NCBI RefSeq assembly: GCF_029910235.1
Contig: NZ_CP112874.1
Coordinates: 2,914,001-2,978,000, forward strand
Reading direction: 5' to 3'
Source of the DNA: Pseudanabaena galeata CCNP1313
Lineage (GTDB): Bacteria > Cyanobacteriota > Cyanobacteriia > Pseudanabaenales > Pseudanabaenaceae
DNA length: 64,000 bases
A model generated the notes under the pieces. It worked only from the letters and a program-made list of their open reading frames with translations, had not been told where the DNA came from and ran no database searches. A program made the translations under genes and the position numbers. Each line of letters starts with the position of its first letter. The stretch's first letter is position 1. Shown here in pieces: positions 1-64,000 of this stretch.

Positions 1-135
1 GTCAACAAAGTCCATTAGATAGGACAAACCAGAACAGCCACCTTGTTTAATACCTAAACGTAAAGGTGCAGAAGTGGCACGTTGGGTTTGAAGATTTCTT
101 ACGCGTGCGATCGCAGCATCGGTCAATGTAATCAT
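1..135 (-). CDS. A-type Fe-S cluster carrier (HesB/IscA/SufA family), partial
   Basis: The gene starts at an ATG (reverse strand, 133-135) and runs off the left edge, so only the first 45 codons are visible. The translation begins MITLTDAAIARVRNLQ and reaches KQGGCSGLSYLMDFVD. The GGCSGLSY stretch holds the first of the three conserved cysteines of A-type carriers. These proteins bind Fe-S clusters or iron and pass clusters to apo-targets. The two other cysteines (usually a C-terminal CGCG) lie outside the window. Which subfamily (IscA, SufA, ErpA) cannot be told from this fragment. The suf genes lie about 46 kb away, so it is not in an operon with them here. Confidence 0.85.
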   Translation of the reverse strand, partial: MITLTDAAIARVRNLQTQRATSAPLRLGIKQGGCSGLSYLMDFVD

Positions 136-174
136 GTGAAATTTTCCTGTGGGTAAATCGTGCTAAGAGCAATA

Positions 175-411
175 TTAGTCTTCAAGTAACACAAGTGCAA
201 TACTAGCTAGAGAGACATTGGTGTAGCCAACCACTTTGGCGGCTTTATAAAACGGCTTAGTTAGAAAGCATTTATGAACACCAAATAGACGCACTCCCTG
301 ATCTAGAAGTAGTCCAGTTTTGAAATGAAAATTACGATGTAGTTTTACAGCCTTAGCAAGGTTGGATTTTGTTTTACAGCAAACCATGAGTTTTCTTTGA
401 TAATTCAACAA
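175..411 (-). CDS. doubtful small hypothetical protein (78 aa)
   Basis: Open frame just upstream of the A-type carrier gene and on the same strand, with a 40-bp gap. The product is basic with a cysteine pair (VCCKTK) near the N-terminus. I recognise no family. It could be a real small gene cotranscribed with the carrier, or a chance frame in its leader. Confidence 0.2.
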   Translation of the reverse strand: MLNYQRKLMVCCKTKSNLAKAVKLHRNFHFKTGLLLDQGVRLFGVHKCFLTKPFYKAAKVVGYTNVSLASIALVLLED

Positions 412-423
412 CTTACTCTATGT

Positions 424-655
424 TATAGCAACCATGAATGAGTTGTGAGGATACGCCCCGAAGGGGCGCATATTCAAGGTTATCGCAAACCATAAATGAG
501 TTGTGAGGATACGCCCCGAAGGGGCGCATCTTCAAAGTTATCGCAAACCATGAATGAGTTCGCATCTTCAAAGTTATCGCAAACCGTTATCGCAAACCAT
601 AAATGAGTTGTGATGGTACGCCCCTTCGGGGCGCATCTTCAAACCGCTTTTTATA
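424..655. repeat. tandem array of ~59-bp hairpin units (4 copies, one with a deletion)
   Basis: Units of the form TTATCGCAAACCATAAATGA plus GTTGTGAGGATACG plus the palindrome CGCCCCGAAGGGGCG plus CATCTTCAAAG begin near 424, 479, 538 and 588. The third copy has lost its hairpin. The fourth has the loop in the opposite orientation (CCCCTTCGGGG instead of CCCCGAAGGGG). A related single element is at 24239-24330. The array fills much of the gap between the left-edge genes and the aminotransferase. Confidence 0.75.
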
Positions 656-691
656 ACTATCCAGAAAACTAGTGGCAGCGCAAAGCGCTGC

Positions 692-833
692 TATAGCAAT
701 GTAAGTTTTGCTTAGGACATAAAACCAAAAATATGAGTGGCGGCGCTTCGCGCCGCCACTCATATTTTTGGTTTTGCTTTGTCCTATCTATCTCTTGCGC
801 TGCTACTAGTCAATGTAAGTGAAGACAGCTATA
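692..833. repeat. MITE-like palindromic element, family A copy 1
   Basis: The ends are TATAGCAATGTAAG on the left and, inverted, GCTATA on the right. Inside is a nested inverted repeat with AGGACATAAAACC against GGTTTTGCTTTGTCCT, around a perfect 26-bp-arm palindrome centred at 748 with core GGCGGCGCTTCGCGCCGCC. Other copies lie at 7835, 17042, 39551 and, diverged, 58134. No transposase gene is in the window. Confidence 0.7.
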
Positions 834-857
834 CCTTACAAATAACGCTAGTTTGGG

Positions 858-898
858 TAAAAATGGGATAGGCAGTGCTAGGTGCTGCCCATCCCATT
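858..898. repeat. imperfect hairpin upstream of the aminotransferase start
   Basis: AAATGGGAT-AGGCAG pairs with CTGCC-CATCCCATTT. It overlaps the first codons of the longer possible reading frame of the next gene (ATG or TTG-type starts near 882). This argues that translation really starts at the ATG at 921. Confidence 0.5.
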
Positions 899-920
899 TA
901 CTCAATATTTGCTAAGTTTT

Positions 921-2096
921 ATGCAATTTGCCGATCGCCTTCAGCCGCTACAGTCTAATGTGTTTGCCGATATGGACATTGCCAAAAGTCAGGTCAAAGC
1001 ATCTGGAATGTCAATAATTGACCTATCGCTTGGATCATCTGACTTGCCAACTGATGCATTTATTTTAGAAGCGATCGCCACAGCATTAAAAGATCCCATT
1101 ACTCATGGTTATTCTCTGTTTGGCAGCACTGTAGATTTTCGCGAGACAGTAGCAGCATGGATGCAGAAAAAATTTGGAATAACAGTCGATCCTGAGGCAG
1201 AAGTATTACCTTTGATTGGTTCACAGGAAGGAACAGCCCATTTGCCGCTTGCTTTACTTAATCCCAATGATTTTGCGCTCCTACAAGATCCTGGTTATCC
1301 ATCGCACTATGGCGGCATTCATTTAGCAGGAGGTCAAGTGTATGGGATGCCCCTACTAGCTGAAAATGACTTTTTACCAGTCTTTACTGATATTCCTGAG
1401 ACAGTGTTGTCGCAAGCAAAGATGATGGTGTTGAGCTATCCCCATAATCCCACTGCGGCCACAGCAACTTTAGAGTTTTTCCAATCCACTGTCAGCTTTT
1501 GTCAAAAACATAATCTGGCTTTAGTTCACGATTTTCCCTATGTCGATTTAGTATTTGATGGCTCGACACCACCTTCGATGCTACAAGCTGATCGCGCTCT
1601 AAGTGTCAGCATCGAATTTTTCACAATGTCTAAATCCTATAACATGGGAGGTTTTCGGGTTGGTTTTGCGGTAGGCAACCGCGAATTAATTAAAGCTCTG
1701 CGCCAAATTAAAGCTGTCGTCGATTTCAATCAATATCAGGGCATCATGCGTGGTGCTATCAAGGCTCTTAATGGCGATCACACAACAATTGAGCGTGTAG
1801 TTGCCACATTTCAAGAACGGCGAAATGTGATGCTCGAATCCCTTAAAGCGATCGGCTGGGAAGTCCCTCATCCCACTGCAACAATGTATTTATGGGCAAA
1901 GCTACCCGATCGATATGTCCACAGTTCAATGGAATTTTGTCTAGACTTAATCAAATCTACAGGAGTTGCACTAGCTCCTGGATCGGGATTTGGTAAACAA
2001 GGCGAAGGTTATGTCAGGTTTGCGCTGGTACATCCAACTGAAGTTTTAAGAGAAGCGTCTATAAAAATTGGTGAATTTTTACATTTCCAATCATGA
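921..2096 (+). CDS. PLP-dependent class I/II aminotransferase (LL-DAP/aspartate aminotransferase-like)
   Basis: 391-residue fold-type I aminotransferase. The PLP-binding lysine is in MSKSYNMGGFRVGF (K238). Upstream motifs typical of the fold are QEGTAHLPLALL, the DPGYPSHYGG loop, SYPHNPTA (cofactor-binding Asn/Pro region) and HDFPYVDLVFDG (the Asp that pairs with the pyridine nitrogen). The family transfers an amino group between an amino acid and a 2-oxo acid; cyanobacterial relatives are usually annotated as LL-diaminopimelate or succinyl-DAP aminotransferase. Substrate cannot be settled from sequence. The frame extends to 882, but that part lies in a hairpin, so the ATG at 921 (MQFADRLQPLQ) is preferred. 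It is flanked by palindromes and appears monocistronic. Confidence 0.88.
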   Translation: MQFADRLQPLQSNVFADMDIAKSQVKASGMSIIDLSLGSSDLPTDAFILEAIATALKDPITHGYSLFGSTVDFRETVAAWMQKKFGITVDPEAEVLPLIGSQEGTAHLPLALLNPNDFALLQDPGYPSHYGGIHLAGGQVYGMPLLAENDFLPVFTDIPETVLSQAKMMVLSYPHNPTAATATLEFFQSTVSFCQKHNLALVHDFPYVDLVFDGSTPPSMLQADRALSVSIEFFTMSKSYNMGGFRVGFAVGNRELIKALRQIKAVVDFNQYQGIMRGAIKALNGDHTTIERVVATFQERRNVMLESLKAIGWEVPHPTATMYLWAKLPDRYVHSSMEFCLDLIKSTGVALAPGSGFGKQGEGYVRFALVHPTEVLREASIKIGEFLHFQS

Positions 2097-2113
2097 AAAT
2101 TTATCATGCCAAA

Positions 2114-2156
2114 TAGGTAAGGAGGGGCGGCACGAAGTGCCGCCCCTCCTTACCTA
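2114..2156 (+). terminator. perfect 20-bp-arm hairpin after the aminotransferase
   Basis: TAGGTAAGGAGGGGCGGCAC, loop GAA, then its exact complement, 18 bp after the stop codon. No T-run follows directly, so it may be a processing or mRNA-end hairpin or one of the many intergenic palindromes rather than a classical intrinsic terminator. Confidence 0.5.
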
Positions 2157-2493
2157 GATAAATCCTTTCTTTGTTGGAAACAGCAAAATTAGTTCCATAA
2201 TGAAAATTGTGACCATTGCAGTATCAACTTCATTTTTATGGGCTTTGTTTGTTAAGATTAGCTTAAACTTTGTATGCAATGAAATAATTCAAGCTTGCAA
2301 GAGTCTAAAATAAAACGCTTATTGCTATTAAATTAAGATTTGCTGATAAAAATCGTTGTTTGTTAAAATCACATTAACGGTGTTGACAGTCTCTGGTTTG
2401 AAATAACGTTAGATGTGTCTAATCAAATTGCGATTTAAACTTTTAAAAAGCGCCTAGCGGTGCAAGCCCGAACATAATGCTGAGGATTGATTC
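2157..2493. other. AT-rich leader region, no gene seen
   Basis: This stretch before the giant acidic protein gene has no plausible ORF and no strong repeat. It presumably holds the promoter and 5' leader of that gene. A purine-rich TGAGGA lies 9 bp upstream of the ATG at 2494 and can serve as its ribosome binding site. I see no riboswitch-like fold that I can name. Confidence 0.4.
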
Positions 2494-5400
2494 ATGGCTT
2501 CCAATAAAAATATCCCACAAAAAAGTCAAGGCGCTAACGAACCTAATAAGCAACCAGTACAGTCTGATGCTACTGATGTCGATTGGATGATTATATCGGA
2601 TATTAGTACGCGAATTGGCGGATCTCCAGACATCAAATCAGGATCAAATCAATCTCCAGTAATCTCACATTCCCAAGTGTCTAGGGATCAAGATGCTGAT
2701 AATGATCTGGAAGATTTAGAATGGTTGCGATCGCTAGGTTTAGATGACCCAATTGAACGACCTACATCTAGGAATACATCAAACAAATCAAATAGTCAGG
2801 GTAGTACTACTCCTAACAACGAAGTTGAGAATATTGATTGGTTGATTGTGTCTGATCTCAAAACAAGGATGGATGACTCTGATAATGCAAGAGCTAATCC
2901 TTCATACCAAGATATTAGTCAACCTCAGACTACTCTTCAACAAGTGTCTGATAGTCTCAACTTAGAAGAGGACTTAGGCTTAGACGAATTAAACTTTTTA
3001 AGTGACTCTGATTTTTCTGACTTGGACTCTTTAGGCTTTGATACGTCAAACTCTCTGAGTATTGATGAGTTACAAAATGAGATCGATAATACAGAAGGTA
3101 AAATTAGAGAACTAGAAGAGCTACTAGATGATAATAAAGACTCAAGTTTCGACTTAAGTGATAATGACTGGGATAGTATCTCAGGAATATTAGACGATAA
3201 TTTTATTCAGCCATCTAGCGGATTTGATCTAGATACCGTCAGTAGATCTTCCGAAACATCAGCTCAAGTTTCAGATGTTTTGGGGAATAATGACAAGGAA
3301 TTTGAAAGTATAGCTCTAGTTGTTGAGCAATTACCTGAGACTTATTACGCGGATGACCTAGATAGTTTAGATAATTTATTAGCTAATGATTTAGATCTAT
3401 TTGAAGAAGTGCAATCTGAAGAAGCGCAATCTGAAGAAATGCAATCTGAAGAAATGCAATTTAATCAGATTGTCGATGACTTTGAAGTTCAGGATAATTT
3501 CACAGGTCAGTTTGAGAATGAATGGCAAAATTCACTAGCCCAAGATCTACCTTTGGATGATTTTGAGTTTGGCAGTCTGGGAGTAGAAGTTGACAACACA
3601 TTAGATGATGACTTTGCTGTTTCACCGTATCAAGGTTCCTTTAATCCAAATGTGAATGAAGATGAAATTTGGTCGAGTAATTCCTCAGAGCTTGAGCATT
3701 CTCACCTTGATGAATCGGTTGAGAATGCATTCACCAGTGATTGGGGAGAGGTTCCTAAAAATGAGATCGATGATGATGCTCTATGGGATATTCCTTCTAG
3801 CATAGATGGTGACTTAATATCTTCTACTACATCTATAGACAATGCTTTTGGCATATCTGATAACTGGGCTAGTGGATCGCCGCAAGTAGATGAGCCTGAC
3901 TTACAAGAACATGGTGATTTTGAGCTAGTTAATATTCCTTCTGAAGCCTCAGAAAATGCTGATTTTGAATATCCCAATTTAGAATCTTCTAAATCAGAAG
4001 ACTATGTTAGCTTTGAGCCAACTGTAGATTCTAGTATAGAATTTGCTGACTCATTATCCATTGAGCCAGAGTTTGATCGCCAAATTGAAGCACCTTTGGA
4101 ACAGGTGTTTGAACAGCCAAACAATCAACTAGAAGACGCAGGTGATCTTGAGGATTGGGGTATAGAACTTACTTCTGAAGACGTAGACGTAGATAATGAT
4201 ATTAATGCTGATCTAAGTTGGGATGCATCGCTAGCAAATGAAAATATCATTGATACTGGGCTAGTTGATGAAGCGGATTGGAGTGAAAGCTTAGAAGCCG
4301 AAATTGATATTGACAATGAAACTGATTGGAGTGCGAGCCTAGAAGCTGAAATTAGTCGTGGTAACGATGCATGGCACAATGAGTTAGTTGAAACAGAAGA
4401 TTATTTGCCTCCTTCAGATCAAGCTTCAGAAATTTTTAACGATGATTTGCTAGGTGCAGTTGATAATAACTTACTAGAGCAATCTCTCAATGAAGGCTTT
4501 GATTTTAGCAACAATAGCAACAATATTGGTGACAATGATTGGGCGATCGCTGATGGAGCTGATAATGGCAATGAATTACCTGAGAGTATCAGTAGTTCTG
4601 AAGCTATTAATTTAGAGTTCCCACAACCATATGAAGTTTTTAATGATATCTCAGGTAATCTAGATACTTCTGAACAAACTCTCCATCAGCAGCAGACTAT
4701 CAATTCTAACGAATTTGTTGAACTTGATGCCTCATCTCACAATGATATCTATTCAACAGGTATAGAAATTAATGAATTTGAACAATCTGAGAATTATACC
4801 TCTCCATCATCAGAATGGGACATCCTTAGTGAATCTATTGCTGAGCAAATTACTGATTCTGATTTTGCTAATTATGCCGATAGTCTTGCTGTGGAAGAAT
4901 TCCCTGACTCAGGGTTAGATGATAATTTTGCTAAATATGATGATAGCTCTGTTAATGATTTTGATAACTTTGATAATAATATAGTCCCACCAGCTAACGT
5001 TAGTTCAGTAGAATCTAATTGGGATGCAAATACTTCTCAATCACTGGTTACAGACAATAGCAATGCCAATGATAATTTAGGGGGTATGTTGGATGATGAT
5101 TTTGATCTAGCTTCTTTTGATGAAGATAGCTTGCCAGAACTTCCCGTTGATGATTTCAGTCTTAACAGTATTCCTACAACACTCACACCAAACCGCCCTG
5201 TATCAGACTTACCCGTAGAAGAAGATTCACTCTCCGATGGATCTAGTCTTCCCCAGACTGATATCAATCTTGTGGATAGAGTGGAAAGCAACTTAGTTGG
5301 AGCTAGTGATCCCTTTGAAGAAGCTTTGGTAAATGATCTACTCAATGATAACTATGCAGAAGTAAATTTTCAAGAAGAAGCTTTAGCTCATGATTTGCTC

Positions 5401-7302
5401 AATGGGTTTGTGTCGGAATCAGAGGGTTTTAATGACTTTGTTTCAGTAAAAGAAGAGTCGTCTACTATTACCTCTCCAAGTTTAAATTTAGAAGCATCAA
5501 AGTTTGCTCTAACTACAAGCGATCATGATTTTTTAGATGATTTTGATCTAGCTAGTCTTGACCCACTCACTGACGATGGGTTTATCTCTGCCCAAATATC
5601 TACTGGGCTGACACCACCAACCCCGCAAATTGCTCCACCTCCTCCAAGTCTTCCTCCCCTTACTAAGCAAGAACCAACTTCTCCATCTGTCAACAACCCA
5701 CCACCACCACCTTTTCTACCCCCATTGCCACCAAAGCGTAATCCCACTCAAGGTGGTAGTACACCGCCAATCCCCCCATCACGTCCTAATGCTACCTCTC
5801 AGCCACAGCCCCCAAATAGAATGGGTCGAAGCAATCAAGATGATTTTGATCGATTTCACTCTCAACCAGATCAACATAGACAGCGTAAACCGATCTCCTC
5901 AATTGATGAAGGCTGGTCAGAATTATTAGATGCTGATACTGTGCTTTCTGGAGGAAGAGCATCCACAGGAACTTCCTATAGTGATATAACAACGCCTCCA
6001 AGTGCAGGATCATCGGTCGGGAAAGCCCCACAAAACAGAGAACGGAGAGAGCGAAATTCTTCTGGTATGGCAAAGCGAAAAGAAACTGGATTACCTGATT
6101 TTAACGATCTTGGATTGGAAATTCATGATGACAATACAGATTGGTCAGGTTTGCTAGATAGCGGTGATTTATCCGACAGCATCACTACTATTAGTCCTCA
6201 GAATACCCAACTACCTTCGAGGATTAGAACTAATCCAACAGCCTCTTTGCGATCTGATATAACGGGTATAAGTGAGACGAGAGAAATTCCCCGCGATCGC
6301 CGTAGACCATCGGCAAGTTTTGGTGATTCGACACAAGCACGTATGGGTGCTACCCCTGATCAAATCGATTTTAATCGGTTTACTGAAGACAATTATGATG
6401 CTTATGGTGGCTATGATCAGCCAGTAGCATCGCCGCCGCCAAGCGCTTCTAGTAAGACTAAATTAACGATGCCTAGTGTTAGCTTGGAGTCACTATGGCA
6501 AAATTATCTCAAACTTCCTTTGATCGGATTAGGGGCGATCGGTGGAGTTTTTCTGCTCTATAGTTTGCTAAATAGACCTGTGTTCGATTTAGGCTTACGT
6601 TGGGGACTATTTAAAGATGCCAGTGGTAAAGATTTTACAAATGCCGATTTCAAAGGAGTCAAACTGGATAACGTTGACTTTAGCAAGTCCATTCTTACGG
6701 GTGCAAAAATGCAAGATGCAAGTCTTGTGGGTGCGAATTTTCAGGAAGCAAACCTTGATGGGGTGAACTTTTCCAATGCTAATTTGAGTCGAGCGAGATT
6801 AATCCGATCTAGTATTATCAGGGCAGAATTTAATAAGGCCCAAATGAATCTCGTTGATTTAGCAGGAGCCGACCTGACGCGCTCTAATTTTGTTGGGGCT
6901 AGAATGGAAGGGGCTAACCTGAAAGATTCTAAAATTGGTAATCAAGGAACAGAGACAGCTACAAAATTTAGTGCAACGACTTTACTTGCATGGCAAATCG
7001 TCAATCAACCTCGTGAAGGACGTAATTTGGCTAATCAAGATCTGTCGGGCTTAAATTTGAGCTTTACGAGTCTCAAACGAGCTAATTTAACCAATGTGAG
7101 GCTTAACTATACGGATATGACCAATACTGACTTAAGTGGGGCGAATCTAACAGGTAGTCAGATTAATGGAGCTAACTGGAGTGGAGCCAAGCTCAATGGA
7201 ATTAACCTTACCCGTGTTAATTTCGATAGGACTAAGCTGCCAAAAACAGATGAGGAAACAATTTGTCCTAATGGAGCGAAAGGTCCTTGTAAATTTCAAT
7301 AA
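2494..7302 (+). CDS. giant acidic, single-TM protein with C-terminal pentapeptide repeats (1602 aa)
   Basis: Residues 1 to about 1040 are extremely rich in D, E, S and N and look disordered. They contain a scattered short tryptophan motif: DWMIISDIST, DWLIVSDLKT, NDWDSISGIL, ADWSESLEAE, TDWSASLEAE and later GWSELLDADT, TDWSGLLDSG. A proline-rich linker with PPPPP runs follows (about 1043-1110), then a basic low-complexity part. One membrane segment (LIGLGAIGGVFLLYSLL) lies near 1343-1359. The rest (about 1376-1590) is A(D/N)Lxx-type pentapeptide repeats (GANFQEANLDGVNFSNANL), predicted to form a right-handed quadrilateral beta-helix. The single TM implies that tail and beta-helix lie on opposite sides of a membrane. 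Function unknown. It seems to be a single long intact frame. Confidence 0.85.
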   Translation: MASNKNIPQKSQGANEPNKQPVQSDATDVDWMIISDISTRIGGSPDIKSGSNQSPVISHSQVSRDQDADNDLEDLEWLRSLGLDDPIERPTSRNTSNKSNSQGSTTPNNEVENIDWLIVSDLKTRMDDSDNARANPSYQDISQPQTTLQQVSDSLNLEEDLGLDELNFLSDSDFSDLDSLGFDTSNSLSIDELQNEIDNTEGKIRELEELLDDNKDSSFDLSDNDWDSISGILDDNFIQPSSGFDLDTVSRSSETSAQVSDVLGNNDKEFESIALVVEQLPETYYADDLDSLDNLLANDLDLFEEVQSEEAQSEEMQSEEMQFNQIVDDFEVQDNFTGQFENEWQNSLAQDLPLDDFEFGSLGVEVDNTLDDDFAVSPYQGSFNPNVNEDEIWSSNSSELEHSHLDESVENAFTSDWGEVPKNEIDDDALWDIPSSIDGDLISSTTSIDNAFGISDNWASGSPQVDEPDLQEHGDFELVNIPSEASENADFEYPNLESSKSEDYVSFEPTVDSSIEFADSLSIEPEFDRQIEAPLEQVFEQPNNQLEDAGDLEDWGIELTSEDVDVDNDINADLSWDASLANENIIDTGLVDEADWSESLEAEIDIDNETDWSASLEAEISRGNDAWHNELVETEDYLPPSDQASEIFNDDLLGAVDNNLLEQSLNEGFDFSNNSNNIGDNDWAIADGADNGNELPESISSSEAINLEFPQPYEVFNDISGNLDTSEQTLHQQQTINSNEFVELDASSHNDIYSTGIEINEFEQSENYTSPSSEWDILSESIAEQITDSDFANYADSLAVEEFPDSGLDDNFAKYDDSSVNDFDNFDNNIVPPANVSSVESNWDANTSQSLVTDNSNANDNLGGMLDDDFDLASFDEDSLPELPVDDFSLNSIPTTLTPNRPVSDLPVEEDSLSDGSSLPQTDINLVDRVESNLVGASDPFEEALVNDLLNDNYAEVNFQEEALAHDLLNGFVSESEGFNDFVSVKEESSTITSPSLNLEASKFALTTSDHDFLDDFDLASLDPLTDDGFISAQISTGLTPPTPQIAPPPPSLPPLTKQEPTSPSVNNPPPPPFLPPLPPKRNPTQGGSTPPIPPSRPNATSQPQPPNRMGRSNQDDFDRFHSQPDQHRQRKPISSIDEGWSELLDADTVLSGGRASTGTSYSDITTPPSAGSSVGKAPQNRERRERNSSGMAKRKETGLPDFNDLGLEIHDDNTDWSGLLDSGDLSDSITTISPQNTQLPSRIRTNPTASLRSDITGISETREIPRDRRRPSASFGDSTQARMGATPDQIDFNRFTEDNYDAYGGYDQPVASPPPSASSKTKLTMPSVSLESLWQNYLKLPLIGLGAIGGVFLLYSLLNRPVFDLGLRWGLFKDASGKDFTNADFKGVKLDNVDFSKSILTGAKMQDASLVGANFQEANLDGVNFSNANLSRARLIRSSIIRAEFNKAQMNLVDLAGADLTRSNFVGARMEGANLKDSKIGNQGTETATKFSATTLLAWQIVNQPREGRNLANQDLSGLNLSFTSLKRANLTNVRLNYTDMTNTDLSGANLTGSQINGANWSGAKLNGINLTRVNFDRTKLPKTDEETICPNGAKGPCKFQ

Positions 7303-7317
7303 GCCCTAAAAAACAAT

Positions 7318-7372
7318 AGAGAACCGATTTTTTGTGGCACAGCTTCGCCGCGCCACAAAAAATCGGTTCTCT
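7318..7372. repeat. long hairpin with AACCGATTTTT outer stem (family E copy 1)
   Basis: AGAGAACCGATTTTTTGTGG and CCACAAAAAATCGGTTCTCT flank a short loop region with a GC-rich core. It sits 15 bp after the pentapeptide protein stop and may end its transcript. The same AACCGATTTT outer stem with different inner arms occurs at 15531-15585 and 63073-63115. Confidence 0.65.
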
Positions 7373-7397
7373 TTTAAATTGCAGAACCCTAACTCTT

Positions 7398-7802
7398 ATG
7401 AACTATGTTGTGATTTATGACGGTAATTGTAATCTCTGTGCTAGCTTTGTCAGCCTGCTAGAAAAGTTCGATCGCGGTCATCAGTTTTGCTATATCCCCA
7501 TGCAAGATGCACAGACATTAGAAATCTTTAATGTCACACCTGAAGATTGTGAAATGGGGATGATCTTAATCGATCGCCAAGTTTCTACTCAAAGATGGCA
7601 AGGTAGTGAGGCGGCTGAAGAAATTACACGACTATTGCCTATGGGCAAAGCTTTTATATCAGCATATCGAGAGATCGCACCTCTTAAATCTCTTGGAGAT
7701 TCGACCTATATTCAGATTAGAGACAATCGCTATAAACTATTTGGAAAACGCGATCGCACCTATCAGACTGCTTATCCATTTGGTTGTGCCGCGAGAAAGT
7801 AG
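7398..7802 (+). CDS. DCC-family (DUF393) thiol-disulfide oxidoreductase-like protein
   Basis: 134 residues from the ATG at 7398. The N-terminus is MNYVVIYDGNCNLCASF, the hallmark DxxCxxC motif (D8, C11, C14) of the DCC/DUF393 family, a thioredoxin-like group predicted to have thiol redox activity; its true substrates are not established. The frame is open upstream to 7332, but that segment lies inside the 7318-7372 hairpin, so it is not used. It is followed by a family A element and the epimerase gene on the same strand. Confidence 0.82.
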   Translation: MNYVVIYDGNCNLCASFVSLLEKFDRGHQFCYIPMQDAQTLEIFNVTPEDCEMGMILIDRQVSTQRWQGSEAAEEITRLLPMGKAFISAYREIAPLKSLGDSTYIQIRDNRYKLFGKRDRTYQTAYPFGCAARK

Positions 7803-7809
7803 CGATAAT

Positions 7810-7859
7810 ACTAAGCTCTCCATCTACATTGCTATATAGCAATGTAGATGGAGAGCTTA
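7810..7859. repeat. perfect 25-bp-arm palindrome
   Basis: CTAAGCTCTCCATCTACATT followed by GCTAT and then the exact reverse complement, with no loop. It overlaps the left end of the family A element at 7835, so that end has become a longer palindrome of its own. Confidence 0.7.
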
Positions 7860-7954
7860 GGACATAAAACCCAAAAGATGAGTGGCGGCGCTTTGCGCCG
7901 CCACTCATCTTTTGGGTTTTGATTTTTGTCCGAGCTAACTCTTACATTGCTATA
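7835..7954. repeat. MITE-like palindromic element, family A copy 2
   Basis: The ends are TATAGCAATGTA and, inverted, TACATTGCTATA. Nested inside are TTAGGACATAAAACCC against GGGTTTTGATTTTTGTCC and the core palindrome AAAAGATGAGTGGCGGCGC/GCGCCGCCACTCATCTTTT. It lies between the DCC protein and the epimerase. Confidence 0.75.
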
Positions 7955-7987
7955 TAATCATTTTTGCAATGTTACAAGGCAAAATTT

Positions 7988-8857
7988 GTGTATACAGTTT
8001 CTTCTCAGCAAAAGCAATACCATACCTATATCTTGTCTGATGAGAGCGCAAATTCTCAAATAGAAGTTGTGCCAGAGCGTGGTGGCATTGTCACAAGTTG
8101 GCGGATCAATAACCAAGAAGTTTTCTACCTTGATACTGAACGTTTTACCCATCCTGATTTGAGTGTTAGAGGTGGCAATCCGATTTTATTTCCACTCTGT
8201 GGCAACTTGCCTAGTGACACTTACAATGTCGATGGAACTGACTACAAAATCAAACAGCATGGCTTTGCCCGTGAGTTACCTTGGACAGCGACATCACAAA
8301 GTAATGATGGTGGAGCAAGTGTAACCATTGAGCTAGGTAGCAATGAACAAACTAAGGCGGTCTATCCATTTGATTTTCATTTAGCTTTTACCTACACATT
8401 GCGCGGCAATACCTTAGAGATTCGCCAAGAATACAAAAATCTCTCTTCTACACCGATGCCATTCTCTTCAGGCTTCCATCCCTATTTTCTCTGCGGTGAC
8501 AAAAATCAGATTAAAGCCAATATTCCTTCTGGACGCTATGAGGATAATCGCACTAAGGAGAGTTTTGATTTTGATGGTAAGTTTAACTTCGATCAAGAAG
8601 AGATTGACTCAGTATTTGGACATCTTTCCAGTCGCTCAACTTCTGTAGTTGATCGCGATCGCAAACTTAAAATTGCGATCGATTACGATGATTTTTACAC
8701 CTATCTGGTGTTTTGGACAGTTAAGGGCAAAGACTTCTATTGTCTAGAGCCTTGGAGTGCTACTCGCAATTCTTTGAATACTAAGGAGTATTTAACTATA
8801 CTAGAACCTAATGCTAGCTGTACAGCCACAGTAAGTATTACTGCAAGTTTCTTTTAA
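7988..8857 (+). CDS. aldose 1-epimerase / galactose mutarotase-like protein
   Basis: 289 residues. Family features: VVPERGGIVTSWRINNQEVFYLD near the N-terminus, RGGNPILFPLCGNL (active-site arginine region), KQHGFARELPW (catalytic His of the HG[FL]ARxxxW motif), SSGFHPYF (second His) and a late LEPWSATRNSLN stretch (ExW). The family interconverts sugar anomers; related D-hexose-6-phosphate epimerase-like proteins make the exact substrate uncertain. A TTG at 7964 is a possible longer start; the GTG at 7988 (MYTVSSQQKQ) lies clear of the upstream repeat and is preferred, with moderate confidence. Confidence 0.85.
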   Translation: MYTVSSQQKQYHTYILSDESANSQIEVVPERGGIVTSWRINNQEVFYLDTERFTHPDLSVRGGNPILFPLCGNLPSDTYNVDGTDYKIKQHGFARELPWTATSQSNDGGASVTIELGSNEQTKAVYPFDFHLAFTYTLRGNTLEIRQEYKNLSSTPMPFSSGFHPYFLCGDKNQIKANIPSGRYEDNRTKESFDFDGKFNFDQEEIDSVFGHLSSRSTSVVDRDRKLKIAIDYDDFYTYLVFWTVKGKDFYCLEPWSATRNSLNTKEYLTILEPNASCTATVSITASFF

Positions 8858-8885
8858 ATAATTGCAGTTCTATTGATATGAACAG

Positions 8886-8916
8886 AAGGAGCATTATTTT
8901 GAAAATAATGCTCCTT
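8886..8916 (+). terminator. hairpin terminator after the epimerase gene
   Basis: AAGGAGCATTATTTTGAAAA folds with TAATGCTCCTT about 30 bp after the stop, in a simple stem without GC-rich core. It is the last structure before the family C element at 8925. Confidence 0.5.
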
Positions 8917-8924
8917 TGTAGATT

Positions 8925-9037
8925 AACGACAGTTCGACGAAAGCAGAAAATGGTAAGAATCGCTAAGCGATTCTTACCATTTTCTGCCATTTGCGGCGTG
9001 CTTCGCACGCCGCAAATGGCTATATCGAACTCACGTT
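8925..9037 (+). repeat. 113-bp double-hairpin element, family C copy 1
   Basis: Starts AACGACAGTTCGACGAAAGC and ends TATATCGAACTCACGTT, giving imperfect terminal inverted repeats. Hairpin 1 is GCAGAAAATGGTAAGAATCG, loop CTAAG, and its complement. Hairpin 2 is GCCATTTGCGGCGTGC, loop TTC, and its complement. Against the other copies, hairpin 1 has two changes that are compensated on the other arm (AGA/TCT for GAA/TTC). Confidence 0.85.
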
Positions 9038-9097
9038 ACGTTAATGAATGGTCATAAAAATTTAAGTTTTTACTGCGCTTTGCGATCAAACCTAAAC

Positions 9098-9148
9098 CAA
9101 GAAAAAACTTGAAAGCGTTGTTTTGCAATGCTTTCAAGTTTTTTCTTG
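9098..9148. terminator. long hairpin between convergent genes
   Basis: CAAGAAAAAACTTGAAAGC pairs with GCTTTCAAGTTTTTTCTTG around a 13-base loop. It lies between the epimerase (+) and the HTH-GrpE-like gene (-) and could end transcription from both sides. The rest of the gap up to 9236 is AT-rich and shows no gene. Confidence 0.5.
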
Positions 9149-9236
9149 TGGTTCGTTTTATCGGTAATTGTTGTAACTGCGATTTCACCATTTTTTTTGA
9201 AAATAATAGTGAGCCAGTATGTAAGGCTCTACAGCT

Positions 9237-9869
9237 TTAGTTTAGCGAAACCCTAGCCCTATATAACAATTTCTCCCCTTGCCGATAACCAATATATCGC
9301 ACGATCGCCATAGACCCTGTTTCAATCTCGGCACTTCCTTCCATTAATTGATGCTGTTGTGGATCATAGGGGACTTCTGCACCAACGGAACCGATCATAG
9401 TAATTCCCCACTTTTTTAAGAGCATATCAATAGGGCGCAACAATGGCAAAATATTTTTGGCTAGCATATTCGGATTACTTTGAGTCGCATAGACGGCTGA
9501 TGGCAATTGCAAAAGTAGAGACTCTAATTGATGAATGGTTTCTCGTTCAAATTGCGATCGCAATTCTTGCTTTTGATGCTCAAATTTTTGCTGCAAGCGT
9601 TGATATTCTTCGCGCAAAGCCGCGATCGCTGAAATTGAGACTTCTGAATTACTTGGCTCACTAATAAACTTAGCGATCAGTTCGTTGACTTCAATTTGCA
9701 ACACTTCTGCTAACTTCGCTAAATCCACATATCTCAATGTCGCTGCGTTACCCTTACGCAGCGTATCGATCGCCCGACGTGACATTCCTGTGCGATCGCT
9801 AAGTAATTGGAAGCTAGATATACCAACTAACTGCATGAGGTGACGTAATATTTCAGTGCGATCGCTCAT
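9237..9869 (-). CDS. HTH (XRE-like) protein with GrpE-like C-terminal domain
   Basis: 210 residues. Residues 1-65 resemble an XRE-type helix-turn-helix (SFQLLSDRTGMSRRAIDTLRKG). Residues about 78-125 are a predicted coiled coil (LREEYQRLQQKFEHQKQELR). The C-terminal part (KKWGITMIGSVGAEVPYDP, QLMEGSAEIETGSMAIVRYI, GEKLLYRARV) matches the pattern of the GrpE head, where xPFDPxxHEA and GYxxxxRVLRPAxV are typical. GrpE is the nucleotide-exchange factor of DnaK. The sequence thus suggests a GrpE-like module joined to a DNA-binding domain. Whether it acts on DnaK, as a regulator, or both is unknown. It appears monocistronic. Confidence 0.65.
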   Translation of the reverse strand: MSDRTEILRHLMQLVGISSFQLLSDRTGMSRRAIDTLRKGNAATLRYVDLAKLAEVLQIEVNELIAKFISEPSNSEVSISAIAALREEYQRLQQKFEHQKQELRSQFERETIHQLESLLLQLPSAVYATQSNPNMLAKNILPLLRPIDMLLKKWGITMIGSVGAEVPYDPQQHQLMEGSAEIETGSMAIVRYIGYRQGEKLLYRARVSLN

Positions 9870-9900
9870 ATCCTGATTTAATAAACTAATAAAGAATCTA

Positions 9901-10000
9901 TGTAGATCACCATAATTAAAACCTAAAACCAGAAGCTGTCCCGCCCGCTTAGCAGGCGGGACAGCTTTCTAGGTTTTTAGTTTACTTATGCCTAACTACT
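9901..10000. repeat. palindromic element, family B copy 1
   Basis: Centre: AGAAGCTGTCCCGCCCGCTT/AGCAGGCGGGACAGCTTTCT (one mismatch). Outside it lie AATTAAAACCTAAAACC on the left and GGTTTTTAGTTTACTTATG on the right, ending in CTAACTACTTATT. A nearly identical direct copy is 195 bp downstream and a third, truncated one is at 53563. Confidence 0.75.
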
Positions 10001-10095
10001 TATTGTTTATGGGGTGGCAAAGCCTCCCCGTAATCTTTTAGCTAGATGAGAAGTTGAGTATTTGTCTCATCGCTCATCTATGCTGTCTATTGTAC

Positions 10096-10200
10096 TAAGT
10101 AGCTCACTATAATTAAAACCTAAAACCAGAAGCTGTCCCGCCCGCTAAGCGGGCGGGACAGCTTTCTAGGTTTTTAGTTTACTTATGCCTAGCTACTTAT
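10096..10200. repeat. palindromic element, family B copy 2
   Basis: Nearly the same sequence as the element at 9901, with a perfect core palindrome here (CCCGCCCGCTAAGCGGGCGGG). Ends are AGTAGCTCACTATAATT and, inverted, CCTAGCTACTTAT. Together the two copies take up most of the gap before the next gene and may reflect a local duplication. Confidence 0.75.
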
Positions 10201-10237
10201 CATCATTTTCTTGCCCCTTTGAATAACTATCTGTTCT

Positions 10238-10894
10238 ATGGCTAATAAACTTGGATTTTGGTTGATTTGGATTTTATTTGGGGTTTATGCATTCTTCTTT
10301 GCACCACCCGATCGCCCTGACACATTGACGTTAATCCAAAAGCTGATCGCAGGTGACTGGCAAAGTACAAATGCTTATATTGTGGCTCTATTTAATTTGA
10401 TGGGCGTTTTCCCCTGCATTTATGCTTGTATGTTAGCTAGTGATGGACAGGGGCAGAAAATACCAACTTGGTTATTTTCGTTGCTCTCATTTTTAGTAGG
10501 AGCCTTTGCCCTGTTGCCCTACTTTGCACTGCGTGAGCCAAATCCGACATTTATTGGCAAAAAAAATTGGAATGTCAAAATTTTAGATTCGCGTTTTGCA
10601 GGTATTGGGATTAGCGCGATCGCCCTTTATTTTTTAGCTTACGGATTCGCTAATGGTAATTGGGCTGATTTTATCCAGCAATGGCAAACCAGTCGATTTA
10701 TCCATGTGATGAGTTTAGATTTTTGCATGTTGTCGCTGATGTTCCCTTGGTTGCTTAGTGATGACATGGAAAGACGCGGCATGACTGATGATCGCTTTTT
10801 TTCATTTATTGCACTTATCCCTCTTATAGGCGCATTAATTTATCTATGTTTGCGATCGCCTTTAATTGAAAATGAGCAAGAGTTAACAGCTTAA
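10238..10894 (+). CDS. conserved multi-pass membrane protein of unknown function
   Basis: 218 residues with about five to six predicted membrane segments: LGFWLIWILFGVYAFFF (5-21), YIVALFNLMGVFPCIYACML (48-67), LFSLLSFLVGAFALLPYFAL (79-98), FAGIGISAIALYFLAYGF (around 125), a segment near 160-175 and FFSFIALIPLIGALIYLCL (188-206). I recognise no catalytic motif and cannot name the family with confidence. The ATG at 10238 is the first in frame. Convergent with the kinase-like gene downstream, from which it is separated by a bidirectional terminator. Confidence 0.75.
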   Translation: MANKLGFWLIWILFGVYAFFFAPPDRPDTLTLIQKLIAGDWQSTNAYIVALFNLMGVFPCIYACMLASDGQGQKIPTWLFSLLSFLVGAFALLPYFALREPNPTFIGKKNWNVKILDSRFAGIGISAIALYFLAYGFANGNWADFIQQWQTSRFIHVMSLDFCMLSLMFPWLLSDDMERRGMTDDRFFSFIALIPLIGALIYLCLRSPLIENEQELTA

Positions 10895-10903
10895 AACACC
10901 AAT

Positions 10904-10927
10904 AAAAAGGCAATTCATGCCTTTTTT
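10904..10927. terminator. bidirectional intrinsic terminator
   Basis: AAAAAGGCAATTCATGCCTT followed by TTTT: a short stem with an A-run on one side and a T-run on the other. It sits between two convergent genes and its right edge reaches the stop codon of the fructosamine-kinase-like gene. Confidence 0.7.
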
Positions 10928-11783
10928 ACTGGCAAATATTTTCAATCATGCGATTTGCTTGAGAGCCATAGCCGCCGCCAAAGAGATTGAAATGATTGAG
11001 AATGTGATAGAGATTATAAAGAGTCTTGCGCTGTTGATAGCCTGAATCCAATGGATAAGCTACTTGATAGGCTCGATAAAACTGCGATGGGAAGCCTCCA
11101 AATAACTCAGTCATCGCCAAATCAACTTCGCGATCGCCAAAATACAAAGCAGGATCAAAAATCACAGGTTCCCCATCGACGAAGGCCGCATTGCCACCCC
11201 AGAGATCACCATGCACCATTGAAGGCTGGGGTTGGTAATCCTCAAAAAATCGCGACAGAGCCTTATAAACTTTTTCTTCGGGAATATTACTGCGCCAACC
11301 TTTGCGTTTAGCCAAATTAAACTGGAAGGCAAGCCGATATTCAATCCAAAAATCGAGCCAACTATGAGTCCAGTTATTAATCTGCGGCGTTGCTCCAATC
11401 ACATTGTCACGCTCCCAGCCAAATCCGCGATCGCTAGTTACTCGATGCATTGCCGCCAGATTTTGACCCATTGCTTCCCAATCTTGACGATCGCCTAAGT
11501 CAAGATTTTCCATTACTAAGTAAGCCACATCATTAGCAATCCCCCAACAAATTGGCCGTGGCACGCGAATTGTGTGGGTAGCATACATTTGCTTGAGGGC
11601 GATCGCTTCAGCAGCAAACATATCTAAATAGTTAGCGGTATTAGACTTTACAAAAAATTGGCGCTGACCATCGGATATTCGATTGGCTTGATTGATGCAG
11701 CCACCAGACTGAGCTTGACGGCGATCGCTGGTAAAGCGCTCTCCCGTTGCTTGCGAAATGGCGATCTCAATTTCATCCCACAT
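10926..11783 (-). CDS. fructosamine kinase / ketosamine-3-kinase family protein
   Basis: 285 residues with an aminoglycoside-phosphotransferase-like fold. Motifs seen: FVKSNTANYLDMFAAEAIAL (ATP-site lysine region), YLVMENLDLG (hinge), MVHGDLWGGNAAF (catalytic HGDLxxxN) and VIFDPALYFGDREVDLAM (metal-binding Asp). The family phosphorylates protein-bound or free ketoamines and helps reverse glycation; small cyanobacterial members are usually given this name. A GTG twelve bases upstream (11795) is an alternative start; the ATG at 11783 (MWDEIEIAIS) is preferred. Confidence 0.87.
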   Translation of the reverse strand: MWDEIEIAISQATGERFTSDRRQAQSGGCINQANRISDGQRQFFVKSNTANYLDMFAAEAIALKQMYATHTIRVPRPICWGIANDVAYLVMENLDLGDRQDWEAMGQNLAAMHRVTSDRGFGWERDNVIGATPQINNWTHSWLDFWIEYRLAFQFNLAKRKGWRSNIPEEKVYKALSRFFEDYQPQPSMVHGDLWGGNAAFVDGEPVIFDPALYFGDREVDLAMTELFGGFPSQFYRAYQVAYPLDSGYQQRKTLYNLYHILNHFNLFGGGYGSQANRMIENICQ

Positions 11784-11912
11784 AATTTTGTCCACAGTTC
11801 GGTAGAGTTTGAGAGATCATTCTCAATAAAACGTAACCCTAAAATCTAGAGACGGTTCGTATACTGAGAACTAACACTATTAATTGATTACAGTAAATTT
11901 CGATAAACCTAA

Positions 11913-11961
11913 ATCCAAATTTTTTAGAAGAGCGACGCAAAGCGTCGCTCTTCTAAAAAAT
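11913..11961. repeat. AT/GC palindrome between divergent genes
   Basis: AAATTTTTTAGAAGAGCGAC then GCAAAGC then GTCGCTCTTCTAAAAAATTT. It lies between the divergently transcribed kinase-like gene and the small membrane protein, so it cannot be a simple terminator for either. Confidence 0.6.
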
Positions 11962-12007
11962 TTAGTATTGTAGTACAGCCTTAAAAATTATCCTAAGTTG
12001 GTGAAAT

Positions 12008-12313
12008 ATGATGAATGACATTGGTAAATACCGCTTTGTTTGTACCCTCACCCTCAGTGATATTTTGGGTCAGGTAATTGTCTGGTTAGGCGTGATTTTT
12101 GCGGCTTTAGCATCAGCGCTTTCGCTAATGAGTAAGCCCATTTATTCCTTTGGTGCAGTGGGTTTGATCGTGGTAACTTCTCTCCCTTTTTTACTCTTCA
12201 CCTTCGTTACGACATTATTTAATCACATTGATATTGTGCCTCTAACAGAAGAGGAAATCAAACAAAATAATTCCAAAATATCAGGTGTCCGCAAAACTGC
12301 GATCAAAGCTTAA
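12008..12313 (+). CDS. small conserved membrane protein (101 aa)
   Basis: Two predicted membrane segments: IVWLGVIFAALASALSLMS (about 24-42) and FGAVGLIVVTSLPFLLFTFVTTL (about 48-70). They are followed by a short charged tail. It looks like a cyanobacterial conserved hypothetical protein; I do not know its function. Two adjacent ATG codons (12008 and 12011) could start it. Confidence 0.7.
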   Translation: MMNDIGKYRFVCTLTLSDILGQVIVWLGVIFAALASALSLMSKPIYSFGAVGLIVVTSLPFLLFTFVTTLFNHIDIVPLTEEEIKQNNSKISGVRKTAIKA

Positions 12314-12329
12314 GTTAAGTGCAATTCAC

Positions 12330-12370
12330 TACAAAGAAGAGTGGGCGCAAAGCGCCCACTCTTCTTTGTA
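12330..12370 (+). terminator. hairpin after the small membrane protein
   Basis: TACAAAGAAGAGTGGGCGC, loop AAA, and the exact complement, 16 bp after the stop codon. It is followed at once by two further palindromes (12383-12433 and 12430-12470). Confidence 0.55.
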
Positions 12371-12382
12371 ATTGTCATTATA

Positions 12383-12470
12383 AAAATCATTGTTTGAAAG
12401 CCCGCCGTTGGCGGGCTTTCAAACAATGATTTTGGTATTTCCAGCGCCGAAGGCGCTGGAAATACCAAAA
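12383..12470. repeat. two abutting palindromes
   Basis: The first is AAAATCATTGTTTGAAAGCC with its complement around GCCGTTGGC. The second, sharing the TTTT at the junction, is TTTTGGTATTTCCAGCGCC with its complement around GAA. The right flank AAAATCGGTTTCATAATGAG plus AATTGCTGA recurs at 15573-15604 next to another palindrome, so these are probably parts of one mobile family with exchangeable stems. Confidence 0.6.
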
Positions 12471-12576
12471 TCGGTTTCATAATGAGAATTGCTGACTCTT
12501 CCTGCTTACTGTAGACATTATGAGCATTGTTTGCTAAACCATTAGCTAAGAATTTAGAAATGAGGTTTTAACTACT

Positions 12577-12924
12577 ATGCGTCAGCTTAATTTTATAGTC
12601 TTTTTTATCGTTGCTCTTGCTTTAGTACTGTTTGCCTTAGAAAATACGTCACCAGCATCCATCCAAATCATCCCTCAGCTTAAAGTCGCTGCTCCGATCT
12701 CCGTCGAACTAATCTTGGCAATGGGCTTAGGTGCAGTTTTAGCTTGGATATTTAGCGTCTGGTCAGGTTTGCAAAAATCTATCGATATGCGGAATAAAAA
12801 TGTGCAGATTCAGAATTTGCAAGAAACTGTCCAGAATTTAAGCGTGGAGATTGAGGAGCGCAAGCGCTTAGTTTCCGCCTCAGCGATCGATGTTGAGATC
12901 GATGAAGATAAGTCTAAAAACTAA
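12577..12924 (+). CDS. LapA-domain (DUF1049) membrane protein
   Basis: 115 residues. Two membrane segments: FIVFFIVALALVLFALEN (about 5-22) and VELILAMGLGAVLAWIFSVW (about 45-64). The ALENTSPASIQIIP stretch between them is the LapA/DUF1049 signature. A coiled coil (NVQIQNLQETVQNLSVEIEE) follows, facing the cytoplasm. In E. coli the related LapA/LapB pair acts in lipopolysaccharide assembly control, but the cyanobacterial role is not established. It lies upstream of scpA on the same strand, separated by a terminator. Confidence 0.8.
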   Translation: MRQLNFIVFFIVALALVLFALENTSPASIQIIPQLKVAAPISVELILAMGLGAVLAWIFSVWSGLQKSIDMRNKNVQIQNLQETVQNLSVEIEERKRLVSASAIDVEIDEDKSKN

Positions 12925-12954
12925 AATAAAGGGCGCAGATGCGCCCTTTATTTT
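12923..12954 (+). terminator. intrinsic terminator after the LapA-domain gene
   Basis: AAAATAAAGGGCGCAGATGC followed by GCCCTTTATTTT. The GC stem with flanking A and T runs starts at the stop codon of the LapA-domain gene and ends its transcript before scpA. Confidence 0.75.
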
Positions 12955-13026
12955 ACTCAAATTAGATTTTCTGGCTATTTCATCGCAATCGGTGATATTT
13001 TTAAACATCCGCTTCTTGTAAGCTCC

Positions 13027-13854
13027 ATGACCCTATCGATCGCTGAATCAGTTACCAAAGATGCCATTGCCCTCCTCATTGATCTTGCAGAAAGAGGCGA
13101 GATTGATCCTTGGGATGTGCAGGTGATCGATGTAGTCGATCGCTTTTTGTCGCGGTTAATTGTTAGCGATCGCCGCGATTTATATGACTCAGGTCAAGCG
13201 ATGCTCTATGCATCGATGTTGGTCTTACTCAAAGCCAACTCATTATCGGATATGCAATCAGCCTATGATCAAGAAACTACTACCGATGATGATCAGGGTG
13301 AATTAGATGAAGAGATTGCCACCGACTCAATGCGCTTGCCCACGGATTTTGATAAACGGTTGCGCCGCTTGCCCGTGGCTTTGCCGCCAAAGGCGAGACG
13401 GATCACCCTAGAAGAGTTAATCGCGCAGATTGAGGCAATCTCTGAAATTGTTGATCGCAAAACTAGTAAACCCACCAAACGTCCTAGCCAAAGCAAAGTT
13501 GCTCGTAAAGCTGCTATGAAGGCGATCGCGCAGCTAGCTCACAAAGAAAATTTATCGGAGATGGTTGAGGAGATTGAGCGTTATTTTTTGCTGCATCCTG
13601 ATGAAGAGATTGAGATATCTGATCTAGCAGCAGTATTTAATGATCGGGTGGGTGTATTTTGGGGCTTATTGTTAATGTCTTCTCAATCCAAAGTTGAGTT
13701 ATTCCAATCAGAGTTTTATGGCAAAATCCAGATTGTGCCAACGGTCAAATCTCCAACGATCAAAGAATTGCCATTTCCAAATAGTTCAGCTAATTCCACA
13801 GTAGACTCTACTCAGTTACAATTGAAATTCGCTGAATTAAAAGAAGTTTCGTGA
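13027..13854 (+). CDS. scpA: segregation and condensation protein A
   Basis: 275 residues. The N-terminus IALLIDLAERGEIDPWDVQVIDVVDRFLSRL is the typical ScpA (kleisin) start. The C-terminal part has the winged-helix pattern LAAVFNDRVGVFWGLLLMSSQSKVEL. ScpA bridges SMC heads and works with ScpB in chromosome condensation. The middle contains an acidic and basic linker (DDDQGELDEE, RRITLEELIAQIEAI). The stop overlaps the GTG start of the next gene (GTGA), which suggests translational coupling. No scpB or smc is in the window. Confidence 0.88.
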   Translation: MTLSIAESVTKDAIALLIDLAERGEIDPWDVQVIDVVDRFLSRLIVSDRRDLYDSGQAMLYASMLVLLKANSLSDMQSAYDQETTTDDDQGELDEEIATDSMRLPTDFDKRLRRLPVALPPKARRITLEELIAQIEAISEIVDRKTSKPTKRPSQSKVARKAAMKAIAQLAHKENLSEMVEEIERYFLLHPDEEIEISDLAAVFNDRVGVFWGLLLMSSQSKVELFQSEFYGKIQIVPTVKSPTIKELPFPNSSANSTVDSTQLQLKFAELKEVS

Positions 13855-14348
13855 AACATCTAATTTTATCTGACTATCATCGTCCTCAAAACTTGGTTAA
13901 GAAGTTTTTTGTTGGACTAGTTGCGGGAGTAGGTGCAATCTCTCTCAGTCTAACTAGTCATGATTCTGTGTCATTAGCACAGGTCAATAAAACTATCTAT
14001 AAGCCAACGGCGATCACTAGTGGTGTAGACGTGAATGATATTCTTACTGATAAAGATATTCCGACTGGACAGAAAGGTTTTGCCCGAGACTATACGATTA
14101 ATGTTCAAAAAGATGAGCGTTTGGAAATAGCAGTAACTTCTGGAAGCTTTGATACGGTATTGAGTCTATTAGATAGTAAAGGAGAAGTTGTTGCCGAAAA
14201 TGACGATGCTGCGGGTGATAGTACTAATTCATTGATCTTTGTTAAAATACGTCAATCGGGAAATTACATTGTTAGAGTTTCGTCTTTTGGTGGTAGTAGT
14301 GGCGGTAAGTTTACACTGAGAGTCAATAGGCTCCAAATCATCAAATAG
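13851..14348 (+). CDS. secreted PPC-domain protein (165 aa)
   Basis: Starts with GTG overlapping the scpA stop. Residues 16-45 form a signal peptide (KKFFVGLVAGVGAISLSLTS, cleavage probably near SLAQ). The rest matches the bacterial pre-peptidase C-terminal (PPC) domain: YTINVQKDERLEIAVTSGSF, VLSLLDSKGEVVAENDD and SGNYIVRVSSFGG. PPC domains usually accompany secreted peptidases; here the domain stands alone, so it is probably an exported binding or structural protein. It is cotranscribed with scpA, though no functional link is evident. Confidence 0.8.
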   Translation: MKHLILSDYHRPQNLVKKFFVGLVAGVGAISLSLTSHDSVSLAQVNKTIYKPTAITSGVDVNDILTDKDIPTGQKGFARDYTINVQKDERLEIAVTSGSFDTVLSLLDSKGEVVAENDDAAGDSTNSLIFVKIRQSGNYIVRVSSFGGSSGGKFTLRVNRLQIIK

Positions 14349-14351
14349 TTG

Positions 14352-14378
14352 TAGTTGCGGTGCTTTGCACCGCAACTA
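14352..14378 (+). terminator. short hairpin between convergent genes
   Basis: TAGTTGCGGTGC, loop TTT, GCACCGCAACTA, placed between the PPC-domain gene and the convergent RNA ligase gene. Suitable as a terminator for either. Confidence 0.55.
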
Positions 14379-14388
14379 TCCTTGAGGT

Positions 14389-15444
14389 TTATGATGCTTC
14401 ATCATTATCCATAAAAGGTTTCTCATGGGCTGGCTTAATAGTTCTCCAAATGTAATCACTATAGTCTTTGCCATCTAGTAGAGAGAACAAAATCGTGTGA
14501 TTTTGGTAAGTTAAAATATGCTTTGCCATTTCTTTGCGATCGCTGCGATCTACTACTGCAATAATCCGCTCAAAGTCAGCCTTGGCAGCATCTTCAATTT
14601 GTTGATATTGAGCAATGAGGTTCGCCTTAGTTTCTTTGACCCAATTGTAAAACTCATCGGGAACTCGCTCTAAAATATCCTCAAAGGGAGTTTGATCGCG
14701 CAACATTTCCCAAATTACTTTGCTAGTAACTTGAGTCAGTACACGATGCAATTTCACATAGTCTGTAAACTTAAACTTCAGTCTTAACCCACTGGCAAAG
14801 CGAATTACGAAGCCTTCTTGATTTTGTTCATTGAGATTGGCGATCGCCTCTAGATCTTTTAAGCCATCATACTTTTTCGCAATTGGGAATCCCAAATGCT
14901 GAAACGACTCAATGTCATGTTCTTTTCCTGATTCAGTTTCAATTACTGCCAATAATACTAAACCTTCAAAGTCTCCATAATCGACAACTATGCGATTAGC
15001 AGGATAGATAATCTCAAATAGATAGGTTAGCGATCGATCTAATATTGGAATTGCGTTTGAGTACTGTGATATCAAGATTTGATTGGCTTTAATGGCTTGG
15101 TCAGAGTTAAAGCTACCTCTAGAAGCAATATAGGGCTGATCTTGATACCAATATAAAATCCCTAAAGAGCCATCTATCTTCTCGTATACATCAAAAGGTT
15201 CCGAGGGAATGGCTTCTTTATGTTCTTGCAGATTAAAGAATTTAGATAAAGGTCGAGCCGCGATCGCACCATCACGATTAAGGATCAAGCCTCGACATTG
15301 GATCGTTTCAGGAGTCCATAGGCGATCGTACTGCGCTTTGGCTGTGTAGTTATAGATAAATAGCTCACCACTGGAATGAGGACGTTTGGTGATATATCCT
15401 TCAGTAATTAGTTGATCGATTTTCTCCAAATTGATGGCACTCAT
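14389..15444 (-). CDS. T4 Rnl1-like RNA ligase
   Basis: 351 residues. The nucleotidyl-transfer motif I is EKIDGSLGIL with the adenylated lysine at K89. Nearby signatures of the T4 Rnl1 group are QCRGLILNRDG (50-59) and RPLSKFFNLQEHKEA (64-78). Motif IV-like EGFVIRF and motif V-like KFKFTDYVKLH follow. Enzymes of this group join RNA ends using ATP. In phage T4 the enzyme repairs tRNA cut by a host anticodon nuclease. No polynucleotide kinase/phosphatase gene is next to it here, so its substrate is unknown. It is convergent with the PPC gene and lies in a repeat-rich area. Confidence 0.82.
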   Translation of the reverse strand: MSAINLEKIDQLITEGYITKRPHSSGELFIYNYTAKAQYDRLWTPETIQCRGLILNRDGAIAARPLSKFFNLQEHKEAIPSEPFDVYEKIDGSLGILYWYQDQPYIASRGSFNSDQAIKANQILISQYSNAIPILDRSLTYLFEIIYPANRIVVDYGDFEGLVLLAVIETESGKEHDIESFQHLGFPIAKKYDGLKDLEAIANLNEQNQEGFVIRFASGLRLKFKFTDYVKLHRVLTQVTSKVIWEMLRDQTPFEDILERVPDEFYNWVKETKANLIAQYQQIEDAAKADFERIIAVVDRSDRKEMAKHILTYQNHTILFSLLDGKDYSDYIWRTIKPAHEKPFMDNDEAS

Positions 15445-15500
15445 TCTATAGTCCTTAATAATTTTAAATTACCGCAATCATACGATGGGGAGAATTGCTG

Positions 15501-15604
15501 CTTTTCAGCACCTGCGGTGCTGAAAACCTTAAAATCGGTTTTGATGAAAGTCAGCCGACGGCTGACTTTCATCAAAACCGATTTTTTACAATGAGAATTG
15601 CTGA
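15501..15604. repeat. two palindromes with shared mobile-family flanks
   Basis: The first (15501-15526) is TTTTCAGCACCTGCGGTGCTGAAAA. The second (15531-15585) is AAAATCGGTTTTGATGAAAG with TCAGCCGACGGCTGA at its centre and its complement. The right flank ACAATGAGAATTGCTGAG recurs near 12480. The AATCGGTTTT outer stem matches family E at 7318 and 63073. Confidence 0.65.
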
Positions 15605-15616
15605 GAGAAGAGAGAC

Positions 15617-15772
15617 AAAGCAGATAGAATTTCTGCAATAGCTGAAATTTGGGGCTGGCACGGGGGCGCAGCCCCTACAGAATAAATTATTCAGGTAGGG
15701 GCAATCCCGCCGTGGTTGCCCTTCTTGGCTAGTAGCAGGAGATTTGTCATCAGCGTTCCACGTAACATCAGT
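15617..15772. repeat. ~157-bp dispersed element, family G copy 1
   Basis: Shares long identical stretches with 42300-42457: GGGGCTGGCACGGGGGCGCA, GCCCCTACAGAA, ATTATTCAGGTAGGGGCAAT and CGTGGTTGCCCT, and ends CGTAACATCAGT. It fills the gap between the RNA ligase and the response regulator. No ORF spans it. The two copies have diverged at the edges more than in the middle. Confidence 0.75.
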
Positions 15773-15816
15773 ATATAATCAAAGCAATCCAACTAAATTT
15801 AGAGAAATTTAGAATT

Positions 15817-16473
15817 ATGACTGTGGCGACAGCATCGAAACCTTTGAAAGTCCTGATTGTTGAAGATGATCCACTGATCCAACTTGGACTAGAGCAATCA
15901 CTCTCTCAACAGCCAAATATTACTGTAATTGGCATTGCAGAAGATGGTTATATCGGTGTAAAAATGGCTCAAGAATTACATCCTGACATCATTGTGATGG
16001 ACATTGGAATGCCTAGACTAGATGGAATTTCAGCCACCCAGAAAATCAAGGCTGCCTCACCTAATGTTCATATTGTGATGCTTAGCTCCCATACCGATGA
16101 CACCGAAATTATCGCGGCGCTATCGAGTGGAGCCGATGCCTATTGTGTCAAAGGTACAACTACTGAGAGTCTTTTGGCAGCCTTTGCCGCCGCTAAAGAT
16201 GGGGCAACCTATCTCGATCCTCAAGTTGCTCGCAAAGTGATGGATCATCTCAAACCACCGACTCAACCAGAAAACACTTCGCATCTATCGCAACGGGAAT
16301 TAGAAGTGCTGAAATTAATTGTTGAAGGTAAGAGTAATCCTGAAATTGCGAAAACACTTTACCTTAGCCCCAACACGATTAAAACTCATGTGCGCGGAAT
16401 TATGAACAAGTTATCTGTTGACGATCGCGTCCAAGCCGCAGTTGTCGCTCTAAGATCAGGATTGGTAAATTAA
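15817..16473 (+). CDS. NarL/FixJ-type response regulator (REC + LuxR HTH)
   Basis: 218 residues. The receiver domain covers about 10-130, with acidic pocket E16-D17-D18, phosphoacceptor D62 (IVMDIGMPRLDG), the switch residue region MLSSHTD and lysine in YCVKGTT. The LuxR-type HTH covers about 150-212 (LSQRELEVLKLIVEGKSNPEIA, then TIKTHVRGIMNKL). It is a DNA-binding response regulator activated by a histidine kinase. No kinase gene is adjacent, so its partner is unknown. No clear Shine-Dalgarno sequence is seen in front of the ATG. Confidence 0.92.
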   Translation: MTVATASKPLKVLIVEDDPLIQLGLEQSLSQQPNITVIGIAEDGYIGVKMAQELHPDIIVMDIGMPRLDGISATQKIKAASPNVHIVMLSSHTDDTEIIAALSSGADAYCVKGTTTESLLAAFAAAKDGATYLDPQVARKVMDHLKPPTQPENTSHLSQRELEVLKLIVEGKSNPEIAKTLYLSPNTIKTHVRGIMNKLSVDDRVQAAVVALRSGLVN

Positions 16474-16581
16474 GGTAAAAACGCTGCTATGTGCCGTCCT
16501 TACTTTGTAGATCCTATAGCGATTGGTAATAAGGCTATATAATTAAGGCTGATCTACAGAGCAACAAAATAGAGTAAAACC

Positions 16582-17034
16582 GTGGCGCATACCTTTTTAG
16601 TGCAACCTGGGAAATGGACTCTCGAAGGTAATTGGGTAGAGCGAGACTCCATGCCAATTCAAGTCAAGGGTAGAACTTTAGTAGGTTGGTCAAGAGATAA
16701 TTTTTGGTTCACTATGGTCACTAAGTTAACTTTCCCCAATAGCGATCGCGATGAATTAACTATGGCTTATAAAGGAAGAATTGACTCAGATGAGCGTCGA
16801 TTTACCTTTGTTGTTGATGATAGCTCTCTGGGCAAAGTTGAAGGAGAGGGGATAATTGGACCAGAATCGATTATTCAACGTTATTGGGTCATGGGTGACA
16901 AAAAAATGCGAACGGGTTTTCAGACTCTTTACCGTCGAGATAATAATATTTATTCGTTAACTAGTGGGATTATTGCAGGTCAAAATCTCGAAAGCACAAT
17001 GGAAGCAGTATTGACACGTCACATGGATTCATAA
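16582..17034 (+). CDS. conserved hypothetical protein (150 aa)
   Basis: Starts with GTG (MAHTFLVQPGKWTLEGNW). No signal peptide or membrane segment. The composition and alternating pattern (KGRTLVGWSRDNFWFTMVTK, RRFTFVVDDSSLGKVEGEG) suggest an all-beta, lipocalin-like barrel, but this is only inference. It looks like a typical cyanobacterial conserved hypothetical. It may be cotranscribed with the response regulator 108 bp upstream. Confidence 0.7.
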   Translation: MAHTFLVQPGKWTLEGNWVERDSMPIQVKGRTLVGWSRDNFWFTMVTKLTFPNSDRDELTMAYKGRIDSDERRFTFVVDDSSLGKVEGEGIIGPESIIQRYWVMGDKKMRTGFQTLYRRDNNIYSLTSGIIAGQNLESTMEAVLTRHMDS

Positions 17035-17041
17035 AAATATT

Positions 17042-17140
17042 TATAGCTATAGCTAACTGTATCAGAACAAATCAAAACCCAAATAGTGTGAGGCGGCGCT
17101 TCGCGCCGCCTCACACTATTTGGGTTTAAAGTGTAGCAAC
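17042..17140. repeat. MITE-like palindromic element, family A copy 3
   Basis: The left end TATAGCTATAGCTAACTGTA matches the inverted right end of the copy at 39551. Inside is AAACCCAAATAGTGTGAGGC and its complement around GGCGCTTCGCGCC. The right end is degenerate or truncated. It is in the opposite orientation to the 39551 copy. Confidence 0.65.
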
Positions 17141-17158
17141 ACTTTTGGGAATTAAAAA

Positions 17159-17271
17159 AACGTCAGTTCGACGAAAGCGAAAAATGGTAAGAATCGCTAA
17201 GCGATTCTTACCATTTTTCGCCATTTGCGGCGTGCTTCGCACGCCGCAAATGGCGATATAGAACTCACGTT
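17159..17271 (+). repeat. 113-bp double-hairpin element, family C copy 2
   Basis: AACGTCAGTTCGACGAAAGC to ATATAGAACTCACGTT. Hairpin 1 carries the loop CTAAG and hairpin 2 the loop TTC. It is the consensus-like copy of the family in this window. Confidence 0.85.
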
Positions 17272-17289
17272 AAAAAAACAAACCAATTA

Positions 17290-17369
17290 AGGGTTTTAAA
17301 AACACAAAATGGCTAAGCCATTTTGTGTTTTAGCAAAAATATAGAGACGCAAAGCGTCTCTATATTTTT
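17290..17369 (-). terminator. two hairpins downstream of the carboxyl-terminal protease gene
   Basis: 17335-17369 is AAAAATATAGAGACGC, loop AAA, and its complement with a T-run, 3 bp from the protease stop codon: a good intrinsic terminator. 17290-17332 is GGGTTTTAAAAACACAAAAT plus GGCTAAGCC plus its complement; the same sequence recurs inverted at 53468-53511, so it is a dispersed repeat. Confidence 0.6.
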
Positions 17370-17372
17370 TTT

Positions 17373-18638
17373 TTAGCGAGAGCTTAAACTTTTCAGCTCA
17401 GTCGATAAAATATCGATCGCCTTGGCAAACTGCGGATCAGAGCTTGTCCCAACTAGTTCACGATTTCTGTTGAGATTTTCAAGCTCGGCTTTAGTCAGTT
17501 CAACTACTCGGTCTGGCACTATTCCCATTTGATTGATGTCCCGTCCATTGGGAGTGTAGTACTTAGCGATCGTCACCGCCATACCTGAACCATCACTAAG
17601 AGAATGTACTGACTGCACTAGTCCCTTACCAAAAGTCTTAGTCCCGACAATCACAGCTCGTTTGTTGTCTTGCAAAGCTCCAGATAGGATCTCACTGGCA
17701 CTTGCCGAGCCGCCATCAACTAACACCACAAGGGGCTTGTCCGTAAGAGCTTGACGATTAGCGGTAAGTCTCTCACTCTCGCCCTTGCGATCAATCGTGG
17801 AGACAATGGTGGCATTGTCGAGCCACATCCGCGCAATTTCAGCACTGGAATATAGCAATCCACCAGGATTTGAACGCAAATCTAATATAAATCCAGCAGC
17901 GCCTTTACGCACTTGGTCTTGGATCGCTTTACGCATATCACTGGCGGCATTAGCATTAAACTGGCGCAAGCTGATGTAGCCAATCTTGCCAGCACTAGTA
18001 TCACGCAGGTCTGCCTTGACTGGATGAATCTCAATCTTGGCGCGTTCTAGCTCAATGTCAAATTGTTTGTCGCCACGCTTGATCCCCAGTTTAACCTTTG
18101 TGCCAGCAGGCCCGCGAATTAGGGCAACGGCTTGGTTAATATCCATCCCTTCCGTAGACTTATTCGCGATCGAAGTAATAATGTCTTTGGTTAAAATACC
18201 AGCACGAGATGCAGGTGAATCTTCAATTGGAGCAACAACTGTCAATTGCTTGGTCGTATCATCCATGCCAAGTTGAATCCCAACTCCCGTTAGTTCCCCC
18301 GAAGTATCGATTTGCATACTCTTAAACTGCTCAGGGTCCATAAAGCGAGTATATGGATCGTCGAGAAGTTTAAGCATTTCCCGAACTGAGCGATATGCTT
18401 CAGCTTTGGAAGAGTAATCACGATTTTCGACATACTGTCGTCTGACCTGCCGCCAGTCAACTTTGTTGAAAGCCCCATCAACATATTCGCGATTGATCAG
18501 CTGCCAAGCTTCATCAACGATTTCTTTGGGGCTATCCCTAAATGCGGCGATGCTAGGGTTTGCTAGCTGAAAACCAACAACTGCCACAGCCGCAGCCAAT
18601 GCTGCTGTTGTACCAAGTACAAGTCCGCCTTTTGCCAT
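17373..18638 (-). CDS. carboxyl-terminal processing protease (S41, CtpA/Prc family)
   Basis: 421 residues. Residues 5-28 are a hydrophobic signal or anchor (LVLGTTAALAAAVAVVGFQL). A PDZ domain covers about 110-195 (TGVGIQLGMDDTTKQLTVVA, SRAGILTKDIITSI). The S41 catalytic region follows, with FILDLRSNPGGLL, GGSASASEILSGALQDN (catalytic serine) and KTFGKGLVQS (catalytic lysine). The family cuts C-terminal extensions of exported proteins; cyanobacterial CtpA processes the D1 precursor, and paralogues have other targets. Which paralogue this is cannot be told. Divergent from amt. It lies immediately upstream of a hairpin terminator. Confidence 0.9.
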   Translation of the reverse strand: MAKGGLVLGTTAALAAAVAVVGFQLANPSIAAFRDSPKEIVDEAWQLINREYVDGAFNKVDWRQVRRQYVENRDYSSKAEAYRSVREMLKLLDDPYTRFMDPEQFKSMQIDTSGELTGVGIQLGMDDTTKQLTVVAPIEDSPASRAGILTKDIITSIANKSTEGMDINQAVALIRGPAGTKVKLGIKRGDKQFDIELERAKIEIHPVKADLRDTSAGKIGYISLRQFNANAASDMRKAIQDQVRKGAAGFILDLRSNPGGLLYSSAEIARMWLDNATIVSTIDRKGESERLTANRQALTDKPLVVLVDGGSASASEILSGALQDNKRAVIVGTKTFGKGLVQSVHSLSDGSGMAVTIAKYYTPNGRDINQMGIVPDRVVELTKAELENLNRNRELVGTSSDPQFAKAIDILSTELKSLSSR

Positions 18639-18967
18639 GTCAACTTCCTGAAAAGTGATGTGTGTGAGGAATACAAGAATGCAATATATAAAATCACATT
18701 AACTCTAGCACAGGAGTTTTTAAGCGTGTGATTTTAAAGTTGTATTTTGCTAGGTTTTATGTCTTAAGTTTGTGTGTGATTGTGCGCGTATCGCTATTAA
18801 TCGTCACTAATTTGTCTAGCAATAGCCATTGTATCGTCAAAATGTATAGCTTTACACAAAAACTAAGTACCTGAGTCTGATGTTATGGATGTCATTAATC
18901 TATGTACTTGGTCTATGTACTTGGTCTGTGTACTTAGACATGTTACTTAATTGAGGAGAATCCTAAG
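18639..18967. other. divergent promoter region of the protease and amt
   Basis: Both flanking genes are transcribed outward, so this 329-bp gap should hold both promoters. Besides the 13-bp repeats (18900-18938) I see no clear palindrome or gene. There is no perfect GTA-N8-TAC NtcA box; the nearest is GTATAGCTTTAC with a spacer of six. Confidence 0.45.
18900..18938. promoter_or_regulatory. three 13-bp direct repeats upstream of amt
   Basis: CTATGTACTTGGT occurs twice in tandem (18900-18912, 18913-18925), followed by a variant CTGTGTACTTAGA. The repeats end 29 bp before the GTG start of amt. They could be operator iterons, but a simple tandem duplication is also possible. Confidence 0.45.
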
Positions 18968-20464
18968 GTGTTGGTTTATAAGTCAAATCAAAAGAGGAGA
19001 CTCAAGAGTTCAGTAAACTGGACTGCTTGTATTCCCCTTGCGGCAATTATCGGTGTTTTTTGGGTATACGCAGCTACTGCTCAAACTGCTGCCCCCGAGC
19101 CACTAACTCCAGATAAAGTTCAGGAAAATGTTGCTGCTCTCAAAGTTGGTTTAGATACTCTTTGGGTAGTTATTGCAGCCTTTCTAGTGTTTTTCATGAA
19201 TGCTGGCTTTGCTTTGGTTGAGTCTGGCTTTTGTCGCCGTAAAAATACCGTTAACATTCTCACCAAAAACTTAATCGTATTTGCGATCGCTACCATCGCT
19301 TACTGGATGGTTGGTTTTGGCTTTATGTATGGTGATGACGGCGGTAATGCCTTTATCGGTTTGAAAGGGTTTTTCTTGAATGGTGCTGATAATAGCCCTT
19401 TAACAGGTGATGCTTATAAGGGTGACTTTCCTGGACTTAACTGGACGGGTGTACCGCTAGAAGCTAAGTTCTTCTTCCAGTTAGTTTTTGCCGCAACCGC
19501 CGCAACGATCGTCTCAGGTGCAGTAGCTGAGCGCATTAAGTTTCTTGCCTTCTTGCTATTCAGCTTTTTGTTGGTAGCTGTTTCCTACCCAATCACTGGA
19601 CATTGGATCTGGGGTGGCGGCTGGCTATCACAGGTTGGTTTCTATGACTTTGCTGGCTCTACCGTAGTTCACTCGGTTGGTGGCTGGGGTGCGTTGATTG
19701 GCGCAGCAGTATTAGGAGCTAGAGCTGGTAGATATGGTGAAGACGGCAAAAATCGGGCAATCCCCGGTCATAGTATGAGCCTAGCAACCCTAGGATGCTT
19801 GATCCTCTGGTTAGGTTGGTTTGGCTTCAACCCCGGTTCGACCATGGCGGCTGATGGTCGTTTGATCTCCCATATTGCCTTGACTACAAATATGGGTGCT
19901 TCTGCGGGTGGTATTGCCGCAACCGCCGTGGCTTGGTTGTATCTTGGTAAGCCCGACCTATCAATGATTGTCAACGGTATTTTGGCAGGCTTGGTTGCAG
20001 TTACTGCTCCTTGTGCTTGGATTACCTTACCCAGTGCGATTATCATTGGTGCGATCGGCGGAGCAATTGTTGTATTTTCAGTTGGCTTCTTTGACAAGCT
20101 GAAGATTGACGATCCCGTTGGTGCTACCTCAGTTCACCTTGTTTGTGGTATTTGGGGCAGCTTATCTGTTGGTTTATTCGCCGTTGGTCCGACAGCGGAT
20201 ATTGGCAATAATTTTATTTTGCAAGCTGATGCTGGACCTAAGGCTGGATTGTTCTTGGGCGGTGGCTTTGATCAACTTTTAGCTCAATTGATTGGTGTTG
20301 CCGCCGTTGGTGGTTTTACCGTTGCTTTTAGCTTTATTGCTTGGTACGTTATTTCCCTAATTACAGGTGGTATTCGTGTTGAGCCAGAAGAAGAGTTCAA
20401 GGGACTTGATATCTCTGAACATGGCATGGAAGCCTATTCTGGTTTTAGTAAAGAAAGCGAATAG
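18968..20464 (+). CDS. amt: ammonium transporter
   Basis: 498 residues, starting with GTG nine bases after GAGGAG (18953-18958). The first hydrophobic segment (23-40) reads as a signal peptide, followed by the eleven membrane helices of the Amt/MEP family. Conserved pieces are MNAGFALVESGFCRRKNTVN, the FQLVFAATAATIVSGAVAER stretch, HSVGGWGALIGAAVLGAR (first pore histidine), WLGWFGFNPGS and TSVHLVCGIWGSLSVGLF (second pore histidine). It imports ammonium at the plasma membrane. Nitrogen control by NtcA is usual for cyanobacterial amt genes, but no perfect NtcA box is visible here. Confidence 0.93.
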   Translation: MLVYKSNQKRRLKSSVNWTACIPLAAIIGVFWVYAATAQTAAPEPLTPDKVQENVAALKVGLDTLWVVIAAFLVFFMNAGFALVESGFCRRKNTVNILTKNLIVFAIATIAYWMVGFGFMYGDDGGNAFIGLKGFFLNGADNSPLTGDAYKGDFPGLNWTGVPLEAKFFFQLVFAATAATIVSGAVAERIKFLAFLLFSFLLVAVSYPITGHWIWGGGWLSQVGFYDFAGSTVVHSVGGWGALIGAAVLGARAGRYGEDGKNRAIPGHSMSLATLGCLILWLGWFGFNPGSTMAADGRLISHIALTTNMGASAGGIAATAVAWLYLGKPDLSMIVNGILAGLVAVTAPCAWITLPSAIIIGAIGGAIVVFSVGFFDKLKIDDPVGATSVHLVCGIWGSLSVGLFAVGPTADIGNNFILQADAGPKAGLFLGGGFDQLLAQLIGVAAVGGFTVAFSFIAWYVISLITGGIRVEPEEEFKGLDISEHGMEAYSGFSKESE

Positions 20465-20476
20465 TTTTTCCAAACT

Positions 20477-20640
20477 CCCAAAATAGCAATGGCGGCACTA
20501 AGTGCCGCCATTGCTGTTTTGGGGGTTATGTCCTGATCAAAACTTGCGTTGCAATAGACGAGTGGCGGCGCTTCGCGCCGCCACTCGTCTATTGCAACGC
20601 AAAAAGCAAAGGCAGCCCATGGGGCTGCCTTTGCTTTTTG
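20477..20640 (+). terminator. three successive hairpins after amt
   Basis: 20477-20523: CCCAAAATAGCAATGGCGGC with its complement, the likely amt terminator. 20544-20602: TTGCGTTGCAATAGACGAGT plus GGCGGCGCTTCGCGCCGCC and complement, with the family A core. 20601-20640: AAAAGCAAAGGCAGCCCAT and complement. They fill the gap up to the sulfite reductase leader. Confidence 0.55.
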
Positions 20641-20725
20641 TAAAGTTCATCCTAATTCCGATGGGGTTATCGGGGTATAATGGTGGGGCAAAGAAGTTAA
20701 AAATATACGAAATCTCATTTGAACC

Positions 20726-22651
20726 ATGACAAACACTTTGACAAATCCTGTAAAAGTATCAAAGGTTGAAGTCCTTAAGCAAAAAAGTAACTTTTTACGA
20801 GGTCCTATCAATACTGAACTAACTGATGGCAATCCTTATTTCAGTCAGGATGGTATACAGATCCTGAAGTTTCATGGTTCTTATCAACAAAAAGAGCGAG
20901 ATTTTGAAAAAAACAAGGCTAAAGGGGAAGAAGCGCAGTACAGCATGATGCTGCGTACCCGTAGCCCTGGGGGAGTGATTCCTTGGCAGTTGTATGTGGC
21001 TTTAGATAAACTTTGTGATAAGTATGGCAATCACACTTTACGAGCCACAACGAGACAAGGTTTTCAGATCCACGGCATTCTCAAAGAAAATCTGAAAACT
21101 GTGATTGCTGATATCACCAGAAACATGGGATCAACGGTGGGTGCTTGTGGCGACATCAATCGTAATGTGATGGCTCCATCGGCTCCTTTTAAAAATAAGC
21201 CTGAATATATCTATGCCCGTGACTATGCTTTCAAAATCGCGGACTTATTAGCACCACAGGCTGGCGCTTATTATGACATTTGGCTTGACGGTGAAGTTGC
21301 CGTGACTTCTTCCGAAGCACCAGAAGTGACTGAGGCGCGAAATCGTCAGGGAACAGGGAAGGCTAAAACAAATATCAGTGATACTGAGCCGATCTATGGT
21401 GTGCAGTATCTGCCACGCAAATTTAAAATTGCGATCGCGGTTGCTGGTGATAACTCAGTTGATCTCTACACCAATGACTTGGCGTTGGTGGTGATTACCA
21501 ATGCTCAAAACGAATTAGAAGGCTTTAACGTCTATGTCGGTGGTGGTTTAGGTCGCGCCCACAATAACGATGCAACGATTGTCAGAATGGCTGACAGCAT
21601 TGGTTTTGTGCCTGTTGCAAATATTTATGATGTGATTAAGGCGATCGTTTCATTGCAACGGGACTATGGCGATCGCCACAATCGTCGTCATTCTCGCTTC
21701 AAGCATATTTTGCATGAGTGGGGTGTAGAGAAATTTAAGCAAGTTTTATTGGAATACTATCCAACCAAGCTTGATGTAGCTCGTGAATTGCCTGATTTCA
21801 AATATCAGGATTATTTGGGCTGGCATGAGCAGGGTGATGGCAAATACTTTGTCGGTGTCTCGATTGAAAATGGTCGGGTAAGCGATCGCGAAGATCTAAA
21901 ACTGAAAACGGCTTTGCGGGAAATCAGCGAGAAATTCCACCATGATTTTGTCCTTACGCCTAATCACAACTTGTTGATTACGGAAGTCGCTGCCGATGAG
22001 AAAGAAGAGATTCAAAAGATTCTCGATCGCTGTGGTGTTCTTCCTACAGACAAAATTGATTCTCTAGTGCGTTACTCAATGGCTTGTCCCGCATTTCCGA
22101 CCTGTGGATTAGCGATCGCTGAGTCAGAACGCGCATTACCCAGCGTATTAGCCAGAATCCGCCAACTATTAGTGCGTTTGGGCTTAGAGAACGAAACCTT
22201 TGTCACCCGCATGACAGGTTGCCCCAATGGTTGCGCCCGTCCTTACATGGCGGAACTTGCTTTTGTGGGCAGCGCCGTAGATGAATACCAAATTTGGCTA
22301 GGTGGTAGCTTTAACTCGACTCGTTTGGCTCAGCCCTATGTCCAGCGTTTGCACATTAACAATCTTGAAAAAGGTTTAGAGCCTCTATTTGTTTATTTCC
22401 GAAATGAACGAGTTGCGGGTGAAACTTTTGGTGATTTTTGCGATCGCAAGGGCATCGAAGACTTACACAAGTATGCGGAAACCTATGTTCCCGAAGTAGA
22501 TGAAACCGACTCTAAGGGCAAACGTAAAGATGTCCGTCATCGCGTTACCCTTTCGGCAAAGTCCTATGAACTGCTCAAAAAAGCCGTCGAGGAAAAGGGT
22601 GCTTCGATGAAGGATCTTGTGGAAACAGCTTTGGAGAAATATTTGGGTTAG
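20726..22651 (+). CDS. sir: ferredoxin-dependent sulfite reductase
   Basis: 641 residues. Two ferredoxin-like/sirohaem repeats are visible: MLRTRSPGGVIPWQLYVALD and LRATTRQGFQIHGILKEN near the N-terminus, and CGDINRNVMAPSAPF. The 4Fe-4S/sirohaem cysteines lie in CPAFPTCGLA and TGCPNGCARPYMAE. The cytosolic enzyme reduces sulfite to sulfide with six electrons from ferredoxin. The length and the SIR-type CPAFPTC pattern favour sulfite over nitrite reductase. A lysine-rich C-terminal extension (RHRVTLSAKSYELLKKAV, residues about 600-641) resembles a short helical tail. It is upstream of the decarboxylase gene, with a hairpin between. Confidence 0.9.
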   Translation: MTNTLTNPVKVSKVEVLKQKSNFLRGPINTELTDGNPYFSQDGIQILKFHGSYQQKERDFEKNKAKGEEAQYSMMLRTRSPGGVIPWQLYVALDKLCDKYGNHTLRATTRQGFQIHGILKENLKTVIADITRNMGSTVGACGDINRNVMAPSAPFKNKPEYIYARDYAFKIADLLAPQAGAYYDIWLDGEVAVTSSEAPEVTEARNRQGTGKAKTNISDTEPIYGVQYLPRKFKIAIAVAGDNSVDLYTNDLALVVITNAQNELEGFNVYVGGGLGRAHNNDATIVRMADSIGFVPVANIYDVIKAIVSLQRDYGDRHNRRHSRFKHILHEWGVEKFKQVLLEYYPTKLDVARELPDFKYQDYLGWHEQGDGKYFVGVSIENGRVSDREDLKLKTALREISEKFHHDFVLTPNHNLLITEVAADEKEEIQKILDRCGVLPTDKIDSLVRYSMACPAFPTCGLAIAESERALPSVLARIRQLLVRLGLENETFVTRMTGCPNGCARPYMAELAFVGSAVDEYQIWLGGSFNSTRLAQPYVQRLHINNLEKGLEPLFVYFRNERVAGETFGDFCDRKGIEDLHKYAETYVPEVDETDSKGKRKDVRHRVTLSAKSYELLKKAVEEKGASMKDLVETALEKYLG

Positions 22652-22653
22652 TG

Positions 22654-22694
22654 AATTTATGATGGGAGGCGCTTCGCGTCGCCCATCATAAATT
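22654..22694 (+). terminator. hairpin between sir and the decarboxylase gene
   Basis: AATTTATGATGGGAGGCGC, loop TTC, GCGTCGCCCATCATAAATT (one mismatch). It starts 3 bp after the sir stop codon. Similar GGCGCTTCGCG cores occur in many other intergenic palindromes here. Confidence 0.55.
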
Positions 22695-22717
22695 TTGCCA
22701 TATATTTAAAATAGACC

Positions 22718-24139
22718 TTGAATCAAGATTTAGTTCCATTATTAGAAGCGGCGCGGCGATATCTAGATATCAATCACGCGCCTTTTTATATGCCAGCACA
22801 TAAACGGGGGCAGGGAATAGATGGCGAGTTGATGGCAATCATGGGGAAGAATATGTTTCGCCTAGATTTGCCAGAATTACCTGATCTTGAAGACTGCATC
22901 ACTGAAGCTGAAGCTCTTGCTGCTGATGCTTATGGTAGCGATCGCGCATGGTTTCTGACCAATGGCTCTACTTGTGGTGTGCAAGCGATGCTTTTGGCAA
23001 CCTGTGGAGCAGGCGATAAGATTCTCATTGGGCGCAATTGCCATAAAGCGGCGATCGCAGGATTAGTTCTCAATGGTGCTACACCGATTTATTTACCTAC
23101 TGACTATCTAGCAGAATTTGATTTGGATTTGGGTGTGAGTCCTAAAACTCTAGAATTATTTCTAAATCTGCATCCTGACGCAAAAGCAGTCATGCTGGTA
23201 AGTCCTAATTATTTTGGAGTCTGTGGCGAACTAGAGAAAATGGTAGCGATCGCCCATTCTTTTGATGTTCCTCTATTAGTCGATGCTGCTCACGGAGCGC
23301 ATTTAGGGTTTCATCCTGACCTACCAAAATCGGCACTGCAAGCAGGAGCCGATCTCGTCGTCCAATCTACGCACAAAGTGGCAGGTAGTCTCACGCAGTC
23401 TTCAATGTTGCATTTACAAGGCAATCGTATTGCTACTGAACAGGTTGATCGGGCTTTACAAATATTGCGATCGAGCAGTCCCAATCTCTTGCTCTTGATT
23501 TCTCTGGATGTGGCAAGGCGACAAATGGCTGTGCATGGCAAAGAACTCTTAACTGAGACATTGAAGCTAGCAAAAGCTGCGCGATCGCAATTAAACCAAA
23601 TTCCGAATTTGCGAACCTTTAGTCAAATAGAAGTTGCCACTCTTGATGATACTCGACTTACGGTGATAACTGATTGCTTAGAGATTACAGGGTTTGAAGC
23701 TGATGAATATTTACATTCCCAACTGGATGTGATGGCGGAAATGCCAACACTTACGCAATTAGTATTTAGTCTTAGCTTTGGTAACACTCAAACTGATATT
23801 GAGCGGCTAGTGAATGGACTTCAACAACTCAGTAAGGAAAAAGGAAAAAGGAAAAAGGAAAAAACAATCACCAATTACCAATTACCAATCACCAATTACC
23901 AATCTAAACTTACTCCTCGTGAGATCTATTTTGCTAAAAGCGATCGCCTTCCTCTCAATCAAGCGATCGGGCGAATTAGTGCAGAATCTCTTTGTCCCTA
24001 TCCCCCAGGGATTCCTTTGGTTTGTATTGGTGAAGAAATTAGATTAGAGGTTGTGGAAATTTTGCAAGCTATTGTGCGATCGGGTGGCATCATCAATGGA
24101 GCTAGTGACGAAACTCTCAAAACAATTCTAGTTGTATAG
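22718..24139 (+). CDS. Orn/Lys/Arg-type PLP-dependent decarboxylase, with in-frame simple repeat insert
   Basis: 473 residues from a TTG (MNQDLVPLLEAARRYLDINH). Fold-type I decarboxylase motifs: APFYMPAHKRGQG, WFLTNGSTCGVQAMLLA, LVDAAHGAHLGFHP (Asp of the cofactor site) and VQSTHKVAGSLTQSS with the PLP lysine K220. The family decarboxylates ornithine, lysine or arginine, or acts as an arginine/ornithine-type enzyme in cyanobacteria; the substrate is uncertain. The C-terminal domain is short (SDRLPLNQAIGRISAESLCP, YPPGIPLVCIGEEI). Residues 373-395 (KEKGKRKKEK, TITNYQLPITNYQ) are encoded by GGAAAAA and CCAATTA repeats normally seen between genes. A TTG start is supported by the position after the hairpin. 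Confidence 0.85.
   Translation: MNQDLVPLLEAARRYLDINHAPFYMPAHKRGQGIDGELMAIMGKNMFRLDLPELPDLEDCITEAEALAADAYGSDRAWFLTNGSTCGVQAMLLATCGAGDKILIGRNCHKAAIAGLVLNGATPIYLPTDYLAEFDLDLGVSPKTLELFLNLHPDAKAVMLVSPNYFGVCGELEKMVAIAHSFDVPLLVDAAHGAHLGFHPDLPKSALQAGADLVVQSTHKVAGSLTQSSMLHLQGNRIATEQVDRALQILRSSSPNLLLLISLDVARRQMAVHGKELLTETLKLAKAARSQLNQIPNLRTFSQIEVATLDDTRLTVITDCLEITGFEADEYLHSQLDVMAEMPTLTQLVFSLSFGNTQTDIERLVNGLQQLSKEKGKRKKEKTITNYQLPITNYQSKLTPREIYFAKSDRLPLNQAIGRISAESLCPYPPGIPLVCIGEEIRLEVVEILQAIVRSGGIINGASDETLKTILVV
23832..23905 (+). repeat. short tandem repeats inside the decarboxylase gene
   Basis: AAGGAAAAAGGAAAAAGGAA repeats are followed by CAATCACCAATTACCAATTA repeats with a seven-base period. Such heptamer repeats (STRR) are common in cyanobacterial intergenic DNA. 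Here they sit inside the open frame between the main and C-terminal domains, adding about 23 residues without a stop. Confidence 0.75.
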
Positions 24140-24238
24140 TTTAACAACCAAAAGCTATAGCTGTAAAGGCTAGTATGACAAGATGTCTTTTGACTTGGGA
24201 GAAGGAATGACGCAATGTCTATCAAGGTTGATTTATCA

Positions 24239-24330
24239 TATAGCAATCCTGAATAGGTTGTGAGAGTGCGCCCCAAAGGGGCGCACTCTCACAACCCTCA
24301 AAATCTTACAACTCATTTAGGAGCGATATA
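24239..24330. repeat. palindromic element related to the 424-655 array
   Basis: Left end TATAGCAATCCTGAATAGGT, core GGTTGTGAGAGTGCGCCCC, loop AAA, and complement, then CTTACAACTCATTTAGGAGC and GATATA. The ends read as inverted copies of TAT(A/C)GC...TGA(A/G)T(G)AG(G/T)TTGT, matching the unit at 424. Confidence 0.6.
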
Positions 24331-24333
24331 GAC

Positions 24334-24426
24334 ATGATTGTTCATATTGAGATGAGTGAAGACCTATTGACTTTCTTAAATCTAGATAAGCATTTGGCGA
24401 AGTCCAGTTACCTTGGCTTAACCTAA
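24334..24426 (+). pseudogene. 30-codon ORF resembling the start of a UPF0175-type antitoxin
   Basis: MIVHIEMSEDLLTFLNLDKH resembles the N-terminus of UPF0175 proteins, whose full length is about 80 residues. The frame stops after 30 codons and no continuation is seen in other frames. TAGGAG lies 11 bases upstream. It is probably a gene remnant; assignment is weak. Confidence 0.3.
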
Positions 24427-24473
24427 TACTGCGATCGGAAAACCATTTATCTTGTTGAGTATTAACAATAACT

Positions 24474-24974
24474 ATGCTGGAATACCTTCCGCCTTTAAAT
24501 GACCATAACTTGCCGTATCCCGATACAATTCATCCAATTGTGGTGCATTTTGTGATTGCGATGGTGTTATTTGCCGTAGTATGCGATTTCATTGGCTACT
24601 TCACCCGTAATCCTCGACTGTACGAAGTTAGCTGGTGGAATCTATTTTTTGCCACAATTTCTATCTTTATTGCGATTATCTTTGGACAAATTGAAGCAGG
24701 GCTTGCTGAACCTTATAGTTCAGTAGAACCTACTTTAAACTTACATACCATCATCGGTTGGTCACTTTCGGGAATTATTGCTGCGATTACAGGATGGCGC
24801 TATGTCTTACGTATCCGTGATCCCAAGACTTTACCTATGTCTTTTCTAGGTGTGGGTGTACTATTAACAGGAATAGTTCTTTTTCAAGTTTATTTAGGTG
24901 ATTTGCTGGTTTGGGTCTATGGACTGCATACAGTTCCAGTAGTGGAAGCATTTAGAGAAGGTGGTTTGAAATGA
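24474..24974 (+). CDS. DUF2231-like membrane protein 1 of the oxidase operon
   Basis: 166 residues, with four predicted membrane helices (about 23-42, 54-76, 90-110, 121-141). The IHPIVVHFVIAMVLFAVVCD stretch (IHP...VHF) is the DUF2231 hallmark. The stop overlaps the start of the next gene by four bases. Such pairs precede the second cytochrome oxidase cluster in several cyanobacteria, where they may help assembly or bind haem; their function is not established. Confidence 0.78.
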   Translation: MLEYLPPLNDHNLPYPDTIHPIVVHFVIAMVLFAVVCDFIGYFTRNPRLYEVSWWNLFFATISIFIAIIFGQIEAGLAEPYSSVEPTLNLHTIIGWSLSGIIAAITGWRYVLRIRDPKTLPMSFLGVGVLLTGIVLFQVYLGDLLVWVYGLHTVPVVEAFREGGLK

Positions 24975-25570
24975 ATGCAGCATTAATTGATCAATTACAT
25001 AGTCAACTGGGGCTAAATGGCTTGCCCTATGCAATTCCGATTCATCCGAATTTAGTGCATCTGACCTTGGGATTGTTTATTGTCGCGATCGGCTTCGATT
25101 TGGTGGGCGTATTTTTTGTTTTGGAAAAGCCTCTATTCAAATTTATGGCGATCCCTGCGGCTAGGTCGAATTTTTTTGATGTCGGTTGGTACAACATGGT
25201 CGCCGCCGCGATCGTTACTTTCTTTACGGTCGGCGCAGGTTTTTATGAAATCCTTCTTGCTACACCCGATGAGAACGTCAAAAGTGCTTGGGGTTTTCAA
25301 GCAATGGAGACGATGATTTGGCATGGTGTGGGCGGTGTGCTTCTATTAGCTCTAATCGTGGGTATGACTATCTGGCGTGGGTTTCAGCGCTTCTTATGGC
25401 GCAAGGATATGGGGCAACAGGTGCAATGGAGCTATTTGTTAGCAGGACTCGTAATCTTCGTGATCATGTTTGCCCACGGGACTTTGGGCGCACAGCTTGC
25501 CTCAGAGTTTGGGGTGCATATTACCGCCGATCGCCTGTTACGCATGGGTCAAGATCTTAATTCGCTATAG
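24971..25570 (+). CDS. DUF2231-like membrane protein 2 of the oxidase operon
   Basis: 199 residues with four predicted membrane helices. AIPIHPNLVHLTLGLFIVAI (IHP...VH) repeats the histidine pattern of the preceding protein, so the two are probably paralogous partners. ATG overlaps the stop of the first gene (ATGA), and the gene ends 8 bp before ctaC, so the three are one transcription unit. Confidence 0.78.
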   Translation: MNAALIDQLHSQLGLNGLPYAIPIHPNLVHLTLGLFIVAIGFDLVGVFFVLEKPLFKFMAIPAARSNFFDVGWYNMVAAAIVTFFTVGAGFYEILLATPDENVKSAWGFQAMETMIWHGVGGVLLLALIVGMTIWRGFQRFLWRKDMGQQVQWSYLLAGLVIFVIMFAHGTLGAQLASEFGVHITADRLLRMGQDLNSL

Positions 25571-25578
25571 GGATAACC

Positions 25579-26478
25579 ATGAAACTTCGCACGATTTTAA
25601 TTTTAGCGGTTGCCGCGATCGCGATCGCCCTGATCAGCCTCTGGATGGGACAAGCTGCCTATACATGGTTCCCGCCCCAAGCTTCAGCAGAATCAATATT
25701 AGTTGATAACCTGTTTAGCTTTTTAGTGACCTTAGGAACTTTCATCTTTCTTGGTGTGTTCGGCACATTGACCTATTCGATCTTGTTTCAACGCGCCGAA
25801 AAATATGACTATAGCGATGGTCCCCACATTGAGGGCAATGTCAAATTAGAAATCATCTGGACGGCGATTCCCCTTGCCTTAGTGATTTGGATTGCTGGCT
25901 ATAGCTATCAAATCTATGACCAGATGTCAATTTTAGGGCCAATGGAACATGTGCATATGACGGCGGCGGCTGATGCAGCACCAATGGAGGGAGATAAAAC
26001 TGCAACTAGGGAAAACGCGGAACATATTGATGTATTTGCGCGGCAATGGTCATGGGAATTTGTTTATGGCAAAGGCACTAGTATTGATGTTAGTAGTACA
26101 GAACTACATTTACCAAACAATCGCAGGATCGGATTAACACTGCATTCCGAAGATGTCCTACATGGTTTTTATGTTCCTGCCTTTCGCGTGAAGCAAGATG
26201 TGATTCCTGGTCGTGATATTAATTTTGAATTTACACCGATTCGTGAAGGCAAATATCGTTTGCGCGATTCTGAATATAGCGGCACTTACTTTGCATCTAT
26301 GCAAGCCGATGTAGTGGTGGAATCCCCTGAAGCCTTTCAGAAATGGTTGGCGGATGCTGCGAAACAACCTGCGATCGCGGCTTACAATCCTGCCTCTGCT
26401 GAATACAGCAAACGTAGCCGTAACCAATGGCAAACCGTTGTCCCTGCGGCTCCGCCTGTGGTGAATTATTCCAATTGA
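25579..26478 (+). CDS. ctaC: cytochrome oxidase subunit II without CuA ligands (ARTO type)
   Basis: 299 residues. A hydrophobic N-terminus (3-25) and two membrane helices (about 43-65 and 90-110) precede the periplasmic cupredoxin-like domain. The usual CuA pattern CSExCGxxHxxM is here R229-DSEYSGTYFASM: both Cys positions are D230 and S234 and the His position is F238, while M241 and H195 (VLHGFYVPAF) remain. CuA therefore cannot form. Loss of CuA is the mark of the cyanobacterial alternative terminal oxidase (CtaCII), which is thought to take electrons from quinol rather than cytochrome c or plastocyanin. The downstream ctaD and ctaE are separated from it by four accessory genes. Confidence 0.88.
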   Translation: MKLRTILILAVAAIAIALISLWMGQAAYTWFPPQASAESILVDNLFSFLVTLGTFIFLGVFGTLTYSILFQRAEKYDYSDGPHIEGNVKLEIIWTAIPLALVIWIAGYSYQIYDQMSILGPMEHVHMTAAADAAPMEGDKTATRENAEHIDVFARQWSWEFVYGKGTSIDVSSTELHLPNNRRIGLTLHSEDVLHGFYVPAFRVKQDVIPGRDINFEFTPIREGKYRLRDSEYSGTYFASMQADVVVESPEAFQKWLADAAKQPAIAAYNPASAEYSKRSRNQWQTVVPAAPPVVNYSN

Positions 26479-26519
26479 CTATATCTAAACGTTCAAAGAA
26501 TCATCCCAAATACCAACGT

Positions 26520-26885
26520 ATGCAGTCGGAGCAGCTACAATCTTCCCAAACCGTCATAATCTATAAAGCTCCTCAAAAAGGTAAAGGTCAAAAATTGCTA
26601 AATGAGGGATTTCAGCCTGTTGATTTCCCCTACAACCCTCCTTATGTGGATGGAAGCAGCTACTTTGCTGGTCCAAATGACAGAAGTATTGCTGAGGAAT
26701 TTAACCAAAGCTACCAAGAGGGCATCCTTGAAGTTTTTATCGATCAGTCAAGCTACGATAAATATTTCAAACCGCTTGAATATCGCTATGATGAAAAGGA
26801 TAACTGCGAACGAATTGAGGTAGTTATTCCTCAGAGCCTATTTCCCGTTCTAAATCAATTTCCACGAGTCCTTAAATCACAGTAA
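26520..26885 (+). CDS. unrecognised 121-aa protein, possibly toxin-like
   Basis: I do not recognise this protein with certainty. It contains AGPNDRSIAEEFNQSYQEGI and RIEVVIPQSLFPVLNQFP, a DGSSYFA...(V/I)EVVIPxxLF arrangement that faintly recalls small ADP-ribosyl-transferase-like toxin domains at the ends of polymorphic toxins. No secretion signal is visible. An upstream TTG at 26475 overlaps the ctaC stop (TTGA) and would add 15 residues by coupling. It is followed 6 bp later by an S1-like protein, which fits a toxin/immunity pair, but this is inference. Confidence 0.55.
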   Translation: MQSEQLQSSQTVIIYKAPQKGKGQKLLNEGFQPVDFPYNPPYVDGSSYFAGPNDRSIAEEFNQSYQEGILEVFIDQSSYDKYFKPLEYRYDEKDNCERIEVVIPQSLFPVLNQFPRVLKSQ

Positions 26886-26890
26886 ACATC

Positions 26891-27208
26891 ATGGATAGTA
26901 AAAGTTGGGATCAAATTAAATCAAAGTACAAATTAGGTCAGTTTGTGCAAGGTAAAGTTGAGTTTCATGCGCCTTTTGGTGTTTTTGTAAATATTGATGA
27001 ATCCTTAGTTAAGGGTCTAATTAAAATCCCTGATTTTTTAGATGAAGGCAAGATGAGTCAGGAAATGTATCCTGATATTGGCACAACAATAGGAGCGATC
27101 GTGGTTGGATATAACGAGAGCAATTGCCGTGAGATATATCTAAATGCTAAGCCCAGTGTGCTTCATAAAGCTCTTGTGCCGCTAAAGATTTTTGCTTTAG
27201 CTTGCTAG
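26891..27208 (+). CDS. small S1-domain-like protein
   Basis: 105 residues. KLGQFVQGKVEFHAPFGVFV followed by NIDESLVKGLIKIPDFLD is the beginning of an S1 (OB-fold) RNA-binding domain, and GTTIGAIVVGYNESN continues it. Only one S1 domain is present and there is no other module. It lies 6 bp after the unrecognised 121-aa gene and may act with it, possibly as its immunity protein, or bind RNA independently. Confidence 0.7.
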   Translation: MDSKSWDQIKSKYKLGQFVQGKVEFHAPFGVFVNIDESLVKGLIKIPDFLDEGKMSQEMYPDIGTTIGAIVVGYNESNCREIYLNAKPSVLHKALVPLKIFALAC

Positions 27209-27255
27209 TACTATCCCCAAACTTTTTATCCAACTTCAGAGGAGGAGAGTCTCAA

Positions 27256-27456
27256 ATGCCACTGGTTGAACCTATGTCACAAGTCCAAGAGCTTCCAAAA
27301 ATCGACAAGCTTCGGTTAATGGAGTTTCTTGCAAAGTCACTTGTTAAAGACGAAGAACCAAACTTCTTTGTTGCAAATCAAGAGTATCCAGTTTGGTCGC
27401 CCTATAACTGCTCTGAGGCTGCCAATGTTTTGATGAATCTTCTGGAGACCAAGTAG
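27256..27456 (+). CDS. small conserved protein with WSPYN motif (66 aa)
   Basis: A strong ribosome binding site (GGAGGAG) lies about 10 bases before the ATG. The protein ends EYPVWSPYNCSEAANVLMNL, a pattern seen in a widespread family of small cyanobacterial proteins whose role is unknown; the N-terminal LRLMEFLAKSLVKDEE helix recalls antitoxin-type helices. No matching toxin follows directly. Assignment as an addiction antitoxin is speculation. Confidence 0.65.
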   Translation: MPLVEPMSQVQELPKIDKLRLMEFLAKSLVKDEEPNFFVANQEYPVWSPYNCSEAANVLMNLLETK

Positions 27457-27531
27457 CTTAGGCTAACATTTATACCTTAGTCCCAATACCTTTGTTTCAT
27501 GAGTTGCTAAAAAAACAACTGGATTTTCCAA

Positions 27532-28200
27532 ATGAAAATTGATAATCTTCGCTTTCAGCCATGGCAAGGAAATCGCTATGGGAATGAGAGTATATTTCAA
27601 ATCCCAATTCTGATTGTTGGAGAATCAAATCATGGTGTATCGGAAGGTGCTGAAAAAGATGCTTTTTTTACACATCTTCTAATCAATAGCATTATTGATG
27701 CACGTTGGAGGCATAATTTTTTCAGCAATATCCAACGCTCATTTGTTGAAAATGCTAATACTCAAGAATTACGATCTGAATTTTGGCATTCTGTAGCACA
27801 CCATGAATATATTCAGGATTGGCTTCCTAGACCTGAAGTTGCCCCCGATGAAGAAATGTGGAAAAAAGCTAAGCCGATTTTTAGAGAAGTAGTTGCTGAG
27901 TTAAAGCCTAAGTGCATATTGTTTGTTTGCAAACGAGTATTTGATCGAGTGTCACTCGATTTTCCAGCTTCTAATCCTCTATTTATTGATGCAGATAACT
28001 CATTGACTCTAGAAATTTATCAGAATCCTCATCCGACAGTCAAAATTGATAATGTCTTAGCTTCATGGATTTACCATCCAACTTCCCGCCGTGGAGGTTT
28101 CCGAAGACCTAGAGGCGTTGTCAGTTCCTTGATTAAGTCGGCTGGGGGGACTGATGGGTTTAGCGTGATCGCTGACTTAAACACAGTTACAACTCCTTAG
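27532..28200 (+). CDS. protein with uracil-DNA-glycosylase-like fold pattern (222 aa)
   Basis: No family recognised with certainty. PILIVGESNHGVSEGAEKDA near residue 23 resembles the motif region of the uracil-DNA glycosylase superfamily (GxxPG loop replaced by GESNHG). CILFVCKRVF and NVLASWIYHPTSRRGG near 195 mimic the (V/C)xxLG.. beta strand and HPS/HPT motifs. Identification is by pattern only and the catalytic residues are not certain. It is the last of four accessory genes between ctaC and ctaD. Confidence 0.6.
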   Translation: MKIDNLRFQPWQGNRYGNESIFQIPILIVGESNHGVSEGAEKDAFFTHLLINSIIDARWRHNFFSNIQRSFVENANTQELRSEFWHSVAHHEYIQDWLPRPEVAPDEEMWKKAKPIFREVVAELKPKCILFVCKRVFDRVSLDFPASNPLFIDADNSLTLEIYQNPHPTVKIDNVLASWIYHPTSRRGGFRRPRGVVSSLIKSAGGTDGFSVIADLNTVTTP

Positions 28201-28259
28201 TTAGACTGGAATAAGTATTTTCACAACTAGGCTATAACTTTTAACTCAATTCATAAATC

Positions 28260-29939
28260 ATGGCAAACATTTCTATTGATGCGATCGCCGATCTTCCACC
28301 TCAGTCTGAGCAACCCGAAGACTGGCGGCGATTTTTTGGATTTAGTACCGATCATAAAGTGATTGGGATTCAATATATTGTTACTTCCTTTTTCTTCTTT
28401 CTCATCGGTGGTGTTTTAGCAATGGTGATAAGGGGTGAACTGATTACGCCTGAATCGGATCTCGTCGATCGCGCTGTGTATAACTCCATGTTCACGATGC
28501 ATGGCACGATCATGCTGTTTCTCTGGACATTTCCCGTACTTTTAGGAATATCTAATTACCTAGTGCCATTGATGATTGGCGCTCGTGATATGGCTTTCCC
28601 TAAGTTAAATGCCGTTGCCTTTTGGATGGTTCCTGTATTTGGAGTAATCCTGATGGCAAGCTTCTTTGTGCCTGGGGGATCTTCACAATCGGGCTGGTGG
28701 GCTTATCCGCCTGTGAGTTTGCAAAATCCTACGGGGAATATTGTTAACGGTCAGTTCCTTTGGTTAGTTGCAGTCGCCATTTCGGGCGTTTCCTCAATTA
28801 TGGGTGCGATTAACTTCGTAACCACGATTTTCCGAATGCGAACTACGGGCATGACTTGGTTCAAAATGCCTGTATTTGTCTGGACAGTGCTTGCCGCCCA
28901 GATTATTCAGTTATTTGGATTGCCAGCCCTCACCGCAGGAGCCGTGATGCTCTTGTCTGACTTGACCTTTGGAACGAGCTTTTTCGATCCCGCTAAAGGT
29001 GGCGATCCCATTCTCTTTCAACATTTTTTCTGGTTCTATTCCCATCCTGCCGTCTATGTGATTGCTTTGCCAGTGTTTGGGATCTTCTCAGAAATTTTCC
29101 CTGTTTATGCGCGTAAGCCTCTCTTTGGTTACAAAGTCGTGGCGGTATCTTCGCTAATCATTACGGGATTAAGTGGCATTGTGTGGGTGCATCATATGTT
29201 TGCCAGTGGCACGCCTGGCTGGATGCGGATGCTATTTATGGCGACGACAATGTTGATTTCTGTACCAACGGGGATCAAGGTTTTCGCATGGGTAGCAACG
29301 ATCTGGGGTGGCAAAATCAAGCTAAATACAGCGATGCTATTTGGATTGGGAGCGATGGTGATGTTCGTATTCGCAGGAATCACGGGCATCATGCTTGCTT
29401 CTGTTCCCGTCGATATTCATGTGAATAATACTTACTTTGTGGTCGGACATTTCCATTATGTAATTTACGGCGCGGTGGTCATGGGAATCTATGCCGCCCT
29501 TTATCACTGGTTCCCCAAAATGACAGGCAGAATGTATTCCGAAGGTTTAGGGAAACTGCATTTTATCCTCACCTTTATCGGTACGAATGCCTGTTTCTTT
29601 CCGATGCATCCCCTCGGTTTGCAGGGAATGCCTCGTCGCGTTGCCTCCTACGATCCAGAGTTTGCCTTCTGGAATGTGATCGCTAGTTTAGGTGGCTTTC
29701 TCTTGGGAGTATCGACATTGCCATTCTTGCTCAATATGATTGGCTCTTGGGTACAGGGTGAAAAAGCTCCCAAAAATCCTTGGCGGGCGATCGGTTTGGA
29801 ATGGCTTATTTCTTCGCCTCCATCCCATGAAAACTTTGAGGAGTTACCGATTGTAATTTCGGAACCCTACGGCTATGGCAAAGATGAACCCTTAGTTTCT
29901 AATCCTGATAAGTTGGAGATAAATCATGCAACCAGTTGA
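28260..29939 (+). CDS. ctaD: cytochrome oxidase subunit I
   Basis: 559 residues with twelve membrane helices. Haem and copper ligands are in place: H81 (TMHGTIMLF) for the low-spin haem, H262 and Y266 (SHPAVYVI, the His-Tyr crosslink), H311-H312 (VHHMFASG) for CuB, and H397 and H399 (VGHFHYVIYG) for the haems. D-channel residues (GISNYLVPLMIGARDMAFP) are present, so the enzyme should pump protons and reduce oxygen. The stop overlaps ctaE by 14 bp. The operon context and the CuA-less subunit II identify it as the alternative oxidase, so its donor is probably quinol. Confidence 0.93.
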   Translation: MANISIDAIADLPPQSEQPEDWRRFFGFSTDHKVIGIQYIVTSFFFFLIGGVLAMVIRGELITPESDLVDRAVYNSMFTMHGTIMLFLWTFPVLLGISNYLVPLMIGARDMAFPKLNAVAFWMVPVFGVILMASFFVPGGSSQSGWWAYPPVSLQNPTGNIVNGQFLWLVAVAISGVSSIMGAINFVTTIFRMRTTGMTWFKMPVFVWTVLAAQIIQLFGLPALTAGAVMLLSDLTFGTSFFDPAKGGDPILFQHFFWFYSHPAVYVIALPVFGIFSEIFPVYARKPLFGYKVVAVSSLIITGLSGIVWVHHMFASGTPGWMRMLFMATTMLISVPTGIKVFAWVATIWGGKIKLNTAMLFGLGAMVMFVFAGITGIMLASVPVDIHVNNTYFVVGHFHYVIYGAVVMGIYAALYHWFPKMTGRMYSEGLGKLHFILTFIGTNACFFPMHPLGLQGMPRRVASYDPEFAFWNVIASLGGFLLGVSTLPFLLNMIGSWVQGEKAPKNPWRAIGLEWLISSPPSHENFEELPIVISEPYGYGKDEPLVSNPDKLEINHATS

Positions 29940-30540
29940 TACTTCTGTTAGTGACAATCCTATTTTGGAAATCACCCACGAATCCGCCCATAGTGAGCAT
30001 CCCGATAATCGGCTATTCGGCTTTGTGGTATTCCTACTTTCCGAAAGCGTTATCTTCCTGAGCTTTTTCGCTGCCTATATTGTCTATAAAACTACTTCCC
30101 TCAATTGGCTGCCTGATGGAGTCACAGGCTTAGAAATTCGGGAACCTGCGATTAACACCGTGATTCTGGTTTCCAGTAGTTTCACCATCTACATCGCTGA
30201 GAAATTTCTCCATAAAAAGCAGCTTTGGGGCTTTCGAGCCTTCTGGCTACTCACGATCGCTATGGGTAGTTACTTCCTTTACGGTCAAGCAGTGGAATGG
30301 AGTGGCTTAGCCTTTGGCTTCGGTGATGGCGTGTTTGGTGGTAGTTTCTATTTGCTGACTGGCTTTCATGGTCTGCACGTTTTAACGGGTGTGCTGTTGC
30401 AGTTAATCATGCTAGTGCGATCGTTCTTTCCTGATAATTACGCCAAAGGAGAATTCGGAGTCGAATCCACTTCACTGTTCTGGCATTTTGTCGATGTGAT
30501 CTGGATTGCGTTGTTTATTCTAATTTACGTCTGGCAATAA
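29926..30540 (+). CDS. ctaE: cytochrome oxidase subunit III
   Basis: 204 residues with five membrane helices, the short form usual in bacteria. Conserved pieces are LFGFVVFLLSESVIFLSFFA, REPAINTVILVSSSFTIYIA, GFHGLHVLTGVLLQLIMLVR (GxHxLHV) and STSLFWHFVDVIWIALFILI (WHFVDVIW). It supports oxygen supply and proton uptake of the complex. It overlaps the ctaD frame by 14 bp and was read here from its own ATG. Confidence 0.92.
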   Translation: MQPVDTSVSDNPILEITHESAHSEHPDNRLFGFVVFLLSESVIFLSFFAAYIVYKTTSLNWLPDGVTGLEIREPAINTVILVSSSFTIYIAEKFLHKKQLWGFRAFWLLTIAMGSYFLYGQAVEWSGLAFGFGDGVFGGSFYLLTGFHGLHVLTGVLLQLIMLVRSFFPDNYAKGEFGVESTSLFWHFVDVIWIALFILIYVWQ

Positions 30541-30547
30541 AAATATA

Positions 30548-30790
30548 ACTGTAGGGGCATAGCATTCCCACCCCAATCTATAAATTCTTAGATCCCCTTT
30601 ATTTGGGAATGCTTTGCCCAAAACCTCGCAACGTAGACCCAAGAGCCAAAACAGCGTAACGCAATAATTTTCAAAATTTTTCAACGCAGGGATAATTTAT
30701 TGGTGAAAGCGAAGAGGGCAGAGCATTTGCGGATTAAGGTTTTTGTGGAGAGTTTGAAAATTGTGGCGCAAATGCTCTGCCCCTACAGTT
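30548..30790. repeat. inverted repeat region between ctaE and the GMC oxidoreductase
   Basis: Two nested inverted-repeat pairs: GTAGGGGCATAGCATTCCCA with TGGGAATGCTTTGCCC, and GGGCAGAGCATTTGC with GCGCAAATGCTCTGCCCCTA. The GTAGGGGC/GCCCCTAC pieces also occur in family G (15617, 42300) and at 63301. No gene is seen here. Confidence 0.55.
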
Positions 30791-30855
30791 GTTTTGTGAT
30801 TGTTTTATGGTTGTTTTTCTATTTCTAAATTATTTATTCCAAAGAGGAGAACGCG

Positions 30856-32367
30856 ATGATTATTGATGACCATTATTATGATGTGATTATTGTGGGAACT
30901 GGAGCAGGGGGCGGAACCCTTGCCTATAAACTAGCTTCCACAGGAAAGAAAATTCTGATTCTCGATCGCGGTGATTTTATGCCTCTCGAAGAACAGAATC
31001 GAAGCAATATCGATATCTTTCAGCGCGATCGCTATCATGCGCCTGAACAATGGTATGACCACACAGGCGAGCCATTTTCACCACAGACTAACTATGCGAT
31101 CGGTGGGAATACCAAAATCTATGGGGCGGCTCTATTGCGGCGGCGCGAGAAGGACTTTGAAGCAGTCACTCATCAAGCGGGAATTTCGCCAGAATGGTGC
31201 GTAAAGTATGACGAATTTGAGCCTTATTACACCGAAGCAGAAAATCTATATAAGGTACATGGTGATGCACAAACTGATAGTACCGAACCAACTCACAGCG
31301 CTGAATACCCCTATGCTGCGGTTAGTCATGAGCCTGAGATGCAGAAGATCTATGAGGCGATCGCTAATCAAGGTTTGCATCCATCGACAATTCCCCTCGG
31401 CTTGACCCGTCAAGAGGATGACCCCACTAGCGATTCTGAAGAAAGCTGCCTTGTCCCTGCCTTGAAATCGGCAAATGTCACCTTGAAAACCCAAGCCAAA
31501 GTAATCGCTTTACATACCAATCCATCGGGGCGATCGGTGAAGGGAGTAGAAGCGGAAGTGGGCGGACAGTCCTATCTCTTTTTAGGCGATATCGTCGTGC
31601 TTGCCTGTGGTGCAATCAATTCGGCGGCATTGCTGTTGCGATCGGCAAATGATTCCCATCCCAAAGGACTTGCCAATAGCTCCGATCAAGTGGGACGGAA
31701 TTTGATGAAAAGCCTGCTGTCATCAGTCGTCCAACTCAGCACTAAGCCCAATAACGGCTCCTTCCAAAAGTCTATTTATGTCAATGATTTCTATTGGGGT
31801 GATGCGGATTTCCCCTATCCAATGGGACATATCCAGAACTCTGGTGGACTACTCACCGACATCATTTTTGCCGAATCTCCCCCTGTATTTTCCATTGTGG
31901 CGAGGCTTATGCCCAACTTCGGACTGAAGCAGTTAGCCACCCATTCCATCGGCTGGTGGGCGCAAACGGAAGATTTACCAGACTCGAATAATCGCGTGCG
32001 TTGGGAAAATAACAAAATCCATATCGATTACAATCCCAACAATATGGAAGCCCACGATCGCCTAATTTATCGCTGGACTGATGTTTTAAAAAATATCGAA
32101 AAGTCTCTAGATGGCTTTCGCACTGGTTTTATGCATCCCCGTTCTGAGTCACCGTTGCAAGTGGTCGCCAATCAATGCGGAACCTGTCGTTTTGGCGATG
32201 ATCCTTTAACTTCCGTTTTAGATCGCGATTGCCGCGCCCACGATCTTGATAATCTCTACGTTGTCGATGGCAGTTTCTTTCCTTCTAATGCGGCAGTGAG
32301 TCCTGCTTTGACGATTATTGCTAATGCTCTAAGAGTAGGCGATCGGTTAGCTGAGAGGTTGAAATAG
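30856..32367 (+). CDS. GMC-family FAD-dependent oxidoreductase
   Basis: 503 residues, preceded by AGAGGAG. FAD-binding dinucleotide motif DVIIVGTGAGGGTLAYKLAS at the N-terminus (GxGxxG), then GGNTKIYGAALLRRR (GMC signature 1), LACGAINSAALLLRS (signature 2) and the C-terminal DLDNLYVVDGSFFPSNAAVS with PALTIIANALRVGDRLAERL. The Q-C-G-T-C-R run and nearby histidine-free region place the usual active-site His/Asn in VSPALT. The family oxidises alcohols or sugars. It sits just after the oxidase operon with a 315-bp gap, so it is probably separately transcribed. Confidence 0.88.
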   Translation: MIIDDHYYDVIIVGTGAGGGTLAYKLASTGKKILILDRGDFMPLEEQNRSNIDIFQRDRYHAPEQWYDHTGEPFSPQTNYAIGGNTKIYGAALLRRREKDFEAVTHQAGISPEWCVKYDEFEPYYTEAENLYKVHGDAQTDSTEPTHSAEYPYAAVSHEPEMQKIYEAIANQGLHPSTIPLGLTRQEDDPTSDSEESCLVPALKSANVTLKTQAKVIALHTNPSGRSVKGVEAEVGGQSYLFLGDIVVLACGAINSAALLLRSANDSHPKGLANSSDQVGRNLMKSLLSSVVQLSTKPNNGSFQKSIYVNDFYWGDADFPYPMGHIQNSGGLLTDIIFAESPPVFSIVARLMPNFGLKQLATHSIGWWAQTEDLPDSNNRVRWENNKIHIDYNPNNMEAHDRLIYRWTDVLKNIEKSLDGFRTGFMHPRSESPLQVVANQCGTCRFGDDPLTSVLDRDCRAHDLDNLYVVDGSFFPSNAAVSPALTIIANALRVGDRLAERLK

Positions 32368-32511
32368 TTAGTTTTTTTGCTTTTGTTAAATAGGGTGTTT
32401 AGCCAGAAAAGTATAGACAGACTAGCTAAGCATCCTGATGATTTAGAATCAAGCTTTAAGCTGCTCTATTTACGTTATCTTTACAGTGAAATGCCTTGTT
32501 AAACCTAGATT

Positions 32512-33510
32512 ATGCAAACATTATCTTCAACCAAAGTGCCAACAGTTAATCAATACATCACTGCTTTTCGGGCAATAAATAACCTGACAGATACTCATCT
32601 CAAAATACTCCAAACCCATTACCATGCATACGAGAAAACAATAACAGCAAAACAACTTGCTCAAGCTATGGGGTACAAGCATTATGGAGCAGCAAACATG
32701 ATTTATGGGCGTTTAGCTGGTTTAGTTGGTGAACTATTGGATTACAATTCGGGACCTGATAAATTAGGAACATTGGTTACATTTGAAAAGCGAAATAAAG
32801 AGTGGCATTGGATATTAAGACCTGAAGTTTCTGAGGCTCTAGAAATATTAGGATGGATCGCAAACAGCACCAAAGAGTTATCTAATCAATCTATTTATTC
32901 AACTATTTTCAATGAATTAGTTTATGTGAAAGATGATCGTAGTCCTCCCGATAACAGAAGAATGGCACAGTTTAAAATCGGGTGGGAAAATGCAACTTCA
33001 CAGCGCCGAGAATATACTGATGAGAAGTTAGCTAAAGTTCTCACATGGAACAATTTGGGCTATCGCTTTGGCTTGAAGTTAGGGAATGTATCAGAATCAG
33101 AAATTAATGAGGCTTATGAATTTCTCTCTCAAGAATATTGGTCTTCATTAAATGTAATGATTTTTCCTGAAGAAGTGAATGCAGAGGAAACATTTCGAGA
33201 AGGTGCAGTGCGTCAAGTTTCAGTTAATGCTTATGAACGAGATCTGAAAGCTCGTCAAAAATGTATTAACTACTATGGTTCAGATTGCTCGGCTTGTGGT
33301 TTTAATTTTGGTAAATCGTTTGGACAATTAGGTGAAGGCTTTATTCATGTTCATCATTTACGTCCTATTTCAGAGATTGCAGAAGAATACAATGTCGATC
33401 CCATTAAAGACTTACGTCCTGTTTGCCCAAATTGTCATGCAATGATTCATCGCCGTTCTCCACCTTTTAGTATTGAAGAAATCAAAGTGTTGTTAGAAGC
33501 TACCAAATAA
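32512..33510 (+). CDS. HNH endonuclease-like protein
   Basis: 332 residues. The C-terminal HNH domain (about 262-322) has DCSACGFNFGKSFGQLGEGF, IHVHHLRPISEIAEEYNVDP and LRPVCPNCHAMIHRR: two CxxC knuckles for zinc and the HH...N...H nuclease core, as in McrA-like enzymes. The N-terminal half (FRAINNLTDTHLKILQTHYH, LAQAMGYKHYGAANMIYGRL) suggests a helix-turn-helix. Such proteins cut DNA in restriction or phage defence. It borders the toxin-antitoxin island, which fits a defence or mobile region. Its stop lies 21 bp before the first HIP1 array. Confidence 0.82.
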   Translation: MQTLSSTKVPTVNQYITAFRAINNLTDTHLKILQTHYHAYEKTITAKQLAQAMGYKHYGAANMIYGRLAGLVGELLDYNSGPDKLGTLVTFEKRNKEWHWILRPEVSEALEILGWIANSTKELSNQSIYSTIFNELVYVKDDRSPPDNRRMAQFKIGWENATSQRREYTDEKLAKVLTWNNLGYRFGLKLGNVSESEINEAYEFLSQEYWSSLNVMIFPEEVNAEETFREGAVRQVSVNAYERDLKARQKCINYYGSDCSACGFNFGKSFGQLGEGFIHVHHLRPISEIAEEYNVDPIKDLRPVCPNCHAMIHRRSPPFSIEEIKVLLEATK

Positions 33511-33530
33511 CAGCATTTTACTGGCAATCT

Positions 33531-33685
33531 GGGCGATCGCGTTTTTGTGGGGGGATGATTGGGCGATCGGGCTTTTTTGTGGGAATTGGGCGATCGTGTT
33601 TTTGGTGGGTGGTTGGGCGATCGCGTTTTTGTGGGTGGTTAGGCGATCGTTTTTTTAAGGTGAGTGGTGGGGCTTATCGCGTTTA
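33531..33685 (+). repeat. directional HIP1-type array 1
   Basis: About five units of TTGGGCGATCGCGTTTTTGT plus a variable spacer (GGGTGGTT, GGGAA, GGGGGGATGA), all in the same orientation, between the HNH gene and TA locus 1. The unit is about 27 bp. Confidence 0.85.
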
Positions 33686-33696
33686 TAAAATACAAC

Positions 33697-34026
33697 TCAA
33701 CCCCTCACCCTTTCTGTCGCCTTCGCATAAGCAGGATCATGAATATCGAAACTAATCACCCTTACTCTTTTCGGCGCAGGCTTTTCAAAAATCCGATAGA
33801 CCAGCCTATATTCTGCATCATCAAAGGGAATTTTCAAAGCATAATAACCACGCAAATCACCCTTTAACTTATGGCAACTCAAAATCCCACCTGTATCAGG
33901 GCATGACTGCAAAATCGGCTTGAACAAACCCTCAAAATCAGTCCTCAAAACCATCGGCAAAATTGGCAAATCTTCTGCTATCACAAGCGGATGCATCTGC
34001 AAAAAATACTTAGCGCGTATAGCCAC
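33697..34026 (-). CDS. TA locus 1 toxin, RelE/HigB-like (109 aa)
   Basis: LKGDLRGYYALKIPFDDAEY and RLVYRIFEKPAPKRVRVISFD follow the RelE/ParE/HigB beta-strand plan (YRLVYRI), and the length fits. The start overlaps the 3' end of the gene upstream by 17 bp (34010-34026), so the antitoxin is translated first. An ATGGCTATACG start region with no clear Shine-Dalgarno fits coupling. RelE-type toxins cut mRNA on the ribosome; the activity here is inferred. Confidence 0.75.
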   Translation of the reverse strand: MAIRAKYFLQMHPLVIAEDLPILPMVLRTDFEGLFKPILQSCPDTGGILSCHKLKGDLRGYYALKIPFDDAEYRLVYRIFEKPAPKRVRVISFDIHDPAYAKATERVRG

Positions 34027-34291
34027 GCAACTTAATCTCCCTATTCACCTGTTCCAAATCAAACTCCTCATCTAGAGTTCCCATCGTCACCCACTCCTCA
34101 TCCTTAATAGGTGTAGCAATGCGATCAATTGCCTTAGACTCAGCAGAACGTAAAGCCAATCGATTTTCCCGTTGCAACTTCTCCGCGATCGCCTCCCGCA
34201 ACCAACTCATCCGCCCCTGTGAGGGTAAACTACTAAAAACATCAGACGTTAAAGAAACTGTGACGCGCTTAGTTATGCCTTTTGTCTTCAC
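34010..34291 (-). CDS. TA locus 1 antitoxin-like protein (93 aa)
   Basis: The N-terminus ITKRVTVSLTSDVFSSLPSQ reads like a ribbon-helix-helix DNA-binding strand and helix (KRVTVSLTSDVF). LREAIAEKLQREN continues as helix. The C-terminal part (EEWVTMGTLDEEFDLEQVNR) is acidic and could bind the toxin. It overlaps the toxin gene by 17 bp and lies upstream of it, the usual order. Confidence 0.7.
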   Translation of the reverse strand: MKTKGITKRVTVSLTSDVFSSLPSQGRMSWLREAIAEKLQRENRLALRSAESKAIDRIATPIKDEEWVTMGTLDEEFDLEQVNREIKLRGYTR

Positions 34292-34348
34292 CTAAGTACC
34301 TCTTCAAATCGATCCTTGTAAGTATTCTATCCTAGCTTAATAACTATA

Positions 34349-34460
34349 GGCGATCTCGTTTTTGGCGGGTGATTGGGCGATCTCGTTTTTTGTGGATGAT
34401 TGGGCGATCGCGTTTTTGTGGGTGGTTGGGCGATCGTATTTTGGTTGGTGGGCGATCGCC
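34349..34460 (+). repeat. directional HIP1-type array 2
   Basis: About five units (GGCGATCTCGTTTTTGGC, GGGCGATCTCGTTTTTTGTG, GGGCGATCGCGTTTTTGTGG and others) reach exactly to the stop codon of the TA locus 2 antitoxin, in the same orientation as array 1. Confidence 0.85.
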
Positions 34461-34778
34461 TTACCCTACTCCAGCAATAACCTGACCTATATCTTGAGGC
34501 GTAGCACCAGTTGCCAACATCGCCCTAATCAATAACTCAATAGAAACAGAAGCATCACCATTCTCCGCCTTAGCAATCCGAGGCTGACTAGAACTCATTT
34601 TAGAAGCAAGCTCACTTTGAGTCATTATCTTTTGCCGACGCTCCTTTAGATTTTGACTAAGCGCCAGTTTAATCTCAACTAAAACAGACTCTTCAGCAGT
34701 TAAAGCCAAAAAATCTGAAACCGATCCAACCTTCCAACCCTTAGCTTCTAAACGCTCTCTTTTAGCTTGATCCATCAT
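34461..34778 (-). CDS. higA: TA locus 2 antitoxin, HigA-like XRE protein (105 aa)
   Basis: LKERRQKIMTQSELASKMSS, SQPRIAKAENGDASVSIELL: a classical XRE helix-turn-helix (residues about 46-95). An N-terminal helical part (residues 1-40) precedes it. In HigBA-type loci the antitoxin follows the toxin and represses the operon, as in this order. Six bp after the toxin stop. The symbol is by homology only. Confidence 0.8.
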   Translation of the reverse strand: MMDQAKRERLEAKGWKVGSVSDFLALTAEESVLVEIKLALSQNLKERRQKIMTQSELASKMSSSQPRIAKAENGDASVSIELLIRAMLATGATPQDIGQVIAGVG

Positions 34779-34784
34779 ATTCTC

Positions 34785-35117
34785 CTAATCAGTATCATAT
34801 TTACTAAGTCTCTTTTTACAAATATCAATCACATTTTTAGGTGTCGTTCTCGTGGATTTATTAAAAACCTCCACAATCAAAATTGCATCATCATCAATTC
34901 GATAAATGATTCTCCAGTTTTTCTCTGCATCGCGAATTCGTAACTCATGACAGCGCTCTCCTATACTTGGCATCGGACGAGAATGGGGCAATCCAATAGA
35001 TACACCTTGCTGCAATTGCCTGAGCAGAACACCAGTTTCCACTCGTATTTCTTGACTGAAAGGTGGAGTTTTAACCTGACCATGCAGCCAAACTAAAGGT
35101 TTACTTTGATTTCCCAT
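34785..35117 (-). CDS. higB: TA locus 2 toxin, HigB-like/phage Gp49-like (110 aa)
   Basis: LVWLHGQVKTPPFSQEIRVE and ERCHELRIRDAEKNWRIIYR match the Gp49-like HigB family (RxR..HELR...WRIIYRID). It is the first gene of a toxin-antitoxin pair, with the XRE antitoxin 6 bp downstream. The family cuts mRNA in a ribosome-dependent manner. Symbol by homology. Confidence 0.82.
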   Translation of the reverse strand: MGNQSKPLVWLHGQVKTPPFSQEIRVETGVLLRQLQQGVSIGLPHSRPMPSIGERCHELRIRDAEKNWRIIYRIDDDAILIVEVFNKSTRTTPKNVIDICKKRLSKYDTD

Positions 35118-35165
35118 ATCGTTCTATATCATATCTGATATATTAGCATGGATTAATTCTGTTGT

Positions 35166-35268
35166 AGCGATCGCGTTGTACTTTTTGGTGGTGATTTGGC
35201 GATCATTTTTGTTGGTGGTGGGTTGGGCGATCGCGTTTTTTGAGGGATTGGGCGATCGCTTGACATAG
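35166..35268 (+). repeat. directional HIP1-type array 3
   Basis: About four units (GCGATCGCGTTGTACTTTTT, GGCGATCATTTTTGTTGG, TTGGGCGATCGCGTTTTTTG, TTGGGCGATCGCTT) lie between TA loci 2 and 3. The orientation is unchanged although the flanking genes are divergent. Confidence 0.8.
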
Positions 35269-35308
35269 TATTAATATTGATACTAATATTCACTATAAAC
35301 CTAACCTT

Positions 35309-35563
35309 ATGGCACAAGTAGAAAAAATAGTTGCTCAGCTAAAAAGGAATTCTCAAAATGTTAACTTCACTGATTTAGTAAAAGTTTGCAATCATTACTT
35401 TGGAGAGCCTCGACAGCAAGGGACGAGTCATTGTGTCTACAAAACCCCTTGGCAAGGCGACCCTCGCGATAACATTCAAGAAAAGAATGGCAAAGCAAAA
35501 GTTTATCAAGTTAAACAAGTATTAGCAGCGATCGAAAAAATTGAGGAAATGAAAGATGATTAA
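35309..35563 (+). CDS. hicA: HicA-like mRNA interferase toxin (TA locus 3)
   Basis: 84 residues. FTDLVKVCNHYFGEPRQQGT then SHCVYKTPWQGDPRDNIQ holds the expected HicA histidine (GTSH). The fold is a double-stranded RNA-binding-like alpha-beta. It overlaps hicB by 8 bp, in the usual hicA-hicB order. TTGATACTAATATTCACTAT upstream may contain the promoter. Confidence 0.85.
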   Translation: MAQVEKIVAQLKRNSQNVNFTDLVKVCNHYFGEPRQQGTSHCVYKTPWQGDPRDNIQEKNGKAKVYQVKQVLAAIEKIEEMKDD

Positions 35564-35882
35564 CCATGAACACTACAGCTATAAAATTACTTGGTCAGTT
35601 GAAGATCAAGAATTCGCAGGATTATGTGCAGAGTTTCCTAGTTTGTCTTATCTTGATGAGGATCGTTCGATGGCTCTCGAAGGTATTACAAATCTGGTCA
35701 AAGATGTAGTAACAGATATGGAAGCAAATGGAGAAAAGATTCCAGAACCAATAGCCGAAAAGGTCTATAGCGGTAAACTTCAAGTTCGCATTCCTCCATC
35801 TCTTCATCGCAGATTAGCAATGGAAGCCGCAGAAGAAAACGTTAGCTTAAATCGTTATATGAGTCAAAAACTCGCAGGCTGA
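35556..35882 (+). CDS. hicB: HicB-like antitoxin (TA locus 3)
   Basis: 108 residues. The N-terminus YSYKITWSVEDQEFAGLCAE and FPSLSYLDEDRSMALEGI is the partly degraded RNase H-like HicB fold. The C-terminus (VRIPPSLHRRLAMEAAEENV, SLNRYMSQKLAG) is a ribbon-helix-helix DNA-binding domain. It neutralises HicA and regulates the operon. Confidence 0.85.
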   Translation: MINHEHYSYKITWSVEDQEFAGLCAEFPSLSYLDEDRSMALEGITNLVKDVVTDMEANGEKIPEPIAEKVYSGKLQVRIPPSLHRRLAMEAAEENVSLNRYMSQKLAG

Positions 35883-35892
35883 TATTTGTTAC

Positions 35893-36120
35893 TTTTTTTG
35901 TGAGAGGTTGGGCGATCGTGTTTTGTGAGGGATTGGGCGATCGCGTTTTGGTGGGGGTGAATGGGCGATCGCGTTTTGTGTAGGTGATTGGGCGATCGTA
36001 TTTTCTGGTGAGTGATGGGGCGATCGCGTTTTTAGTGGATGGTTGGGCGATCGTGTTTTTTGGTGGGTGGTTGGGCGATCGTTTTTTGTGAATGATTGGG
36101 CGATCGCATTGTACTTTTTT
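35893..36120 (+). repeat. directional HIP1-type array 4 (about 8 units)
   Basis: The largest clean run: TTGGGCGATCGTGTTTTGTG, TTGGGCGATCGCGTTTTGGT, ATGGGCGATCGCGTTTTGTG and further variants, spaced 25-31 bp. Frames open on the reverse strand across it are repeat artefacts. Confidence 0.85.
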
Positions 36121-36178
36121 CTCAAAAATCAGCGATATAATATGTTTGAAGATAAATTTGTACATTTTGTGATGGCGT

Positions 36179-36475
36179 ATGAGTCTTACTATCAAATACG
36201 AGCAAGCACTTAATCAGTTCTCAGAAATTTGCGATCGCGTGATTGCAGAAAATAACTTTGTCATTTTGGAACGTGGCGATCGCGAAAATGTTGCAGTGAT
36301 CTCAGCTAAAGAGCTATCAAGTTTGCTCGAGACTTTGCATTTACTCAAATCCCCTAAAAATGCAATCCGTTTATTTGAAGCTTTAGAAGAAGCGGATTCG
36401 AGAACAGTTTTGCCGAAAACTTTGAATCAACTCAGTCAGGAGGTGGGACTTGCCAGTACCAAAGAAACTGCGTGA
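36179..36475 (+). CDS. TA locus 4 antitoxin, Phd/YefM-like (98 aa)
   Basis: LTIKYEQALNQFSEICDRVI and VILERGDRENVAVISAKELS have the Phd/YefM pattern (short N-terminal strands, then helices, with exposed GDREN). The C-terminal stretch binds the toxin. It overlaps the toxin frame by 26 bp. Confidence 0.8.
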   Translation: MSLTIKYEQALNQFSEICDRVIAENNFVILERGDRENVAVISAKELSSLLETLHLLKSPKNAIRLFEALEEADSRTVLPKTLNQLSQEVGLASTKETA

Positions 36476-36725
36476 TGCTGTCTTTGTGTCACAATTCAGG
36501 CAAGACCTAGTGTATTGGGTGAATACGGATCGTAAAATTGCTATTCGAGCGATGGAACTAGTTGAATCTATTCTTGATGATCCATTTAAGGGAATTGGCA
36601 AGCCTGAACCTCTCAAATATATTGGTGAAAACACATGGTCAAGAAGATTAACTCAAGAACATCGAATGGTCTATCGCGTTAAAGATGATCGCATTGAGTT
36701 TCTTCAAGCTCGTTATCACTATTAG
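36450..36725 (+). CDS. TA locus 4 toxin, Txe/YoeB-like (91 aa)
   Basis: WVNTDRKIAIRAMELVESIL, DDPFKGIGKPEPLKYIGENT and WSRRLTQEHRMVYRV carry the YoeB residues (GxGKPExL, WSRRITxEHRLVY) and the C-terminal QARYHY motif. YoeB cuts mRNA on the ribosome. The stop codon TAG at 36723-36725 is formed at the junction with the first array unit (TAGGCGATCGCG). It overlaps the antitoxin by 26 bp. Confidence 0.87.
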   Translation: MPVPKKLRDAVFVSQFRQDLVYWVNTDRKIAIRAMELVESILDDPFKGIGKPEPLKYIGENTWSRRLTQEHRMVYRVKDDRIEFLQARYHY

Positions 36726-36950
36726 GCGATCGCGTTTTTAGTGAGTGAGTGGGAGATCGCGTTTTTGTGGATGATTGGGCGATCGCGTTTTTGGTGATTG
36801 GTTGGGCGATCGCGTTTTTTGTGAGTGGTTGGGAGATCGCGTTTTGGTGGGGGTGAATGGGCGATCGCGTTTTGTGTGTGTGGATTGGGCGATCACGTTT
36901 TTGTGGGGGATGATTGGGCGATCGCGTTTTTTGTGAGGCGATCTATCTGA
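36724..36950 (+). repeat. directional HIP1-type array 5 (about 8 units)
   Basis: Units GGCGATCGCGTTTTTAGTGA, GGGAGATCGCGTTTTTGTGG, TTGGGCGATCGCGTTTTTGG, TTGGGCGATCGCGTTTTTTG and more fill the gap between TA loci 4 and 5, in the same orientation. Two units have GGGAGATCGC, a one-base change of the core. Confidence 0.85.
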
Positions 36951-36997
36951 CTCTAATAAATTTCCCTGCGATGCCCAACCCTAGCAATGAAGATTAA

Positions 36998-37210
36998 CTA
37001 ATTTTCTACATCAAATTCATAAATGACTCGATAATCTCCTACCCTCAATTTATAAAATCCAGACCACTGACCAGTCAATGGCAGAGGTGAAATCTTCTCA
37101 AAATTAGCGCTCAACCATTGAATTTTCTTCAGGATTCGTACACGCACAACCTGAGAAATTTCATCTAGATCATCTATAGACTCTGGTTCAAAACTTACTG
37201 AATAAGCCAT
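36998..37210 (-). CDS. TA locus 5 toxin, RelE/ParE-like (70 aa)
   Basis: YSVSFEPESIDDLDEISQVV, RVRILKKIQWLSANFEKI and GQWSGFYKLRVGDYRVIYEF match the RelE/ParE fold (LRVGDYRVIYE). It is a little short at the C-terminus. It lies 3 bp after the antitoxin gene. Confidence 0.82.
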   Translation of the reverse strand: MAYSVSFEPESIDDLDEISQVVRVRILKKIQWLSANFEKISPLPLTGQWSGFYKLRVGDYRVIYEFDVEN

Positions 37211-37213
37211 TTA

Positions 37214-37438
37214 TTAATCTATTCCATATCTTTTGTATACTTCTGATGCTGGAATAGTAGATCTTCCCTCCATCCGTTTTTTTTGTATGTTTAGCAAACT
37301 CTGCATGAATGATTCTTTGATTTCTTTCCCCTGATCAGGATCGCTAAAGTACTCATCCAAACGTTCATCCACAGTATTACGGATTAAAGTTTGTAGTTGC
37401 TCTACAGTCAAGTCTTTTACTTGCATAGTTTCTACCAA
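37214..37438 (-). CDS. TA locus 5 antitoxin-like protein (74 aa)
   Basis: A helical protein: LTVEQLQTLIRNTVDERLDE and SLLNIQKKRMEGRSTIPASE. The pattern matches small cyanobacterial antitoxins next to RelE-like toxins, although I do not know a formal family name. The order antitoxin-toxin and 3-bp spacing support the pairing. Confidence 0.7.
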   Translation of the reverse strand: MVETMQVKDLTVEQLQTLIRNTVDERLDEYFSDPDQGKEIKESFMQSLLNIQKKRMEGRSTIPASEVYKRYGID

Positions 37439-37474
37439 CGATCAAATATATTGATGATTATAACAATTTTTAGA

Positions 37475-37592
37475 TAGCGTTTTTTTTGTGAGGTGATTGG
37501 GCGATCGCGTTTTTGGTGAGTGGTTGGGCGATCGCGTTTTGGGTGGGTGATTGGGCGATCATATTTTTGGTGAGAAGATGATTGGGCGATCG
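37475..37592 (+). repeat. directional HIP1-type array 6
   Basis: About four units (AGCGTTTTTTTTGTGAGG, TTGGGCGATCGCGTTTTTGG, TTGGGCGATCGCGTTTTGGG, TTGGGCGATCATATTTTTGG) and one terminal GGGCGATCGCT, ending 7 bp before the TA locus 6 toxin stop. Confidence 0.82.
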
Positions 37593-37599
37593 CTATACA

Positions 37600-37896
37600 T
37601 TAGTTCTGTTTAAATACTTGCTCAATATCCCTTGAACCATGAAGCAACCGAATTACATCAATACCACCCTCAATCTGCTGATAAAACACAACATAATTAC
37701 CGATAGGAAAGCTCCGTAAATCTGGCAATAACTCTGGTCTTTTCCGTCCCAAACCTGAATTCTGAGCCAAAGTCAACAACTTACTTTCTATTCGATCTAA
37801 AAAATCATCCGCTCTATCTGGACTATCATCGGCAATATAATCCCAAATATCCAGCAAATCCAACTCAGCAAGCGGACGCTTCAGAATGATTGCCAT
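37600..37896 (-). CDS. parE: ParE-like toxin (TA locus 6)
   Basis: 98 residues. LAELDLLDIWDYIADDSPDR, ADDFLDRIESKLLTLAQNSG and GRKRPELLPDLRSFPIGNYV, VFYQQIEGGIDVIRLLHGSRD are classic ParE segments. ParE poisons DNA gyrase. The start shares its base with the antitoxin stop, so the pair is coupled (ATGA-like junction at 37896). Confidence 0.87.
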   Translation of the reverse strand: MAIILKRPLAELDLLDIWDYIADDSPDRADDFLDRIESKLLTLAQNSGLGRKRPELLPDLRSFPIGNYVVFYQQIEGGIDVIRLLHGSRDIEQVFKQN

Positions 37897-38153
37897 TATT
37901 GCACCTGCTTCTGTTGCTTGCGCTGACGTGCCGTTGCCTTCACTGCCTGTATATCAAGAGGCGTAGCATCACCACTATCTAAACCCGCCTGAATATCTTG
38001 ACGTAACTCCTGCAAACGCAACTGCTGAAGTTGATCCCGTTCTTGCAATAATCTCAAACCCTCACGCACAACCTCACTAGCAGAATAGTACAAGCCAGTA
38101 CTAACCTTTCCCTGTATAAAGCTCTCTAGCTCAGGCGTTAGAGACACATTCAT
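37896..38153 (-). CDS. parD: ParD-like antitoxin (TA locus 6)
   Basis: 85 residues. NVSLTPELESFIQGKVSTGL and YYSASEVVREGLRLLQERDQ form the ribbon-helix-helix of ParD. The C-terminal glutamine-rich helix (LRQDIQAGLDSGDATPLDIQ) binds ParE. It is the first gene of the pair. Confidence 0.87.
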   Translation of the reverse strand: MNVSLTPELESFIQGKVSTGLYYSASEVVREGLRLLQERDQLQQLRLQELRQDIQAGLDSGDATPLDIQAVKATARQRKQQKQVQ

Positions 38154-38236
38154 AAGTTTAGTCCTCTAAATAATCTTGATATCAATATTCTCGCTGTAAT
38201 AACAGTAAATAGCAATAACTGTTATCAAATTTATTG

Positions 38237-38392
38237 AGCGATCGCATTTTTGGGATGGGGATTGGGCGATCGTGTTTTTGTGAGTGGTGGGGCGATCGCG
38301 TTTTTTAGGGAGGGATTGGGCGACCGCGTTTTTGTGGGGGGATGATTGGGCGATCGCGTTTTGTGTGTGGATTTGGCGATCGTGTTATCCTG
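38237..38392 (+). repeat. directional HIP1-type array 7
   Basis: About six units (GAGCGATCGCATTTTTGG, TTGGGCGATCGTGTTTTTGT, GGGGCGATCGCGTTTTTTAG, TTGGGCGACCGCGTTTTTGT, TTGGGCGATCGCGTTTTGTG, TTTGGCGATCGTGT) between TA loci 6 and 7. One unit has lost the palindrome (GCGACCGC). Confidence 0.82.
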
Positions 38393-38452
38393 TCACACAT
38401 TTTTTGTTTTTGCAGTAAAATAAGCCTATTACTTCTACATAGACTTACAGTT

Positions 38453-38680
38453 ATGACAGTAGAATTTGCACCAATTTTTGAGCTAGGACTTTCAGAAAAG
38501 CTACAGCTTCTTGAGGACTTATGGGATAACATTGCAACTCAACCAGCAAATATTCCTGTACTAGACTGGCAAAAAGAAGAACTAGCTAAAAGAAAACTAT
38601 CTCACTCCCAAAATCCTAATTTAGCAAGTTCTTGGGATTCAGTAAAAGCAAGAATCCGTAGTCATCAAAGAAATGGCTAA
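38453..38680 (+). CDS. orphan addiction-module antitoxin component (TA locus 7)
   Basis: 75 residues. LGLSEKLQLLEDLWDNIATQ, PANIPVLDWQKEELAKRKLS fits the small addiction-module component family (TIGR02574-type) normally paired with a ParE-like toxin. No toxin gene follows; a Phd/YoeB pair starts 66 bp later. It is either an orphan antitoxin or the remainder of a broken pair. The ATG at 38453 is used; the frame upstream runs into array 7. Confidence 0.75.
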   Translation: MTVEFAPIFELGLSEKLQLLEDLWDNIATQPANIPVLDWQKEELAKRKLSHSQNPNLASSWDSVKARIRSHQRNG

Positions 38681-38746
38681 GAGTCTACAAATGTGTAATT
38701 AGCAGAAAAAAGTGGTACGATAAATTGTACAAGTTTAAGTGTATTA

Positions 38747-39010
38747 ATGAAAATTCTTAATGCGAGTGAAGCGAGAGCCAACTTGTTCAGCTTAGTCGAA
38801 CAGGTTAACAAAGATCATTTACCAAGAATTATTACGAGTCGGCAAGGTGATGCGGTATTGCTGTCTAAATCTGATTGGGAGAGCATACAGGAAACTCTCT
38901 ATCTTCAATCTATTCCTAATTTAGTTGAGTCAATTAAATCCGCCGAACAATTGGATGAGTGGGTTTCTGAAGATGAATTTTTAGGAGCATTGAATGGAAT
39001 GGAAGATTGA
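38747..39010 (+). CDS. TA locus 8 antitoxin, Phd/YefM-like (87 aa)
   Basis: MKILNASEARANLFSLVEQV, NKDHLPRIITSRQGDAVLLS, SDWESIQETLYLQSIP are clear YefM signatures. It overlaps the toxin gene by 17 bp. Confidence 0.88.
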   Translation: MKILNASEARANLFSLVEQVNKDHLPRIITSRQGDAVLLSKSDWESIQETLYLQSIPNLVESIKSAEQLDEWVSEDEFLGALNGMED

Positions 39011-39251
39011 ATTTAGTCGAAATGTGATTAAGGATGCTAAAAAGTTGAAGTCTGCCAATTTGGACTCAAACCTCAAATCTCTACTAGAAATCCTCAAGCA
39101 GAATCCCTATGAACCTCCCTATGAGAAACTTTCAGGCAACTTGAAAGGATATTTCTCAAGACGCATCAATATCAAACATCGATTGGTTTATGCCATCAAT
39201 GAAGAAACTAAAACCATTAGAGTTGTTTCTGTGTGGTCACATTATGAATAG
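38994..39251 (+). CDS. TA locus 8 toxin, YoeB-like (85 aa)
   Basis: MEWKIEFSRNVIKDAKKLKS, PPYEKLSGNLKGYFSRRIN and KHRLVYAINEETKTIRVVSV match the Txe/YoeB family (YEKLxGNLxGxxSRRIN, HRLVYxI, SxWSHY), ending SHYE. It is the last complete TA locus of the island. Confidence 0.86.
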   Translation: MEWKIEFSRNVIKDAKKLKSANLDSNLKSLLEILKQNPYEPPYEKLSGNLKGYFSRRINIKHRLVYAINEETKTIRVVSVWSHYE

Positions 39252-39362
39252 CAGTGATCGCTTTTTGAGCGAATCCTAAATTTCACATGGCAATCCTACA
39301 GCAATAAGACTCCAAATAAGACAAAGAGCCAAGTTTTTGTGTGAATATTGTCATTCTTCAAG

Positions 39363-39735
39363 CGATCGCTGGTAGATCGAACTACCAAAACTGTTGAAAC
39401 ACTCACCACAAGATGGGGACGTTTTGTTGATGTGTTAGTTGAGCCTGCGGTATTACGCTTATCCCCCAAAAAAGTATTGACGTAAAAGAAGTTTCGAGCC
39501 AGAACTAAGCATCAAGGATTTGCGGTGGAAATTGTTATACGAGCTATCGATATAGCTGTCGACATTCTTGTTAGGACATAAAACCCAAATAGTGTGAGGC
39601 GGCGCTTCGCGCCGCCTCACACTATTTGGGTTTTGAGTTTGTCCTGATACAGGTGGCTATAGCTATAACACTGAGTTAGTCCTAGTGGAATGTAAGTCGC
39701 GTTTATCATCGGTAAACAACAGCAAACCTACTCAA
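39363..39735 (+). pseudogene. decayed PD-(D/E)XK nuclease-like gene (DUF3782 type) interrupted by a family A element
   Basis: Pieces of a DUF3782-like protein are readable: VDRTTKTVETLTTRWGRFVD and VLVEPAVLRLSPKKV (39372-39476), then IDVKEVSS in another frame, then RTKHQGFAVEIVIRAID up to 39550, and NTELVLVECKSRLSSVNNSK after 39667. VECKSRL carries the ExK of the nuclease motif. At least two frameshifts and the inserted element (39551-39667) break the gene. Removing the element at the TA target joins IRAID with NTELVLVECK in frame. Confidence 0.72.
39551..39667. repeat. MITE-like palindromic element, family A copy 4, inside a pseudogene
   Basis: Ends are TATAGCTGTCGACATTC and, inverted, TATAGCTATAGCCACCTGTA. 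Nested are AGGACATAAAACCC against GGGTTTTGAGTTTGTCCT and the perfect palindrome AAATAGTGTGAGGCGGCGC/GCGCCGCCTCACACTATTT. The outermost TA at each side fits a target-site duplication. The insertion splits a recognisable coding sequence, so this copy must have moved. Confidence 0.8.
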
Positions 39736-39838
39736 ATTATTATGTCATAGCTTATTCGCTTGCATTAGCGTGGTATGGCGATCGACTAAGTATTACTACG
39801 GGCTATAATCAACCCCAAGTCTATAAATTTTTGTAAAT

Positions 39839-40825
39839 ATGTCGTCCCCAACCCCTGACGTACCAGCGAGCGAGTCTCGCGAAGCCCGTACCCGCCAAAT
39901 GCTCGGAATGAAAGGTGCGGACATTAAAGAAGCTTCGATCTGGAAGATCCGCTTGCAATTGATGAAACCGATTACATGGATACCCCTAATGTGGGGCGTA
40001 CTCTGCGGCGCAGCCTCCTCTGGTGAGTTTGCATGGTCAGTTGAAAATGTATTTCGATCGCTACTTTGTATGCTCATGTCAGGGCCCCTACTGACAGGCT
40101 ATACCCAGACAATCAATGACTATTACGATCGCGAAATCGACGCAATTAACGAACCCTATCGTCCGATTCCATCGGGAGCAATTCCCCTCAATCAAGTCAT
40201 TGCTCAGATTTGGGTTTTGCTGCTTGGTGGTATTGGTGTCGCCGCAATTCTGGATATCACGGCTGGTCATACGGACTTTATCATGACCAAATTAGCGCTG
40301 GGTGGCTCATTGGTTGCCTACATCTACTCAGCACCACCTTTGAAGCTCAAGCAAAATGGATGGCTGGGCAACTATGCTCTTGGGGCAAGTTATATTGCTC
40401 TACCTTGGTGGGCAGGTCATGCGCTTTATGGCACTCTCAACTGGACAGTGGTAGTCGTGACACTGTTCTATAGTCTTGCGGGCTTAGGAATCGCTGTTGT
40501 CAATGACTTTAAGAGTGTGGAAGGCGATCGCGAATTGGGATTAAAATCTTTGCCAGTGATGTTTGGGGTGCAGAAAGCTGCCTTAATCTCAGCAACGGCG
40601 ATCGATGTCTTCCAAATTGGCATTGCTGTTTATTTAGTTACCGTTGGCGAACAATTACTAGCAAGTTTGATTGTGCTGTTAGTGATTCCGCAAATTACAT
40701 TCCAAGATATGTACTTCCTGCGTGATCCCCTCAAGAATGATGTGAAATATCAGGCTAGCGCTCAACCATTTCTGGTAATTGGGATGTTAGTCGCAGGGAT
40801 TGCGATGGGACATGCTGGTATCTAA
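39839..40825 (+). CDS. chlG: chlorophyll synthase
   Basis: 328 residues with about nine membrane helices. The UbiA-family Asp motifs are NDYYDREIDAINEPYRPIPS (first) and NDFKSVEGDRELGLKSLPV (second), which bind the diphosphate through magnesium. RTRQMLGMKGADIKEASIWK is a ChlG N-terminal stretch. It attaches the phytyl or geranylgeranyl tail to chlorophyllide a, the last step of chlorophyll synthesis, in the thylakoid membrane. Start: the ATG at 39839 fits the usual short N-terminus. Confidence 0.93.
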   Translation: MSSPTPDVPASESREARTRQMLGMKGADIKEASIWKIRLQLMKPITWIPLMWGVLCGAASSGEFAWSVENVFRSLLCMLMSGPLLTGYTQTINDYYDREIDAINEPYRPIPSGAIPLNQVIAQIWVLLLGGIGVAAILDITAGHTDFIMTKLALGGSLVAYIYSAPPLKLKQNGWLGNYALGASYIALPWWAGHALYGTLNWTVVVVTLFYSLAGLGIAVVNDFKSVEGDRELGLKSLPVMFGVQKAALISATAIDVFQIGIAVYLVTVGEQLLASLIVLLVIPQITFQDMYFLRDPLKNDVKYQASAQPFLVIGMLVAGIAMGHAGI

Positions 40826-40860
40826 AGCATAAAGGGACGCTAAGCGTCCCTTTATGCTTT
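40824..40860 (+). terminator. hairpin terminator after chlG
   Basis: AAAGCATAAAGGGACGC, loop TAA, GCGTCCCTTTATGCTTT, starting within the stop codon TAA of chlG. A good rho-independent shape apart from a short T-run. Confidence 0.65.
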
Positions 40861-40960
40861 GAAGAAAATAGCCCCTACAGGGTGATTTAGTGATGCTGAA
40901 TGTTGCATATCATCTGTATGCAAAGAGAACCGACACATCAGAGAAAACTTGCCAATATTC

Positions 40961-42235
40961 ATGATTAACCATAAAGTCCGAAAACAGCAATTGTCAAATA
41001 ACCAATTAGATAAATCATTGAGCAAGAGCTTAGTCGCTGTGATCGGTACTTTGCTAGTTTCTTGCTCGGCGAATGCTCCTCAAGGTGGTGGATTTGGCGC
41101 TGTTCCTGTACCGATCGCCCCTGTAGAATCAGGCATAGTTACAGATAGCTCTGATTATGTGGCAAATTTGCAATCACGCCAATCGGTAACGTTGCAGCCG
41201 CGAGTCGATGGCTATGTGCAGGAAATTTTTGTTAAGGCAGGCGATCGCGTGGAAGCTGGTGCGCCAATTTTACGGATTGATCCCGCTAGGCAGCAAGCCG
41301 TTGTCCAGCGATCGGTAGCTGCCGTGGCAACATCTCAAGCAGATTTTGAAAGTGCCAGAGCAACACTAGCTCAACTACGCGCCCGTAAAGAATCAATTTT
41401 ATCCAGTGTCGATTTTAATCAAAAGGAATTTGAGCGCTTTTCTAAATTGACCCAAGAAGGGGCGACAGCCAAACAAAAACTTGATGAAGTTGCAAATAGT
41501 CTGAGAAATGCAAGGGCGGAGCTAGGTCAAATCGATGCTCAGATTAATGCTCAACAAGCGAGTATTAATAGTGCTGCTACTAGAATCGAAGAAACTCGTG
41601 CTGGTGCTATACAAGAAGAAGTGCAACTAGATTTTTATACCGTGACTGCTCCCTTTGCGGGGATTGTTGGCGATATTCCCATCAAGGTTGGTGATAATGT
41701 GAACAGCGCCACACAGCTAACAACGGTTACCCAAAATCAAGTTTTAGAAGTACAGATTTCGGTTCCCCTTGAAAATGCACCACGTTTGAAGATGGGGCAA
41801 TCTGTGGAGCTTTTGGATGCTCAGGATAAGCCTATAGTCAAAGGGAATGTGGCTTTTATTTCACCAAGTATTAATCCACAAACCCAATCAGTTTTGGTAA
41901 AGGCTAATTTTAATAATGGAACTAATCAACTAAAAGCTAATCAGTTTGTGAGGGCGCGATTGATTTGGGCTTCGCGTTCTGGTGTGTTAGTACCAACCTC
42001 CGCTATTTCACGTCTTGGCGGTCAAGACTTTATCTTTGTAGCAGAAAACAATTCCGCTAATGGTAAAACGCAATTGGTCGCTAACCAAAAACCGATCAAA
42101 CTAGGGAAAATCACTGGCAATAAGCAAGAGGTATTAGAAGGCTTAAAGCCTAACGACAAGATTGTGGTGTCAGGTATTCTGCAATTACAAAATGGAGCGC
42201 CGATCGCACCATTACCTGATGCTCCTAAGCAATAA
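40961..42235 (+). CDS. RND/MFP efflux adaptor lipoprotein
   Basis: 424 residues from the ATG at 40961 (a TTG at 40949 would add four). Residues around 20-30 (LVAVIGTLLVSCSANAPQGG) are a lipoprotein signal with lipobox LLVSC. The biotinyl-lipoyl half motifs are YVQEIFVKAGDRVEAGAPIL and TVTAPFAGIVGDIPIKVGDN, with a coiled coil between (RATLAQLRARKESILSSVDF). Membrane-fusion proteins bridge an inner membrane pump and an outer membrane channel. No RND pump gene follows, so it is an orphan adaptor or serves a pump encoded elsewhere. Confidence 0.86.
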   Translation: MINHKVRKQQLSNNQLDKSLSKSLVAVIGTLLVSCSANAPQGGGFGAVPVPIAPVESGIVTDSSDYVANLQSRQSVTLQPRVDGYVQEIFVKAGDRVEAGAPILRIDPARQQAVVQRSVAAVATSQADFESARATLAQLRARKESILSSVDFNQKEFERFSKLTQEGATAKQKLDEVANSLRNARAELGQIDAQINAQQASINSAATRIEETRAGAIQEEVQLDFYTVTAPFAGIVGDIPIKVGDNVNSATQLTTVTQNQVLEVQISVPLENAPRLKMGQSVELLDAQDKPIVKGNVAFISPSINPQTQSVLVKANFNNGTNQLKANQFVRARLIWASRSGVLVPTSAISRLGGQDFIFVAENNSANGKTQLVANQKPIKLGKITGNKQEVLEGLKPNDKIVVSGILQLQNGAPIAPLPDAPKQ

Positions 42236-42262
42236 AAAAAGCCTCGCTTTGCGAGGCTTTTT
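42234..42262 (+). terminator. intrinsic terminator after the efflux adaptor gene
   Basis: AAAAAAAGCCTCGC, loop TTT, GCGAGGCTTTTT: an A-run, GC stem and T-run, classical terminator, overlapping the adaptor stop codon. Confidence 0.85.
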
Positions 42263-42299
42263 GATTTACAAAAGGCTTATTAAACTTATTAACTCACCT

Positions 42300-42457
42300 T
42301 ACGCAGATAGAATTCTTGCGATAGCGGAGGTTTGGGGCTGGCACGGGGGCGCAGCCCCTACAGAACATGAATTATTCAGGTAGGGGCAATCCCCCCGTGG
42401 TTGCCCTGCTTGTCTAGCGGCAATAGATTCATCGTCTGCATTTTGCGTAACATCAGT
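42300..42457. repeat. ~157-bp dispersed element, family G copy 2
   Basis: Same order of blocks as 15617-15772: GGGGCTGGCACGGGGGCGCA, CCCCTACAGAAC, ATTATTCAGGTAGGGGCAAT, CGTGGTTGCCC and GCGTAACATCAGT. TTACGCA at the left and TGCGTAA at the right are possible short terminal inverted repeats. It lies in the gap between the adaptor and the convergent transglycosylase. Confidence 0.75.
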
Positions 42458-42459
42458 TA

Positions 42460-44628
42460 TTAAAACTTAGAGTTGGCATTGAGATTTTTAGACGGTTCTA
42501 AAGCCATCATCTGTTGCTGGACAGAAGGAGAATACAAACGGAGATAGTTCCAATAGTTACCTAAAACCTTGGATACATAATCTCTAGTTTCGTCATAGGG
42601 AATACTATTTACGAACTCATCGGGATCACCTACGCCCCTTGCTTCCACCCATCTACCCACTGCTCCTGGACCTGCATTGTAGCTTGCCACCGCCAGCATC
42701 GAGTTATTGCCATAGCGACCATGGGTATAGTCTAGATACCAAGTTCCAAAACTGATGTTATCTTCTGGTCGATCAAGGTTGTAGCTATTCACGCCCTTTT
42801 TGCTAGCAATCCATGAACCTGTATCTGGCATGATTTGCATCAAGCCGATCGCTCCAGAACGAGACCGAATTTGTGCCTCAAAGCGAGATTCTTGGCGCAT
42901 TAAGCCGATGACTAGGGCTGGGGAAAGTTTACGTTCATTAGCCCAGTTAGAAATTAAATCCCAATAATGGAATGGATAGAGAGAATGGATATAAGCAGGA
43001 TGCTGCTTCAGTTGCACTATTTCTGCTTTTTGAGCATCGGAAACATCAATCCAATTCAGACTTTCGAGAGTTCTGATACCCATCAGATTATCTTGATTGG
43101 CAACTCGTAATACGCCATCCGTAAAGATTTCCTTGGGTTCCAGATTACGCTTACCCCGCAATTCCGTTAACCATTGCGATCGCGCATCCCGATCTAGACC
43201 GAGAATATATAGCTCTTGCAATTTGGCTGATCCCGCAGGCAAAGGCTGTCTGGCACTGGGTAAAGCGATCGCGGGTGCAACATACCTTGCTGTGGTAAAA
43301 GTACCAACATTCCAACCAAGCGAACTTGCCGATCGCCACGCATAGTAAGAATCAGGATGTTGACGGATGGTAAACTCAAATAACGTCTTAGCTTTAGCTT
43401 TATCACCAATTTTATTTGCCCATTTACCAGCCCAAAAACTTGCCTCCGCAGTGAAGTCACTGTTAGGACTATTGGCAATCAATGCGTCAACTGTGGCGAT
43501 CGCATTCTTGATTTGTCCACTTCTTGCTTGCCCCTTGGCAATGCGCCAACGCAATTCTCCCGCATCATTGCTACTGCCATAGCGATTTAACAATAGATTG
43601 CGAACATCACTGGCTGCTTTAGGACTTCCAAGTTTATCTTGCAAAATTGCAGCCTTAATCCCTAGGGCTTCCCCTGCGGTATCAGGATAATTGGCGACAA
43701 TGCGATCCGTAGCGGCGATCGCTGCTTGGGGCGAGGCAATCTGGGTAATCCGAATTAAAGCACGAGGTGCTTGGGGACTTTTGGGAAACTGCTGAACAAC
43801 GCGATTATAAGCAACGATCGCCGCATCAATTTGTTTACCCCGATGGAGACTACGCGCATAATTGTAAGCAGTACTGGGATTGACTGTGGCGCGACTGTAA
43901 GCATTGGCAGCTTTGCCAAATTCAAAATTATTGTAATAGCCCTCAGCAATCGCCCACCATTGATCGGCGGTGAGTGATGGTGAACTCGCCACCAGACGAT
44001 TTAAGATTGGCACAATCTCTTTAGAATCACTAAAATAAGTCGCCAGATGCGCCATCAGATCAACTCGATTTGGTGTTTGGGCGAGTAGGCGCAATGCGAC
44101 CTGTTGCGATCGGGGATGGGCAGGAAATTTTTGTAAAAGCTGTTGATTTTGTCCAAGGGCAAACATCGCTTCGGCGGACACAGGGCTATCAGGGAATTTA
44201 GCTAAAATTTGTTGCCAAGTTGCGGTTGCCGATGGGAGATCGCGGAGTTGGGTTTGCGCCTGTGCACGTTTGAGTAGAACGTAATCAGCCAAAATTGGAT
44301 ATTCTGTTTCCAATTTATCAAGGGCGGCGATCGCTTCACGGGGCTTGCGGTTGTTGAGATGAATATCCGCAATCACCATCCGAGCGCGAACACGGTCAAT
44401 ATCGGTATTACCAGAACTTTGCTGTTTCGCCTGCGTTTCTAGTTTGGCAAGTCTCTGATCAATAGGGGTATAGGTTAGTGGATCAAAGGATTTGCTGTCT
44501 CGGTTATTGGCTAGGCTCGCATTCAACGTCAGATCAGACTCTGAAGAGGCGGTAATTAGTGGGGCGCTAGCTCCTGCTAATGTAGCACTGAGCATAAGCA
44601 CGATAGACCAACGCATTAATTTTCTCAT
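42460..44628 (-). CDS. soluble lytic transglycosylase (TPR-like + SLT domain)
   Basis: 722 residues. Residues 8-27 are a signal peptide (SIVLMLSATLAGASAPLIT). A long alpha-helical repeat region (about 60-540) with TPR-like units follows (ALDKLETEYPILADYVLLKR, PRALIRITQIASPQAAIAAT). The SLT domain is near 560-700: LVIGLMRQESRFEAQIRSRS with catalytic E580, AIGLMQIMPDTGSWIA, and NSMLAVASYNAGPGAVGRWV. It cuts the glycan strands of peptidoglycan in the periplasm, as Slt70 does. It is convergent with the adaptor gene. Confidence 0.9.
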   Translation of the reverse strand: MRKLMRWSIVLMLSATLAGASAPLITASSESDLTLNASLANNRDSKSFDPLTYTPIDQRLAKLETQAKQQSSGNTDIDRVRARMVIADIHLNNRKPREAIAALDKLETEYPILADYVLLKRAQAQTQLRDLPSATATWQQILAKFPDSPVSAEAMFALGQNQQLLQKFPAHPRSQQVALRLLAQTPNRVDLMAHLATYFSDSKEIVPILNRLVASSPSLTADQWWAIAEGYYNNFEFGKAANAYSRATVNPSTAYNYARSLHRGKQIDAAIVAYNRVVQQFPKSPQAPRALIRITQIASPQAAIAATDRIVANYPDTAGEALGIKAAILQDKLGSPKAASDVRNLLLNRYGSSNDAGELRWRIAKGQARSGQIKNAIATVDALIANSPNSDFTAEASFWAGKWANKIGDKAKAKTLFEFTIRQHPDSYYAWRSASSLGWNVGTFTTARYVAPAIALPSARQPLPAGSAKLQELYILGLDRDARSQWLTELRGKRNLEPKEIFTDGVLRVANQDNLMGIRTLESLNWIDVSDAQKAEIVQLKQHPAYIHSLYPFHYWDLISNWANERKLSPALVIGLMRQESRFEAQIRSRSGAIGLMQIMPDTGSWIASKKGVNSYNLDRPEDNISFGTWYLDYTHGRYGNNSMLAVASYNAGPGAVGRWVEARGVGDPDEFVNSIPYDETRDYVSKVLGNYWNYLRLYSPSVQQQMMALEPSKNLNANSKF

Positions 44629-44696
44629 CCCGATACGTTCTTGATGCTGAGCATCCTAACATTTTTCACAGGTTGACTTATAGCACTTTTAGCATG

Positions 44697-44730
44697 AAAA
44701 GAAACGACGCTTTGCGTCGCTTCTTTTTTA
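44697..44730 (-). terminator. hairpin after the AAA/Toprim pair and sufD remnant
   Basis: AAAAGAAACGACGC, loop TTT, GCGTCGCTTCTTTTTT. It lies 11 bp downstream of the sufD-like 3' fragment and between it and the start of the transglycosylase gene. Confidence 0.55.
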
Positions 44731-44740
44731 TTTTATGTTT

Positions 44741-44814
44741 TTATGCTTTGGTTTTCTCAAGCACAAAGTTACTAAGCGATCGCTGCACCGACACAATCGT
44801 TATCTGGGCGACGC
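44741..44814 (-). pseudogene. duplicate 3' end of sufD
   Basis: Read on the minus strand this gives VAQITIVSVQRSLSNFVLEK then TKA and a stop. The real SufD (46857-48257) ends QIPVVSIQRSLSNFVLEKTKA. The last 14 residues are identical, with silent differences at the DNA level (for example GAGAAAACCAAAGCATAA against GAGAAAACGAAGGCTTAA). The fragment lies directly after the AAA/Toprim pair. Confidence 0.85.
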
Positions 44815-44821
44815 TTCTACT

Positions 44822-45424
44822 CTAATTATTACTGACTAGCCATACTTTAATATTTGTTTCTAAATTCCCAATATCTTCAGGGCATAGTTTCCGAACGCGA
44901 TCATAACGATTAGCCGCTTCCTCTGCGAGAATTCCTCTACCTTGACATCTTGCTGTTAATAGCGATCTTTGTTCGGCAAATTGCACAAAATATCCTTTTT
45001 TAGATTTCCTCTCAGCACGAATATCTGACCAATTCCAATCTCTGGGAAGATCACTACATCCTGCTAAAACCCATACTTCTAACTCTTGCCAAGCATTTTC
45101 ACCTATAAATTTTTTCGGGCTTTGATAGTTCTCAGCTAAAAATTCTTGCGCTCTTTTTTCAAGTCCATCAAGTTTTGCCCGTCTATCTTCATTGCCATCT
45201 CGATCAACACACACCAAAAACAAGTCGGTCATACCGCCATATCTTAGCAAAATTTCTTGAATCTTTTCCCATCGCAGGGCTTCAGCATGACCTCGGAGGC
45301 GTGGATTTTTGCAGACGGTAATTTTTGCTTTTGGCTTACCGATCGCTGTCATCATCGCTCTGACAATCGGTAGTACCATACTCTCATCATTGACAAAATC
45401 TTCCAGAATAATCAGAACATTCAT
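44822..45424 (-). CDS. Toprim-like protein (DUF4276-like), partner of the AAA ATPase
   Basis: 200 residues. The Toprim-like pattern is LIILEDFVNDESMVLPIVRA (E8 followed by the metal-site region) and MTDLFLVCVDRDGNEDRRAK (D74-R-D76). ENAWQELEVWVLAGCSDLPR follows, as in DUF4276-type proteins. The start overlaps the stop of the ATPase gene by four bases. The pair resembles two-gene defence systems in which an ABC-type ATPase senses phage and a Toprim nuclease acts, but the exact system is not identified. Confidence 0.75.
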   Translation of the reverse strand: MNVLIILEDFVNDESMVLPIVRAMMTAIGKPKAKITVCKNPRLRGHAEALRWEKIQEILLRYGGMTDLFLVCVDRDGNEDRRAKLDGLEKRAQEFLAENYQSPKKFIGENAWQELEVWVLAGCSDLPRDWNWSDIRAERKSKKGYFVQFAEQRSLLTARCQGRGILAEEAANRYDRVRKLCPEDIGNLETNIKVWLVSNN

Positions 45425-46752
45425 GCGTCCTGCACCTCTTCATCTTCGAGAAAGTACATGGCATCTTCTAGCCATCCCGAATCTAGTAAACTCGATAAGC
45501 CTTCATTAGCGACAAGTTCTCTAGCGTTGGGAATGTCCATAATTTTGGTTATGCGTGACTCGGTGCGATCGCCAATTCGATACATTAAAGAAGCATATTC
45601 GAGGCTTTCAGGGCTTAAGAAATTCAACAAAAGCGGTGAGTGAGTTGTAATCACAATTTGCATCGAGCCGTTCGAGACTTCTTGCTGCATAAGCTGTAAC
45701 AGCAAGCTTAACCGATTGGGATGAATGCCGTTTTCAGGTTCTTCAAAAAAGTAAAAGCGCGATCGCTGATTCCCCAAAAGCGCCGCCAATAGTCCCAAAA
45801 ATCGTAAAGTTCCATCGGATGCGCTATAAGCAGTTGTTTTTTGTCCGCTTGCCTCTTCAATTCTTAGTAGAACTTTGCCAGTAAAGTCTTCTGGAAAGTC
45901 AAAATCTTTTGCATCCATTGGAGTTAAAGATTGCAACCAATCCAATAAAATCGCCTTATGGGTTTCGTCACGACAAATATCCAACATGACCGATGACAAA
46001 TTTTCACCGCGATCGCCTAAAGTATTTTGTCCCGCAAAAGTTGGGAACCTCATCAAATCTGGACTAAGCTCCAAAAACCTCATGTCACTTATGGCATTTA
46101 AGGCAAGTTCACAAAACTTTTTCGTGGTTGGTATATTAAAATCCTCATCATTAGATATACTTTGCGGCTTAACTCCTGTCGCAAGCTGAAAAAGTGCAGG
46201 AATATAATTCGACACTAAGTCAGATCTAGCTATATTAATTTTATTCAAATCATCAACATGACGGCTTTCCCAATTGTCATAAAAACGAATAGAGGTCGAG
46301 TTGGCTAATAATATACTCATAGAATTTGCATCAAAAAGTGGATGCTTTTTTTGTGTGCAAGTAAGCTTTTCCAAAGAGATATATGGGAACGGAGCAGCAT
46401 TGTCTAATTTTATTTTTATGTAATAGCCCAAGTCATATTCTGTATCGCCATCATGGATGGAAAAAGCAATAGCGATCGCAAAAGAATCAGCCCCACAATA
46501 AGTTATTTCCTTTGTTCCACCACGAATACCCCGCCATTGCAGCACCCCACCTTCACCATATTTCTCACCAATGATTTCAGCAATGCTGTAACCTCGCGAA
46601 ATACCATGCAAAAAACGAAAAGCATCACGAATATTGCTTTTGCCTGAAGCATTTGTCCCAACTAAAACTGTCAAATCTCCAAGCGAAAGCTCGGCATTTT
46701 TAAAACTTTTAAAATTTTCTAAACGCAAACTCTTTAGCATTGAAATACTCAA
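45421..46752 (-). CDS. AAA/ABC-type ATPase of a putative defence pair
   Basis: 443 residues. Walker A is VGTNASGKSN (G32-S39); the ABC-type signature is SASDGTLRFLGLLAALLG; Walker B is RFYFFEEPENGIHPNRL; the switch histidine is in VITTHSPLLLNFLSPE. It belongs to the AAA_15/AAA_21 type, which lacks a long SMC-like hinge here. Members pair with nuclease or Toprim effectors in anti-phage systems (OLD, Gabija, PARIS types). The ATG at 46752 (MSISMLKSLRLENFKSFKN) is used; an internal Met at residue 5 is an alternative. Confidence 0.85.
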   Translation of the reverse strand: MSISMLKSLRLENFKSFKNAELSLGDLTVLVGTNASGKSNIRDAFRFLHGISRGYSIAEIIGEKYGEGGVLQWRGIRGGTKEITYCGADSFAIAIAFSIHDGDTEYDLGYYIKIKLDNAAPFPYISLEKLTCTQKKHPLFDANSMSILLANSTSIRFYDNWESRHVDDLNKINIARSDLVSNYIPALFQLATGVKPQSISNDEDFNIPTTKKFCELALNAISDMRFLELSPDLMRFPTFAGQNTLGDRGENLSSVMLDICRDETHKAILLDWLQSLTPMDAKDFDFPEDFTGKVLLRIEEASGQKTTAYSASDGTLRFLGLLAALLGNQRSRFYFFEEPENGIHPNRLSLLLQLMQQEVSNGSMQIVITTHSPLLLNFLSPESLEYASLMYRIGDRTESRITKIMDIPNARELVANEGLSSLLDSGWLEDAMYFLEDEEVQDA

Positions 46753-46780
46753 TAAGTAAGTTGGTGGAATTAAAAGTAGG

Positions 46781-46850
46781 ATGGGTTAGCGATAGCGTAA
46801 CCCATCATTGCCAACTAATTGATGCGTTACGTTGCACTAACGCATCCTAC
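46781..46850. repeat. two hairpins between the ATPase gene and sufD
   Basis: GGATGGGTTAGCGATAGCGT with AACCCATC, and GATGCGTTACGTTGCACTAA with CGCATCCTAC. This GGGTTAGCG...GTAACCC type is a common cyanobacterial dispersed repeat. It separates the accessory pair from the core suf gene. Confidence 0.65.
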
Positions 46851-46856
46851 ATTTAA

Positions 46857-48257
46857 TTAAGCCTTCGTTTTCTCCAACACAAAATTACTAAGCGATCGCT
46901 GGATTGATACAACAGGTATTTGTGAAATTGCCTCTGTTGCAAAGGCATAGGTGAGCAAATTCGCCGCACTTTCAGCATCGATCGCCCGACTTTGTAAGTA
47001 GAAGATCTCGTCCGCATCCAATTGGCTAACCGTTGCACCGTGAGCACATTTGACATTATCCGCAAAAATCTCTAACTGCGGTTTAGTATCTACTCGAGCC
47101 TTGCCCGATAGCAACAGATTACGACTTAGCTGTGCGGAATCTGTTTGTTGAGCCAGCTTCGCAACTTGAATTTTGCCATTAAAAACCGCATGGGAACGTC
47201 CATCGGCAATGCATTTATGCAGTTGCTTGCTCGATCCGTGCGGATAGTTATGAGAGATTACAGAATGAGTATCGGCAAGCTGTTCTCCATCAAGAAAAGC
47301 TAGCCCCGTCAGCGAAGTTTCTGTCTGTGCTGCCATCTGTTGCACAATCAAGTTCTGACGCGAAATTTTTGCGCCAAAGCTAATCGATTGATTTTTATAG
47401 ACGCTATTCTTAGCTTGAGCGATCGCGGTGGTATTGATATGAATCGCTTCATTACCTTGTCTTTGGACCTTCGTGTGATTGACCTGAGCGCCTTCCGCTA
47501 GCCAAACTTCCGTCACCGCATTAGTGAAATAGGCTTGATGATTCTCACCCACAAAGGTTTGCACAAAGGTCAATTCGCTATGGGATTCCGCGATTACCAA
47601 ACAACGAGGTTGGGTAATTAAAGTTGATGCGCCTACTGGGGGAGCAGAGATAAAAATCAACTGTACAGGATTCTCAACCACCAAATTTTTAGGGGCGAGA
47701 ATAATGGCGACATCTTCCATGCAAGCTGTATTGAGACTCGCAAAATAATCATTAGCATCGGGATGCTGCGCGAGGTGCGATCGCAACTTCGGCAAAATGC
47801 GATCGCCAAGAGTGGCTAATGTGCCAATAACCAAGCCTTCAGTTACATTGCTAGCATCGGATAAATCCTTACGATACTTTCCATTTACAAATACCAGACA
47901 ATTTCCTAAGGATTCTGGTGCAATGTTATTGGCAATTAAGGCTTCAAGATTAGCACTACGGGAAGCGATCGCTTGTTGATTGGCAAAAGTCAAACTCCCC
48001 AAAGCGGAAACATCAGTATATTTCCATTCTTCATCTTTAGTGGTGGGGAAAGCAAGGGCTTCTAGGCGATCGCTAGCCAATTGACGCAGTTTGCCCACAA
48101 AATCACTAGTTTCCTTGTCGGTACTAGCAATATCGGAACTTAGCGCCACAACTTGAGCTACAAATTGTTCGCTATTTACAGCCAATTTACTGCGCGTACT
48201 TAACGCACCCTTAAATTCTACTTGATCTTCCAATTGTTCAGAAACTTGAATAGCCAT
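46857..48257 (-). CDS. sufD: SufD, Fe-S assembly scaffold subunit
   Basis: 466 residues. LASDRLEALAFPTTKDEEWK with YTDVSALG is the usual SufD N-terminal stretch, and the core beta-helix region (about 210-420) has FLDGEQLADTHSVISHNYPH and DNVKCAHGATVSQLDADEIF, with the conserved CxHG. It ends IQRSLSNFVLEKTKA. SufD forms the SufBC2D complex that builds Fe-S clusters. It overlaps sufC by a base (48257) and is cotranscribed with it. Confidence 0.92.
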   Translation of the reverse strand: MAIQVSEQLEDQVEFKGALSTRSKLAVNSEQFVAQVVALSSDIASTDKETSDFVGKLRQLASDRLEALAFPTTKDEEWKYTDVSALGSLTFANQQAIASRSANLEALIANNIAPESLGNCLVFVNGKYRKDLSDASNVTEGLVIGTLATLGDRILPKLRSHLAQHPDANDYFASLNTACMEDVAIILAPKNLVVENPVQLIFISAPPVGASTLITQPRCLVIAESHSELTFVQTFVGENHQAYFTNAVTEVWLAEGAQVNHTKVQRQGNEAIHINTTAIAQAKNSVYKNQSISFGAKISRQNLIVQQMAAQTETSLTGLAFLDGEQLADTHSVISHNYPHGSSKQLHKCIADGRSHAVFNGKIQVAKLAQQTDSAQLSRNLLLSGKARVDTKPQLEIFADNVKCAHGATVSQLDADEIFYLQSRAIDAESAANLLTYAFATEAISQIPVVSIQRSLSNFVLEKTKA

Positions 48258-49039
48258 TATGCCAACACCGCCTCTTCTTCTTTGAGCCAGTCATAGCCCT
48301 TCTCTTCTAGCTCTAACGCTAAGTCTTTATCACCAGTCAAGATGATCTTGCCATTTTCCATAACATGGATGAAGTCAGGAATAATGTAATTGAGCAAGCG
48401 CTGATAGTGGGTAATTACTAGTGAAGAGTTATGAGGTGTGGAAAGCTTATTCACACCACCCGCCACAATCCGCAAAGCGTCAATATCTAGCCCTGAATCA
48501 GTCTCATCCAGAATCGCTAAAGTAGGGTCAAGAATTGCCATTTGCAAGATTTCATTGCGCTTCTTTTCGCCACCCGAAAATCCTTCGTTGACACTACGGC
48601 TCAAAAAGCTAGGATTCATTTCTACAATTTCCAACTTTTCTTGAATAAAGTCATCAAAATCAATAATATCTAACTCTTCTAAGCCCTTGTGCTTTCGCAA
48701 ATTGTTATAGGACAAACGCAAGAAATCAGAGTTAGTTACCCCTGGAATTTCCAGTGGATATTGAAAAGCCAAAAATATTCCTTCTCTAGATCTAATTTCA
48801 GGTTCTAAATCTAAGAGATTTTTACCCTTATACCAAATTTCACCACCTGTGACGGTATAGGCAGGATGTCCCGCTAATACCTTGGAGAAGGTACTTTTAC
48901 CAGAGCCGTTGGGCCCCATAATTGCATGGACTTCACCAGCCTTTATTTCGAGATTTAGTCCCTTAAGAATTTGGACTCCATCCACTTCCGCAGTCAAATC
49001 TTTGACCGATAAAATTACTTCACTATTTTCAACAATCAT
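48257..49039 (-). CDS. sufC: SufC, ABC-type ATPase of Fe-S assembly
   Basis: 260 residues. Walker [11 protein letters not shown]-loop [10 protein letters not shown], signature [13 protein letters not shown], Walker [20 protein letters not shown] and switch histidine VITHYQRLL. It powers the SufBC2D scaffold. Upstream on the other strand lies an accessory ORF (49115), so sufC and sufB are no longer adjacent. The start is ATG at 49039 ([15 protein letters not shown]). Confidence 0.94.
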
Positions 49040-49114
49040 CTATGTTTCTCTTAACAGCTATTTAATATTGTAATATGTAGTGGACAGATATTGGCATGAG
49101 AAGAGCGAGAAACT

Positions 49115-49723
49115 ATGTCTTACAGTGCTTTTACGTTACGCAAAGCCAAGGAAGAATTAAATCTCAATTTTGTGGAAGGGGTAAGATTTTTGCCTAACTT
49201 AGATGTAATTACCCCTAGCACCAACCTGATTGAATTCCTACAGGAAAGCATTCCTTTGGCGATCGCAATGGGATCAGAAAAAGCGCGATCGGAATTAATT
49301 ATTTCGCCGATTCTATTTGAAGTTAGAAAACAGCTTCATCGTCAGATCAGCTTTTTTTCAGGAGAAGAGTTTAATGTTGATGAAAGCATTGGTTTAAATG
49401 GGGTTTGTGACTTCTTGATTAGTCGCTCAACCGAACAACTTTTTGTGGAATCTCCTGTGGTTGCGATCGTGGAAGCGAAAAAGGATGACTTAAAATCAGG
49501 TTTAGGTCAATGTATTGCTGAAATGGTTGCCGCCCAAAGATTTAACCTAGGCAGAGAGAATACTATTGACACTATTTTTGGCTGTGTCACTAGCGGTAAC
49601 CGTTGGATATTTTTACAGTTAAAAGAACAAAATTTGACTATAGATTTAGAAGAATATGTAGTTCCTCCTGTAGATTGGTTGCTTAATGCTTTGGCATGGA
49701 TGTGTAAACCAGATCTAGTCTAA
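49115..49723 (+). CDS. PD-(D/E)XK nuclease-like protein inside the suf locus
   Basis: 202 residues. E60 (RSELIISPIL), D99 (NGVCDFLISRS) and the E120-A-K122 motif (VVAIVEAKKDDLKSGL) form the PD-(D/E)XK pattern. Type I restriction N-terminal and cyanobacterial hypothetical proteins share the same plan. It lacks other domains. It lies on the opposite strand to sufB, sufC and sufD and divides the operon, with DUF29-like genes. The stop overlaps the neighbouring gene by nine bases. Confidence 0.7.
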   Translation: MSYSAFTLRKAKEELNLNFVEGVRFLPNLDVITPSTNLIEFLQESIPLAIAMGSEKARSELIISPILFEVRKQLHRQISFFSGEEFNVDESIGLNGVCDFLISRSTEQLFVESPVVAIVEAKKDDLKSGLGQCIAEMVAAQRFNLGRENTIDTIFGCVTSGNRWIFLQLKEQNLTIDLEEYVVPPVDWLLNALAWMCKPDLV

Positions 49724-50176
49724 TAAATAATCATCTTCAAAAACTTCTTTCCACGTTAGCGAAGAAATACTCGATTTGCAATTCATCTCAGCTTCGGCTT
49801 TGCGATTTGCTTTGATCAAAGCCTGCTCCCAAAGCGATTCGATAAACTCACGATTGAGACTAGGCATCTCTTCTTGACTTTCCTCGATCGCATCACGAGC
49901 ATCAAGAATAGAAACAATCCAACTCCGACTACGCTTATTTGGTTGGGTTTGCCACTTAATGATATGCATCATTAAGCGAGTTAATTGACTTTTAAGAGCT
50001 TGACGTTCTGATCTTGACATTGCCTCAACTAGAGCATTCAGGGCGACTTTTGCTTCCTCTGTTTGTCCCTGCTGGAGCAAAATTTGAGCAGCTTCTGCGG
50101 TTTGAAAATGGGAGTTAATAGCCATCATCTTCCAGTCTGTTTGAAGATTTATTTTAGGATTTGCGAGCATTTCCAC
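49715..50176 (-). CDS. DUF29-like protein 1 (153 aa)
   Basis: RLMMHIIKWQTQPNKRSRSW followed by IVSILDARDAIEE resembles the DUF29 pattern LLxHLLKWQ.QPxxRSxSWxxSI, common in cyanobacterial mobile regions. Function unknown. It is a paralogue-like neighbour of the 50189-50614 gene and shares its strand, with 12 bp between them. Confidence 0.68.
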   Translation of the reverse strand: MEMLANPKINLQTDWKMMAINSHFQTAEAAQILLQQGQTEEAKVALNALVEAMSRSERQALKSQLTRLMMHIIKWQTQPNKRSRSWIVSILDARDAIEESQEEMPSLNREFIESLWEQALIKANRKAEAEMNCKSSISSLTWKEVFEDDYLLD

Positions 50177-50188
50177 ACCTCCATAGTT

Positions 50189-50614
50189 TTAAACTGTAGT
50201 TAATAATTGCATCGCACGTTTCAATATTTCCGACTGATTTACCATTTTACCAAGGGAGATCGCATCATACGCACCACCAAAAGCCTCTAGTCGAGCATTG
50301 TCTAAGGCGCGATCATAAGCCTCTTCGAGAATTTCTTGAAGTTCTCGATCGCTTAAATAATTTCCGCCAGCCTTACGGCGTTTGTTTGTGCGTTGAATTG
50401 AGAATATAGAATTACGAATTGATACATCCCAAGAACTTGTAGAACGCTTTTCGGCAGATTGCTTGATTAGATGTAGCAAGAGAATCACGGCATAACTTTC
50501 AATTTTATTAATCTTATCGTCTTTGCTCATCTCTTCTAGTTCATCAATCAGCATCAGAGCAGATTGCGTATCTCCTCTCTGAATTAGCGATCGCAGTTCT
50601 ATGAGTTCTTCCAT
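50189..50614 (-). CDS. DUF29-like protein 2 (141 aa)
   Basis: IESYAVILLLHLIKQSAEKR with STSSWDVSIRNSI is a diverged form of the DUF29 core. The C-terminus holds YLSDRELQEILEEAYDRALD and NARLEAFGGAYDAISLGKM. It pairs with the 49715-50176 gene. Function unknown. Confidence 0.68.
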   Translation of the reverse strand: MEELIELRSLIQRGDTQSALMLIDELEEMSKDDKINKIESYAVILLLHLIKQSAEKRSTSSWDVSIRNSIFSIQRTNKRRKAGGNYLSDRELQEILEEAYDRALDNARLEAFGGAYDAISLGKMVNQSEILKRAMQLLTTV

Positions 50615-50618
50615 ATTG

Positions 50619-50775
50619 TTTTTTATTAGCTTTTAGCCTTTAGCTTTTAGCGGTTAGCTTTAATTTATTGTATGACTAAGTATTTATCAGAACTGAAGAC
50701 TAAAAGCCAACCGCTAATCATCAAATCCACTAAAGCTAAAGACTAAAAGCTAACAGCTAATCGCTAAAAGCTAAT
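50619..50775. repeat. AGCTTTTAGC-type short tandem repeats between sufB and the accessory genes
   Basis: TTATTAGCTTTTAGCCTTTA, GCTTTTAGCGGTTAGCTTT on one side and AAAGCTAAAGACTAAAAGCT, AACAGCTAATCGCTAAAAGC on the other form a loose inverted set of heptamer-like repeats. They lie at the boundary between sufB and the inserted genes. Confidence 0.6.
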
Positions 50776-50777
50776 AA

Positions 50778-52214
50778 CTATCCCACGCTATTCTCTAACT
50801 TCAAAGCCAAGAGCTTATCTGCTTCAACTGCAAATTCCATCGGCAAAGCATTAAACACTTCCTTACAGAAGCCGCTAATGATCATCGAAACCGCATCTTC
50901 CACAGCAATACCGCGTTGTTGGAAATAGAAGAGTTGTTCTTCACCAATTTTAGAAGTGGATGCTTCATGCTCAACCCTTGCCGTATTATTTTGGACTTGG
51001 ATATAGGGAAAAGTATTTGCTTGAGAACAGTCACCAATCAGCATTGAGTCACATTGAGAATAGTTTCTTGAACCTTCAGCTTTTGGTGAAATCTTCACTA
51101 AGCCGCGATAGCTATTTTGTGAACCACCTGCGGAAATACCTTTAGAAACGATTTTACTGCGAGTATTTTTGCCGATATGCACCATCTTGGAGCCAGTATC
51201 AGCTTGTTGCTTGTTATTAGTTAAAGCAACCGAGTAAAACTCACCAACGGAATTTTCACCGACTAAGACACAGCTAGGATATTTCCAAGTGATTGCTGAA
51301 CCAGTTTCTACTTGAGTCCAAGAGATTTTGGAGTTTTTGCCTTGGCATAAACCGCGCTTAGTTACAAAGTTATAGATACCGCCTTTGCCATTCTTATCGC
51401 CAGCGTACCAGTTCTGCACAGTTGAATATTTTACTTCCGCGTCATCGAGGGTGACAATTTCGACAACGGCAGCATGGAGTTGATTAGTATCAAACATTGG
51501 TGCTGTGCAGCCTTCAAGATAGCTAACATAAGCTCCTTCTTCGGCAACGATCAGGGTGCGCTCAAACTGACCAGAGTCACCATTGTTAATGCGGAAATAG
51601 GTGGACAAGTCCATGGGGCATTTCACGCCTTTGGGGATGTAAACAAAGGAACCGTCGCTAAATACGGCAGCATTGAGTGCGGAGAAATAGTTGTCAGCGA
51701 TCGGGACAACGCTACCCAAATATTTTTTGATTAGTTCGGGATATTCATGCATCGCTTCCGAGATCGAGCAGAAAATCACGCCAACTTTAGCTAAATCCTT
51801 TTTAAATGTAGTGGCGACAGAAACGCTGTCAAAAATTGCGTCCACGGCAACATTGGCGAGACGTTTTTGTTCATTCAGGGAAATACCTAACTTTTCAAAG
51901 GTATCGAGCAATTCGGGATCGACCTCATCGAGGCTAGCCTTTTTCTTAGACTGCTTAGGGGCGGAATAGTAAACGATATCTTGATAATCAATCGCAGGAT
52001 AATCGACATGCGCCCAAGTCGGCTCTTGCATCTTTAACCATTGGCGATACGCTTTGAGACGAAATTCCAGCATATATTCTGGCTCATTTTTCTTAGCCGA
52101 AATCATGCGGACGACATCTTCGCTCAAACCGCGAGGAATTGTATCCGACTCAATGGATGTAACAAATCCGTATTTGTATGGTTGGTTGACAAGTGCTTGA
52201 ACCGTTGCAGTCAT
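50778..52214 (-). CDS. sufB: SufB, Fe-S assembly scaffold subunit
   Basis: 478 residues. Conserved pieces are [57 protein letters not shown], the [20 protein letters not shown] region and [20 protein letters not shown]. SufB is the scaffold subunit on which the cluster is built with SufC and SufD. It is read away from sufR, and the region between contains the SufR operator. sufC and sufD follow only after 1.7 kb of accessory genes, so they may not share a transcript. Confidence 0.95.
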
Positions 52215-52281
52215 GTCAGTCGAGGCTCCTGATGGTTTACATGTAAAGTTAGTGGTTTATGCTGGCTTTACTGGATTAAAA

Positions 52282-52295
52282 CAACTTACTTGTTT
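52282..52295. promoter_or_regulatory. imperfect SufR-box-like sequence
   Basis: CAACTTACTTGTTT is one base short of the CAAC-N6-GTTG palindrome. It lies 40 bp to the sufB side of the full box and may be a second, weaker site. Confidence 0.35.
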
Positions 52296-52320
52296 CTTTA
52301 CTAATTGTAAGGTACATTAA

Positions 52321-52334
52321 CAACATCCAAGTTG
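52321..52334. promoter_or_regulatory. SufR operator CAAC-N6-GTTG
   Basis: CAACATCCAAGTTG, a perfect CAAC-N6-GTTG inverted repeat in the sufB-sufR intergenic region. The SufR repressor of cyanobacteria recognises this type of palindrome. Its place between the divergent genes allows control of both sufB and sufR. Confidence 0.75.
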
Positions 52335-52442
52335 TCAAAGTCATTTTTTACAAACTTTATAACTTTGTTTAAGTTTTGCCTAAGTTTTGTTATCACATAA
52401 CAAAACTTTCTCAAGACCCTATTGCCATCAGGAGCTGATTCC

Positions 52443-53144
52443 ATGAAAACTCCCATCGGCGTTGCGGAGATGATCACGCCAGACTTAAAGCCAGAAATAA
52501 AAGGCGAGGTGAAGCATGAATCGAAACATGACACTAAGCAAGATATTTTGCAGCATCTGCTCAAGCGTGGAGAAGTAACAGCCCAAGATTTAGCAGAAAG
52601 ACTGGATATTAGTCCCCAAGCAATCCGTAAGCATTTAAAAGATCTCGAAACTGAGGGGTTGATCTATCACACTGCTGAGCAGGTGGGTATGGGTAGACCG
52701 CAGTTTGTGTATGCTTTGACGGTAGCAGGACGCGATCGCTTTCCTGATAGTTACAATCAATTTGCTGTAAATTTCTTAGATACGCTAATCGATACTTTAG
52801 GTAAAGATCAAGTATCTGAGGTACTGCAAAAGCAATGGCAACGCAAAGCTCAACATTATAAATCTTTACTGGGAATCGGTTCGCTTAGGCAACGGTTAGA
52901 AAAATTAGCCGAAATTCGCCGTTCTGAAGGTTATGTGACTGAGTGGTTTCCTGTAGAAGGGAAAAATCAAAGTTTTATTTTTACGGAATATAACTGCGCG
53001 ATCGCCCATGTTGCTGAATCTTTCCCTAGTGTATGTGGTCATGAACTAGAAATGTTCGCGACAGTCCTAGATTGTCCAGTAGAGCGTACTCATTGGATGG
53101 TTGATGGCGAACATCGTTGTGGGTATTTAATTCAGAATAATTGA
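52443..53144 (+). CDS. sufR: SufR, Fe-S-dependent repressor of the suf operon
   Basis: 233 residues from the ATG at 52443 (MKTPIGVAEMI). A DeoR-type helix-turn-helix covers about 40-100 (EVTAQDLAERLDISPQAIRK). Four cysteines lie in the C-terminal third (YNCAIAHV, SVCGHELE, VLDCPVER, EHRCGYLI), with spacings of 12, 12 and 14 residues, as expected for Fe-S cluster ligands. SufR represses sufBCD when its cluster is intact. Its gene is divergent from sufB, and the stop is inside a hairpin. A frame open from 52422 would add 7 residues from a TTG. Confidence 0.9.
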   Translation: MKTPIGVAEMITPDLKPEIKGEVKHESKHDTKQDILQHLLKRGEVTAQDLAERLDISPQAIRKHLKDLETEGLIYHTAEQVGMGRPQFVYALTVAGRDRFPDSYNQFAVNFLDTLIDTLGKDQVSEVLQKQWQRKAQHYKSLLGIGSLRQRLEKLAEIRRSEGYVTEWFPVEGKNQSFIFTEYNCAIAHVAESFPSVCGHELEMFATVLDCPVERTHWMVDGEHRCGYLIQNN

Positions 53145-53172
53145 GAACCAGCATTGGTTCTCAATTATTCTG
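53133..53172 (+). terminator. hairpin spanning the sufR stop codon
   Basis: CAGAATAATTGAGAACCA, loop GCAT, TGGTTCTCAATTATTCTG. The stop codon TGA lies in the left arm. It is a perfect-arm palindrome between sufR and the NFU gene. Confidence 0.65.
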
Positions 53173-53213
53173 CTAGCATAATTATTAGTCTTGAGATAAA
53201 CATAGGAAAAAAT

Positions 53214-53450
53214 ATGAGTCTGACCTTAACAAGAGATAATGTCGAAAATGTTTTAGATGAGTTGCGTCCTTATCTAATGTCTGATGGTGGCAATGTAGAA
53301 CTTGTCGAAATCGAAGGACCAATTGTGAGATTGCGTTTGCAAGGTGCTTGTGGCTCTTGTCCTAGCTCCGCTATGACTTTGAGAATGGGTATTGAGCGCA
53401 AGTTGAAAGAAGAGATTCCTGAAATTGATGAAATTGAGCAAGTTTATTAG
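53214..53450 (+). CDS. NFU-type Fe-S scaffold protein
   Basis: 78 residues. [20 protein letters not shown] and [20 protein letters not shown] contain the NFU-domain CxxC (C46, C49), which binds a shared 4Fe-4S cluster between two monomers. It matches the small NifU C-terminal type found in cyanobacteria (CnfU/NfuA-like). It lies next to sufR and so within the suf neighbourhood. The ATG at 53214 is preferred to upstream frame extension, which is hairpin. Confidence 0.9.
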
Positions 53451-53467
53451 ATTCTTTTAGATAGCAC

Positions 53468-53511
53468 TAAAACACAAAATGGCTAAGCCATTTTGTGTTT
53501 TTAAAACCCTT
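53468..53511. repeat. dispersed hairpin after the NFU gene
   Basis: AAAACACAAAATGGCTAAGC and complement, ending TTTTTAAAACCC. It is the inverted copy of 17290-17332 with high identity. As it sits 18 bp after the NFU stop, it may also act as a terminator. Confidence 0.6.
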
Positions 53512-53562
53512 CCTAAGTTTGGTTAATAATCCACAAAGGTGTTGTCACACCTTCATGAATTA

Positions 53563-53640
53563 TTAAGTAGTTCACCTTAATTAAAGCCTAAAACCAGAAT
53601 CTGTCCCGCCCGCTACGCGGGCGGGACAGATTCTGGTTTT
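53563..53640. repeat. palindromic element, family B copy 3, truncated by family C
   Basis: Left end TAAGTAGTTCACCTTAATTA, then AAGCCTAAAACCAGAATCTG and the CCCGCCCGCTACGCGGGCGGG core with complement. The right flank stops at GGTTTT, and the next base is the first of a family C element. The missing flank suggests the double-hairpin element landed inside this one. Confidence 0.7.
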
Positions 53641-53753
53641 AACGTGAGTTCGATATAGCCATTTGCGGCGTGCGAAGCACGCCACAAATGGCGAAAAATG
53701 GTAAGAATCGCTAAGCGATTCTTACCATTTTTCGCTTTCGTCGAACTGACGTT
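53641..53753 (-). repeat. 113-bp double-hairpin element, family C copy 3
   Basis: Inverted relative to copies 1, 2 and 5 (AACGTGAGTTCGATATAGCC to TCGTCGAACTGACGTT). It sits directly against the truncated family B element and ends 3 bp from the kinase stop codon. Hairpin 2 has one unpaired change (GTGGCGTGC against GCGGCGTGC). Confidence 0.85.
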
Positions 53754-53756
53754 TAT

Positions 53757-56700
53757 TTAGGAAGTAAAATGTTGAATTTGAGTCAATAGAGACTGCATAC
53801 TTTCTAGAATCTCCTTCATGTTTGCTTCTTTTTGATTATGTCCAATTAGCTCTAAATCTTGAGCGATCGCCGCAATTGAAATCATACCTAAGTTACTCGC
53901 TGAACCTTTGATAAAATGAGCAATTTGGGAAATCTTACGATAGTCATTGGACGCGATCGCAGCTTCGAGTTGCTCTAAACCCTTAGATGTAGAATCGATA
54001 AAAGTTTCGATAAGTTCAGTCTTAAACTCTTCATTACCATCAGCAATATCATCAATATATATCCAATCAATTAATGGTAATGATTCAGTAATATTGAGAT
54101 CGCGCTCTAGGAGACTGGTATGAGTATCTCGATCGTCAGTTATTGCCTTAACTGTAATTTCAGAAGAGGCGATCGCATTCTGAGCATTAATTTTTCTTTC
54201 CCATGCAGCTAATTTTTGAGCAAGATCTTCTTTGCGAATCGGTTTACTGAGATAGTCGTCCATCCCACTGGCAATGCAGCGATCGCGATCTTCTCTCATG
54301 GCATTAGCGGTCATAGCCACGATGACAATCTTACTTTTAGGTGAATCTAGTTGTCGAATAGCTATCGTTGCCTCATAGCCGTCCATCTCTGGCATCTGGC
54401 AATCCATTAAGATAATGTCATAGTGGATGTGCTTGAGTAAATCGAGAACTTCTTTCCCATTTCCTGCTACATCCGCATCGTAGCCAAAGCTCCTTAACTG
54501 ATGTAAAGCAACTTTTTGGTTGATCGGACTATCCTCAGCAATCAAGATTTTTAGCTTAGAAATCTTGGTAGTTATATCATCTAACCCGATGAGTGGAGAA
54601 ATTGGCAAAGATTTGCGATTAGTATCTATAGAAACTACTTCCATCAAAATATCTAGTAAGCGAGATTGTTTGACTGGTTTGACAAGGTAAAACTCAAATC
54701 CCATTTCTTTAACGCGGCTGATGCCACCTCGTTGATTTAGAGAGGTCAGCATAATTAATTTGATATCTTGTAACGTCGGGTCAGCTTTAATCTTTGCACC
54801 TAACATTTCGCCATCAAGGTCAGGCATCTGCATGTCTAAAATTGCTAACTGATAGCGATCGCCTTCAGCAACTGCTGCACGTAAAATAGCGATCGCATCT
54901 GATGCGGATTGCACTGCATCGACCCGCATCTGCCAAGCCGTTAGTTGATAGGTTAGGATTTTGCAATTAGTTGCATTATCATCTACTACTAATACGCGAA
55001 TATCTTTGAGATTAATTTCACGCCGTGGTGGACGCTCAGCGATCGCTTCGGGAGATTCCTTCACAAAGGAAATTCTAAACCAAAACTGTGAACCTCGCCC
55101 TTCCTCACTATCGATGCCAATTTCACCTCTCATAAGATCGACTAATTGCTTACAAATTGCCAAGCCTAAACCAGTACCACCATATTTACGGTTAGTCGAA
55201 GCATCAACTTGGGTGAATGGTTGAAACAGTTTTTTCTGGGCTGTAGGCGATATCCCAATACCTGTATCAATTACTCTAAATTCAATCGTTGCAGTGGATT
55301 CAGTTTCTGCTCTGAGTGAAACTTTGACGATAACTTCCCCTTTTGAAGTAAATTTAATGGCATTGCTGACTAGATTCATTAATACCTGCTTAACCCGTGA
55401 AACATCTCCACATAAATAAATCGGGACATTTTGATGAATTAGTGAAGCTAGTTCTAAACCTTTGGACTGAGCCAGCATCGCTAATAGCTCGGTTACTTCC
55501 TCAACACAAGTGTTAAGGTCAAAACTAATCTCTTCTAATTCCATTTCATCGGCTTCAAGCTTAGAAAAATCAAGAATCTCATTAATTAGTGTCAACAGAT
55601 TTTCGCCACTGATTCTTACTGTTTCCACAAAATCTTTTTGTAGAGGCGAAAGTTCAGTATCGGCTAGTAAACCTGTCATCCCTAGCACTGCATTCATTGG
55701 TGTGCGAATTTCATGGCTCATGGTGGCGAGGAAAGAGCTTTTCAGCTTAGTGGCAACTTCAGCTTGATGACGAGCTTCCTCTAAGGCTAGGTTTTGTTGT
55801 GATAATTGTTCACGACGTAGTGTTTCTTGTTCTAATAGAGTTGCTTGATAGAGAGCTATCCCCACTTGGGTTCCTAGCTCCGTTAAAAAGTCAATCTCAA
55901 AGCTCCGCCAATGTCTTGTACAACTACATTGATGCACTATGAGGAGTCCCCATAAGTTTTCCTTTTCGAGAATTGGGACGACTAAGTTTGCCTGTACTTG
56001 AAATTGAGCCATCAATTTCTTATAGCAATCTGGCATGTCTGAATTAGGGATATCATCATTGATGACTCTACGACCTTGGCGGTATTTTTCCCAAAGCCTA
56101 TGTCGGAAACAGATATCTTTAACATCTGAGCCCAATGACGGAATCCAAGGTGGCTCCACTGACTCAACCACAACTGTACCATCCCATTCGCCATCAAAGC
56201 GATATGCTAAGACTCGATCTGCTTTGAGGAATCTGCGAACTTCGTCAACAGTAGTACTTAAGATCTCATTTATATTTAGTGATTGGCGAATTCGTAAAGT
56301 AATTTGGGAGAAAACCAACGATCGCCAATTTTGCAAGCGGACTTCTTCTTCAACTTGTTTGCGATCGGTGATATCCAATCCAGTAGCAACGACAAAATCA
56401 ATTTTGCCATCTGAATTTAGTAGAGATGTGGTTGACCAAGAAATTAAACGACGCTCTCCATGTTTAGTTATCCAATAGTTTTCGTAGGAATTTGGTGAGT
56501 TTTGAGAAGTTACTTTAGAAAGATTTTTACGAACTGATGGAACATCTTCGGGCAACAAAAAAATCTTCCAAAAGTGTTGATTATGTACTTCTTCATAATA
56601 ATAACCAGTCACCCGTTCACATTCTCGATTAAATCGGATGATTTTACCTTCTAGATCTAAGACTATTACTAGTGTTGCAGCCGTATCCAATACAGCAACT

Positions 56701-57944
56701 GTAAAATCCCGCTCTTGTTTCAAGCTATTAGCTAACTTGCGTCGGATAGTTATTTCATGTCTCACAACATAAAATAATATTGCTAGCACAACTAGAGTAG
56801 ATAGGAGTGTAATTAGAGAAATATCTACAGCACTAATGATCGAAGTTTTACGTTTCTGTAACCACTGCATTAAGTTGCTTGTTTCTAAAGCGATCAGTTC
56901 TTCTAACTGCACCTCGGCAAGATCTAGATGGTTTTGGTGATTCAAATCACTTATTTTTTTCTGGGTCGCGCTGATGCCAGCAGTTTGATAGAGCAACACA
57001 ATTTGGCGAGAGTCACTCATTTCTCTGTTAATGTGTTGGACTAACAGAAGCAGCATGTTTTTATAGCGATCGCTCTTTTGCTGATCGTATATATGGCTAC
57101 TATTGCCTAAAGATAGCTGCTTAAGAACTTGTAAATCTTGCTCCAACTGCAAAGCTAAAACCTCATATTTTTTCAAACTATCTGAGCTATTAGATAGTAG
57201 ATAATTCATCATTACAACTTTTAATTCGCGCAAACGATTAAGCGGCTGATTAATTTTTTCTAAGGTTTCGCGTTGTTGCAGAATCGCGCTGTTGATATCT
57301 CGTAAGTTGCTCAAATTGTCAAAAGAAATTATGCCCATACTAATGACCATTGTTGCGGCGAGGCTCATCCAAAAGGCAATTTTCTTGACAAAGATTCCTT
57401 TTGCTTGGGGATGTTTAATTTTTGTGGGGACAGCCAAACGATTGACTTCAGTTAAGCTACGACGAGTTTCAATAATGTATGCAGCTTGACGACCTAATAA
57501 CTTAAGAGCAGAAAGTTGCGCTTGCGTAAGCTCTCTAGGCTTATGGTCAAGTACACACAAGCTTCCTAGGGCATAACCTTCTACAGTTTTAATGGGAACG
57601 CCTGCATAAAAGCGAATATTTGGAGTATGGGTGACTAGGGGATTGTCAACAAACCTCTCATCATGAAGCGCGTCAGCAACTACAAAAATTCCATCTGTAA
57701 GAATTGCATGAGCGCAAAAAGATAGACTTCTTGGGGTTTCTGTTACCTCTAACCCAACTTTTGACTTAAACCATTGCCGATCTTTGTCTAGCAAACTTAC
57801 TAAAGCGATCGGGGTTTGACAAATATGAGCAGCCAATTCGGTGATATCATCAAAGCCTTGCTCTGACTCAGTATCTAGGATATTACACTGATATAGAGCG
57901 GCTACTCTTTCCAGTTCATTTGAGGGGTTGTGAGCAGAAATCAT
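53757..57944 (-). CDS. hybrid sensor histidine kinase (GAF, CHASE3-like, PAS, GAF, HisKA, HATPase, REC, REC, Hpt)
   Basis: 1395 residues. Order: GAF (about 20-160; [20 protein letters not shown]), membrane helix (188-210), extracytoplasmic CHASE3-like part, second membrane helix near 385, PAS (about 415-535; [17 protein letters not shown]), GAF (about 550-715), HisKA with H744 ([15 protein letters not shown]), HATPase ([27 protein letters not shown]), REC 1 ([14 protein letters not shown]), REC 2 ([14 protein letters not shown]) and Hpt ([14 protein letters not shown]). The chain allows a His-Asp-His-Asp phosphorelay in one protein. The input is unknown; the N-terminal GAF precedes the membrane helix, so it is probably cytoplasmic. 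No partner regulator is adjacent. Confidence 0.92.
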
Positions 57945-58133
57945 GTAGGTTTTAGGTTGGGATTTTAGGTTCCCAATTAAGATTTTTCAATTAGATGTTT
58001 TTCGTTAATCCCCGTTCAGTCAACTTTTATAACGTTTTACAAATGCAGACTCATTTGCAAAATGAAAAACAAACACAGTAAAGGCTTTGACTTATAATTT
58101 TGCTTGCGATAAAGCTAGAAGTGTATGTCTCAA
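57945..58133. other. upstream region of the hybrid kinase gene
   Basis: The gap is AT-rich with no ORF and presumably holds the kinase promoter. I see no named motif. Confidence 0.35.
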
Positions 58134-58276
58134 TATAGCAATCTTCCCAATCATTTGGAAGAAAGTGGAAGAAAGTCGATGGTTTCAGCTCCCTGCGGTT
58201 TTATCGACGAGTGGTGGCGCTTCACGCCGCCACTCGTCTTCTGGTCTTATATCATCCAAACAAGGCTACAGCTATA
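58134..58276. repeat. family A-like palindromic element, diverged copy 5
   Basis: TATAGCAATCTTCCCAATCA at the left and ACAGCTATACAAAAC at the right, with a GACGAGTGGTGGCGC...GCGCC core (58206-58238). The core has lost one base pair of the stem relative to the other copies. Terminal repeats are recognisable but degraded. Confidence 0.5.
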
Positions 58277-58283
58277 CAAAACA

Positions 58284-58326
58284 AATAGTTGATGGTGCGC
58301 GACGAAGTCGCACACCATCAACTATT
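58284..58326 (-). terminator. hairpin after the Yip1-like gene
   Basis: AAATAGTTGATGGTGCGCGAC then GAAGTCGCACACCATCAACTATTT, a near-perfect stem 17 bp from the stop codon of the Yip1-like gene. Confidence 0.55.
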
Positions 58327-58342
58327 TACTGGGAGAAGATTG

Positions 58343-58957
58343 CTACAGCCTAATACTCAGTATCAACTTTAGAGTATTGCCTAACCAAATCAGAGCAACC
58401 ATACCGCCAAAAATTGCTAGAGGTACGATCGCCAAAGTTTTCCAGATTTTGATTCCTAACGCTACGGATGCGCTCCATACTTGCCAGACGATAAACCAGA
58501 TGATCACTGCGATCGCCGCAATAACCCGAAATCGTGGCGACAAACTCAATGCAGGAGCCATAAATAGCCAAGGCAAACTCGCAAAACCTGTTAGGGTAAG
58601 CAATTCACGCATCTCAACGTTTTTTTGAAAAACATTAGCTAACTGTTTGAGGAGAAAAGTGAAAAATAACCAACCAATAATTCCACTAATCACTGACCAG
58701 ATGATTCTGAAACTTACAACTTGGTCAAGACGTAAGGTTTCCAGAGTATTTACCGAAGCAATAACGATCGCTGCTTGGACAAAGTTAGGATTGGTTTTGA
58801 GTTGCTCAAAGGTCACTTGCGGTAAAAACAGCGTCCCATAGAGGCGATCCAGAAACGTTCCCAGTGTTTGCGGCGGTTGAGGCGATGTGTCCCTGTCAGG
58901 GATAATATCTGTGGCGATCGCATCTAAATCAGCAGAATTTGGCTCAGTGGGATTCAT
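58343..58957 (-). CDS. Yip1-family membrane protein (204 aa)
   Basis: Residues 1-60 are soluble and proline-rich (PDRDTSPQPPQTLGTFLDRL). About five membrane helices follow (residues about 62-204; IIWSVISGIIGWLFFTFLLK, FRVIAAIAVIIWFIVWQVWS, IVPLAIFGGMVALIWLG). The LYGTLFLPQVTFEQLKTNPN stretch near residues 37-60 is typical of bacterial YIP1 domains (P...F..L). Function unknown in bacteria. Monocistronic and divergent from aroA. Confidence 0.78.
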   Translation of the reverse strand: MNPTEPNSADLDAIATDIIPDRDTSPQPPQTLGTFLDRLYGTLFLPQVTFEQLKTNPNFVQAAIVIASVNTLETLRLDQVVSFRIIWSVISGIIGWLFFTFLLKQLANVFQKNVEMRELLTLTGFASLPWLFMAPALSLSPRFRVIAAIAVIIWFIVWQVWSASVALGIKIWKTLAIVPLAIFGGMVALIWLGNTLKLILSIRL

Positions 58958-59041
58958 AAAAAGCTAGTGGTGACGTTGATATAAGTCTAAATTTGCCGTG
59001 ATTTTGTCTTAATCTAATACTAATTGCTAACTGACTCTAAC

Positions 59042-60376
59042 ATGATAGACCTCGACACTACTCAAACTCATCATCTCCTTAACATTAATGCAAGCCAATT
59101 GCCACAAGGTTTACGAGGGAAAATCTCGATCCCTGGAGACAAGTCGATTTCGCATCGAGCGTTAATGCTTGGCTCCCTAGCAGAGGGTGAGACAACAATT
59201 CGAGGTTTATTGCTAGGCGAAGATCCGCGCAGTACGGCAGCATGTTTTTCGGCAATGGGGGCAGAAATTTCGGAACTTAACTCGGAATTGGTCACAGTCA
59301 AGGGCATCGGGTTAGGTAATCTCAAGGAGCCGCTAGATGTTTTAAATGCGGGTAATTCGGGAACGACATTACGTTTGATGCTAGGAATTCTTGCCAGTCA
59401 CCCCGATCGCTTTTTTACGGTTACAGGGGATCACTCTTTGCGATCGCGCCCCATGTCTCGAGTCGTCAATCCTTTGCGTCAAATGGGGGCAAATATCTGG
59501 GGTCGCGAAAATGGAGCGCGAGCACCGCTAGCGATTTCAGGGCAAAATCTTAAAGCAATTCACTATCAGTCGCCTGTAGCTTCGGCACAGGTCAAGTCCT
59601 GCATTATGTTAGCGGGATTAATGACGGATGGTGAAACGATTATCACGGAGCCAGAAAGATCTCGCGATCATAGTGAAAGAATGTTGGCTGCTTTCGGCGC
59701 AAAAGTGAGCCTTGATCTTGATACGAATACCGTCGGCATTAAGGGCGGCGCAAAACTAGTTGGACAGGAGGTGACTGTACCGGGGGACATCAGTTCAGCC
59801 GCATTTTGGTTGGTAGCTGCATCCATCGTTCCCAATTCGGATTTGGTAATTGAGAACGTCGGCATTAATCCCACCCGTACAGGTATTCTCGAAATTCTTG
59901 CCGAGATGGGTGCAGATATAGCCTATGAAAATCAACGTGAAGTTACGGGTGAACCTGTTGCTGATTTACGAGTACGCTCTGCAAATCTCAAGGCTTGTCG
60001 GATCGGTGGTGCGGTAATTCCACGGCTAATTGATGAGATTCCGATTTTAGCGATCGCTGCTAGTTGTGCAGAAGGAACTACCACCATCGAAGATGCTGCT
60101 GAGTTGCGTGTCAAGGAGAGCGATCGCATTGTGGCGATGGTCAAAGAAATGACAAAAATGGGCGCGAATGTGACCGAACTTCCTGATGGTATGGCGATCG
60201 TGGGAGGTAAATCTTTGGTAGGGGCGGAAGTTGACAGCTATAACGATCATCGAGTCGCGATGAGTCTAGCGATCGCGGCTCTAGTTGCTAAAGGTAAAAC
60301 CACGATCAATCGTGCCGAGTCTGCGGCTATTTCTTACCCATCATTTATTCCTACCTTACAAAGTTTGTACGCATAA
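59042..60376 (+). CDS. aroA: 3-phosphoshikimate 1-carboxyvinyltransferase (EPSP synthase)
   Basis: 444 residues from the ATG at 59042. [39 protein letters not shown] (nucleotide loop), [38 protein letters not shown] and [20 protein letters not shown] are AroA signatures. The enzyme joins shikimate-3-phosphate and phosphoenolpyruvate in aromatic amino acid synthesis. The GTTLRLMLG form (with S and T rather than A) looks like the class II or cyanobacterial type. A TTG at 59024 is a possible longer start and was not used. Confidence 0.94.
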
Positions 60377-60398
60377 TACGCATAATCAGAGTAAAAGA

Positions 60399-60510
60399 AC
60401 GTGAGTTCGATATAGCCATTTGCGGCGTGCTTCGCACGCCGCAAATGGCGAAAAATGGTAAGAATCGCTTAGCGATTCTTACCATTTTTCGCTTTCGTCG
60501 AACTGACGTT
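60399..60510 (-). repeat. double-hairpin element, family C copy 4
   Basis: AACGTGAGTTCGATATAGCC to AACTGACGTT, inverted orientation. Hairpin 1 carries CTTAG and hairpin 2 carries TTC as written, so in the reference orientation the hairpin 2 loop is flipped relative to other copies. Its last base pair overlaps the purH stop codon region at 60509-60511. Confidence 0.85.
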
Positions 60511-62068
60511 AATGCAAGAAATGGCGAAGCCCTGTAAATACCATAACTAAGCCAAGCTCATCAGCCGCTTTAATTGAGTCGGCATCGCGCATACTTCCTC
60601 CTGGTTGAACGATCGCCACAATTCCTGCGGCTGCCGCAGTGCGTACAGAGTCATCAAAGGGGAAAAAGCCATCACTTGCAAGGAATGCTCCCTGCGCTTT
60701 GTCTCCTGCTTGCTCTAGAGCAATTTTGGCTGAGCCGATGCGGTTGGTTTGACCAGCACCTATGCCGATGGTGGTGCAGTCTTTAGTAATGGCGATCGCA
60801 TTGGATTTGACATGACGACTAACTTTCCACGCAAAAATTAGTTCCTGCAACTGCTCAGGAGCTGGCTGCTTTTGGGTAACTACTTTCCATGTGTCAGGAT
60901 TGACCGCTTCATCGTCAGATCTCTGGACTAGCATTCCCCCCGCGAGCGTCTTCACTGTTTCATGGGAACCATGTTTGAGATCGGATAGAACTAAAACCCG
61001 TAAATTTTGTTTTTTGCCCAGAATCGCAGAAACACTGGGAACACAGGCAGGAGCAACTACACATTCTAAAAATGTCTTGTTCAAAAGATTGGCAGTTTCT
61101 TCATCAATCGGACGATTGAGGGCGACGATACCACCAAATGCAGAAGTGGCATCTGCTTCAAAGGCTTTTTGATAAGCTTCCGCAATGGTGGAGGCGATCG
61201 CTACACCGCAAGGATTATTATGCTTGATGATCACCGCACAGGGTAGATCGTCGCTAAATTCGGCGATGATACTGCGGGCTGCTTCGAGATCGAGTAAGTT
61301 ATTGAAACTGAGTTCTTTGCCTTGAAGTTGTTGCGCGGCTGACCAGCCTTTGGGTGTTGCACCTACTTGATACCATGTCGCAGGTTGATGGGGATTTTCG
61401 CCATAACGTAGGGGCTTAGGATTGTTGCATAGCAAAGTATAGGAAGAAGCAAGCTTATTGAGTGGCTCCTGTTCTGCTTTCTGCTCATTTTCTAAATACT
61501 CAGCGATCGCTTTATCATAGGACTGTGTATGTTGGAAAGCGGCGATCGCCAGTTTCTTGCGAAACTCTAGGGTGGTTTCGCCGTTGTTGGCTTTTAGCTC
61601 TGCTAGAAACTCTGCATATTGGCTAGGGCTAGACAATACCGCAACATGATTATAATTCTTTGCTGAGGCGCGAATCAGCGTTGGTCCACCAATATCAATA
61701 TTCTCGATCGCATCTTCAAGGGTGACATTAGGCTTAGCGATCGTTTCGGTAAATGGATAGAGGTTAACTACCACAATCCGAATTGGTTGAATCTCGTTAT
61801 CAGCTAAGTCTTGCTGATGTTCTGGTAGATCAAGTCTGGCTAGAATGCCGCCATGAATCCGTGGATGCAAGGTTTTGACTCGTCCACCTAAAATTTCAGG
61901 TGCGCCTGTATAGTCAGAAACCTTAGTAACTTCAAGCTCAGCCGCCTTGAGTGCCTTGGCAGTTCCACCACTACTGATTAGTTGAAAATTGTAGGTGGTC
62001 GATAGTTCACGGGCAAGGTCGAGTAGTCCTGTTTTGTCAGAAACACTCAAAAGGGCAAGGGGTTTCAT
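60509..62068 (-). CDS. purH: bifunctional PurH (AICAR transformylase / IMP cyclohydrolase)
   Basis: 519 residues from the ATG at 62066-62068 (MKPLALLSVSDKTGLLDLAR). The IMP cyclohydrolase part (1-200) has SSGGTAKALKAAELEVTKV, KTLHPRIHGGILARLDLPEH, and VVVNLYPFTETIAKPN. The transformylase part has RYGENPHQPATWYQVGATPK, ELSFNNLLDLEAARSIIAEF, KHNNPCGVAIA and ends VVFTGLRHFLH. It completes the last two steps of de novo IMP synthesis. Frames open further upstream (62089, 62134) are possible but would be unusual. Its 3' end coincides with a family C element. Confidence 0.95.
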   Translation of the reverse strand: MKPLALLSVSDKTGLLDLARELSTTYNFQLISSGGTAKALKAAELEVTKVSDYTGAPEILGGRVKTLHPRIHGGILARLDLPEHQQDLADNEIQPIRIVVVNLYPFTETIAKPNVTLEDAIENIDIGGPTLIRASAKNYNHVAVLSSPSQYAEFLAELKANNGETTLEFRKKLAIAAFQHTQSYDKAIAEYLENEQKAEQEPLNKLASSYTLLCNNPKPLRYGENPHQPATWYQVGATPKGWSAAQQLQGKELSFNNLLDLEAARSIIAEFSDDLPCAVIIKHNNPCGVAIASTIAEAYQKAFEADATSAFGGIVALNRPIDEETANLLNKTFLECVVAPACVPSVSAILGKKQNLRVLVLSDLKHGSHETVKTLAGGMLVQRSDDEAVNPDTWKVVTQKQPAPEQLQELIFAWKVSRHVKSNAIAITKDCTTIGIGAGQTNRIGSAKIALEQAGDKAQGAFLASDGFFPFDDSVRTAAAAGIVAIVQPGGSMRDADSIKAADELGLVMVFTGLRHFLH

Positions 62069-62166
62069 ACTATTTAGCTCCATATTCATGATGGGAGTTG
62101 GGCAAAGCTTTGCCTTATAAACTTCCTGTGCCATTTTATCGCATGTTACAGCGCTTTGCGCTCAAA

Positions 62167-62217
62167 CCAAAACCCGTAAGGTTGCGCCCCTGCGGGGCGC
62201 AACCTTACGGGTTTTGG
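62167..62217. repeat. perfect 24-bp-arm palindrome
   Basis: CCAAAACCCGTAAGGTTGCG plus CCCC, loop TGC, GGGG and complement. It lies between the GST-like gene and purH, both on the minus strand, and could terminate the former. Confidence 0.65.
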
Positions 62218-62241
62218 TAATTTGTTCTGAACAGGTACTTT

Positions 62242-62916
62242 TCAAGTAATCACGATCGCTGCTTGTGCTGGTGTCCACACAGGAAACTTCTGCATCACCA
62301 ACTCAAATAGCTCACTAGTTTCATGCCATTTTAGCCATTGCTGCAAATGCAAATAAGAACTTGAGAGAAACCAATCTATATCTACATAGGCAAACTGCCT
62401 CACAAAGGGGAAAATCGCAATATCCGAGAGGGTTTGCCGATCGCTAATCAAAAAACTATGAGTAGCATCAGATGGCGATCGCTGTTGCAGTTGAAGTTCT
62501 AAAACTTTGAGAAACTCTTCCGCTTGTTGTCGATAGTCTTCCTGCGATTGATCAGGGAATCGGTTGGGGTACTTATAGCGATCAAGGGCGCGTTTAAATT
62601 CATGGTCATTGGTATGGATAAGCTGTTGCGCGATCGCTACAGAATGATCAGGTAAATCTTGCCAATTGAGAGGATCATACTGTTGAATTGCCCAATTCAT
62701 AATATCGAGACTCTCTTCCAAAACCATAAAATCTTGTCCAGTAAATATTTGCATTACAGGTGTTGTTCCCTTGGGCGAAATATCAAGCATTTCTCTAGAT
62801 TTATTCTTTAAAGAGACTTCCCTCAGTTCATAACTGACACCTGCATAGGCAAGAGCCATTCTTGCGCGAATTGCATAGGGACAACGTCTGAAAGAATAAA
62901 GAATGGGAAGATACAT
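62242..62916 (-). CDS. glutathione S-transferase-like protein (224 aa)
   Basis: The ATG at 62916 gives MYLPILYSFRRCPYAIRARM, a thioredoxin-like N-terminus with the CPYA site and typical NTE-GST start. EVSLKNKSREMLDISPKGTT is the glutathione-binding loop pattern (PKGTTPVM). The all-alpha C-terminal domain (residues 85-220) includes DIAIFPFVRQFAYVD. It probably conjugates or reduces with glutathione; the substrate is unknown. A Met nine residues upstream (62943) is an alternative start. Confidence 0.82.
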   Translation of the reverse strand: MYLPILYSFRRCPYAIRARMALAYAGVSYELREVSLKNKSREMLDISPKGTTPVMQIFTGQDFMVLEESLDIMNWAIQQYDPLNWQDLPDHSVAIAQQLIHTNDHEFKRALDRYKYPNRFPDQSQEDYRQQAEEFLKVLELQLQQRSPSDATHSFLISDRQTLSDIAIFPFVRQFAYVDIDWFLSSSYLHLQQWLKWHETSELFELVMQKFPVWTPAQAAIVIT

Positions 62917-62977
62917 AACCGAACTAAGAAAGACAATTAGCATATTTTATAGCAATGGAAGAGATTGCTAGGAAATC

Positions 62978-63046
62978 AAAATCCAAATAAATAGAGGCAG
63001 TGCAAAGCACTGCCTCTATTTATGCCGTCTCTATTTATTTGGATTG
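62978..63046. repeat. long AT/GC palindrome
   Basis: AAATCCAAATAAATAGAGGC, AGTGCAAAGCACT, GCCTCTATTTATGCCGTCTC, TATTTATTTGGATT: the two arms match except for an extra stretch in the right arm, probably a partial duplication of an arm. Confidence 0.5.
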
Positions 63047-63072
63047 CAAAACCTTCATTGCTTAATTACTGT

Positions 63073-63115
63073 CCGATTTTTGTTAGCGCGGCTTCGTAGC
63101 GCTAACAAAAATCGG
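63073..63115. repeat. CCGATTTTTGTTAGCGC palindrome (family E copy 3)
   Basis: CCGATTTTTGTTAGCGC with its complement around GGCTTCGTA. Same outer stem as 7318 and 15531, different inner arms. Confidence 0.6.
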
Positions 63116-63148
63116 TTCCTGTTAAATTTCATAACCCTTACCTAAAAC

Positions 63149-63261
63149 AACGTCAATTCGACGAAAGCGAAAAATGGCAAGAATCGCTTAGCGATTCTTG
63201 CCATTTTTCGCCATTTGCGGCGTGCTTCGCACGCCGCAAATGGCTATATCGAACTCACGTT
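63149..63261 (+). repeat. 113-bp double-hairpin element, family C copy 5
   Basis: AACGTCAATTCGACGAAAGC to TATATCGAACTCACGTT. Hairpin 1 carries GGCAAG/CTTGCC instead of GGTAAG/CTTACC (compensated) and the loop is TTA rather than TAA. Confidence 0.85.
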
Positions 63262-63498
63262 AAAACAAAAATAGTTGCATTGTCATCTTGAAAGAGGATT
63301 TGGAGACCAAATCCCTACATTTTTTACAGGTAGGGGCTTGGTCTCCAAGCCCCATCTCCGCTTCTTAATAATTCATTGCGATACTTCTATGTTTCTCTTG
63401 CTAGAAACTGTAATCTGTAATACCTTTGTCTCATAGGCGATCGCCTTAAATACAGTAGTAAAAAGCCATAAAATATCCAAATATAACTGCATTAATTC
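63262..63498. other. leader region of the BMP-like lipoprotein gene
   Basis: No gene is seen. A hairpin at 63301-63349 (GGAGACCAAATCCCTAC ... GTAGGGGCTTGGTCTCC) is of the GTAGGGGC-containing repeat type. An AT-rich segment with a HIP1-like GGCGATCGCC near 63437 precedes the start codon. Confidence 0.4.
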
Positions 63499-64000
63499 AT
63501 GGGAATAATCACTAATAGAGTTTCTTCTATAGTCTCTGGCAAGAATCTATGGGTCGCAGCATTGGGAGCAATACTTACTGGAGCCTGTAATAGTACTCCC
63601 ACACCTCCAGTCTCAACCGCTCCAGCATCAACCACAGGCGCAACCACCGCTTCTCCAGATGCAAAAGAATTTAAAGCCGCAATGATTTTAGTAGGCCCAC
63701 AAAATGATTCTGGTTGGAACCAAGGTCATTACGAAGCCTCAAAATATGTAATGGAGAAGCAGTCAGGCATTCAATTTGACTATGTAGATAAGGTCAATCC
63801 AGGCGATCGCCCTAATGTTAAAGCTTCACAAGTAGCTGATGATCTAATTGCTAAGGGGGCAAAGCTAGTATTTTTCAACTCAGATGATTTTAAGGATGAT
63901 GCTCTAGAAACTGCTAAAAAGCATCCTACTGTGTCCGTAATTCATGCCAGTGGCGATTACGCTTGGAAAGAAGGCAAAAACTTCAAAAACCAGCCAAATC
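63499..64000 (+). CDS. BMP-family lipoprotein (ABC transporter substrate-binding-like), partial
   Basis: The ATG at 63499 opens a frame that runs off the window after 167 codons. The N-terminus has a signal (NLWVAALGAILTGACNSTPT, lipobox LTGAC). The mature part starts FKAAMILVGPQNDSGWNQGH, as in BMP/PnrA-type lipoproteins (ILVGP.NDxGWNQ.H), followed by AKLVFFNSDDFKDDALETAK and VSVIHASGDYAW. The family binds nucleosides or related solutes for an ABC importer. The substrate is not known. The stop and any permease genes lie beyond the edge. Confidence 0.85.
   Translation, partial: MGIITNRVSSIVSGKNLWVAALGAILTGACNSTPTPPVSTAPASTTGATTASPDAKEFKAAMILVGPQNDSGWNQGHYEASKYVMEKQSGIQFDYVDKVNPGDRPNVKASQVADDLIAKGAKLVFFNSDDFKDDALETAKKHPTVSVIHASGDYAWKEGKNFKNQPN

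What the first reader, a model, noticed from the sequence alone, without database searches (positions are those of the whole stretch)
39363..39735. MITE-like element inside a decayed nuclease gene, with a TA target and rejoinable frame
The family A element at 39551-39667 interrupts a DUF3782-like coding sequence. Removing it together with one TA copy joins ...VEIVIRAID and NTELVLVECKSRLS in frame, giving the expected EI(x)n...VECKSRL motif spacing. This gives direct evidence that the element inserted at TA and moved as a unit. Other frameshifts show that the gene was already decaying or has decayed since.
Basis: partly seen in the sequence, partly recalled or inferred. Interest (0 to 1): 0.8.

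Follow-up and report, generated by a model that had tools for sequence, protein, structure and literature searches.

The report
TA-inserted MITE with self-inverting hairpin
A 115-base non-coding mobile element of a cyanobacterium (genus Pseudanabaena) really did jump into a TA site of a broken gene copy, and its central hairpin, like many other tight hairpins in these genomes, tends to keep its two arms matched and shows its tiny loop turned round so often that loop orientation looks random between close relatives.

Summary
Window 39551-39667 is a 117-bp repeat with TA at both ends; leaving out 115 bp rejoins a DUF3782 reading frame. Of 15 other homologous places found in the genus, the 14 that span the site, one an intact paralogue in the same genome, are uninterrupted there. 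For 6 of 10 other copies tested, empty sites in other species carry a single TA. The family is in 26 of 26 genus genomes and 0 of 32 others. An IS630-type element of a congener has similar ends (22/28); no close transposase was found in this genome. So: an IS630-type MITE, a new member of a known kind. The allelic empty site of this very insertion was not seen.

The larger result is the core. In 105 copies, core-arm changes are mostly paired (101 cells to 28 one-sided), changes in the paired ends one-sided (167 to 1). One insertion shared by two sister genomes differs only by an inverted loop. Across 318 kb of those genomes (0.58% substitutions) 45 of 83 comparable tight hairpins have inverted loops, against 2 of 880 with arms under 12. 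Hairpin template switching is the likeliest cause; read-level proof is lacking.

The parts
39551..39667 (+). Family A element (MITE), 117 bp with the TA at each end; 115 bp inserted
39551..39552 (.). TA target copy, left
   Evidence: TA at both ends in 99 of 113 copies
39666..39667 (.). TA target copy, right
39551..39578 (+). left end (28 nt). The family's consensus left and right ends pair at 20 of 28 positions; each is 22/28 like the end of an IS630-type element in G003
39640..39667 (-). right end (28 nt), read inward TATAGCTATAGCCACCTG...
39580..39605 (+). palindrome, left arm (26 nt)
39606..39608 (+). loop TTC; TTC in 58 and GAA in 42 of 113 copies oriented by their ends (sample biased towards TTC)
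39609..39634 (+). palindrome, right arm (26 nt)
39372..39550 (+). decayed DUF3782 gene fragment, 5' part (frameshifted, N-terminus missing)
39668..39708 (+). decayed DUF3782 gene fragment, 3' part (the rest of the C-terminus missing)
39714..39838 (+). upstream region of chlG; homology to the best-matching relatives resumes at 39714
15531..15585 (.). other window hairpin (arms 27, loop 1) whose loop is inverted in G012
17335..17369 (.). other window hairpin (arms 16, loop 3) whose loop is inverted in G012

Best explanation
Family A is a non-autonomous IS630-type (Tc1/mariner-like) MITE. A transposase of that kind, recognising the TATAGC... ends, inserted it into a TA dinucleotide of a truncated DUF3782 gene copy upstream of chlG and duplicated the TA (insertion shown; transposase inferred). 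Inside the element sits a tight hairpin (26-bp arms, 3-nt loop). When this DNA is single-stranded, most likely at the replication fork, one arm folds on the other and serves as template; this template switch copies one arm onto the other and turns the loop round. The outcome (paired arm changes, inverted loops) is seen in the assemblies; the switching step is inferred. It is not a property of the MITE alone: in the two sister genomes compared, hairpins with arms of about 12-14 bp or more and loops up to 4 nt behave so generally, and their loop orientation is close to 50:50 although the genomes are only 0.58% apart.
For: Insertion: 14 homologues uninterrupted; empty sites with one TA for 6 of 10 other copies; TA at both ends in 99 and length 116 bp in 103 of 113 copies; an IS630-type (DDE_3) gene in G003 running into an end 22/28 like both family A ends, and a copy bounded by two such ends 953 bp apart, L165:1475-2427. 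Core: 89 of 113 copies have 26/26 paired arms; core 101 paired to 28 one-sided, ends of the same 105 copies 1 mirrored to 167 one-sided; leaving out the 19 copies with a second type of right end, 77 to 23 against 0 to 120. In place: L245/L246, 716 aligned columns, 4 flank substitutions, loop GAA vs TTC the only difference in the element; family A insertion shared by G000 and G017 (L123/L237) with one paired arm change; a hairpin next to a family A copy in G008/G017 (L219/L238) with inverted loop and one paired change. Wider: 45 inverted to 38 same for arms 14 or more and loop 4 or less, against 2 to 878 for arms under 12; one per distinct inner arm, 34 to 27. Other species pairs at 90-94% identity: 5 inverted, 6 same.
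Against: No allelic empty site for this insertion. No transposase close to the G003 one in this genome (E up to 1e-20), so what moved it here is open; end similarity is only 22/28. Counted as distinct types rather than cells, core changes are 32 paired to 20 one-sided, a weaker contrast. Loop orientation does not correlate with copy divergence (Mann-Whitney p = 0.65 and 0.38). Three family A insertions shared with G012 (L005, L010, L016) all have the same loop orientation. L016's empty site in four species is not TA. Between G023 and G025 arm changes at arms of 14 or more are mostly one-sided (2 paired, 21 one-sided). No reads were seen, and the near-saturation rests on one pair of genomes.
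Confidence: 0.85

Rival explanations
1. The hairpin is kept perfect by selection for an RNA (terminator, mRNA end or small RNA), with ordinary two-step compensatory mutation; loop changes are neutral.
For: One hairpin, just after chlG (40824-40860), keeps its position in many relatives with changing arms. Selection and template switching can act together. In the sister genomes fresh arm changes are mostly one-sided, as a two-step process would give.
Against: Exact inversion of 3- to 7-nt loops in place is not expected from point mutation. One-sided core changes show no strand bias: 9 give a G-U wobble in one RNA strand, 8 in the other, 11 in neither. The paired ends of the same element show next to no paired change (1 of 168).
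Confidence: 0.1
2. Loop inversions are sequencing, amplification or assembly artefacts at hairpins.
For: Perfect hairpins are hard templates; G025 is a draft of about 160 contigs; no reads were available.
Against: Inversions occur at hairpins of only 31-37 bp in all (14- to 17-nt arms), shorter than a usual read, and nearly vanish below 12-nt arms. Inverted loops also occur in four genome pairs. Paired arm changes between copies and species are not explained by such an artefact.
Confidence: 0.1
3. Arms are matched and loops turned by recombination between different copies of the repeat (gene conversion), not within one hairpin.
For: The family has many near-identical copies, and a palindrome can pair with another copy in either orientation.
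Against: Thirteen of the 32 paired-change types occur in a single copy, so no donor was seen among the copies examined; of 61 comparable hairpins with distinct inner arms in the stretches compared, 34 are inverted, though copies elsewhere in those genomes were not excluded.
Confidence: 0.1
4. The repeat is not mobile; the DUF3782 fragment acquired it by rearrangement with another locus.
For: The fragment itself is a truncated piece seen next to chlG in this genome only.
Against: Exact 115-bp insertion at TA, and clean empty sites for six other copies.
Confidence: 0.03

Closest known systems
IS630/Tc1-mariner-type bacterial MITEs, e.g. RUP of Streptococcus pneumoniae (properties recalled; PMC3049150 seen in a search listing only)
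   Same: about 110 bp, non-coding, terminal repeats, TA target, many copies, thought to be moved by an IS630-type transposase
   Different: other sequence and host; carries a perfect 26-bp hairpin with inverting loop; no close transposase found in this genome
IS630-type insertion sequence of the same genus (L165, G003:C47)
   Same: its two ends are 25/28 and 24/28 like the G003 end that resembles both family A ends; begins and ends with TA
   Different: 953 bp; a DDE_3 ORF and a second ORF that looks like a helix-turn-helix part (no domain search made)
Template-switch arm homogenisation and spacer inversion in short inverted repeats (yeast: PMC8604942, abstract and passages seen; rRNA and microRNA genes: PMC8794818, passages seen)
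   Same: paired arm changes and exact loop inversion
   Different: reported there for 39 yeast protein genes and as rare loop inversions in rRNA; here 45 of 83 comparable tight hairpins differ between two genomes 0.58% apart
Small hairpin-associated inversions of chloroplast genomes (e.g. PMC6005162; search listings only)
   Same: loops of stem-loops invert, as I recall repeatedly; chloroplasts descend from cyanobacteria
   Different: bacterial chromosome, very short loops, extent measured across 318 kb
REP/REPIN palindromes (PMC3116915, PMC3733652; search listings only)
   Same: short palindromic repeats, many copies
   Different: ends here read TATAGC with a TA target; RAYT transposase not searched for

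Membership tests
MITE | short, non-coding, with terminal inverted repeats | tested here: met
   103 of 113 copies are 116 bp; consensus ends pair at 20 of 28 positions
MITE | many dispersed copies with target duplication | tested here: met
   56 distinct own-genome places at 92 bits or more; TA at both ends in 99 of 113
MITE | empty sites lacking exactly the element and one target copy | tested here: met
   14 DUF3782 homologues; 6 of 10 other copies
MITE | mobilised in trans by an autonomous element's transposase | not testable with these tools
   no experiment possible; end similarity only
IS630/Tc1-mariner-derived | TA target | tested here: met
   exceptions: L016's empty site reads TG/TT in four species, one of L019's two reads CA
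IS630/Tc1-mariner-derived | ends shared with an IS encoding a DDE_3 transposase | tested here: inconclusive
   22/28 with a G003 element; no element with identical ends found; none close in own genome; no end above 18/28 near the 22 own DDE_3 matches
REP/REPIN | GTAG/CGTC tag next to the palindrome and a RAYT transposase | not tested
   no RAYT search made; ends read TATAGC
DUF3782 (host gene) | Pfam PF12644 match | tested here: met
   intact paralogue 30.2 bits over cut-off 24.4; the 40-aa open piece of the fragment itself has no hit
hairpin template-switch process | arm homogenisation plus loop inversion at fixed loci | tested here: met
   loop inversion; paired arm change at shared sites; the molecular mechanism itself not testable here

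The most novel reading that the evidence does not exclude
In Pseudanabaena, tight chromosomal hairpins invert their loops so fast that orientation is randomised between sister genomes (from the lower confidence bound, at least about one inversion per hairpin while 0.58% substitutions accumulate, some 178 times the substitutions per site), and the same process copies arm onto arm. The genus' dense MITE and hairpin complement would then be both fuel and product of it: by extrapolation from 29 such hairpins in this window, a few thousand near-neutral, self-correcting binary switches per genome, probably mixed within a single culture, and a bacterial counterpart of chloroplast hairpin inversions.
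Probability: 0.65. Interest if true: 0.7.

Novelty: new variant of a known kind. Interest (0 to 1): 0.55.

Why it matters
The MITE itself is an ordinary kind of element. Its value is as a natural experiment: more than a hundred copies whose asymmetric ends give a fixed reference for the orientation of an inner palindrome, plus sister genomes with the same insertion. This helps to separate arm-to-arm copying from RNA selection and makes the question of how perfect hairpins arise and stay perfect directly testable in a bacterium. If loop orientation is as labile as it looks, compensatory changes in such stems should not be read as proof of RNA selection, and loop inversions should not be used as phylogenetic characters.

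Tried and rejected
Orthologous empty site at chlG: BLAST of the window region against the 23 relatives' chlG loci found no DUF3782 fragment, so this test is not available. Own-genome IS630 copies as parent: near the 22 DDE_3 matches no stretch matched a family A end at more than 18 of 28; the seven-copy group has ends TATAGCGGTTTTCAAATGAGC; the ends of several others were not determined. Age test: loop orientation against divergence of the ends, no correlation. G012's 13 of 13 TTC copies looked like a recent burst, but the copies were picked by BLAST rank with a TTC query, so not used; the same bias affects the 58:42 count. SbcD loss as cause of the hairpin richness: rejected, SbcD matches in 57 of 58 genomes. 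Other cyanobacteria: among 325 locus pairs only 6 tight hairpins were comparable (3 inverted, 3 same), 5 of them from Pseudanabaena, so generality is untested. E. coli K-12 against REL606, 45 kb aligned: no comparable tight hairpin; one inversion among 42 comparable loops of up to 4 nt with 6-7-nt arms; uninformative. Rows dropped before counts: arms 14 or more with loop 4 or less, 2 indel and 1 other, 28 of 39 hairpins not comparable (20 no matching hairpin, 8 other loop), one copy with under 22 paired positions, 8 of 113 copies far from the consensus ends; one search contains pairs that are the same assembly under two handles, so its totals are not used. The G023/G025 stretches were chosen around places scored by the family A model, so they are hairpin-rich by choice.

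Full report
What is there. The window lies at G000:C1:2914001-2978000 of a 5.84-Mb genome; the nearest ChlG proteins among named genomes are from Pseudanabaena. At 39551-39667 there is a 117-bp sequence that begins and ends with TA, has related but unequal ends, and holds a perfect palindrome (26-bp arms, loop TTC). It splits a decayed stretch, 39372-39708, homologous to a DUF3782 gene. An intact paralogue in the same genome (189 aa, PF12644, 30.2 bits against a cut-off of 24.4) lacks it. Joining the flanks at one TA and aligning to the homologous places found in the genus (15 places besides the window) gives alignment without a break at the join in 14 of 15; the 15th does not reach it. The paralogue has GATGAC where this copy has GATAAC, and the other 13 also have GATG, so the TA target is peculiar to this copy.

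The evidence here is paralogous: the 23 relatives' chlG loci returned showed no DUF3782 fragment in BLAST (up to 1.5 kb upstream held), homology resuming at 39714 in the best of them, so an allele without the insert was not seen. 'Nuclease' rests on matches below the curated cut-offs. And whether decay came before or after insertion cannot be told from one copy.

A family, and mobile. With the element as DNA query 26 of 26 genus genomes match and 0 of 32 genomes outside. A covariance model finds 56 distinct places at 92 bits or more in the own genome (150 of 4698 candidates scored). I gave 137 loci to the extraction; it found 113 copies with recognisable ends, 99 with TA at both ends, 103 of them 116 bp long. 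For 10 other own-genome copies I searched the genus with joined flanks and aligned the loci in hand: six have empty sites with one TA at the join in other species (L002 in 12 places, L003 in 2, L012 in 1, L019 in 1 of 2, L021 in 1, L027 in 2); L016 is empty in four species, but the site there reads TG or TT; L005, L010 and L016 are filled in G012 at the same site; L011 has a longer insert there. So the unit that moves is the element, into TA.

Source of mobility. Near the 22 DDE_3 (IS630-type) transposase matches of the own genome nothing matches a family A end at more than 18 of 28. In the genus G003 has an IS630-type transposase whose gene runs into an end TATAGCTGTCGCCAAGTGTATTAGGACG, 22/28 identical to each consensus family A end; a copy bounded by two such ends (25/28 and 24/28), 953 bp, lies at L165:1475-2427 with its coding part in two ORFs. 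Relatives of this transposase at E up to 1e-20, some only about 40% identical, occur in 9 of 26 genomes, not in the own genome. I infer that family A was mobilised by this type of transposase; the own genome may now lack it.

The core behaves differently from the ends. When copies are turned by their unequal ends, the loop is TTC in 58 and GAA in 42 of 113 copies (the sample leans to TTC because most copies were ranked with a TTC query). Arms are perfect in 89 of 113 copies although they differ between copies: 32 kinds of paired change at 19 positions, against 20 kinds of one-sided change. In 105 copies near the main consensus, core changes are paired in 101 cells and one-sided in 28; the 20 paired positions of the ends show 167 one-sided and 1 mirrored. 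Without the 19 copies that share a second type of right end: 77 and 23, against 120 one-sided and 0 mirrored. Cells are not independent events, but the contrast lies within the same molecules. One-sided core changes show no preference for G-U in either strand (9, 8, and 11 neither), which does not suggest selection on one RNA.

In place. An insertion shared by G025 and G023 (L245, L246) differs in 716 columns by four substitutions in the left flank and by the loop, GAA against TTC; nothing else. A family A insertion shared by G000 and G017 (L123, L237; 715 bp at 91.9%) shows one paired arm change, and in G008/G017 a hairpin directly beside a family A copy (L219, L238) shows an inverted loop and one paired change. 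Against this, the three insertions shared with G012 all keep the same loop.

Not only this element. In 20 pairs of stretches from G023 and G025, chosen around hairpin-model hits (29 aligned blocks, 317,957 columns, 1,833 substitutions), hairpins with arms of 14 or more and loops of 4 or less were inverted in 45 and unchanged in 38 (2 indel and 1 other set aside). Loops of 5 or more with such arms: 3 inverted, 28 same, 2 other, 1 indel. Arms of 12-13: 2 inverted, 11 same; 10-11: 0 and 17; 6-9: 2 and 861 (other and indel rows set aside). Taking one hairpin per distinct inner arm: 34 inverted, 27 same. In the same comparison changes within arms of 14 or more were 2 paired and 21 one-sided, so if both are due to one process, correction of arms lags behind turning of loops. 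Between other species at 90-94% identity, 5 loops were inverted and 6 the same, with 28 of 39 not comparable; two of the inverted ones are window hairpins 15531-15585 and 17335-17369 against G012. A proportion near one half at both distances is what a saturated two-state process gives. With the Wilson lower bound of 0.435 the number of inversions per hairpin since the split is at least about 1.0, some 178 times the substitutions per site, if the inversions are real.

How it most likely works. Arms long enough and loops short enough to fold, arm-to-arm copying and exact turning of the spacer are the marks of template switching at hairpins, described for yeast coding repeats (PMC8604942, abstract and passages) and, as rare loop inversions, for rRNA genes (PMC8794818, passages). 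Chloroplast small inversions at stem-loops are a parallel (search listings only). I did not see a report of near-saturated loop inversion in a bacterial genome in the listings; that library lacks most subscription journals. Cruciform cutting and repair is not excluded. SbcD, by recall a subunit of a hairpin nuclease, is not lost; 25 of 26 genus genomes even have a second match over the curated cut-off. Artefact at the level of reads or assembly remains the main doubt, weakened by the arm-length threshold and by inverted loops in four further genome pairs.

Verdict. Observation confirmed, interpretation supported, the MITE a new member of a known kind. The process acting on its core deserves the interest: it is known in kind but, if real at this rate, new in extent as far as I could see.

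Noticed in passing
window, whole; G023/G025 stretches L278-L317: Perfect hairpins (arms 14 or more, loop 4 or less) are unusually dense: 29 in the 64-kb window against 0 in 50 kb of E. coli K-12; among the cyanobacterial chlG loci of 10 kb or more the five densest are all Pseudanabaena and the median is 0.
   Followed up: partly
8943-8987, 17177-17221, 53691-53735, 60448-60492, 63167-63211: Another repeated hairpin, GCGAAAAATGGTAAGAATCGCT or a near variant, with a single-base loop; five copies in the window, loop A in three and T in two.
   Followed up: no
721-775, 7866-7920, 20544-20602: Hairpins of other MITE-like families sharing the GGCGGCGC(TTC or TTT)GCGCCGCC apex and, in the first two, the TTAGGACA-T-AAAACC motif.
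   Followed up: no
17042-17127: Truncated family A copy on the minus strand (93% over 86 bp); at the aligned place G012 has a hairpin with the same apex and loop but different outer arms, perhaps another family or a converted core.
   Followed up: no
40824-40860: Hairpin directly after chlG, present at the aligned place in many relatives with changing arms and, against G012 and G005, the opposite loop.
   Followed up: partly
37600-39251: Two small toxin-antitoxin gene pairs upstream of the decayed gene: ParE/ParD-like at 37600-38153 and Phd/YoeB-like at 38747-39251.
   Followed up: no
G000:C1:3827751-3828512 and relatives: A second SbcD match over the curated cut-off in 25 of 26 genomes of the genus (not G013); the rest of the family shows only weak or fragmentary second matches.
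   Followed up: no
7811-7860: Loopless palindrome of 25-bp arms.
   Followed up: no
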